This document shows, piece after piece, positions 1 to 29,472 of a DNA stretch of 29,472 nucleotides; the first letter of the stretch is position 1; every line of letters begins with the position of its first letter. Position numbers and translations under genes: made by a program. The notes under the pieces are model-generated. The model had not been told where the DNA came from, did no database searches, and saw only the letters and a list, made by a program, of their open reading frames with translations. The DNA is from a virus, in IMG/VR virus record IMGVR_UViG_3300049718_000090, positions 1 to 29,472 of that record; one strand, written 5' to 3'.

Positions 1-201
1 AACTATCTTCATCATAATAAAAGTTTTTATTTGCAATTTGCCACGTCAAAAGAAGAAGTTAAATCTATAGAAACGATTTCAGAGAAAATTGGTGAAGCAA
101 TGCAAATTCGATTCGATTCTGCAAAATTAGCTATGCGTAGAATATGCAAAATGGTAACGAAAACGACATTAACAAAGCAAAACAAACCTTATAGTCAATA
201 A
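1..201 (+). CDS. 3' end of an unknown gene, truncated by the window edge
   Basis: An open frame runs from the first base to a TAA at 199-201, giving 66 residues with no start codon in view. The tail is rich in Lys, Glu and Thr and contains the helix-like stretch EEVKSIETISEKIGEAMQ. I do not recognise the family. It ends three bases before the stop codon of the convergent TnpB gene, so either the transposon-type gene landed at its 3' end or this frame is an accidental open reading frame in the transposon's right end. The amino-acid composition looks protein-like, which favours a real gene, but the evidence is thin. Confidence 0.5.
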   Translation, partial: NYLHHNKSFYLQFATSKEEVKSIETISEKIGEAMQIRFDSAKLAMRRICKMVTKTTLTKQNKPYSQ

Positions 202-203
202 TT

Positions 204-1334
204 TCAATTAATTGCTACATTCGGACAATTTGCTGTGCCCGTTGCAGTATCTGCTGATTCTGCAATCCTACGGATGTTTAGACTTGCGTTCAAGTCACTG
301 TGCCGTTGGATTCCACAAAAATTACATATAAAACGATGTTTTACGCGCTTTCCAAGTTGTTCGCAGACAGAGCAAGTTTGACTTGTATAAGCAGGATTAA
401 CAAAAACGATTACAAGCCCGGCTTCTTGAGCTTTATATTCAATAAAGGACTGTAATTGCTCCCATGCCCAACGATGTAACCTTGATCTAACTCGTTTACG
501 AGCTTTTATTCTGCTACGAATATTGGTTAATGCTTCCATGGCAATAGTATCACACCCTGTTTCTTGCGCTTCTTTAACAATCGCCTTACTAATTACATGA
601 TTTACATGTTTAACGTGTCGTTGTTCTCTCCCGGAGGTTTTCTTCAAGAGCTGTTTAGCGCTCTTGGAACCGTTGGATTGAAGACGAGCACGCAATGCTA
701 GTGCACAATCACGTTCATGACGTAACTGATCACCGCCAAAAATCTTTCCTGATGATGTAGTTGCAAGATTGTTCTCACCAAGATCTACACCTAAAACTTT
801 GTTATTATGAGGAAAAGATTGAGCAAAATGGTTTGTATTTCTCGGAATATCTATACAAATATTAAAAAACCATGTTCCATTTTTAAAGAGTAGTTTTGAT
901 TCTTTATGTTTTCCTGCTTTAAGGTAATTTCGTTGAAAATCACCAAGATTCATTTTAAAAAAATAACGACCGGATAATGTATATAGTGAAAGAGTCTCTT
1001 CTTTTAATGAATAGTTTTTTTTATGATAATGAATTGCAGATTTCTGTTTAAAAGTAATAGTTTTATTTTTATTCTTTAGTGCTTTACATGTACCGCATAC
1101 ATTACCAATTGCAGAACATACCATTGTCGCGCCAAGCTTTGAAAGACCATTTTCTTGGTCATTTCTAATTGGAAAATAAGCTAAATGATGTAATTTAACG
1201 CGATTAAAGCATTTATTTTCTAAGGCTATCAATGCAATCTTGTTGCAAACTTTATTGAACAGTATCTGCAATTGAAGCAATGCTGCGCTTTGTTCTGGAG
1301 TAGTATTTAGCTTAATGGATATAGTTCTAATCAT
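204..1334 (-). CDS. tnpB: TnpB-type RNA-guided nuclease (IS200/IS605 family), apparently intact
   Basis: The 376-residue protein shows all parts of the TnpB nuclease, ancestor of Cas12. RuvC-I is in VLGVDLGENNLATT (Asp184 from the chosen start), RuvC-II in CDTIAMEALTNIRSR (Glu267), and RuvC-III in RHSDLNASLNI (Asp347). Between II and III lies a four-cysteine zinc ribbon, CSVC...CNFC. The catalytic triad is complete and there is no frameshift. The start at 1334 gives the family-typical opening MIRTISIKLNTTPEQ. A GTG at 1397 would add 21 residues translated through a hairpin and is less likely. In family members the guide (omega) RNA overlaps the 3' end of the gene and runs beyond it, here below position 204. 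No tnpA transposase gene is in view, so the element may be a solitary TnpB or an IS605-like remnant. Confidence 0.93.
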   Translation of the reverse strand: MIRTISIKLNTTPEQSAALLQLQILFNKVCNKIALIALENKCFNRVKLHHLAYFPIRNDQENGLSKLGATMVCSAIGNVCGTCKALKNKNKTITFKQKSAIHYHKKNYSLKEETLSLYTLSGRYFFKMNLGDFQRNYLKAGKHKESKLLFKNGTWFFNICIDIPRNTNHFAQSFPHNNKVLGVDLGENNLATTSSGKIFGGDQLRHERDCALALRARLQSNGSKSAKQLLKKTSGREQRHVKHVNHVISKAIVKEAQETGCDTIAMEALTNIRSRIKARKRVRSRLHRWAWEQLQSFIEYKAQEAGLVIVFVNPAYTSQTCSVCEQLGKRVKHRFICNFCGIQRHSDLNASLNIRRIAESADTATGTANCPNVAIN

Positions 1335-1353
1335 AATATTATACAGACAATAA

Positions 1354-1379
1354 AGGGCCAGCTGTGTAGTGCTGACCCT
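1354..1379 (-). repeat. Hairpin just upstream of tnpB, possible transposon left-end structure
   Basis: Read on the minus strand, AGGGTCAGC pairs with GCTGGCCCT across an 8-base loop: nine continuous pairs including one U-G wobble. It sits 20 bases before the tnpB start. IS200/IS605 elements carry subterminal hairpins recognised by TnpA, and this is in the right place. It could also be a transcription signal, since TTTATT follows on the minus strand. No matching right-end hairpin was identified beyond the gene. Confidence 0.4.
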
Positions 1380-1605
1380 AGTATTTGTTTTATCCACCTC
1401 AAGGGAGAAGTAGGATATTTTAAAAATAACACTTGCTATCTTTTTTGTATATGAGAAGCTTTTCGAATTAATTGAAACAAGTAAAACCAGCCTAAAGACT
1501 TAAATATTCTTACCCTCTGCCAAGATCGTTTGAATACTAAGTCACTAACGAAAGCAAATATGATATCGCCTTTTTCATTTCAAGTAACTCAAGAGAGCAA
1601 ATAAT

Positions 1606-2364
1606 ATGATATTTGCACAAACAAGTCAAGGACTTTATTCCGGTTTTAAAAAGATATCTTCAGTTATCGGTTCTATTAGTCAATCAAAACTACGCTCTAA
1701 GCATGCCCGTAAAGACAAAGAGCTTTATGTAGAAAAAGGGTTATGTGAAGAAGCAGCTTTAGACTTAAACAGATTCTTAGCAACTCACGGTAAAGGGTTA
1801 CTTACCCTTATTGCTTATTTCCTAGCGGCAGCTCTGCAAGGAAAGCAAAAGCTTCAACTCTCCCAAGCCCTTTGGGGGGAACTGCTGGGGGTAGAGGCCC
1901 GCAACGCTTCCCGTATCTTATCCAAGGCAGTAGCGTATGGATTCATAATCAAGATACGACACCCAGGAGGTAGAACCACTTACATCTTGAAAGACATCTT
2001 TCTTACACAATCAGTATTATTGTCTTTACAGTGGTTATTACAAACAGTAGATTCTTCTCACTTAGATAAAGTTATCAACAAGGGTGAGACTACCATTATA
2101 TATAGGAGTAATATTAAAAGAGTTTATTTAAATTATGTGAGTCACTCTACAGGGTCACTTGTGATCGAGACACCCGAAATCGATGAGAATGGAGCCGTTA
2201 GGTTCCAAAAAAGGGTAAGATGGTTTGTAAGAAAGATTTTAAAACCGTATCAGTATCTAAAAAAGCTTCAACAGGAAAAGCCAAGAGACGAAAAAGATGA
2301 ATCGAATACAATGGGCGTAATAAGCTGGCTTGCCGATATTGGCCTAATTCCTGGAACCTCATGA
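1606..2364 (+). CDS. Winged-helix DNA-binding protein, possible replication or regulatory protein
   Basis: This is a 252-residue basic protein. Residues about 84-130 (QLSQALWGELLGVEARNASR, then KAVAYGFIIKIRHPGGRTTY) read as a helix-turn-helix followed by a beta-hairpin wing, the layout of MarR/Rep-type winged helices. The C-terminal third is rich in Lys and Arg. It opens the rightward gene series and overlaps the next gene by ATGA, so the two are probably co-translated. Candidate roles are a replication initiator or an early/late switch regulator. No catalytic motif is visible. The ribosome site before ATG 1606 is weak (AGAGAG). The family is not recognised with certainty. Confidence 0.6.
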   Translation: MIFAQTSQGLYSGFKKISSVIGSISQSKLRSKHARKDKELYVEKGLCEEAALDLNRFLATHGKGLLTLIAYFLAAALQGKQKLQLSQALWGELLGVEARNASRILSKAVAYGFIIKIRHPGGRTTYILKDIFLTQSVLLSLQWLLQTVDSSHLDKVINKGETTIIYRSNIKRVYLNYVSHSTGSLVIETPEIDENGAVRFQKRVRWFVRKILKPYQYLKKLQQEKPRDEKDESNTMGVISWLADIGLIPGTS

Positions 2365-2603
2365 AAGCTAGAGGCCACTGGAAACATTGCCCCGCCATAA
2401 CCAAGCCCAGAACCAAAGAAGAGACAGACAAAAAAATAGCAGAACTGTACAATGATAAAGAATTTATCGCTAGCATCGACAAGGTATATCTCATGGCTGG
2501 AATGAAAACCGCAGAAACTATACTATTGAAAGCAATGGACGAATGCTCATACGAAGTTCTATCACCAGCCCATGATGTGTGGATACCAATTGGGGAGAAA
2601 TGA
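2361..2603 (+). CDS. Small hypothetical protein (80 aa)
   Basis: The start overlaps the stop of the winged-helix gene by ATGA, and the end overlaps the next start by ATGA, which is typical of a co-translated phage operon. The N-terminus has GHWKHCPAITKPRTKEETDK, followed by a mostly helical, charged segment. No recognisable domain, signal peptide or membrane span. The paired Trp-Lys-His-Cys at the front might bind metal or nucleic acid, but this is only a suggestion. Confidence 0.55.
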   Translation: MKARGHWKHCPAITKPRTKEETDKKIAELYNDKEFIASIDKVYLMAGMKTAETILLKAMDECSYEVLSPAHDVWIPIGEK

Positions 2604-2812
2604 TAACCAATACTGCCCGAACTATTAAATTTACCGTAGACGATAAAGAATGCGAATATCGATCACCAATATACCATGATCCATTTGTTTCAAGCGCATG
2701 GATTAGATGCAAAGATCAATCCGGAAAAGAATGGCGCTTTAAAATAGATCATCCATCTGTTGATGAAAAAGTTATGATAGAAGATCTTAAGCCTAAACTT
2801 AATTTTAAATAA
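2600..2812 (+). CDS. Small hypothetical protein (70 aa)
   Basis: The start at ATG 2600 is chosen because GGGGAG lies just upstream and the ATG overlaps the previous stop as ATGA; an upstream codon at 2579 lacks a ribosome site. The product is a compact, predicted beta-rich domain (IKFTVDDKECEYRSP, then AWIRCKDQSGKEWRFKI) with a charged tail. It looks like a small folded beta-barrel-like protein of unknown role. It is the last gene before a promoter-containing gap. Confidence 0.55.
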   Translation: MITNTARTIKFTVDDKECEYRSPIYHDPFVSSAWIRCKDQSGKEWRFKIDHPSVDEKVMIEDLKPKLNFK

Positions 2813-2881
2813 GCTGTAGCCCCTGGGGAAGTATGTATAACGTTCTGTGTTAAGAAAAGCATCTTCGGGGGCCATCAACCA

Positions 2882-2920
2882 TTGACACTTCGCTTCAATT
2901 CGTTTCAATTCGTTTCAAGT
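2882..2920 (+). promoter_or_regulatory. Candidate sigma-70-type promoter with a 10-bp tandem repeat
   Basis: A perfect TTGACA lies at 2882-2887. Sixteen bases later is TTCAAT (2904-2909), four of six matches to the -10 consensus. The -10 area is built from tandem copies of TTCAATTCGT (about 2894-2916), which could also be operator half-sites. It lies about 75 bases upstream of the RusA-like gene and would drive the structural operon. The -10 is weak, so this is tentative. Confidence 0.4.
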
Positions 2921-2996
2921 CTCTTAAACCATTCAATTTAATGCACTGATCATTTACACTCTTTTAGAGGGGGCGAACTCACTAAAAAGGAGTTTT

Positions 2997-3425
2997 ATGA
3001 TCAAAGTCGAATATTTATCCGAACAACACTACACCGTCATGGGTGTGCCTATCCCACTCGCTCGGGCGCGCATAGCCCGTAACGGTCACCACTATGACCC
3101 ACACCAAAAAGAAAAAAGAGACTTCTGCCTCCAAGTACGAGCCCAACACAAAGGACCCGTCTATACCCAACCAATGCTCCTCACCATCACCTTCTTTATG
3201 CCCATCCCACAAGGCCTGGAACGCAAATTCCGTAACCCCGTATCACCCACCAACCCCTGCATCGGTAAATGCGATATCGATAACCTCCTCAAATTCGTGC
3301 TAGACTCTCTACAAAACATAATTTCAAACGACAATATAATCGCCAGCGTTAACGCAAAAAAAATATATAGCGAATTACCCAGAACGGAAATGACGCTGTC
3401 TATACTAAAACTAGGTACCAGATGA
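2997..3425 (+). CDS. rusA: RusA-family Holliday junction resolvase
   Basis: At 142 residues it is close to the roughly 120-residue RusA family length. The family layout is visible: an N-terminal GVPIPLARARIARNG (compare G.P.sk.R.R), a central hydrophobic strand LLTITFFMPIP, and the metal-binding acidic cluster GKCDIDNLLKFVLDSLQ (Asp93, Asp95, Asp103) followed by SNDNII (Asp112). In RusA the conserved aspartates coordinate magnesium and cut four-way junctions symmetrically. In phages this resolves branched replication DNA before packaging, which fits its position next to terminase and portal genes. Start: AAGGAG seven bases before ATG 2997. It overlaps the next gene by ATGA. Confidence 0.88.
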   Translation: MIKVEYLSEQHYTVMGVPIPLARARIARNGHHYDPHQKEKRDFCLQVRAQHKGPVYTQPMLLTITFFMPIPQGLERKFRNPVSPTNPCIGKCDIDNLLKFVLDSLQNIISNDNIIASVNAKKIYSELPRTEMTLSILKLGTR

Positions 3426-3979
3426 AAAAAATACCCAATAATAACACCAACACTACAGAAATAACCAAATACCGTACGTTTATGGAGTTCGACGAAGCAT
3501 TCGACATCTTTAAGTACGATCTGGACGAGCGTTGGAGAGAGCAGCTAATCTTCTCCCTCTACAAAGCAGCCACCAATCCTAAGATTGAGACCATCATGGA
3601 TTTCTGCATTGAGTACAAAATTAGACGTCAGAGAATCTACGAGCTCGCTGAACGGTACCCTAGAGTTAAGACTGCCTTTAATGACTTTAGACACATTCTT
3701 GCCAACAAAGACCTTAAGGGCGCCAAACATAGACAGTACGATAAAGATGTTGTCATGAAGTATATCCATAAGCTTGACCCTGAATGGGAGTCCATCAACA
3801 AGTACCACGCTGACCTTAAGAACACTGAAGCATCTACCGGCGATAAGATATTTATTGAAATCCCACATACAACCGTAGAAACTAAAGCAGATACAGAGAA
3901 TAAACCTTCAGTTACTATCATAGGGGACGAGTACAATGATGAAACCGGAAGCAACCAATCTGGGACTCTTACCGAATAA
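3422..3979 (+). CDS. Probable terminase small subunit
   Basis: This 185-residue protein lies directly before the portal gene. Residues about 55-80 (KIETIMDFCIEYKIRRQRIY, ELAERYP) form a helix-turn-helix followed by a long helical segment, and the C-terminus is acidic and disordered. That is the usual plan of phage TerS proteins: DNA-recognition head, helical oligomerisation core, terminase-binding tail. TerS recognises the phage DNA and regulates the packaging motor. The motif DPEWESINKYHADLKN resembles the end of the TerS core. Its start overlaps rusA by ATGA, and its end overlaps the portal start by 44 bases. A generic HTH regulator cannot be excluded. Confidence 0.6.
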   Translation: MKKIPNNNTNTTEITKYRTFMEFDEAFDIFKYDLDERWREQLIFSLYKAATNPKIETIMDFCIEYKIRRQRIYELAERYPRVKTAFNDFRHILANKDLKGAKHRQYDKDVVMKYIHKLDPEWESINKYHADLKNTEASTGDKIFIEIPHTTVETKADTENKPSVTIIGDEYNDETGSNQSGTLTE

Positions 3980-6002
3980 AGACACCTATGCAGCCATAAA
4001 GAAAAGAATCGATACCGATTACAATTTATGCAATGCCGAATGGAGTCAACAGTACTCTGAAGCAAGCATCGACACTCGTCTTGAGGCTGGTGACCCATCA
4101 CTCAACCGGGAACTCTCCTTCTCCCAAATGACCTTTAACCGTAACGACTATGTCTTTAATAGAGTTCGCCCCTTGTTGAATATGGTGTCCGGTCAAGAAC
4201 GTAAGACGCGTAAGACTATCATCTGTGTCCCTGGTGCTAATGCTGACCAAGTTACGGCAGATCAGTTCTCAAAGATCATCATGACGACGTTCAAAAAGGA
4301 CCAAGTCTATGAGACCCTTTCTGAAGCCTTCCATCAAGGCGCCTGTATCACGGGGCTTAACTTATTACACGTCTATTTAGACTTTCGTTATGACCCTATC
4401 TCGGGTGATTTACGGGTAGAGAACCTGCCCTTTAATACCTTTTACATCGACCCATTTTTTAAGAAACCGGACCTCTCCGACTGTGCTTTTGTATGGCGTC
4501 GTTCGTATCTTACCCACTCTGCTGTTGTTGCCTTAATGCCTGACAAAGAGCAAGAGATCCTTGATCTTCCGGTAGGTGCTAACTCGGGCAATACTAAGCT
4601 TCGGTTTAGCTATATGCCTGAGACGTATGGCATTACGCAAAAGAGCCGCTTGGCATACGATGAGTATTACTATCGTGATTACCGTAAACAAACCCTGCTT
4701 GTTGATAAAGATACGGGCGAAACGCTTGATGTATCCCATAAGAAAGAAGTTGATGTCCAAGCCTTCCTTGCTGCTAATCCTGGGGTTACTGTCATTGAGC
4801 AGAATATACCAACGGTACGCTTGGCTATAATGGTTCAAGATGTGGTGCTACATGACTCGCCTCAGCCCCTTGGAATCGATAGATTTCCATTTATTGCGGT
4901 CACTGGTTACTACAACTCAATGATGCCAAACTTCTATAATCGCATCCAGGGTATCGCCAGATCTCTTAGATCTCCTCAGCTACTGTTGAACCGCCGGATA
5001 ATGCTTTCGACGATCCTGCTTGAATCTCAAGCTAATAGCGGGTGGATTTATAAAGAGGGTGCGGTGCTCGATGTTAAACATCTGTTTAATACTGGTGAAG
5101 GGCGCATCATACCTATCTCGGAAAACTTCCAGATTACTGACATACAACCTATCCAACCACCACAGATCCCTCCATCGTTCTTTCAGCTTCAAGAGACCTT
5201 TGGGTCTGAACTGAACTCCGTATCCGGTATCTCCGAGACCATGATGGGAACCAATGAGAACCCTTCTGTTGCTGGTGTTCTTGAATCACTCCGCCAACGC
5301 GCTGGACTGGTAACCCTAGAACCTATCTTTGACCGCTTTAACCAAGCTAAAATCCTCTTAGGCGAGATATTCGTTGAAGCAATACAACGTAACTACACCC
5401 CCGGTAAAATCTCTACCATTTTGGGGGGCGAGAAACCAGCCCCGCTGTTCTACAACAAAGCATTTGGTAAATATCATTGCCAAATAGAAAATGGTTTTGA
5501 TACCGATACGCAGAAACAGCTCGAATTCGCCCAATTGATCCAACTTATGGAGCTTGGGGTTAAGATTCCACCTAAGACAATCATTTCTGCTGCTACGCTT
5601 CAGAACAAGACTGAGCTTATCCAAGACATTGAGCAAGCTGAGCAACAACAATCACAGATGCTTCAACAACAAGCGCAAGCTGAAGTGCAAGAAGCGCAAG
5701 CGCGTATTCAACTGGCTCAAGCCCGTGCACAATCTGACATTGGTCTTAAGAACGAACGTGATTCACGTGTATTGTCTAACATCGGCTTGATGGAAGAACG
5801 TGAGAGTCAAAAGCATAAAGATGATACAGAAGCATTGCTCTCCTTCATCAAAGCTCTTAAGGAAATAGAGGGCATGGATTATGCTCATCTGACTGAGCTG
5901 CTTACCATGCAAAAGATCATGAAAGAAACACAAGAACCCGATGTTACACCCGCAACCGCTAGCAAACCGGTTAAGAAACCCGTAAAGAAGGTGGCCAAAT
6001 GA
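3936..6002 (+). CDS. Portal protein (P22-like)
   Basis: The 688-residue product matches the size and layout of P22-type portals, which form the dodecameric DNA channel at one capsid vertex. Visible features are NDYVFNRVRPLLNMVSGQER (the wing, before the RKTRKTI basic strand), a middle domain with ENLPFNTFYIDPFFKKPDLS, the stem/clip region SLRSPQLLLNRRIMLST, and the crown-proximal SVSGISETMMGTNENPSVAG. Residues about 563-650 form a Gln/Ala/Glu-rich coiled coil like the helical barrel of P22 gp1. The tail ends in PVKKPVKKVAK. Translation could start at either ATG of the doublet 3936/3939; GGGGACGAG lies upstream. The last codons overlap the next gene by ATGA. Confidence 0.9.
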   Translation: MMKPEATNLGLLPNKDTYAAIKKRIDTDYNLCNAEWSQQYSEASIDTRLEAGDPSLNRELSFSQMTFNRNDYVFNRVRPLLNMVSGQERKTRKTIICVPGANADQVTADQFSKIIMTTFKKDQVYETLSEAFHQGACITGLNLLHVYLDFRYDPISGDLRVENLPFNTFYIDPFFKKPDLSDCAFVWRRSYLTHSAVVALMPDKEQEILDLPVGANSGNTKLRFSYMPETYGITQKSRLAYDEYYYRDYRKQTLLVDKDTGETLDVSHKKEVDVQAFLAANPGVTVIEQNIPTVRLAIMVQDVVLHDSPQPLGIDRFPFIAVTGYYNSMMPNFYNRIQGIARSLRSPQLLLNRRIMLSTILLESQANSGWIYKEGAVLDVKHLFNTGEGRIIPISENFQITDIQPIQPPQIPPSFFQLQETFGSELNSVSGISETMMGTNENPSVAGVLESLRQRAGLVTLEPIFDRFNQAKILLGEIFVEAIQRNYTPGKISTILGGEKPAPLFYNKAFGKYHCQIENGFDTDTQKQLEFAQLIQLMELGVKIPPKTIISAATLQNKTELIQDIEQAEQQQSQMLQQQAQAEVQEAQARIQLAQARAQSDIGLKNERDSRVLSNIGLMEERESQKHKDDTEALLSFIKALKEIEGMDYAHLTELLTMQKIMKETQEPDVTPATASKPVKKPVKKVAK

Positions 6003-6820
6003 TAACGCTGATACTCTTTCTTCTTTTTGGGTCCCTGTATGCCATGGATGACGATAAAGAGAAGGGGCATGTAAGTGACGAGTCTGCAGAGGTAGAGTTT
6101 GATATCACGCGGTATTACCATTCTGATACCAAATCATTGGACTTTTCTAATCTTCCATTTACCAATGCAACACTTAAAGAGCATTGGGCGGATATCAAGA
6201 AGTTTGTAACAACTGCCGAGGTTAAAACGCTGCTCTTGCAGAACATGGAACTTAAAAAGATCCCGTATTACATCATCACCTTTGCCCTTACGGACAAATC
6301 ACTTGAATATGTCTCCATGAAGGGCAATAAGTTCAAGATCGCCAACCCATCAAGCGATGCTGATCTGGTTGATGCTATGAAGACTATGGGCCTTAATGAA
6401 AAAGATACGAAAGACATTGATAAGAAACTGTCTGATCTTAAAGATACAAACCCACGAGATAGGTCTACATCAGTCGGGAATATCATTTCCTCTTTATGGG
6501 ACCTTGTACACCCATCTATCCAAAAGGCTATCGATAAGCAGAACAAAACGCAGACTGACGGGACCCATTTTTATAAAAAGATAATCGTTATCGACTCAAA
6601 GATCCCGCCTATTACTATTATTAATAAAGACAAACTGCCTCCATCATCGTGTGAGAAGTTTAAGACTCTTGCTAAGAAGCTGTTGCTTGTTGGCATAGGG
6701 TTTATTATGACTGCAGCACCTACGCTGGCCACCTGGTTGGCAACGGTTGACCCAGCGTATTGCGATATGGGCTTAATGCAGCAGTATGCAACGTCATGTA
6801 ATGTAACTATAACCTACTGA
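5999..6820 (+). CDS. Exported protein with signal peptide and C-terminal membrane segment
   Basis: The 273-residue protein starts with a short, very hydrophobic signal sequence (MITLILFLLFGSLYA) followed at once by acidic MDDDKEKG. The mature part has a leucine-rich-repeat-like stretch (residues about 74-112: EVKTLLLQNMELKKIPYY, then LEYVSMKGNKFK). A lysine-rich helical segment follows, then a hydrophobic span at about 228-248. The last residues contain three cysteines. The ATGA overlap with the portal ties its expression to head assembly, yet an envelope protein is not expected there. It may act at the host envelope (superinfection exclusion, lysis or host fitness) or be virion-associated. 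Family not recognised. Confidence 0.65.
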   Translation: MITLILFLLFGSLYAMDDDKEKGHVSDESAEVEFDITRYYHSDTKSLDFSNLPFTNATLKEHWADIKKFVTTAEVKTLLLQNMELKKIPYYIITFALTDKSLEYVSMKGNKFKIANPSSDADLVDAMKTMGLNEKDTKDIDKKLSDLKDTNPRDRSTSVGNIISSLWDLVHPSIQKAIDKQNKTQTDGTHFYKKIIVIDSKIPPITIINKDKLPPSSCEKFKTLAKKLLLVGIGFIMTAAPTLATWLATVDPAYCDMGLMQQYATSCNVTITY

Positions 6821-6830
6821 AAGGAACAAG

Positions 6831-6962
6831 ATGGCTAAGAAATCACTTAAGGAAAAAGCTAATAAGTTAAAGCATTCAGAGAAATTCTGGGAAGAAGAAG
6901 CGCAAGAACCAGCGCATAAAGATATCTTTAAGAAATCCAAGAAGCATAAAAAGGGGAAATAA
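6831..6962 (+). CDS. Tiny basic protein (43 aa)
   Basis: AAAGGAA lies upstream of ATG 6831 and the frame closes with TAA 6960-6962, whose last base is the first base of the next ATG (TAATG). The product starts MAKKSLKEKANKLKHSEKFW, has a short acidic patch EEEAQEP, and ends in a lysine-rich tail KKSKKHKKGK. It is almost certainly unfolded or helical and may bind nucleic acid. The strict overlap with the next gene and the good ribosome site support a real gene despite its size. Confidence 0.6.
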   Translation: MAKKSLKEKANKLKHSEKFWEEEAQEPAHKDIFKKSKKHKKGK

Positions 6963-7144
6963 TGCCAATCAAGGGAATGAAGCCTAAAAAAGTTATTGAG
7001 ACAGAGATGCATAAATTTAAAGAAGGAAACCTTCACTCTGGTAGCAAAAAAGGCCCTGTCGTTACAAATAGAAAACAAGCGATAGCGATTAGTATTTCAG
7101 AGGCTGCCAAGGCTGGCGGGAAATCGAAGAAGAAGAGAAGGTAA
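6962..7144 (+). CDS. Small basic protein of the DUF6496 type
   Basis: The 60 residues contain EMHKFKEGNLHSGSKKGPVV followed by NRKQAIAISISEAAKAGGKS and end in KKKRR. The pattern 'M.kfk.G.LhSGSKkGp.V..rkQAIAIaisEA' is what I know as DUF6496, found in many phages and bacteria. Function is not established; the high positive charge suggests nucleic-acid or capsid-interior binding. It is joined to both neighbours by one-base TAATG overlaps, so three proteins appear to be co-translated. Confidence 0.75.
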   Translation: MPIKGMKPKKVIETEMHKFKEGNLHSGSKKGPVVTNRKQAIAISISEAAKAGGKSKKKRR

Positions 7145-7518
7145 TGGCTTTACCGTATGTCTTCATTTTTGTGCTCTTATTGGCACCCTCATGTTCCACA
7201 AAGAGTACAAATGTACTTGTTCCAGATGAGCGCCCTGAGATACCACTCACTATTGAGTCTGATCAGATCTTGATTGATGAAACATTTGATGGTGCTTCGA
7301 TTGATCCTATTCTTGATGAGAAGATATATGCGCTCCTGAGTAAATATGATGCTGAGTATGGTTGTGTTGTGGTTGATGTGGAACAGATTCTAGAAGCTGA
7401 TGAAGACCCAGAAGAACTTGACCTTACACAAACCTGTGGCGGACACCAATATTATCCTGTTGATGAAGATAGAAACCAGGTCATTTATGTCCCCACTTTT
7501 TTGGGTCTTGCAATCTGA
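7144..7518 (+). CDS. Predicted acidic lipoprotein (124 aa)
   Basis: The N-terminus MALPYVFIFVLLLAPSC is a lipoprotein-type signal with a lipobox-like LAPS-Cys17, followed by a flexible STKST linker. The mature domain is strongly acidic (ILEADEDPEELDLTQ) and contains two more cysteines, possibly a disulfide (GCVVVDV...QTCGGHQ). Anchoring in a bacterial membrane is predicted. A spanin-like or superinfection-exclusion role is possible, but the proline-rich outer spanin pattern is absent. It is the second exported product in the portal-scaffold interval. Co-translated by TAATG with the preceding gene. Confidence 0.65.
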   Translation: MALPYVFIFVLLLAPSCSTKSTNVLVPDERPEIPLTIESDQILIDETFDGASIDPILDEKIYALLSKYDAEYGCVVVDVEQILEADEDPEELDLTQTCGGHQYYPVDEDRNQVIYVPTFLGLAI

Positions 7519-7550
7519 ATAACCACAGTGCTATAGTCCGAGAGTAATAG

Positions 7551-7613
7551 TTAGAGGTACTTGCCTTGCAACGCTTAATGCGGTTTGCAGTTTCTATGAA
7601 AGGAAATAACATG
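7551..7613 (+). promoter_or_regulatory. Hairpin leader copy 1, before the HNH gene
   Basis: The leader begins TTAGAGGTA and contains an imperfect stem (CCTTGCAACGC ttaat GCGGTTTGCAG, 7564-7590). It ends with GTTTCTATGAAAGGAA just before ATG 7611. The same arrangement recurs at 8093-8160 with a different stem sequence but conserved flanks. The element probably affects translation, because TTTC can pair with the GAAA beside the Shine-Dalgarno sequence. Confidence 0.5.
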
Positions 7614-8096
7614 TCGCGCCAACCTTCGCATAGTTTGTGCTTAAATTATTCAAGGCACCCTTTATATTCTATATATTGGAATATGAAAACCCGTTGTTAT
7701 AACGCCTCTGAGCACAATTTCCCATATTATCAAGGAAAGGGAATTAAATTATGTGACGAGTGGTTGGCTAGTGTTAGATCTTTTTATGATTGGGCTATAT
7801 CAAATGGATGGAAAAAAGGGTTGTCAATAGACCGAATCGACTCTAATAAAAATTACTGTCCTGAAAATTGTTGCTTTATAACAACTAGCGAAAATTCTAG
7901 AAAGAGAATATTAGAAAGGGGCTTCCCGCCAGGACCAGGAAGAAATAGAAAGTTTAATGATGATATAATTTGTGGAATAAGAAAATTATTATTAGATGGG
8001 ATTGAGGGTGCTACAATAGCTAGAAAATTTAATGTTAGCAATAAAACTGTTTATAAAATTAGGGACAAGAAAATTTATATAGATGTTCTTGGTTAG
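7611..8096 (+). CDS. HNH-type homing endonuclease with C-terminal helix-turn-helix
   Basis: The 161-residue protein shows the phage HNH-like pattern: YSIYWNMKTRCYN, YYQGKGIKLCDEW, then GLSIDRIDSNKNYCPENC followed by TSENSRKR. Residues about 113-155 (KFNDDIICGIRKLLL, then ATIARKFNVSNKTVYKI) form a resolvase-like helix-turn-helix for target recognition. Such free-standing nucleases copy themselves between phages by cutting an empty site and promoting repair. ATG 7611 is chosen over 7566 because AAAGGAAAT precedes it and the family motif begins shortly after. Its TAG stop lies inside the second copy of the leader repeat. The gene is more AT-rich than its neighbours, consistent with recent acquisition. 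Confidence 0.85.
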   Translation: MSRQPSHSLCLNYSRHPLYSIYWNMKTRCYNASEHNFPYYQGKGIKLCDEWLASVRSFYDWAISNGWKKGLSIDRIDSNKNYCPENCCFITTSENSRKRILERGFPPGPGRNRKFNDDIICGIRKLLLDGIEGATIARKFNVSNKTVYKIRDKKIYIDVLG

Positions 8097-8160
8097 AGGT
8101 ATTTTAGTTTAACCTTGCGAGTTTTGTCTCGCAGTTTCCTTGAAAGGAATTAGTCAAATG
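8093..8160 (+). promoter_or_regulatory. Hairpin leader copy 2, before the 66-aa gene
   Basis: The leader repeats TTAGAGGTA, then carries a perfect 6-bp stem TGCGAG/CTCGCA (8116-8121 with 8128-8133, loop TTTTGT). It ends with GTTTCCTTGAAAGGAA before ATG 8158. Compared with copy 1 the stem bases differ but pairing is kept, while the flanks CCTTGC, GCAGTTTC and GAAAGGAA are conserved. Preserved pairing with changed sequence suggests a functional RNA hairpin. Confidence 0.5.
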
Positions 8161-8358
8161 GCAAAAAGATATCATTCTTCCCCTATCGAAGAGACTTCAG
8201 GATTTTGTCACCTTCCAACAGAGGTGATCGTTAAAGAGATTTCTAATGAAGGTTCTTTCAATGGTGGCGTTGTAGCAGATACATACCGCCTTGTTGAAAA
8301 ACAAATGGCTGAAGAACGCGCAGCATTAACTAAACTTTGCTCACCTAAGAAGTTCTAA
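8158..8358 (+). CDS. Small hypothetical protein (66 aa)
   Basis: ATG 8158 follows GAAAGGAATTAGTCAA, so the TTG at 8140 is not needed as a start. The product opens MAKRYHSSPIEETSGFCHLP, has a central segment EVIVKEISNEGSFNGG, and ends in a charged helix with KQMAEERAALTKLCSPKKF. No domain is recognised. It has two cysteines and no signal peptide. It is probably the gene originally controlled by the hairpin leader before the HNH gene arrived. Confidence 0.55.
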   Translation: MAKRYHSSPIEETSGFCHLPTEVIVKEISNEGSFNGGVVADTYRLVEKQMAEERAALTKLCSPKKF

Positions 8359-8359
8359 A

Positions 8360-8512
8360 ATGCCTGCATCACCACGGCCTAATAAAAAAGCTATGGACCT
8401 TGCTTACTCTTTGCTGGAATACCCGGAAGAGAACAAGCAAAACGGTAAAAAGAAGCCTTCTAAGGCTATTCTTGATGAATGGTCTAAGGACATACCAAAG
8501 ACTAGAGCATAA
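8360..8512 (+). CDS. Tiny hypothetical protein (50 aa)
   Basis: ATG 8360 begins two bases after the stop of the previous gene (TAAAATG) and the frame ends at TAA 8510-8512. The sequence MPASPRPNKKAMDLAYSLLE followed by a lysine-rich turn and AILDEWSKDIPKTRA looks like a helical, basic peptide. It is the last gene before a clear terminator at 8551. There is no separate ribosome site, so it would depend on translational coupling. Confidence 0.5.
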   Translation: MPASPRPNKKAMDLAYSLLEYPEENKQNGKKKPSKAILDEWSKDIPKTRA

Positions 8513-8550
8513 AACATCTCCTTTCCTACATTCCAAGTCGCTCCTTTAAA

Positions 8551-8585
8551 AACCCTCTACCTCTTCTTGAGGTGGGGGGTTTTTT
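8551..8585 (+). terminator. Rho-independent terminator
   Basis: AACCC-TCT-ACCTC pairs with GAGGT-GGG-GGGTT around the loop TTCTT, and a run of T (8580-8585) follows. It closes the portal-to-8512 transcription unit. The next gene carries its own strong ribosome site. Confidence 0.8.
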
Positions 8586-8623
8586 GTTGTACAGTGTCTT
8601 ATACAGGAGAAAGGAGTATCTAT

Positions 8624-8821
8624 ATGAGTAATTTTATCTATTCAATAGCCCAGGGATTTATTAATGCTGGTGGCATGGGATTTATAGTATCTGGGTCAAT
8701 GACTGCTGTTGGTTATTTACTTGGTTTGTATAAATCTAGCGTATACATTGTCTCAAGAAGATATTTTATCATATCATGCTTGTTTCTAATCATTGGTTAC
8801 ATGGTTATGTCGTTAAATTAG
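8624..8821 (+). CDS. Small membrane protein with two predicted transmembrane helices (65 aa)
   Basis: AGGAGAAAGGAG stands upstream of ATG 8624, so this start is preferred over the in-frame codon at 8567, which lies inside the terminator. Two hydrophobic segments are clear: about residues 13-35 (GFINAGGMGFIVSGSMTAVG, YLLGLY) and 45-63 (YFIISCLFLIIGYMVMSL), separated by a short Lys/Arg loop. Both ends are short. A small holin-like or antiholin-like protein is conceivable but no lysin gene is adjacent. It immediately follows a terminator, so it needs its own promoter; no convincing one was found. Confidence 0.6.
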   Translation: MSNFIYSIAQGFINAGGMGFIVSGSMTAVGYLLGLYKSSVYIVSRRYFIISCLFLIIGYMVMSLN

Positions 8822-8834
8822 GAGAAGGAGAACC

Positions 8835-9155
8835 GTGGAAAAAGAAGATAATAAAAAACTTTATGAGACATGGTCCATTACTTTTAAATTAATTAATAAA
8901 GACCACATTACATATATTGGTGTAGAACCAGATGAGATGGTTAAAGTTATTAGGTCTATTGAAAATAAAGACTCGATTATTTCACCTCCTTGTGTCTCAG
9001 AAACAAATAAAAATTTTATATGGATTAATCTAAATAATGTAACAACTATTGCTTTTGAGGAGCGGAACTATACCGAAAAACCTCGTTGTGAAGTTATACA
9101 GGACGGAACTAAGCTTGAGATAACAGGTCGTATTGATACATATGAACAAAACTAA
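8835..9155 (+). CDS. Hypothetical protein with GTG start (106 aa)
   Basis: The start is GTG 8835, preceded by an excellent GGAGAAGGAG. The protein is a small alpha/beta domain: WSITFKLINKDHITYIGVEP, then FIWINLNNVTTIAFEE, ending in a polar tail. No motif points to a function; the strand-rich pattern resembles small phage regulatory or decoration domains. It overlaps the next gene by 14 bases. Confidence 0.6.
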   Translation: MEKEDNKKLYETWSITFKLINKDHITYIGVEPDEMVKVIRSIENKDSIISPPCVSETNKNFIWINLNNVTTIAFEERNYTEKPRCEVIQDGTKLEITGRIDTYEQN

Positions 9156-9654
9156 AAAGACATACGGCCAGATCATTCAAGAGCATCGACAGGCCAACCC
9201 ATACACTAACGAAGATACACACGAATACGCTCGACAGATGGGCTTGAGCTTAATGAAAGATGTTCATCAAACCGTCGCTAAAGCACTCAAAAAAGATTTA
9301 TATCTCAATAAAGACTTCTATATTGAAACAAGAACTAAGACCGAGCGTCTTACCATGACCCCAGAGACCTGGGTATTTGCACGTCGCTCGTGCCCTTCTG
9401 CTGGGTATGAGCAGATGGTGTTCAAGTATCACCATCAATCTGCATCTTTAGAGCTTCTTTGGTGCATTCCTGAGCGTATGCGTTACTGGCATATCGTACG
9501 CAATCCTGATCAATATCTTAAGTCTAAAGACGTTGGTGTTGCTGACATGGCTAAATCTGTACTATTAATGGAGTCTGGTGACTTGATAGACTGGATTGAT
9601 AAGGAAAACGGGTATAAGCCCGATGGTCTAATCGTTAAGCGTGCCACGCCATAG
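9142..9654 (+). CDS. Hypothetical phage protein (170 aa) preceding the scaffold gene
   Basis: ATG 9142 overlaps the preceding gene's end; the TTG at 9133 is less likely. The product has a helical N-terminus (TYGQIIQEHRQANPYTNEDT) and a mixed core (KDFYIETRTKTERLTMTPET, RMRYWHIVRNPDQYL). The C-terminus carries DLIDWIDKENGYKPDGLIVK. Its place, directly before scaffold and capsid, suggests a head-assembly or packaging accessory. The family is not recognised, and the ribosome site is weak. Confidence 0.6.
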   Translation: MNKTKKTYGQIIQEHRQANPYTNEDTHEYARQMGLSLMKDVHQTVAKALKKDLYLNKDFYIETRTKTERLTMTPETWVFARRSCPSAGYEQMVFKYHHQSASLELLWCIPERMRYWHIVRNPDQYLKSKDVGVADMAKSVLLMESGDLIDWIDKENGYKPDGLIVKRATP

Positions 9655-9680
9655 CCTTGGCGGAGGCGGGAAGGAATAGA

Positions 9681-10370
9681 ATGGAAGAAGAACTAAAAGT
9701 AGAAGCTCCAGTCCAGCCAGATGTCGCGCAAGGTGACGCGCAAGTGTCGCGAAGTGACGCGAACGTGTCGCGAAGTGATCGCGAATACAATATGCGTGTT
9801 ATGCGCGAGAAGATGGAAGCCTTAGAGCGCCGTGCCATGGAAGCAGAACGTGTGGCTCAAGAGAGATCTAAGCCTCCACAACAAGAGGCTGAAGACGATG
9901 CGCTTGTTGAACAACGGCATCTTAAAAAGACTAATGCCGAAATAAATGAGATGAAGGCAGAACTTGAAAAGACACGCAAGCAACTTGAGGCTACTAACAA
10001 TAGCTCTGTTGAGTATCAGCTTCGCGCTAAGTTTAATGACTTTGATCGTGTGGTTACTGACGACAACATGGAGAAGCTTAGACAAGAGAAACCAGCACTT
10101 TATCGCTCAATTCTTTACAATCCAGACCTACGAGATAAGGGTGAAACCGCCTACGATGCTATTCAAACTTTCTTAAAACCTGCTAAGTTTGCTGAAGCGG
10201 ATAAACGCCTTGCTGAGAATGCGGCCAAGCCTCGTAATGCTTCGACGGTCAACCCACAAGCTTCAGATTCCCCTCTTTCAAGGGTTGCTGACTATGATCG
10301 CCGTTCACTCACAAAAGAACAGATGGCAGAGAATCGCAGAGAAATGAACGACGCAAAGAAACTTTATTAA
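9681..10370 (+). CDS. Probable capsid scaffolding protein
   Basis: The 229-residue protein is almost entirely charged and helical. A long heptad-like coiled coil (residues about 40-120, including EKMEALERRAMEAERVAQER and EMKAELEKTRKQLEATN) is followed by a disordered Pro/Ala-rich segment. It ends in SLTKEQMAENRREMNDAKKLY, a basic amphipathic helix of the kind P22 gp8 uses to bind coat protein. Its place between portal and major capsid is the usual one for a scaffold, which guides procapsid assembly and then exits. ATG 9681 with GGGAAGGAA upstream is preferred to the start at 9657. A heptapeptide repeat VSRSDAN/VSRSDRE (9744-9785) lies near the N-terminus. Followed by a strong terminator. Confidence 0.8.
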   Translation: MEEELKVEAPVQPDVAQGDAQVSRSDANVSRSDREYNMRVMREKMEALERRAMEAERVAQERSKPPQQEAEDDALVEQRHLKKTNAEINEMKAELEKTRKQLEATNNSSVEYQLRAKFNDFDRVVTDDNMEKLRQEKPALYRSILYNPDLRDKGETAYDAIQTFLKPAKFAEADKRLAENAAKPRNASTVNPQASDSPLSRVADYDRRSLTKEQMAENRREMNDAKKLY

Positions 10371-10393
10371 TATTTGAACTCATTTTCTTTCCA

Positions 10394-10428
10394 GGGGTCG
10401 GTTATACCCAGTTTCCGGCCCCTTTTCT
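10394..10428 (+). terminator. Rho-independent terminator after the scaffold gene
   Basis: GGGGTCGG (10394-10401) pairs with CCGGCCCC (10415-10422) through one G-T wobble, loop of 13 bases, followed by TTTTCT. It separates scaffold from capsid transcription, so the capsid gene must have its own promoter or rely on partial readthrough. Confidence 0.8.
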
Positions 10429-10632
10429 ATTTCAAAGTAGCCCAAAATGTCACAGGTTGAAAAGTTCCCAAAGTGTTCCCATTATGTTGCGTTTTTTGCA
10501 TCAATTTGCAAATACTAGCTTACTTTTTTTGAAGATAAGTTACTGTTTACGTTGATCCAGCCGTGATTTCTTAAAAGCGAACCGCTAAATCGCTGGGATC
10601 CGCACGTTGTTCCGGTCTATTTCTGGAACTTG
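10429..10632. other. Non-coding gap with inverted repeats
   Basis: No convincing gene. The left part has the direct repeat AAGTTCCC/AGTGTTCCC (about 10460-10480). The right part holds a long-range stem GATCCAGC (10554-10561) with GCTGGGATC (10592-10600), one bulged base, and a hairpin GTTCC/GGAAC (10609-10613 with 10624-10628). It abuts the end of the reverse-strand gene, so these could terminate that transcript, or belong to a structured RNA on the + strand. Confidence 0.4.
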
Positions 10633-11031
10633 TTATTCTCTTCTTGCCCAAGGGAATCTTTCTGCAAAAGCTGTGTTTTCAATGCGGGTATAAATAGCTG
10701 TTTTATCGCAGCATGATTCCAATGATTCTCGTACTTCATTTATCTTCATTAATTCATCAAATGCCCGCAAAAAGTAATCTGAACTTGCAAATCTAAGACA
10801 GATTAAGAAATCAAATATGATATAAGCAGGGGTTCGCTCAGCCCAATCAGAATAAACATTACCAGAATTATAGTGCATTTGGTCATACTTCATTTCAACG
10901 TAGCTATTTCCTGGGCAACCTTCTTCCTTCAGTTCTTCATCGTTGAATTTGTAAAGAACTAAAAAATCTGTAACCAGACCATCTTTTTGATCATAAAGTA
11001 TAATTGCATTTTTTTGTGGGATTTTGTTCAT
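10633..11031 (-). CDS. Reverse-strand hypothetical protein between scaffold and capsid (132 aa)
   Basis: ATG 11031 (minus strand) is preceded by GAGGAAAG; an upstream in-frame codon at 11103 adds residues without a ribosome site. The product has KNAIILYDQKDGLVTDFLVL, then a central ERTPAYIIFDFLICLRFASS, and ends in ENTAFAERFPWARRE. No HNH, GIY-YIG, LAGLIDADG or HTH motif is seen. Its opposite orientation inside the head-gene block and the flanking terminator mark it as a moron-like insertion with its own expression. Family unknown. Confidence 0.6.
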   Translation of the reverse strand: MNKIPQKNAIILYDQKDGLVTDFLVLYKFNDEELKEEGCPGNSYVEMKYDQMHYNSGNVYSDWAERTPAYIIFDFLICLRFASSDYFLRAFDELMKINEVRESLESCCDKTAIYTRIENTAFAERFPWARRE

Positions 11032-11103
11032 TTTCTTTCCTCGTTTAACCGGTGCCTGAAAACCCGGCGATTTGTGGTTAATAAAGTTTTGCAGCATACA
11101 CAA

Positions 11104-11296
11104 AATAACCCTGCTTGTAATCCCCCTTTTAATGGTTCTATACTCTTTCTAGCGTACCTATAGCCTCGCTAGCTATCGCCGTAGCACATTCGTGCATGGG
11201 TCTCGACAACCCTCGTGGACGTACTACAGAGAATTCGTCCCGCTCTGAAATCAATATCATTTATCTTAGTCACTTTTGTGATTGGGAGACACGTTT
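11104..11296 (+). promoter_or_regulatory. Structured leader of the major capsid gene
   Basis: Several inverted repeats crowd the leader. CTAGCG (11149-11154) pairs with CGCTAG (11167-11172), GCAC/GTGC (11184-11195) closes on ATTC, and GGGT/ACCC spans 11198-11212. Two interleaved pairs follow: GGACG (11217-11221) with CGTCC (11236-11240), and CAGAG (11227-11231) with CTCTG (11243-11247). The last two cannot both be ordinary hairpins, so they are either a pseudoknot or alternative folds. A role in capsid mRNA stability or translation is inferred. Confidence 0.4.
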
Positions 11297-11571
11297 ATGA
11301 TTATTACTTCGGATACCCTGCCGCCACAAGTGCAGGCTAAGTTCGATGACAAGCTATTGTCTGTCAGAACACCTAGCCTTATACACACTGTTGCATGCCT
11401 GGGTAAGAAATTGGCTTCAAAGTCCGGTAAGACGATACGCTTTTCGCGTTATAACCGTCTGCCAACATTCCCAGCACCTTTGGGAACCTCAGGCGCTCCA
11501 ATTCCCGCAACTGCTGTAACACGTACCGACTTGGATGCGACGACCAGTTTTTACGGTTATACGGCCGTAGT
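11297..11571 (+). CDS. Major capsid protein (N4-gp56 type), exon 1
   Basis: ATG 11297 follows GGGAGAC. The 91 complete codons give the family's N-terminus: TLPPQVQAKFDDKLLSVRTP, SLIHTVACLGKKLASKSGKT, IRFSRYNRLPTFPAPLG and the strand TSFYGYTAVV. The frame continues past the proposed boundary for 17 unrelated codons and stops at 11621-11623, far short of a capsid protein. The family pattern 'YG......N.QV.L...DPVLN' is completed only by the downstream frame at 12295. The boundary after T11571 is chosen because it ends in T, keeps phase, and gives V-N-Q-Q-V at the join. Joined length is 315 residues. Confidence 0.85.
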
Positions 11572-12294
11572 AAAATCTTCTCTGATAATCTTGAACGCCT
11601 ACGACGCAATTGCGTTAGGGTAACAAGGAGGAAGTTCGCTATGATCGCCTTTTTTGTTCATACGTTTAGCTTCAAGGTACAACTGCTTTCTGTATTCACG
11701 AACATCTTCGGGTATACGCCAGCCAGTTTTACCAATTGTTGCTCTAAACTTGAAAACAAGATCGGCGTGTGGTTTTTTAACTATGAGATATGGATAACAG
11801 GCATCAAGTATATCGAAAATTCCTCTTCCAAGAAAAGTAGCTCTATATACTTGTTTATTTCCAGGATGCTTTTTATCTTTTCGAAATGCTGCACCAAAGT
11901 TTTTAACAACCCATTCAATAACTTCAAGGTTTGTATTGGCTATAATCATTCTCAGGGAATAATAATCCTTAAGTCTATTTTCGCCATTTGCGCTTTGAAG
12001 TTCGACGCTTATATGTCCTTCTCCGTCAAGTATTCCGGCAAAATAAGCAAGTGTTTCGTTAGTCCACATAGTTATCTCCATGATATGTATGGTTTACTGA
12101 ACTCAGCTTTCCATAAATATATCATAACTTACACCTCGAACGAAGTAAGCGAGAAGACCCATAGTAATATGGGATGCGGTACTCTGATCTCCAATCGAAA
12201 GATGGAGAGGCAGGCTGAGAAGATCTGCCCGCCAATATTTGCTGTATAAGCATATATTGGTCACAAAAAGTAACAGAATGCAATTTGTCGCATG
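11572..12294 (+). ncRNA. Putative group I-like intron in the major capsid gene
   Basis: A 723-base insert splits the capsid frame; it starts after a T and ends with a G, the group I rule. A possible P1 pairs exon bases CGTAG (11566-11570) with CTACG (11599-11603), with T11571 facing G11597/C11598. The 3' part (12128-12260) folds densely. CTTAC/GTAAG spans 12128-12149, and CCCATA/TATGGG (12158-12173) closes on GTAA. A bulged stem at 12188-12208 closes on GAAA, GGCAG/CTGCC spans 12209-12229, and CCAATAT/ATATTGG lies at 12232-12260. GTAA and GAAA are GNRA tetraloops only on this strand. The classical P7 (R/S) motifs were not found by eye; AAGATCTGCCC (12220-12230) resembles an S element but lacks a proper partner. 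Confidence 0.72.
11599..12069 (-). CDS. LAGLIDADG homing endonuclease, antisense within the capsid intron
   Basis: The 156-residue protein has one LAGLIDADG motif near its N-terminus (LAYFAGILDGEGHISV, with the catalytic acidic residue in DGEG). Downstream are typical family strands SLRMIIANTNLEVIEWVVKN, QVYRATFLGRGIFDIL and PYLIVKKPHADLVFKF. One motif in about 160 residues implies a homodimer, as in I-CreI. ATG 12069 has GGAG at the right distance; the ATG at 12081 does not. It lies on the strand opposite the capsid gene, and its stop codon (11599-11601) overlaps the presumed P1 pairing strand. It would be expected to cut intronless capsid alleles. No truncation is visible. Confidence 0.88.
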   Translation of the reverse strand: MWTNETLAYFAGILDGEGHISVELQSANGENRLKDYYSLRMIIANTNLEVIEWVVKNFGAAFRKDKKHPGNKQVYRATFLGRGIFDILDACYPYLIVKKPHADLVFKFRATIGKTGWRIPEDVREYRKQLYLEAKRMNKKGDHSELPPCYPNAIAS

Positions 12295-12967
12295 CAATCA
12301 ACAAGTCGAGTTAACCAACTCAGACCCTGTTTTGAACTCATTTGCTGACCTTTTGGGTCTGTCATTAAAGATGACCGAAGACCAATTGTGTCGCGATGCC
12401 ATGAATGCAACAAGCACAGTTGTTAATGCTACTGGTGGCAACAATGGAGATCTTCCAACAAATATAGCACTGTCAGACATTGATGATATCACATCTACCC
12501 TTCTAAACAATGATGCCTGGATGATTCTCGAGGGTCAAGAAGGTATGGATAAATTTGGAACAGGCCCATTGCGAGATGCGTACCTGGGACTTGGAAATGC
12601 CAAATTGTCAAAAGACCTTAACAACCTTAACGGATTCTTGCCAAAGTGGAATTATCCCCATGCTATTCAGGGCACAATGCCCAGCGAATGGGGCGCGGTA
12701 AACAACGTTCGCTTCTTGCTTTCATCGGTGGGCAGCGTAGATCCATTGGCTTCACGCCTTGGAAACGATGTATACAACCTGTTCATCATGGGTTTAGAAG
12801 CTATGGCTATTGTTGAAATGGATAACTATTCAAGCCGTTTCTTATATAGACCACCAGTTTATTCAGATGCATTGTTTCAAAATTATACGTTGGGTACAGT
12901 GTTTGCCCAGGTCCCTCGCATACTCAATGACCTGTGGTTGGCCAAAGTACGCGTAACATTACGTTAA
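12295..12967 (+). CDS. Major capsid protein (N4-gp56 type), exon 2
   Basis: From the proposed 3' splice site the frame encodes NQQVELTNSDPVLNSFADLL, then GLSLKMTEDQLCRDAMNATS, VVNATGGNNGDLPTN and EGQEGMDKFGTGPLRDAYLG. It continues NNVRFLLSSVG and ends FAQVPRILNDLWLAKVRVTLR. This is the body of an N4-gp56-type shell protein, and the pattern follows exon 1 without gap or overlap. The open frame extends upstream to about 12239 but has no ribosome site and starts inside intron stem structure, so it is not an independent gene. The next gene starts ten bases after the stop with AAGGAG. Confidence 0.85.
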
Positions 12968-12977
12968 GGAGCATATC

Positions 12978-13985
12978 ATGAGTGTAGTTTTTTCAGGTTC
13001 ATGGTCTGGCTCTTTCGTATCAACAGGTGCTTCACAGCTTCTGTTGTTACCTTCTGGCGCGGACTATTGTCATGTTTACAATGAAACAGTAATGGATGCT
13101 GCTGGCGCTGGCACAGGTGCAGAGTTCTATTGGCGCAAAGGCATGACCCAAGGTCGTGGTTATGTGTACAATAAAACAGCTGTTACCGATGCATTAGCTG
13201 TACAACAAATAGCAGCCAATCTTGGCTTCTTTTGGCAAAACAATACGATTAATACCCCAGGTGCCGCAGTTGCTCTTACTGGTATCACCAATGGTAACCC
13301 CCCTGTTGTCCAAACCGGCACAACAGCTGGTTTAGTTGCTCTTTCATCAATTGTAAGAATCTACGCAACGGTAGGCGCTCAACAACTTGGTGGAATGGAC
13401 TTTACAATTGATACAATTATCCCTAACACGAGCTTTGAGTTAGCATATGCGCCTGCTATTGTTAACGCATCGCCTGGTGCTGGTACGTATCGTATCATCC
13501 CATTCAACCCTTACTTCTACCCTTCAACACGTTATATCACCAAGATCACACAAGCTGCCCAAGCTGTTGTGACCTTGTCAGTGACACATAGCTATATTGT
13601 TGGTCAAAAAGTAACATTTAAGATCCCTACAGTTACCGCAGCAGCGTTTGGTATGACTCAGCTTAATGGTATTACCGCTACGATTATTCGTACGAATGAT
13701 GCTGATGCTGATGGTCTTTTCAACACGATTACTGTTGATGTTGATACAACTGGCTATACAGCCTTTGCATTGCCATTAACGAACGCCCCTGCATTTAGCT
13801 ATGCAATGGTTGTTCCTGCTGGTGAAGATACTGCCACGGCTCTTAATGCTGGTTTAAACATCTATTCAGATGCCACACTTAACATGGGCACAATTGGCCT
13901 TCTGTTAATGGCTGGTACTACTGGACCTGCTGGCGTTGCAACAAACGTCATCAGCTGGGTAGCTGGTAAATCATTCAATGAATAG
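12978..13985 (+). CDS. Capsid-associated or tail structural protein with an FCCH-like domain
   Basis: AAGGAG precedes ATG 12978. The 335-residue product is Gly/Ala/Thr-rich and beta-structured, as virion proteins are, and directly follows the major capsid gene. A domain at about residues 190-265 has the pattern QAVVTLSVTHSYIVGQKVTF, GMTQLNGITATIIRTN, NTITVDVDTTGYTAF. This 'H.Y..G..V......g...LNG....I...' module recurs in the protein at 14515 and in the large protein at 16591, and resembles the FCCH-like domain annotated in many phage tail proteins. A minor capsid, decoration or tail role is likely. Confidence 0.7.
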   Translation: MSVVFSGSWSGSFVSTGASQLLLLPSGADYCHVYNETVMDAAGAGTGAEFYWRKGMTQGRGYVYNKTAVTDALAVQQIAANLGFFWQNNTINTPGAAVALTGITNGNPPVVQTGTTAGLVALSSIVRIYATVGAQQLGGMDFTIDTIIPNTSFELAYAPAIVNASPGAGTYRIIPFNPYFYPSTRYITKITQAAQAVVTLSVTHSYIVGQKVTFKIPTVTAAAFGMTQLNGITATIIRTNDADADGLFNTITVDVDTTGYTAFALPLTNAPAFSYAMVVPAGEDTATALNAGLNIYSDATLNMGTIGLLLMAGTTGPAGVATNVISWVAGKSFNE

Positions 13986-13999
13986 TAACTGACTATTTA

Positions 14000-14023
14000 G
14001 TATGGGCCCATATGGGCCCATAC
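14000..14023. repeat. Perfect 24-bp palindrome built from two TATGGGCCCA units
   Basis: Positions 14000-14023 read identically on both strands; the 10-mer TATGGGCCCA occurs twice in tandem (14001-14010 and 14011-14020), flanked by G and C. In RNA it could fold as one 12-bp extended arm or two small hairpins. It lies between the stop at 13985 and the start at 14041, and CTTT follows, a weak terminator-like tail. An RNA-processing site, attenuator or protein-binding site is possible. Confidence 0.6.
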
Positions 14024-14040
14024 CTTTATCAAGGAGACTA

Positions 14041-14508
14041 ATGAAAGAGATTCAAAAGAAGAAGTTAACGACGTCTGATGTAGCCAAGAACATGAACAAC
14101 TGGCGTGACCGTGATGCAGAAAAGATGACGGGGATATTTAAGAACCAAGAGTTTCCCGGCCAGTCGGTATCATTTAATTTTAAATTGTATCAAGGAGATG
14201 ACATTGAGACGTATCATTTACTTGATGGTGAGAAATATACGTTACCACGTGGTGTGGTCAGACATCTTAATACCGCTTGTTACTACAAAGAATACCGTCA
14301 TTTAGCTGGTGAAACAGGGCAATATGGTATTCGTGGCGCAGCAGACGGACGTCGTCCTATCGGTGCTGATACTGGTATGACTGAGATGCGTAAAGTGCAC
14401 AGATTTGCCTTTATGCCCCTTGATTATAGCGATGATGATGGAGATGTTACCGCTTCGCCACTTGTTGAAGTGACAACTGATACGTCAAATATCATAACCC
14501 GCAAGTGA
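14041..14508 (+). CDS. Hypothetical virion-assembly protein (155 aa)
   Basis: AAGGAGAC before ATG 14041 decides the start; the frame begins at ATG 14002 but that codon is inside the palindrome. The protein has a basic, helical N-terminus (KEIQKKKLTTSDVAKNMNNW), a central beta domain (FPGQSVSFNFKLYQGDDIET), and YGIRGAADGRRPIGADTGMT. It ends with a hinge and an acidic stretch YSDDDGD. It sits in the head-completion block, so an assembly or head-tail role is likely. Family unknown. Confidence 0.6.
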   Translation: MKEIQKKKLTTSDVAKNMNNWRDRDAEKMTGIFKNQEFPGQSVSFNFKLYQGDDIETYHLLDGEKYTLPRGVVRHLNTACYYKEYRHLAGETGQYGIRGAADGRRPIGADTGMTEMRKVHRFAFMPLDYSDDDGDVTASPLVEVTTDTSNIITRK

Positions 14509-14514
14509 GTTTTT

Positions 14515-14985
14515 ATGGCATACGAAGTACTTCAGTATCCAATGTATCAACCGGCAGTAAGAATCATCACGTCGATAACAAATGATTATCCTGCATTGAT
14601 CACAACGGGAACAATAACGTACCCAGGTCATGTTTTAACGATTACACCCTTTGTGCACCAATACCTTTCTGGAACTATTGTTCGTATACAGATCCCGAAC
14701 TACTTCGGCATGTCACAACTTAACGGACAACAAGGTGAGATTACGCGGGTAAATACAACACAATTCACTATTGATATCGATACAACATTGTATGATCCGT
14801 TCGTAATCCCACCTATTGTCCTTGTTCTTGATCCTATTTCTGATCCTGCACGCATGGTACCAGTACATCCAATTAGAGAACTTTCTGATGGTACGTACGC
14901 ACAAGAGCAATACGCATATGTTATTCCCTTTGGTGAAGATACGGCACAGTTAACAGCTTCAGTACAAAATGTTTTGCCCTATTAG
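14515..14985 (+). CDS. Structural protein with an FCCH-like domain (156 aa)
   Basis: This small beta-rich protein is mostly one copy of the module seen in the 12978 gene: FVHQYLSGTIVRIQIPNYFG, MSQLNGQQGEITRVNTTQFT, IDIDTTLYDPFV. Its C-terminus AYVIPFGEDTAQLTASVQNV echoes SYAMVVPAGEDTATALNAGL of the 12978 protein, showing that the two are paralogues over at least 100 residues. A decoration, neck or tail-tube accessory role is plausible. The next gene starts eight bases after the stop. Confidence 0.65.
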   Translation: MAYEVLQYPMYQPAVRIITSITNDYPALITTGTITYPGHVLTITPFVHQYLSGTIVRIQIPNYFGMSQLNGQQGEITRVNTTQFTIDIDTTLYDPFVIPPIVLVLDPISDPARMVPVHPIRELSDGTYAQEQYAYVIPFGEDTAQLTASVQNVLPY

Positions 14986-14993
14986 GAGATTTT

Positions 14994-16007
14994 ATGGCAA
15001 ATAGTACGCTTCAAGCGATACGAGATAAGGTTAGAAAGCTTACAAGAACACCGTCAACCTTCCAAATGGACGACCCTGCTCTTGATGAGTATGTTAATAC
15101 ATTCATCCTGTACGACTTCCCACAAAATTTAAAGCTCTTTTCGCTCAGAACAACCTTAGTGTTCTACACGCAACCTAATGTTGATGTGTATCAGAGTTCT
15201 AACGTTAATACTGATCCATTGTATAAGTTTAGAGATCGCTATGTAGCTATTCACCCTCCTGTCTTCTTTGCTGGTATTTCTGGCTATCTGTTTAAAGATA
15301 GGGCTCAATTCTATGCTACATGGCCACAAACAAATTTTATCTATGACACAACACTACGCGGTTCTGGTGGCGTTGGCCCCTATGTTGGCACTATACAGAC
15401 CTCTGGAAGCACACCGTTCTTACAGAACAACGTAATCTTTACTGCCCTTGATGCAAATGGTACGGCTATGATTCTTGTTGATTATCCTGTTAATAACACA
15501 ACTGGTGCCTTAGGGTTGCCTGGTATTCCGCAAGTGCTTCCATCGCCATACGGTCAAATTGATTACATTACTGGTGTGTTTACTATTGTGTTCCCTAATG
15601 CTGTTGTTCTTAATGGTGTTATTAATGCTGAGACGGTTCCGTATGCTGTTGGCAAGCCTATAGCGATGCTGTATTACGATAATAAGTTTACTATCCGCCC
15701 TGTGCCCAACATGGCCTATAAGGTGGAGATAGAAGCTGACGCTCGACCTACAGAACTCATGACGGCTACTGACCTGCCTGATGAATCAGAGTGGTGGCAG
15801 TATGTTGCGTATGGCGCTTCGATAAAGATCTTTCAAGATAGAATGGACCCTGATTCTGTTGAGATGATACGACCTGAGTTTATCCACCAACAGAACCTTG
15901 TTGCACGCAAGACAGTAACACAAGCGTGTGATAACCGTGCAGCAACTTTGTATACCTCGACGAATAACTTTAGCTCCGGCTGGTTTATGTCCAGTTGGCC
16001 TTATTAA
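14994..16007 (+). CDS. Putative head-tail connector (adaptor) protein
   Basis: TAGGAG lies before ATG 14994. The 337-residue protein begins with helices in the adaptor style (TLQAIRDKVRKLTRTPSTFQ, PALDEYVNTFILYDFPQNLK). A beta-rich insertion follows, and the C-terminal helical part has ELMTATDLPDESEWWQYVAY, GASIKIFQDRMDPDSVEM. This arrangement recalls the gp4/adaptor proteins that attach below the portal of podoviruses. Its order (after capsid, before the tail hub) supports this. Assignment rests on architecture, not on a named family motif. Confidence 0.55.
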   Translation: MANSTLQAIRDKVRKLTRTPSTFQMDDPALDEYVNTFILYDFPQNLKLFSLRTTLVFYTQPNVDVYQSSNVNTDPLYKFRDRYVAIHPPVFFAGISGYLFKDRAQFYATWPQTNFIYDTTLRGSGGVGPYVGTIQTSGSTPFLQNNVIFTALDANGTAMILVDYPVNNTTGALGLPGIPQVLPSPYGQIDYITGVFTIVFPNAVVLNGVINAETVPYAVGKPIAMLYYDNKFTIRPVPNMAYKVEIEADARPTELMTATDLPDESEWWQYVAYGASIKIFQDRMDPDSVEMIRPEFIHQQNLVARKTVTQACDNRAATLYTSTNNFSSGWFMSSWPY

Positions 16008-16016
16008 GGAGTTTTT

Positions 16017-16589
16017 ATGGCTTTAAGTAATGTACCTATTCCACATCAATCTCTTCTTAACTCTCGTGATTTAATTGCTGCTAACTTTGCTGATATTAAT
16101 ACTGGTTTTTCTGTTAACCATGGTGAATTTAGATCAGGGGCAGCTACCGGTAAGCATACATATTTGCAGATACCATTACATGCTTCACCAATTACAGCTG
16201 TTGGTGAAGTTGGTCTTTACGCGGCAAATGGTGGAACAAGTCACGTTGCAGAACTTTTCTTTAAACGTGAAAATACACCTGCTGGTGCTGCTGGAATTGC
16301 ATTTACTGAAAGTTCTGTGTTAGCAGCGGTTAATTTTACCGCTGGATGGTGTAATTTACCATGTGGACTTATAATGCAATGGGGTCATGGTGTATCTGGA
16401 ACACCTCAAAATTTTTCTAAACCGTTTACTTTTGTTTATTCAGCAACTGCAACGATGAACGCTCATGGAGAGAAACAATTTTCAGGTATTACATCGTTCG
16501 ATATGAATCAAATAACTTTTGAAACATACGATGCAAATCAACATGTATCTGCTGGTAAGCGTTTTTATTTTATTGCAATAGGGATCTAA
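16017..16589 (+). CDS. Small tail-fibre-like protein with gp53-like C-terminal fold
   Basis: AAGGAG precedes ATG 16017. The 190-residue sequence has FTAGWCNLPCGLIMQWGHGV followed by QNFSKPFTFVYSATATMNAH. This matches the 'GW..lPsGlI.QWG.......FP.aF' pattern of the gp53-like tail-fibre C-terminal domain, a trimeric receptor-facing fold. Here it stands almost alone behind a short N-terminal segment, so it may be a short tail spike or an adhesin bound to a larger tail protein. Two cysteines (WCNLPC) are close together. Confidence 0.7.
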   Translation: MALSNVPIPHQSLLNSRDLIAANFADINTGFSVNHGEFRSGAATGKHTYLQIPLHASPITAVGEVGLYAANGGTSHVAELFFKRENTPAGAAGIAFTESSVLAAVNFTAGWCNLPCGLIMQWGHGVSGTPQNFSKPFTFVYSATATMNAHGEKQFSGITSFDMNQITFETYDANQHVSAGKRFYFIAIGI

Positions 16590-16590
16590 C

Positions 16591-19158
16591 ATGGCAATGG
16601 ATCGTTTTCTTATTGCACCATTTGATAAGGACTCTGGTTTACAGACAAATGTAGAACCCTTCATGATCCCGGATAGTGCGTTCGCCCAATTAACCAATGC
16701 GTATGTGTGGCGTGGCAGAGTAAGGAAACGATTTGGTTCTACATGGCTTGGTGATACCCAATTATCTTCGCGTCTACGAGTTAAGATAGGTACGGCTGTT
16801 GCTGGTGCTCAACAAGGCCCACAACCATTTCATACCCCATTTTTTGGTACGACGACTATACCGATAGTAACGCCAGCTGTTGGCCAAATGTTTTCCATAG
16901 GTGCTATTGTCTTTACGGTAGTTACCGCTGGAAATCAACCAACAAGAAGCTCAAGTTGGACCGCAACGGCAACATTTGATACCGCTACTGGTAACTTTAT
17001 AGTAACAACAGATCCCCTTTTTCTTGGCGGTGATGTCTATTATTATCCTGCTTTACCAGTGATGGGACTGCCTACCTTTGAGGGTGCAGCTATCAACTAT
17101 GAGCCGGTGATTGGCTTTGATACTAAGTTTGCGTATCAATACATTGCCAATGGTTGGGAACGGTTAGATGCTGAGTTTGTTCCAGGTGATGCATCATGGA
17201 CGGGTAGCGATTCCCAGTTCTTTTGGACCTGTACCTGGCTTGGAACCGATGCGTTCACACGAATATTCTTTGTTACCAACTTTAATGAAGATGAACCACG
17301 GTCAATGCGTTACTACGACAATGTCATGTGGCGACGCTTTATGCCCGCTATTTATGGTAATAGTCTTCCCAATACTGCTGGCTACATGTTTAGTGCCCGT
17401 ATTCTTGTTCCCTTTAAGAATAGACTTTTAGCATTTAATACATGGGAAGGCCCTACATTTCCTGGTATTAATTATCCTAATAGATGCCGATACTCACAAA
17501 TAGGTAATACGTTACCAGCTGCTCCTAAGGTTCTACCTGGTGGTCCTGCCGTTGGTATTACTGATGCGCTTGGTCATGCAGTTGGCAATATTGCTGGATT
17601 TCCCTTTAAGGCTGGTGCACTGTTTACCATTGGTAATGAAACATTCATGGTAACGGCAATAACTAATGCCGATAATGTCATGCCATCGACAACCGGCGTA
17701 GCAACTACGCATACGTTTAATTCTACAACTGGACATTATGTTTTTGATCATGCTGCACCGTTATCACAAATTTACTTTTATGATGGAGGTACCACCGCTA
17801 CCGCTATTGTTAACAACGAGTGGCGTCAGGATGTACCAGGGCATGGTAATGCTATCGACTGTCCCACAACGGAACAGATTATAACCGTAGAATTCATCAA
17901 GGACCGCTTAGTCGTCTTTTTTGAACGTTCTACATGGGAACTTGTCTATCTTGGCAACCAAGCGTATCCATTCGGCTGGCAACAGATTAATACTGAACTT
18001 GGTGCAGAGTCTGCTTTCTCTACAGTTCCTTTTGACAAGGTAGCCATATCTGTTGGAAATGTGGGCATTATGGCATGTAATGGTGCCAACGTTGAAAGAA
18101 TAGACGATAAGATCCCTGATACAGTATTTGCTATCCACAATGCCGATGAAGGCCTTAATAGAGTCTATGGTATTCGTGACTATTCGACAGAAATGATCTA
18201 TTGGACAATGCCCGACAATACACGTGATGCTAACACTGTATATCCTAATAGAGTATTATTGTTTAATTATAAGACAGGGACATGGGCTATTATAGTGGAT
18301 TCCATTACCTGTTTTGGGTATTACTATAACTTTACTGGGGTTACGTGGGATTCAACAACGATTACATGGGACTCATTAGTTACGTGGGATAGTGGTAGTC
18401 TTGATGCTCAAGCGCAGCATGTTATAGCGGGTAACCAACAGGGTTATACCTTTATGATCAATCCTGATGAGCCAACAAATGCCCAGGTCTTACAGATTAC
18501 TGAGTTAACTGTTTCAGTGGGTACTGCTCAAGCGACTATTACTTCGTATAACCACAACTTACAAGGCGGCGAATACATTTATATAGATAACATCGTGAGT
18601 GATACGCTTGGTAACTTAGAGAACATGAACGGATTTGTTTATTACATCCAAGCAGCGACACAAAACCTTTTGGTTATTGATCTAACGCCACTCACTCCGC
18701 CGGTCATTCTTGCCCTTACTGGTACGTATGAGGGTAATGCAACCATCTCACGAGTGAGTAACATCGACATCAAAACAAAAGAATTTAACTTTTATCTTGA
18801 TAAAGCCCGTAATGCTTGCATTTCTAAGGTTGATTTTCTAGTAGAAAATACAGCAAATGGAATAATAGACGTTGATTACTATGTCTCTACTAACCAGGAC
18901 TCGATTGGTTTGTTTAGTACGCAAGCCGTATTGGTAAGTACTGGAAAGCTTGAGACGTCGCCCTATGCTTCTGTTCCTGCTGAAGCCCATGCAACACGCT
19001 TATGGCATCCGATGTATCTTACCGCTGAAGGTGAGTGCATACAGCTAGAACTTTATCTTGATCATGAACAGATGATTAGTCTTGACGTACGAGCCTCACA
19101 GTTTGTTCTTCATGCTATGGTCTTTACAGCGACACCTTCGTCGATGAACCTTCGTTAG
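16591..19158 (+). CDS. Large tail hub / nozzle protein with beta-propeller
   Basis: At 855 residues this is the largest complete protein in the window. The N-terminus (FLIAPFDKDSGLQTNVEPFM, QLTNAYVWRGRVRKRFGST) has the hallmark of podovirus tail nozzle/stopper proteins such as P22 gp10 and T7 gp12. The middle shows the propeller signature IKDRLVVFFERSTWELVYLG, VAISVGNVGIMACNGANVER, GLNRVYGIRDYSTEMIYWTM, LLFNYKTGTWAI. A later segment (TSYNHNLQGGEYIYIDNI, GNLENMNGFVYYI) is a third copy of the FCCH-like domain. It probably forms the hexameric ring under the connector that closes the DNA channel. Confidence 0.72.
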   Translation: MAMDRFLIAPFDKDSGLQTNVEPFMIPDSAFAQLTNAYVWRGRVRKRFGSTWLGDTQLSSRLRVKIGTAVAGAQQGPQPFHTPFFGTTTIPIVTPAVGQMFSIGAIVFTVVTAGNQPTRSSSWTATATFDTATGNFIVTTDPLFLGGDVYYYPALPVMGLPTFEGAAINYEPVIGFDTKFAYQYIANGWERLDAEFVPGDASWTGSDSQFFWTCTWLGTDAFTRIFFVTNFNEDEPRSMRYYDNVMWRRFMPAIYGNSLPNTAGYMFSARILVPFKNRLLAFNTWEGPTFPGINYPNRCRYSQIGNTLPAAPKVLPGGPAVGITDALGHAVGNIAGFPFKAGALFTIGNETFMVTAITNADNVMPSTTGVATTHTFNSTTGHYVFDHAAPLSQIYFYDGGTTATAIVNNEWRQDVPGHGNAIDCPTTEQIITVEFIKDRLVVFFERSTWELVYLGNQAYPFGWQQINTELGAESAFSTVPFDKVAISVGNVGIMACNGANVERIDDKIPDTVFAIHNADEGLNRVYGIRDYSTEMIYWTMPDNTRDANTVYPNRVLLFNYKTGTWAIIVDSITCFGYYYNFTGVTWDSTTITWDSLVTWDSGSLDAQAQHVIAGNQQGYTFMINPDEPTNAQVLQITELTVSVGTAQATITSYNHNLQGGEYIYIDNIVSDTLGNLENMNGFVYYIQAATQNLLVIDLTPLTPPVILALTGTYEGNATISRVSNIDIKTKEFNFYLDKARNACISKVDFLVENTANGIIDVDYYVSTNQDSIGLFSTQAVLVSTGKLETSPYASVPAEAHATRLWHPMYLTAEGECIQLELYLDHEQMISLDVRASQFVLHAMVFTATPSSMNLR

Positions 19159-19166
19159 GAGCTTTT

Positions 19167-19688
19167 ATGGCAGATCAACAACAGAATACGGGTCAATTTA
19201 TACCAACGACGCAGATATGGGATATAGGACAGCTTTATGAAGTTGATGTTAACAGTGAAGACTTTAAGGAGCTGCTTGTCCGTCTCTATCAAAACGTTAA
19301 CCGTATAGCATTAGCCCTTAACACGAAGGAAACTGGCTATTACCTTCAGGAAGAGTTTGTTAGTAGTAACGCATACTTCCACCCAACATCGAACAGCCAG
19401 GATGATCTACGTCCTTCTTTTAAGAAAGCGGTGAACATTGGTGCCCTTGCTCTTGGTGTTAATACAAAAGCTCATGGTTTAACAATAGAATCATCATGGA
19501 CATTTACTCATATTTGGGGGACAGCGTCTAATCCTGCAACATATACGTTTTACCCGTTGCCATGGGCGTCGGCAGTTGGTGCTACGAACATAGAGTTAAA
19601 AGTAGATGTGAACAATATTGTAATAACGAACAATAGTGGGCTAACCTTTTCATCATGCATGGTAGTCCTTGAATATTTAAAACAGTGA
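19167..19688 (+). CDS. Hypothetical virion protein (173 aa)
   Basis: TAGGAG is upstream of ATG 19167. The N-terminus TTQIWDIGQLYEVDVNSEDF followed by ELLVRLYQNVNRIALALNTK is a pattern I associate with phage genes that sit between tail hub and ejection proteins. The C-terminal half is beta-rich (TFYPLPWASAVGATNIELKV, NIVITNNSGLTFSSCMVVLE) and resembles a fibre-head or capping domain. Precise role unknown. Confidence 0.65.
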   Translation: MADQQQNTGQFIPTTQIWDIGQLYEVDVNSEDFKELLVRLYQNVNRIALALNTKETGYYLQEEFVSSNAYFHPTSNSQDDLRPSFKKAVNIGALALGVNTKAHGLTIESSWTFTHIWGTASNPATYTFYPLPWASAVGATNIELKVDVNNIVITNNSGLTFSSCMVVLEYLKQ

Positions 19689-19698
19689 GGGAATGGTT

Positions 19699-20259
19699 AT
19701 GGAACCAATAACAATGGCTGGCCTTATGGCTCCAATGGCTGGCCTTATGGCTCTTCAGGCCGCGTCTGGTTACGCAGAAGAAAAGACTGCACACAGAGGA
19801 AAATGGTTACAACAATCAACAAAGAACCCAGACCAGCTGCAAAAGTCACAATGGGCTCGTATGATGGGCCAACAACAAGTACAGAATCCTTATGCTGGTT
19901 TTGAACCGGTTGCTCAAAAAGCACAATCTATGTTCCAAAATCAAACAGTTCCTGGCCTTGCTGAACGATTTACACAAATGGCTGGTGGTGCAATGTCTTC
20001 ACCTTCTTTTGGGTCTCAACTGTATGGTTCTGGTCAAGACATGCAAGAATCTCTTGCTGCATTGATGGCGCAATACGGTCTTCACCAACAGCAACTTGGA
20101 CAAGGTCTTATGGGTATGGGCATGGGTAATGAGTTTGAGAATATTTATCAAAACCCACAATCAACATGGTTATCTCGTCTTTTTGGTGGTATTGGTGGCG
20201 GAGCTGGTTCAATGGCTAATGCCGGCATACAAAAACGTTTTGCCCCTCAAGGCTATTAA
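19699..20259 (+). CDS. Met/Gln/Gly-rich protein, candidate ejection (internal virion) protein
   Basis: ATG 19699 sits eight bases after GAGGGA; ATG 19693 is too close to it. The 186-residue protein opens with an imperfect repeat (MAGLMAPMAGLMALQAAS, from a 19-bp tandem repeat at about 19712-19750). It carries amphipathic helices rich in Gln and Met, and has a glycine-rich segment SRLFGGIGGGAGSMANAG near its end. Podovirus ejection proteins (P22 gp7/gp16/gp20, T7 gp14-16) are similarly low-complexity and lie after the tail hub. Confidence 0.55.
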   Translation: MEPITMAGLMAPMAGLMALQAASGYAEEKTAHRGKWLQQSTKNPDQLQKSQWARMMGQQQVQNPYAGFEPVAQKAQSMFQNQTVPGLAERFTQMAGGAMSSPSFGSQLYGSGQDMQESLAALMAQYGLHQQQLGQGLMGMGMGNEFENIYQNPQSTWLSRLFGGIGGGAGSMANAGIQKRFAPQGY

Positions 20260-20268
20260 GGAGTTACC

Positions 20269-21555
20269 ATGGCACAAGTATTAGACTTACCTTCTCATAT
20301 TCAAGCTACTAATCCAGGTGATACCATTGCAAGTGCCCTTCAAGGACTTGCGCAGAGAAAAATACAACTGATGAACCAGCAGCATGAACGTAAACAAATG
20401 ATGTCTGCTTTTTCTCAAGCAAATATGGCTCCTGATAAAGCTATGGCATTGGCACAACTATTCCAATCTATTCCTGAGAACGCTAGACCATATCTTATGC
20501 AACAAGTTGGGCCAAGCATTGCCTCACAATTGTTTGCTGGTCCTCCTCAAGGGCAGAATGCTCCAGGACAAGGACAGACTGATCAAATGGCGATTCCTCA
20601 ACAAGGGCAGGGCAATCAAGAATTTGCTTCGCCAAATCAGCGACCATTACCATCAGCTGAAGAAAAACCTTCATTTGAGCAGCTTATGAATCAATTAAGT
20701 TCTGGATATAAACCTACATTAAATCCGTATTCAGCAATGCAGTCTCTTGGACAAGGTGGATTACGTCCTGAGTTAACACCACGACCACAACAACAAATGT
20801 CTCAGGCTCAGCAGCAAGTGCAACAGCAACCTATTCAGGACCAACAAAAAAAGAGTATGTATGTTCCATATAAAAATATTACTCCACAACAAGAGCTAAA
20901 ACATAAAGAGTTCAACGAAATTAGGCGTGAAAAAGCATTTGAGTCGACAAAAAATTTTCGAGAAGAGACACAAGCAAATGAAAATGCTTCTCGTGAAAAT
21001 GGCATGCGTCTTGACCGTATGATAACGTTGAATAAAAAAGATGAGTTACAGAATCCTATGTTGTATACCGCCCTTAAGGGTATGGGTATGAACGTATCTG
21101 CATTGCAAAACGAAGATACGCAAGAGTTTGAAAAGCTTACTAATGACTTTTTAAAGAATGCTCGTGCTATTTTTGGCTCTCGGGTTACAAATTTTGAAAT
21201 GTCACAGTTTCTTAAAACGGTACCAACGCTTATGCAAACCAAAGGTGGTAGGGAGCGTGTTATTCGTAATCTTAAGCTTGCTGGTAAAGCAGCTACGTTA
21301 CGTGGTGAGACAATGCGAAACATTATTGAGCAAAATAACGACACTCCACCGCTTGATCTTGCCGAGAAGATTGAAAAAAGAATTGGTGGCAAATTAGATG
21401 CTATATCTAAGCAGTTTGCATCAGGAGAGAAAGAAGGAAAGGCTGATTTTGAGAAACTTCCTGATCCAATTTTATATAAAGATAAAAAAATTATAGATCA
21501 TGCTACTGGTAAAATGCTTCAAAGCAATGGTAAAGAATGGACGAAGGTAGAATAA
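20269..21555 (+). CDS. Gln-rich candidate ejection (internal virion) protein, 428 aa
   Basis: AAGGAG precedes ATG 20269. The N-terminal 100 residues are helical (SALQGLAQRKIQLMNQQHER). Residues about 95-200 are a low-complexity Gln/Pro/Gly linker, and the C-terminal half is charged and helical (NFREETQANENASRENGMRL, QEFEKLTNDFLKNARAIFGS, MSQFLKTVPTLMQTKGGRER). No enzyme motif is visible. Position and composition suggest it travels in the capsid and is injected with the DNA. Its TAA overlaps the next ATG by one base, so the two are co-translated. Confidence 0.58.
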   Translation: MAQVLDLPSHIQATNPGDTIASALQGLAQRKIQLMNQQHERKQMMSAFSQANMAPDKAMALAQLFQSIPENARPYLMQQVGPSIASQLFAGPPQGQNAPGQGQTDQMAIPQQGQGNQEFASPNQRPLPSAEEKPSFEQLMNQLSSGYKPTLNPYSAMQSLGQGGLRPELTPRPQQQMSQAQQQVQQQPIQDQQKKSMYVPYKNITPQQELKHKEFNEIRREKAFESTKNFREETQANENASRENGMRLDRMITLNKKDELQNPMLYTALKGMGMNVSALQNEDTQEFEKLTNDFLKNARAIFGSRVTNFEMSQFLKTVPTLMQTKGGRERVIRNLKLAGKAATLRGETMRNIIEQNNDTPPLDLAEKIEKRIGGKLDAISKQFASGEKEGKADFEKLPDPILYKDKKIIDHATGKMLQSNGKEWTKVE

Positions 21556-22802
21556 TGGCTAAAGGTTATTCACTTGTTGAAGATGTACCACAAGAAGAGT
21601 CATTTGTCCCCAAAGTGGTACGCCATACTGCTAGAACAGCAGCCCGTGTTGGCGAGACAGCACTTGGCCTTCCGGGTGATATTGCCCAAGGTCTTTTATG
21701 GCTTGGTAAAAAAGGTGAGTCACTTTTGGGTGGAAAACCGCATTTGCCAGAACGAGCGCCATTACCAACATCACAAGATATTAAAGAATATGGTACTGGA
21801 ACGATAGCAAAGGCATTACCAAAAGATTATCTTGAACCTCAGTCTAAAGGTGAACAATTCTCTGATGAGTTCTTTTCTGATCTTACTTCTCTTGCTGTTC
21901 CTTTATCAAAAGCTGGCAAGATTCCATTTAAAAGAGCTTTGGCAGTATCTGGCCTTGGTAATCTTGCTTCATTTACCGCTAAAGATATGGGTGCATCTGA
22001 AGGTGTTCAGACAGGAGTTAAACTTGGAACAATGTTGGCAACAACAATGGCTGGCCCAGGTAAACTTAAAGAACATATGAGTAATCTGTATAAGAACGCA
22101 GAGCAATCCATTCCTGAAGGGGCCATGGTTTCTACCGAGAAGATTAAGCCTATAATGGATAAACTAACGAAGATAACGACAACAGGAGACTTAACACCAT
22201 CAAAGAAGTTTATGTTAGATCGTATTAATGCAGTTCAAGAGAAGATGGTTGGTGGTAAGATTCCTGTTACTCATGCATGGGCTCTTAAGCGTGATATGAA
22301 TGAATGGATTCATGATATTACTAAACCTTATGGTGTAGAAAAATACATACCATCATTATCCAACGGTCTTAATAACGTTTTAACTGAATATGGCAAACAA
22401 AATAAAGATTTTTTAAGATCTTTTAAAGAAGCTGACAATATCTCTATTGGTCTCAGCAAAGCATCTCATGTTAATAAATGGCTTCAGAAACATGTAAGCA
22501 ATAAGAACTTAAGCATAGCGACAGCAGCACTTCTTTTTGGTCCTCATGTTGGAGTTCCTTTAGCCTTAACTGGAAAAGCTATTGTAGGAGCTGGGGCAAC
22601 ACGATATGGCGTTCAAGCTTTTGAAGCATTAAAAAATAGTAGCGCTATACGTAAATACTATGCTGATGTTATTGGAACAGCTGCTAAGAAAGATCTTGCG
22701 GCAACAACAAGAAATGTAAGCAAACTTAATAAAGCACTAGCAAAAGAAGTTAATGAATCAGAGCCAGAGAAACCGCAAAAGGGATTTTCTCTTGTTGATT
22801 AA
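21555..22802 (+). CDS. Candidate ejection protein with hydrophobic segment, 415 aa
   Basis: ATG 21555 is preferred (TAATG overlap with the previous gene) over the in-frame codon at 21537. The product is helical and Ala/Gly/Lys-rich. A hydrophobic stretch, IATAALLFGPHVGVPLALTG followed by KAIVGAGA (residues about 325-352), could cross a membrane and suits a protein that forms a DNA-delivery channel. The N-terminus KGYSLVEDV is echoed by the C-terminus KGFSLVD, an unusual terminal repeat. No lytic transglycosylase motif was seen. Confidence 0.58.
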   Translation: MAKGYSLVEDVPQEESFVPKVVRHTARTAARVGETALGLPGDIAQGLLWLGKKGESLLGGKPHLPERAPLPTSQDIKEYGTGTIAKALPKDYLEPQSKGEQFSDEFFSDLTSLAVPLSKAGKIPFKRALAVSGLGNLASFTAKDMGASEGVQTGVKLGTMLATTMAGPGKLKEHMSNLYKNAEQSIPEGAMVSTEKIKPIMDKLTKITTTGDLTPSKKFMLDRINAVQEKMVGGKIPVTHAWALKRDMNEWIHDITKPYGVEKYIPSLSNGLNNVLTEYGKQNKDFLRSFKEADNISIGLSKASHVNKWLQKHVSNKNLSIATAALLFGPHVGVPLALTGKAIVGAGATRYGVQAFEALKNSSAIRKYYADVIGTAAKKDLAATTRNVSKLNKALAKEVNESEPEKPQKGFSLVD

Positions 22803-22915
22803 TCTGATTCGATGTAACTCAATGTAAAAAGTGCACCAATTGCTATTGCGGCAAAAGGTGATAATAAGAAACAGAATATAAATATGATTGGGTAAGCTAT
22901 ATAATCTATTAACAT
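22799..22915 (-). CDS. Possible small membrane peptide (38 aa)
   Basis: ATG 22915 (minus strand) to a TAA at 22799 gives MLIDYIAYPIIFIFCFLLSP, AAIAIGALFTLSYIESD: one or two hydrophobic helices with few charges. A TATAAT lies 12 bases upstream of the ATG on the same strand, but there is no clear ribosome site. The frame overlaps the last codon of the ejection protein by four bases. It may be a small toxin-like or holin-like peptide, or simply chance. Confidence 0.3.
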   Translation of the reverse strand: MLIDYIAYPIIFIFCFLLSPFAAIAIGALFTLSYIESD

Positions 22916-22991
22916 AATAAACAATTATAGCACTTTATATCGGATTGTATAGGCTTTTTTGCATAATTGAAGACATAAACCTGGTGAGTAA

Positions 22992-23174
22992 TCACCAATC
23001 CTTTCTCCTTTTTGTGGGCGTGGCACCTACCACGTCCATTTCTTTTGACAACGCAGTAACAATGGCCCGTATTAACCATAAGTTCATGCTGATATTCCTA
23101 CGAGCAGCTACAATCTTGATCTGTGTCCTTAACTCAGGACTAACATCAAACGCTATCTGGACTCTTTTTTCCAT
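22992..23174 (-). CDS. Ribbon-helix-helix (Arc/CopG-type) DNA-binding protein
   Basis: The 60-residue protein has the ribbon-helix-helix layout: strand RVQIAFDVSP, helix ELRTQIKIVAARRNI, and helix SMNLWLIRAIVTALSKEM, with basic ends. RHH dimers insert a two-stranded sheet into the major groove and repress neighbouring promoters, as P22 Arc and Mnt do. It lies on the minus strand between ejection and fibre genes, next to a palindrome at 23369. It overlaps the upstream tiny basic gene, suggesting a two-gene operon. A regulator of a lysogeny-related or late switch is possible. Confidence 0.7.
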   Translation of the reverse strand: MEKRVQIAFDVSPELRTQIKIVAARRNISMNLWLIRAIVTALSKEMDVVGATPTKRRKDW

Positions 23175-23256
23175 CGGTTTCTTTCTTCACCTTTTTATAT
23201 TTCTTCCGTTTCTTTAATGGATCTATTACTTCCATCCGGTCTTTTCTTTTTGCCAT
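23146..23256 (-). CDS. Tiny basic protein (36 aa) upstream of the RHH gene
   Basis: On the minus strand AGGAG stands seven bases before ATG 23256. The frame encodes MAKRKDRMEVIDPLKKRKKY, KKVKKETDGKKSPDSV and stops at 23146-23148, overlapping the RHH start by 29 bases. It is extremely Lys-rich. The ribosome site and overlap argue for a translated gene, perhaps serving mainly to couple translation into the RHH gene. The reading frame is short, so it remains uncertain. Confidence 0.42.
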   Translation of the reverse strand: MAKRKDRMEVIDPLKKRKKYKKVKKETDGKKSPDSV

Positions 23257-23368
23257 TGAGTACTCCTATATTCGCTAATTATCTAACTATCTAGTGTTAT
23301 TTTAATTTTATACTATCAATCTATATATAACCAGCGCAACACTATCTTTGTAGTTAAAATTTTATTCC

Positions 23369-23382
23369 CCACGAGCTCGTGG
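23369..23382. promoter_or_regulatory. 14-bp palindrome, candidate operator
   Basis: CCACGAGCTCGTGG is a perfect inverted repeat; a partial second copy (GAGCTCG, 23385-23391) follows. It lies 26 bases upstream of the fibre gene start at 23408 and about 110 bases from the start of the divergent RHH-containing operon. It could be bound by the RHH protein or form an RNA hairpin in the fibre leader. Confidence 0.4.
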
Positions 23383-23407
23383 ATGAGCTCGCTTACTGGA
23401 GATAGCA

Positions 23408-25441
23408 ATGGCAATACAAAGAACGCGCGCTCAATCAGCGTACGGATATCCAACCCCTACACAGGATGTGTTTCCTCAACCGGTTGTGATAGACCGTGCC
23501 CCAACAATCTATGACCAAGGTGAAATAGGACAACTTTGGGTAAATACTACCGCTAATACAGCTTATGTACTTTGCAGTATTACAGCAGGTTCATCTAACT
23601 GGATCACTTCTCCTTCTGGAGGTATTACAGCTGCTTCGTTTACTATTAGCCCTGGTAACCTTCTAGTCGATACTGGAAATGCTACCATCGCTGGTACGTT
23701 AAACGTCGCCGGATTGTCGACACTTGGTGCTCTTGCTGCTGGTGCAACAACACTTACTGGTGTCGTTGCTATTAATGGTAATACAGCAATTGCTGGCGAT
23801 TTAGATATTACTGGTGACGTTACCTTTAATGGTGATTTTGATCTTACTTCTGCTGTGTCTGCTGGTATCACATCAACATGGAATGGCGCTGGAGCGATAT
23901 ACTTACTTGCTAATGGTGGCGTTAACGAAACCATTCTCATTACTTCTGGCCAGGGTACTGGTGCTGGATCTATAAATATAAATTCTAGTGCCGGTGGTGT
24001 AATAATTGCCGCTAATAGAGCCTCAGCTACAGCGATTAATATTGAATCAAACAATGCTGCTGGTGGTATTATGCTTGGTGCTGGAACAGGTGGAATTACA
24101 CTTGGTACTATTAATGGTGTTGTTGCTATTACTTCTGGAACAGCTGCAATTGATATATCTGCTAATGCTACTATCACTCCTATTAATATTGGTACAGGAG
24201 CTGCGGTAAAAACAATCGCTATTGGTGGAACCGCTGCGAACGTTATCACTATCGGTAATACACAAACAGATGGTTCAGTTTCTATTGGCAATGCAATGAC
24301 AACAGGTACCATATTTATTGGTGGTGTTGGCTTACAAGTAGGTACTATCCAAATAGGCCATGGTACAGGTGCACAAATTGTTAATCTTGGTGCCGGAACA
24401 GGTCTTAAGACTCTTTCTATTGGTGGCACAGGAGCTAACGTTATTGCTATCGGTAACACACAAGCAGCCGGTTCAGTATCAATTGGTGATGCTATGATTG
24501 CTGGTACGATTAGTATCGGTGGTTCAGGTGCCCAAGTAGGTACTATACAAATTGCTCATGGTACAGGCGCACAGATTGTTAATATTGGAACAGGTGCTGG
24601 TGTCAAGACGTTATCTATCGGTGGAACTGCTGCCAACGTCATCGCTATTGGTAACACACAAGTAGCAGGTTCAATTTCTATTGGCGCAGCAATGGTAGCT
24701 GGAACTATTCAAATTGGTTCTTCGGCTGCTCAAGTTGGAACAATTACTATCTCTGCATCTACCGCAGCCCAAACAATCGCTATCGCTAATACCGTCGGCG
24801 TTAAGACAATCGGTATTGGTAACGGTGTTTCTGGAAACATCATTACAATTGGTAATGGTGTCAATACAGCTGCACAAGTAATTACTATCGCTGGTGGTGC
24901 TGCAGTTGCAGATTCAACGGTGAACATACAAAATGGAAACGCTACTGCTGGTGCCCAAACAATTAACATTGCCACAGGAACTTCTGTTGGAGGCCGTGTA
25001 GTAAACATAGCTTCGGGCGCTTCTGTTAATACCGTAGCGTTAGGTTCTGCAAACGGAGCTTCAATAACAGAAATTTATGGTGGTACGGGTGGTATCGGCC
25101 TGCTTGCTGCTGGATTAGTAAACGTTACTGCTGCTACTAACACTTCTGCTGCTGGTCCTGGTGTCGCTGCTGCTGGAACTATCAATGCTAATGTTGGCCG
25201 TCTATTGATGACTGGATATACACAAGCTCCTGCTGCTGAGTTGACTATTACGATTACAAACAATCTTGCAACAACAACATCAACAATACTTGCAACTGCT
25301 GCAATAGTTGGAGCAGAAGATGCTCAAATGTGTGTCACAGGCGTAAGAAAAATCAATGGTAGCTTTGTGGTTACGTTAGTTAACCAAGGTGCTGCTGCAT
25401 TGGCATCTAACTGTTCGCTATCTTTTTGGGTTTTAAATTAG
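23408..25441 (+). CDS. Repetitive tail fibre protein (677 aa)
   Basis: GGAG lies nine bases before ATG 23408. Residues about 1-70 form a virion-anchoring domain (TIYDQGEIGQLWVNTTANTA, SNWITSP). The rest is a long Gly/Thr/Ile/Ala-rich beta shaft with periodic motifs such as SIGGTAANVIAIGNTQ and GTIQIAHGTGAQIVN. The central part contains three consecutive 66-residue repeats. Trimeric beta-helix fibres have this look. No catalytic pocket or S74 chaperone domain is seen. The C-terminal 90 residues (TGYTQAPAAELTITITNNLA to ASNCSLSFWVLN) are a different, globular-looking tip that may bind the receptor. Confidence 0.78.
   Translation: MAIQRTRAQSAYGYPTPTQDVFPQPVVIDRAPTIYDQGEIGQLWVNTTANTAYVLCSITAGSSNWITSPSGGITAASFTISPGNLLVDTGNATIAGTLNVAGLSTLGALAAGATTLTGVVAINGNTAIAGDLDITGDVTFNGDFDLTSAVSAGITSTWNGAGAIYLLANGGVNETILITSGQGTGAGSININSSAGGVIIAANRASATAINIESNNAAGGIMLGAGTGGITLGTINGVVAITSGTAAIDISANATITPINIGTGAAVKTIAIGGTAANVITIGNTQTDGSVSIGNAMTTGTIFIGGVGLQVGTIQIGHGTGAQIVNLGAGTGLKTLSIGGTGANVIAIGNTQAAGSVSIGDAMIAGTISIGGSGAQVGTIQIAHGTGAQIVNIGTGAGVKTLSIGGTAANVIAIGNTQVAGSISIGAAMVAGTIQIGSSAAQVGTITISASTAAQTIAIANTVGVKTIGIGNGVSGNIITIGNGVNTAAQVITIAGGAAVADSTVNIQNGNATAGAQTINIATGTSVGGRVVNIASGASVNTVALGSANGASITEIYGGTGGIGLLAAGLVNVTAATNTSAAGPGVAAAGTINANVGRLLMTGYTQAPAAELTITITNNLATTTSTILATAAIVGAEDAQMCVTGVRKINGSFVVTLVNQGAAALASNCSLSFWVLN
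24236..24829 (+). repeat. Three in-frame 198-bp repeats in the tail fibre gene
   Basis: Copies start at 24236, 24434 and 24632, each exactly 198 bp (66 codons). Each begins with codons for A-N-V-I-x-I-G-N-T-Q and continues through G-S-V-S-I-G and G-T-I-x-I-G. The third copy diverges after about half its length. The regular period and in-frame unit point to duplication of a structural module, allowing shaft length to change by recombination. Confidence 0.75.
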
Positions 25442-25470
25442 GTCAATTAACAACATCTTTGTTTATAATT

Positions 25471-25503
25471 ATCTGGACCATGGCATGGTGCTGTGGTCCA
25501 GAT
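25471..25503 (+). terminator. Strong hairpin after the fibre gene, without a U-tract
   Basis: ATCTGGACC (25471-25479) pairs perfectly with GGTCCAGAT (25495-25503); the loop contains ATGGCATGGTGCTGT. It is followed by TCACACAA, not a T run, so classical intrinsic termination is unlikely. It may be an RNase-processing or mRNA-stabilising hairpin between fibre transcripts. Confidence 0.45.
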
Positions 25504-25527
25504 TCACACAAATCATAAGGAGATATG

Positions 25528-25770
25528 ATGGAAGAAAAGAAAATCGAAGCAACAATGCCTGATATAAAGGTGTTTTTGAAGATTAATGAAAAAGAAGAAG
25601 AAAAGGATTTTACTTTTATGGTCCCTCAAGGATGTAATTATGAGATGGCCAAACGAGGGATTCTTTCTACCTTCGAATACATAATAAAGCTTGAACTTGA
25701 AGCGATTAGACTCGCTAAAGAAGAAGAAGCCAAGAAAGCCGCTACTCCTGTGGTGGCAGAGGTAATGTAA
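25528..25770 (+). CDS. Small charged protein (80 aa)
   Basis: Of the ATG doublet at 25525/25528 the second has better spacing from AAGGAG. The product is Lys/Glu-rich: EEKKIEATMPDIKVFLKINE, FTFMVPQGCNYEMAKRGILS, then a helix EYIIKLELEAIRLAKEEEAK. It might be a fibre-assembly chaperone by position, but no family is recognised. It is the first of a run of short genes between fibre genes. Confidence 0.55.
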   Translation: MEEKKIEATMPDIKVFLKINEKEEEKDFTFMVPQGCNYEMAKRGILSTFEYIIKLELEAIRLAKEEEAKKAATPVVAEVM

Positions 25771-25772
25771 CC

Positions 25773-26105
25773 ATGGCTCAAACATCGGTTAAAGCGATAC
25801 CAATTAGAGGTTTTGATACAGCATTTCTTACTGCTAGATGGCAACCACTTTATCCAGACGGAATACCACAAGCTTGTTTTGCTCTTCGTCTTATCAATCA
25901 TTCTGCTGTTGATGTTTGCCTTAGTTTTGATGGAGTTACTTTTAATGATCTTATTCTTTCTGAAAGGGAATTATATCTTCCTGCACAAATGAACAATCAA
26001 CCCAATTCTAATGAAGCATTGTTTGCCAAGGAAACAATTATATATGTGTCATGGGCAACTGCTGCTGGTGTAGGCGCCATTTACTTGACTGGATATTACG
26101 TTTAA
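25773..26105 (+). CDS. Structural protein, paralogue of the next gene (110 aa)
   Basis: It starts two bases after the stop of the previous gene, with GAGGT upstream. The beta-rich sequence includes CFALRLINHSAVDVCLSFDG, VTFNDLILSERELYLPAQMN and ETIIYVSWATAAGVGAIYLT. The same framework ('L.N...D...SF.GV...D' then 'YV......G.IYLT') occurs in the neighbour at 26151, so the two arose by duplication. Probably a fibre-associated or tail-tip component; no catalytic residues are evident. Confidence 0.6.
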   Translation: MAQTSVKAIPIRGFDTAFLTARWQPLYPDGIPQACFALRLINHSAVDVCLSFDGVTFNDLILSERELYLPAQMNNQPNSNEALFAKETIIYVSWATAAGVGAIYLTGYYV

Positions 26106-26150
26106 TTAAATAACATGCTGTTCTGGCAGCTATATAAATTGGAGATAACC

Positions 26151-26504
26151 ATGAGTAATGCAAGTAGCGTACGTATTAGGTACGAGATCTTACGTTCGTT
26201 AGATTGGACGTTAGTAACAGCAAATTATGTAGCTGTCGGAACACCATTACAGCACCCAGCAAGAATTTTAAAACTAAGTAACGCTACGGATGCTGATATG
26301 TTGATCTCTTTTAATGGGGTCGATGATCATGATTTTGTTGGGGGTAATTCATACTTTCTCTATGACTACGGCACTAACCGTTCTGGAACTGGTAATGAAT
26401 TAGAACAACAAATGGGCGATAGAGTCTATGTTAAGTCTGCTGACGGGACTCTTCCATCAACCGGTAGTATCTACCTTACACTTATCTATGCAAGTGATAA
26501 CTAA
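26151..26504 (+). CDS. Structural protein, paralogue of the previous gene (117 aa)
   Basis: ATG 26151 follows TGGAGATAACC; the in-frame codon at 26115 lacks a ribosome site. The product contains PARILKLSNATDADMLISFN, GVDDHDFVGGNSYFLYDYGT and VYVKSADGTLPSTGSIYLTL. Shared spacing with the 25773 protein shows common ancestry. It likely forms part of the distal tail with the neighbouring fibres. The next gene begins eleven bases after its stop, with AAGGAG. Confidence 0.62.
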   Translation: MSNASSVRIRYEILRSLDWTLVTANYVAVGTPLQHPARILKLSNATDADMLISFNGVDDHDFVGGNSYFLYDYGTNRSGTGNELEQQMGDRVYVKSADGTLPSTGSIYLTLIYASDN

Positions 26505-26514
26505 GGAGATATTG

Positions 26515-26793
26515 ATGCCAAACTATAAACAAACTATTCTTGTATTTCTTGGAACTCAACTTGACAATATAAGAGATATGATTTCAAAGAAACGACACCC
26601 AATAAGCGGAAGAAAAGGATCTGAAAGTCGCTGCGCTATTTTAAATGATGATAAAGTTAGAGAAATTAAAAAACTACTCAGTGTTACTCCCCTTAAGAGA
26701 GGTGCAATTACTAATATAGGTAAAATGTTTGGTGTGTCTGAGGCTACAATCTCAAACATATATAACAATAAAATTTGGGGAGCGGTACTTTGA
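26515..26793 (+). CDS. Helix-turn-helix protein related to HNH homing nuclease C-termini (92 aa)
   Basis: AAGGAGAT precedes ATG 26515. Residues about 31-92 (SGRKGSESRCAILNDDKVRE, IKKLLS, ITNIGKMFGVSEATISNIYN, NKIW) match the C-terminal linker and helix-turn-helix of phage HNH endonucleases and align with the end of the HNH protein at 7611 (IRKLLL, IARKFNVSNKTVYKI). The nuclease half is missing and the N-terminal 30 residues show no HNH motif. It could be a decayed homing nuclease or a co-opted DNA-binding protein. It lies between fibre genes, and its TGA overlaps the TTG start of the next gene. Confidence 0.6.
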   Translation: MPNYKQTILVFLGTQLDNIRDMISKKRHPISGRKGSESRCAILNDDKVREIKKLLSVTPLKRGAITNIGKMFGVSEATISNIYNNKIWGAVL

Positions 26794-27776
26794 GCCAGGT
26801 ATCAATTATTAATAATAAAGTTCATCCATCATTTTCAGCTGTTGATTCATTGACGGGTAATGCCGGTGGAGTTATCACACCAGATGTGTATAACAACATT
26901 AATATTGTTGGTGGATTAAATATAACAACAACCGGAACGCCACTAAACAATACGATTACTATTAATCTTAACCCTTCTATTGCTGTCACTGGTTCTATTA
27001 CTGCTGGTACTGATATAACGGCAACCAATGGTTCGTTAACAGCAGGAAGTACAGATAATGACGCGTTGCCGGCAGGACTTGTTTTTAATAAGTACCGTGG
27101 TGTTGGAGCTGTTCATACTGGCGATTACCTTGGCATTATATCGTTTCAAGGTTTTGATGGTGCTGCTCTTGTTGCTGGTGCTTATATCATTTCTCAAACA
27201 TCAGGAACAATAGCGGCTGGTAGAATCCCCGCTAATCTTAGCTTTTGGACACATCCTGATTCCGCAGGAGGTGCTTTACAACGGCTAACGATAGCTCCTA
27301 ATGGCGGCGTAACAATTAATACCTTTGGTATTGGCGTTGTGCTTTCTGATACGACTGGTCTTTTAAGTTCTTTAACTCCCGGTATCCCTGGAACTGTTTT
27401 AATGAGCAATGGGGCTACTCACGCGCCTTCATGGCAAGTAGCTAGTGAGATATGGCAGGACGTAGGTGCAGGAGCTTATACTATTGTTAGTAATATTGGA
27501 TATTTTGCTTCAACGGTTCCACTCGTAACATTTTTGCTTCCAGCAACCGCCAATACCGGTGACTTTACAGAAATAGTCGGTGTTGGAGCAAATTGGGTTA
27601 TTTCTCAAAATGCTGGCCAATGGATTCAGTACGGTAATCTATCAACTACGGTTGGAGTTGGTGGTTCGATATCTTCAACTAACTCGCATGACACTATTCG
27701 TATCGTGTGCTTAAGAAATGGTCTTACCGTTCGTTGGTATGTTACTTCTGCAGTTGGCATTCTAAACGTTGTATAG
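26790..27776 (+). CDS. Tail fibre protein with TTG start (328 aa)
   Basis: GGGGAG lies seven bases before TTG 26790, and the TTGA overlap couples it to the HTH gene. The N-terminus SAVDSLTGNAGGVITPDVYN is a known fibre pattern (DSITGNaGG). The middle has ISFQGFDGAALVAGAYIISQ, TSGTIAAGRIPANLSFWTHP, DSAGG, a module also present in the last gene of the window. The C-terminal domain (ANWVISQNAGQWIQYGNLST, NSHDTIRIVCLRNGLTVRWY) resembles tail-fibre tip domains. It probably contributes to receptor binding or to fibre assembly. Confidence 0.7.
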   Translation: MSQVSIINNKVHPSFSAVDSLTGNAGGVITPDVYNNINIVGGLNITTTGTPLNNTITINLNPSIAVTGSITAGTDITATNGSLTAGSTDNDALPAGLVFNKYRGVGAVHTGDYLGIISFQGFDGAALVAGAYIISQTSGTIAAGRIPANLSFWTHPDSAGGALQRLTIAPNGGVTINTFGIGVVLSDTTGLLSSLTPGIPGTVLMSNGATHAPSWQVASEIWQDVGAGAYTIVSNIGYFASTVPLVTFLLPATANTGDFTEIVGVGANWVISQNAGQWIQYGNLSTTVGVGGSISSTNSHDTIRIVCLRNGLTVRWYVTSAVGILNVV

Positions 27777-27785
27777 GAGAAAATT

Positions 27786-29472
27786 ATGCCTTTTCAGACT
27801 TCTACAAATGAATATCAAAATACGAAATATATCGTTGATGCTATAGCTGGCGCATCTCCTTATGCAACTATACAATCGGCTATTACGGCAGCCGCTGCCA
27901 TTGGTGTTCCAGCAACAATTTTTATACGTGCCGGTACCTATACAGAAAACCTAGTCCTTTCTGCAGGGATAGAGTTACAAGGTTCTAATGCCTTTCAGAC
28001 GATTATTGTCGGTGTGCATACACCGCCAGCTGCTGGACGTTGTGCCTTGCTTAACATTGGCCTGCAGAGTGCCACCCATATCCTTTCATCAGCAGTAGCG
28101 GGTACAGCAACTATAAAGTTTAGCCAGTGTACCTTTAATATTACCAACGGTTATGTCTGCAATATGACGAACTGGACGGGGACTATTCTTTTTGAGTTCT
28201 GTTCTGACAATTCAACAATTAATGGTGTCGTAATAAATACTGCAACAGCAGCGGTTATTATGAACAATAATACTATTGGTAAGGGAACAGCTAACCCAAT
28301 GACTATTGACGGTGTATTAACCGTCTTTAATACTGCTTTTGGGTGTCCTATTAATCTTTCTGGAGCTGCTGTATCGGTGATAGATGGCGGTGCTAGTTTT
28401 TTACATACGGTAATGGTATCTGGTAATGCTAATGTCAGCATTGCTAACTCTCGATTCTCAACGGGAGCAGATACATCACTAGTTACCACATCTACTGTTC
28501 ACGTTCTTTTAAGTGATGTGAACATGGAATCAAGTAACGCTAATGTTATTGATGGTACTGGTTCGGTTCAGACCTCGCTTGTAAGCTTTTCTGATAGCAT
28601 GAACGTTCCTGTTACGATAACCCATGTGTTAGCTGGCCTTACTGCTATGGGTGTTGGGTACATGACCGATGCTGTCATCGAGAACTTATCAACGCCAGGC
28701 ATGCTTACTAACGATGCTAGTGGCGATGTAGGTTCATCGGCTACAACCGAGCACGCTGTTCAAATTGGTGACAGTGGTGGGCAGATTAAAGACCTTGCCG
28801 TTGGTGCTACGGGCGAGACTCTTATGGGTGCGACTGGTGCAGACTGCGGTTGGACTAACAGTCCTTCGTTTGGTGGAAGTGTTACCGCTGGTACAACGTT
28901 AACGGCGACATTGGGGAATATTACGGCGACTGCTGGAGATCTAGTTATAGGCAATGTTGCTGTTGGTACAACATCACCAATTACTTATTTTAAGAAAAGT
29001 CGTGCTGGAGCTGCTATTACGTCTGGAGACCTTATTGGAACAATAAAATTCTCTGGTCATGATGGCACGCAATATACGGATGGCGCTCGTATTACATCTA
29101 CGTCTTCTGGAACGATTGCTAATACACGCGTAGCTGGTAATTTAAAGTTCTATACGCATCCTGATAGCGCTGCGGCTGATCCAACGTTGAGAATGACGAT
29201 AGACTCTACTGGACTTGTAACAATTGCATCCCTTGGAACAGTTGATAGTGCATTGCAGATAAATGGAGAGTCTTTTGGATCATTTATTAGTCTAAGTGGA
29301 ACTAGATTCCTTGGATATCCAACAACTGGATGTGTTTTTCTAGGTCCTAATGCTGGGAAACTTTCAGGAAGTGGATATTACAACATAGGCCTAGGATTAG
29401 AACCGCTCACATCGTTAGGTAATGGAACAAGAAATGTTGCCATTGGAAAATACGCTGGTATTTGGTTAACTT
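27786..29472 (+). CDS. Beta-helix tail spike/fibre, 3' end beyond the window
   Basis: AGGAGA precedes ATG 27786 and the frame stays open to the last base (562 codons in view). The first 270 residues follow the pectate-lyase-like right-handed beta-helix pattern: GASPYATIQSAITAAAAIGV, PATIFIRAGTYTENLVLSAG, IELQGSN, then repeated short strands. The following part has GTIKFSGHDGTQYTDGARIT, GNLKFYTHPDSAAADPTLRM, shared with the previous gene. The visible end (YYNIGLGLEPLTSLGNGTRN, VAIGKYAG) is the repeat type that often leads into a C-terminal S74 autocleaving chaperone. A depolymerase or receptor-binding role is likely; the catalytic region cannot be located. Confidence 0.78.
   Translation, partial: MPFQTSTNEYQNTKYIVDAIAGASPYATIQSAITAAAAIGVPATIFIRAGTYTENLVLSAGIELQGSNAFQTIIVGVHTPPAAGRCALLNIGLQSATHILSSAVAGTATIKFSQCTFNITNGYVCNMTNWTGTILFEFCSDNSTINGVVINTATAAVIMNNNTIGKGTANPMTIDGVLTVFNTAFGCPINLSGAAVSVIDGGASFLHTVMVSGNANVSIANSRFSTGADTSLVTTSTVHVLLSDVNMESSNANVIDGTGSVQTSLVSFSDSMNVPVTITHVLAGLTAMGVGYMTDAVIENLSTPGMLTNDASGDVGSSATTEHAVQIGDSGGQIKDLAVGATGETLMGATGADCGWTNSPSFGGSVTAGTTLTATLGNITATAGDLVIGNVAVGTTSPITYFKKSRAGAAITSGDLIGTIKFSGHDGTQYTDGARITSTSSGTIANTRVAGNLKFYTHPDSAAADPTLRMTIDSTGLVTIASLGTVDSALQINGESFGSFISLSGTRFLGYPTTGCVFLGPNAGKLSGSGYYNIGLGLEPLTSLGNGTRNVAIGKYAGIWLT

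What the first reader, a model, noticed from the sequence alone, without database searches (positions are those of the whole stretch)
11297..12967. Major capsid gene split by a 723-base intron-like insert
Seen: two partial frames, 11297 on and 12295 on, each lacking what the other supplies. Joining T11571 to C12295 restores phase and the N4-gp56-type pattern YGYTAVV-NQQVELT...DPVLN, giving 315 residues. The exon ends in T and the insert ends in G, as group I splicing requires. Neither half makes a complete shell protein, so virion formation would depend on splicing.
Basis: partly seen in the sequence, partly recalled or inferred. Interest (0 to 1): 0.85.

Follow-up and report, generated by a model that had tools for sequence, protein, structure and literature searches.

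The report
Group I intron splitting phage capsid gene
The shell-protein gene of this uncultured phage is interrupted by a 723-base piece that should cut itself out of the messenger RNA and that carries, on its opposite strand, a gene for a DNA-cutting homing enzyme; it belongs to a covarying family of such pieces in phage capsid genes that the standard RNA-family library does not recognise.

Summary
The N4-gp56-type major capsid gene (TIGR04387) is split by a 723-nt insert, but the best-supported junction is T11557|C12281 (intron 11558-12280), not T11571|C12295. A covariance model built without this sequence ends its match exactly at G12280 (104.3 bits, E 1e-23).

The insert is a group I intron by anatomy: P1, P3-P9.2, the P3/P7 pseudoknot and a terminal G. 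In 22 sequences 98.9% of cells pair and 30 of 42 pairs show compensatory change. Rfam RF00028 misses it and seven of eight relatives tested, though the family model hits Kayvirus group I introns that RF00028 recognises.

Mycobacteriophage LittleE is a published, RNA-confirmed precedent. So the kind is known; what looks new is a divergent capsid-gene intron family with recurrent antisense endonucleases. Splicing and cleavage were not tested.

The parts
11297..11557 (+). Exon 1 of the N4-gp56-type major capsid gene (87 codons), ending ...TTT TAC GGT|
   Evidence: TIGR04387 match 11306-11557; junction scores
11558..12280 (+). Group I intron, 723 nt, terminal G at 12280
12281..12967 (+). Exon 2 of the major capsid gene (CAA TTT GTC GCA TGC AAT ...)
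   Evidence: TIGR04387; alignment to uninterrupted relatives
11551..11570 (+). P1: exon UUACGGU 11551-11557 with internal guide sequence GCCGUAG 11564-11570; U11557.G11564 at the splice site
   Evidence: equivalent P1 in L047, L156, L160, L164 with in-frame joins
11576..11582 (+). P3 5' strand UCUUCUC (partner GAGAAGA 12151-12157)
   Evidence: 6 of 7 pairs covary, 100% paired in 22 sequences
11590..11627 (+). P4 (11590-11593/11624-11627) and P5 (11598-11600/11618-11620) with A-rich J4/5
   Evidence: this domain in relative L144 is 86% identical over 42 nt to annotated Kayvirus Intron_gpI
11629..11631 (+). P6 5' strand AGG (partner CCU 12134-12136); the endonuclease gene fills the P6 loop
   Evidence: all 3 pairs covary in 22 sequences
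11599..12081 (-). LAGLIDADG homing endonuclease ORF (160 aa, LAYFAGILDGEG motif), antisense to the capsid gene; its 3' end overlaps P5-P6 on the other strand
   Evidence: phrog_5046 E 1.2e-18, which also contains the LittleE antisense endonuclease; I-CreI/I-MsoI relatives in the PDB, E 2.8e-6 for an I-CreI-type designed protein
12142..12147 (+). P7 5' strand G(A)AGUA with one bulged base; partner UACUC 12180-12184
   Evidence: outer G-C in 22/22; U-A to C-G compensatory change in 3 members
12151..12157 (+). P3 3' strand GAGAAGA
12158..12173 (+). P8 hairpin CCCAUA-GUAA-UAUGGG
   Evidence: all 4 counted pairs covary
12174..12184 (+). J8/7 (AUGCGG) and P7 3' strand (UACUC); conserved in the family, differs from the common group I sequence AAGAUAUAGUC
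12188..12260 (+). P9, P9.1 and P9.2 hairpins; P9 and P9.1 with GNRA loops
12138..12280 (+). 3' domain matched end to end by covariance model R1, built without this sequence
   Evidence: 104.3 bits, E 9.9e-24

Best explanation
The insert is a group I intron in the major capsid gene of a tailed phage. In the capsid mRNA the RNA strand would fold (P1, P3-P9.2); an exogenous guanosine bound at P7 would attack after U11557, held in P1 by the guide sequence at 11564-11570; the freed exon end would attack after G12280, joining T11557 to C12281 and giving a 315-residue capsid protein. On the other strand, in the P6 loop, lies a single-motif LAGLIDADG endonuclease gene. Its product, probably a homodimer, would cut intronless capsid alleles near this site so that repair copies the intron in. 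Shown: gene split, frame, conserved covarying structure, family membership, endonuclease homology. Inferred: self-splicing, guanosine use, homing, and how the antisense gene is expressed.
For: Split capsid gene and improved joined score. U.G-paired P1 and terminal G. 22-member alignment: 98.9% of cells paired vs 82.6% shuffled and 38-49% when slid; 30/42 pairs with compensatory change, including P3, P6, P7 and P8. An independent model hits the window at 104.3 bits, ending at G12280. The same model hits a Kayvirus intron at 32.4 bits (E 4.7e-7) that RF00028 recognises at 92.1 bits and, weakly, the LittleE intron (17.9 bits, E 0.0015), which is experimentally spliced (PMC3706429). In four relatives (L047, L156, L160, L164) the same P1/terminal-G rule joins coding frames in register. 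Closest relatives read uninterrupted through this site. Endonuclease.
Against: No RNA data. RF00028 does not match this intron even at E<=10 or with cut ends. P7 has an extra bulged base and J8/7 (AUGCGG) is not the common sequence. In member L016 the reading frame needs exon 1 to end in G rather than U. P10 is at most one pair here (by inspection). No sigma-70-like promoter for the endonuclease was found within the intron on the minus strand.
Confidence: 0.9

Rival explanations
1. Group I intron with the reader's junction T11571|C12295 (peptide YGYTAVVNQQ).
For: T/G rule and frame satisfied; still scores 119.8 bits to TIGR04387; distant relative L117 aligns slightly better to it (146 vs 137).
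Against: No P1 at 11571; lower profile score; lower score against all seven relatives; exon 1 profile match ends at 11557; the conserved family 3' end lies at 12280.
Confidence: 0.03
2. The ribozyme is degenerate and the capsid gene is broken (dead phage, or capsid supplied otherwise).
For: RF00028 does not match; P7 irregular.
Against: Every counted pair of the core is intact in this sequence; the same bulged P7 is conserved in all 22 aligned members; both exons are intact and the joined protein is 51% identical (80/157, no gap) to an uninterrupted relative; no second capsid gene was found.
Confidence: 0.04
3. A splicing element of another kind (group II intron, intein, or a new ribozyme class).
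For: No RF00028 match for this intron or for seven of eight relatives tested.
Against: Intein: a stop interrupts the frame near the start of the insert. Group II: no Rfam match to any intron family in the insert. New class: core pairings have group I order and pseudoknot, and the family model matches accepted group I introns.
Confidence: 0.03

Closest known systems
Mycobacteriophage LittleE capsid-gene intron (PMC3706429; JF937101, L014)
   Same: About 819-nt intron in the major capsid gene, U before and G at the end, LAGLIDADG endonuclease ORF on the bottom strand; its endonuclease is in the same PHROG as ours (phrog_5046); splicing confirmed there by RT-PCR and N-terminal sequencing.
   Different: Different phage lineage and host, capsid protein not compared here; LittleE matches RF00028 (30.7 bits) and its endonuclease lies downstream of the catalytic core, whereas here it fills P6; RNA cores only weakly related (17.9 bits).
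Kayvirus (Staphylococcus phage 812/PM32) group I introns
   Same: P4-P5 domain 86% identical over 42 nt to a family member; family model 32.4 bits; the 812 record lists a truncated capsid protein next to an intron-encoded nuclease.
   Different: Canonical P7 and J8/7 with extra sequence between P7 and P3; full RF00028 match (92.1 and 78.4 bits); a different, IENR1-type nuclease.
Intron-rich capsid genes of crAss-like phages (PMC7886860)
   Same: MCP genes of uncultured phages split by several group I introns with endonuclease ORFs.
   Different: Identified there through endonuclease domains; whether their RNA belongs to this family was not tested.
I-CreI / I-MsoI
   Same: Single-motif LAGLIDADG homing endonucleases encoded in group I introns; sequence similarity.
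   Different: Organellar rRNA-gene introns (own knowledge); low similarity, so the target site cannot be inferred.
Antisense endonuclease genes in nuclear rDNA group I introns (PMC9548176)
   Same: Endonuclease gene on the strand opposite to the ribozyme.
   Different: His-Cys endonucleases in eukaryotic rDNA.

Membership tests
Group I self-splicing intron | 5' exon ends in U paired with G of an internal guide sequence (P1) | tested here: met
   U11557.G11564, 7 bp
Group I self-splicing intron | Intron ends in G | tested here: met
   G12280, end of the conserved domain
Group I self-splicing intron | P3-P9 core with P4-P6 and P3-P8 domains and a P7 pseudoknot in the right order | tested here: met
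   Covariation in 22 sequences, all helices 96.7-100% paired
Group I self-splicing intron | G-binding G-C pair in P7 | tested here: inconclusive
   The outer P7 pair G12142-C12184 is G-C in 22/22, but an extra bulged base lies on its inner side, so its equivalence to the canonical G-binding pair is not certain; binding not tested
Group I self-splicing intron | Sequence-and-structure relation to accepted group I introns | tested here: met
   Family model hits a Kayvirus intron at 32.4 bits, E 4.7e-7; Kayvirus introns score 78-92 bits with RF00028
Group I self-splicing intron | Guanosine-initiated self-splicing | not testable with these tools
   Needs in vitro or in vivo RNA work
Rfam RF00028 as modelled (a proxy, not a definition) | Match above or near the gathering score | tested here: not met
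   No match at E<=10 for this intron
N4-gp56 major capsid protein (TIGR04387) | Score above the curated cut-off for the spliced protein | tested here: met
   127.1 bits vs cut-off 60
LAGLIDADG homing endonuclease | LAGLIDADG motif and homology to known members | tested here: met
   LAYFAGILDGEG; phrog_5046 E 1.2e-18; I-CreI/I-MsoI hits; Pfam PF00961 only 15 bits, below its cut-off
LAGLIDADG homing endonuclease | Cuts the intronless allele at the insertion site | not testable with these tools
   Needs an enzyme assay
Intein | Insert translated in frame with the host protein | tested here: not met
   Stop codon at 11621-11623 in the exon 1 frame
Group II intron | Conserved group II RNA domains | tested here: not met
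   No Rfam group II match

The most novel reading that the evidence does not exclude
The window holds one member of a lineage of group I introns, not recognised by Rfam, that has spread through N4-gp56 capsid genes of uncultured phages (about seven insertion points seen, up to five model hits in one 4.8-kb contig), with a bulged P7 and unusual J8/7, and with endonuclease genes found repeatedly on the antisense strand, so that homing and capsid expression may be separated by strand.
Probability: 0.6. Interest if true: 0.6.

Novelty: new variant of a known kind. Interest (0 to 1): 0.5.

Why it matters
Gene callers cut such capsid genes into fragments, and the standard RNA library misses the intron, so structural proteins of many uncultured phages may be misread. 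The family model makes these introns findable. The antisense endonuclease raises a testable question: whether homing is kept out of the late capsid transcript by strand. The irregular but conserved P7 and J8/7 offer a natural variant for group I catalysis.

Tried and rejected
Rfam gathering and permissive searches, whole and with cut ends: no group I match. BLASTN of the insert against phages: none. Close-protein searches in IMG/VR: only the identical record; a profile of distant capsids was too variable to scan. Post-hoc descriptor test of the core against shuffles: 378/97,121 loose, 30/620,654 tight; P1 alone 358/5,000; useful as a lead, superseded by covariation. The fold energy z-score is better on the plus strand (-3.58) than on the minus strand (-2.55) but not decisive. 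The genome-collection pattern scan gave one hit without a P8 hairpin of five or more pairs, judged to be chance. An early manual fold that placed P3 elsewhere was dropped once MFE folding and relatives were available. Intein and group II readings rejected.

Full report
Observation. Two plus-strand frames, 11282-11623 and 12239-12967, each carry part of an N4-gp56 major capsid protein. Neither is complete: TIGR04387 gives 34.7 and 78.5 bits for the halves and 119.8-127.1 for joined forms. The best-scoring cultured relative in the phage collection is the capsid of Pseudoalteromonas phage vB_Pun_Y3 (24.8% identity, E 3e-15). A second IMG/VR record, 39.8 kb, is 100% identical over the region. No other capsid match occurs in either record.

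Junction. A second frame-keeping join with the same T/G rule and the same insert length is T11557|C12281. It gives SFYGQFVACNQQVELT instead of SFYGYTAVVNQQVELT. The second is preferred for five reasons: TIGR04387 127.1 vs 119.8 bits; higher score against seven relatives that are uninterrupted here, such as L150 (SFYGTYVALNEQV) and L156 (SFYGLYVAINQQV); the exon 1 profile match stops at 11557; a 7-bp P1 with U.G at the splice site exists at 11557 and none at 11571; and the family model ends at G12280.

RNA structure. Rfam found no group I intron. MFE folding with the endonuclease region cut down suggested P1, P3 (UCUUCUC/GAGAAGA) and hairpins with GNRA loops, in group I order. A scan of IMG/VR for the P7 and J8/7-P7' sequences found L016/L020, and later scans L047, L117 and about 20 more. 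Their introns align with this one. On 22 sequences the structure, including the P3/P7 pseudoknot, is paired in 98.9% of cells (82.6% when shuffled; 38-49% when slid), with compensatory change at 30 of 42 pairs: P3 6/7, P6 3/3, P8 4/4, P7 1/5. The alignment was made by MAFFT, not fitted to the structure, but the structure was read partly from these sequences and long P6/P8 loops of six rows were trimmed by hand. A model of the 3' domain built from 15 relatives without this sequence finds one place in the window, 12138-12280, at 104.3 bits and E 9.9e-24.

Is it group I? The family model also finds a Kayvirus intron (32.4 bits, E 4.7e-7) and weakly the LittleE intron (17.9 bits, E 0.0015); RF00028 finds the two Kayvirus introns at 92.1 and 78.4 bits and LittleE at 30.7. 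The P4-P5 domain of member L144 is 86% identical over 42 nt to annotated Kayvirus Intron_gpI. The order of helices, U.G-paired 5' site and terminal G fit. In four members (L047, L156, L160, L164) the P1/terminal-G rule joins the frames in register. What differs is a bulged P7 (GnAGUA/UACUC; one member outside the alignment, L148, lacks the bulge by inspection) and J8/7 AUGCGG. RF00028 missed L016, L047, L144, L153, L148, L161 and L163 and hit one intron of L156 weakly (23.2 bits). I therefore file it as group I, as a divergent variant; the equivalence of its P7 G-C pair to the canonical guanosine site is left open.

The antisense gene. The minus-strand ORF 11599-12081 encodes a 160-residue single-motif LAGLIDADG protein. 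It lies in the P6 loop; its 3' end overlaps P5-P6. LittleE's antisense endonuclease is in the same PHROG. In the RNA family, antisense LAGLIDADG ORFs also occur in L148 (1796-2374) and twice in L156 (6095-7021, 7588-8499), while L016 and L162 carry sense ones. No sigma-70-like promoter was seen on the minus strand inside the intron, so how it is expressed is unknown.

Family context. Exon sequences place most relatives in the same capsid gene at different points: before VQQSFSYKLL, at IH|NIPAM, VD|IDATMSFYG, FYG|QFVA (this window), QV|LTITNEDPVLN, DP|VLNEAA and |DNPT (some 5' exons inferred by inspection). Several contigs have three to five model hits. The window itself has one.

Known versus new. 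Capsid-gene group I introns with antisense LAGLIDADG are known and spliced in LittleE (PMC3706429). Capsid genes with several introns are known in crAss-like phages (PMC7886860). New here, as far as the Rfam release and papers searched show, is a divergent intron family not recognised by RF00028 and centred on N4-gp56 capsid genes. Other intron databases were not available, so absence there is not claimed.

Limits. Everything is computed from sequence. Splicing, guanosine dependence, endonuclease activity and homing are inferred. Model E-values are rough because calibration was shortened.

Noticed in passing
L156 5357-8590: A close relative's capsid region has four model hits (three downstream of the capsid start) and two antisense 303-308-aa two-motif LAGLIDADG ORFs; exon pieces resume in register with the window's protein (LGLSLK|MTEDQ; WNYPRA|).
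   Followed up: partly
L016 2150-3450 (and L020): Member whose reading frame needs exon 1 to end in G (GAG|) if the intron ends at its conserved G; an apparent exception to the U rule.
   Followed up: partly
L007 2501-2968: In Gordonia phage Lennon a phrog_5046 endonuclease ORF lies antisense inside a fully open MuF-type capsid gene of about 1036 codons; the intron model has no hit there, so it is some other insertion.
   Followed up: partly
L149, L163, L117, L154 (P6 loops): Introns carry short sense ORFs that start in P6 and read through P7, sharing a PERSKRED-like peptide.
   Followed up: no
window 204-1397 (-): TnpB-like protein (Cas12f1-like_TNB, OrfB_IS605) near the left end.
   Followed up: no
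window 7566-8096 and 26428-26793 (+): Two ORFs outside the intron matching HNH-endonuclease PHROGs.
   Followed up: no
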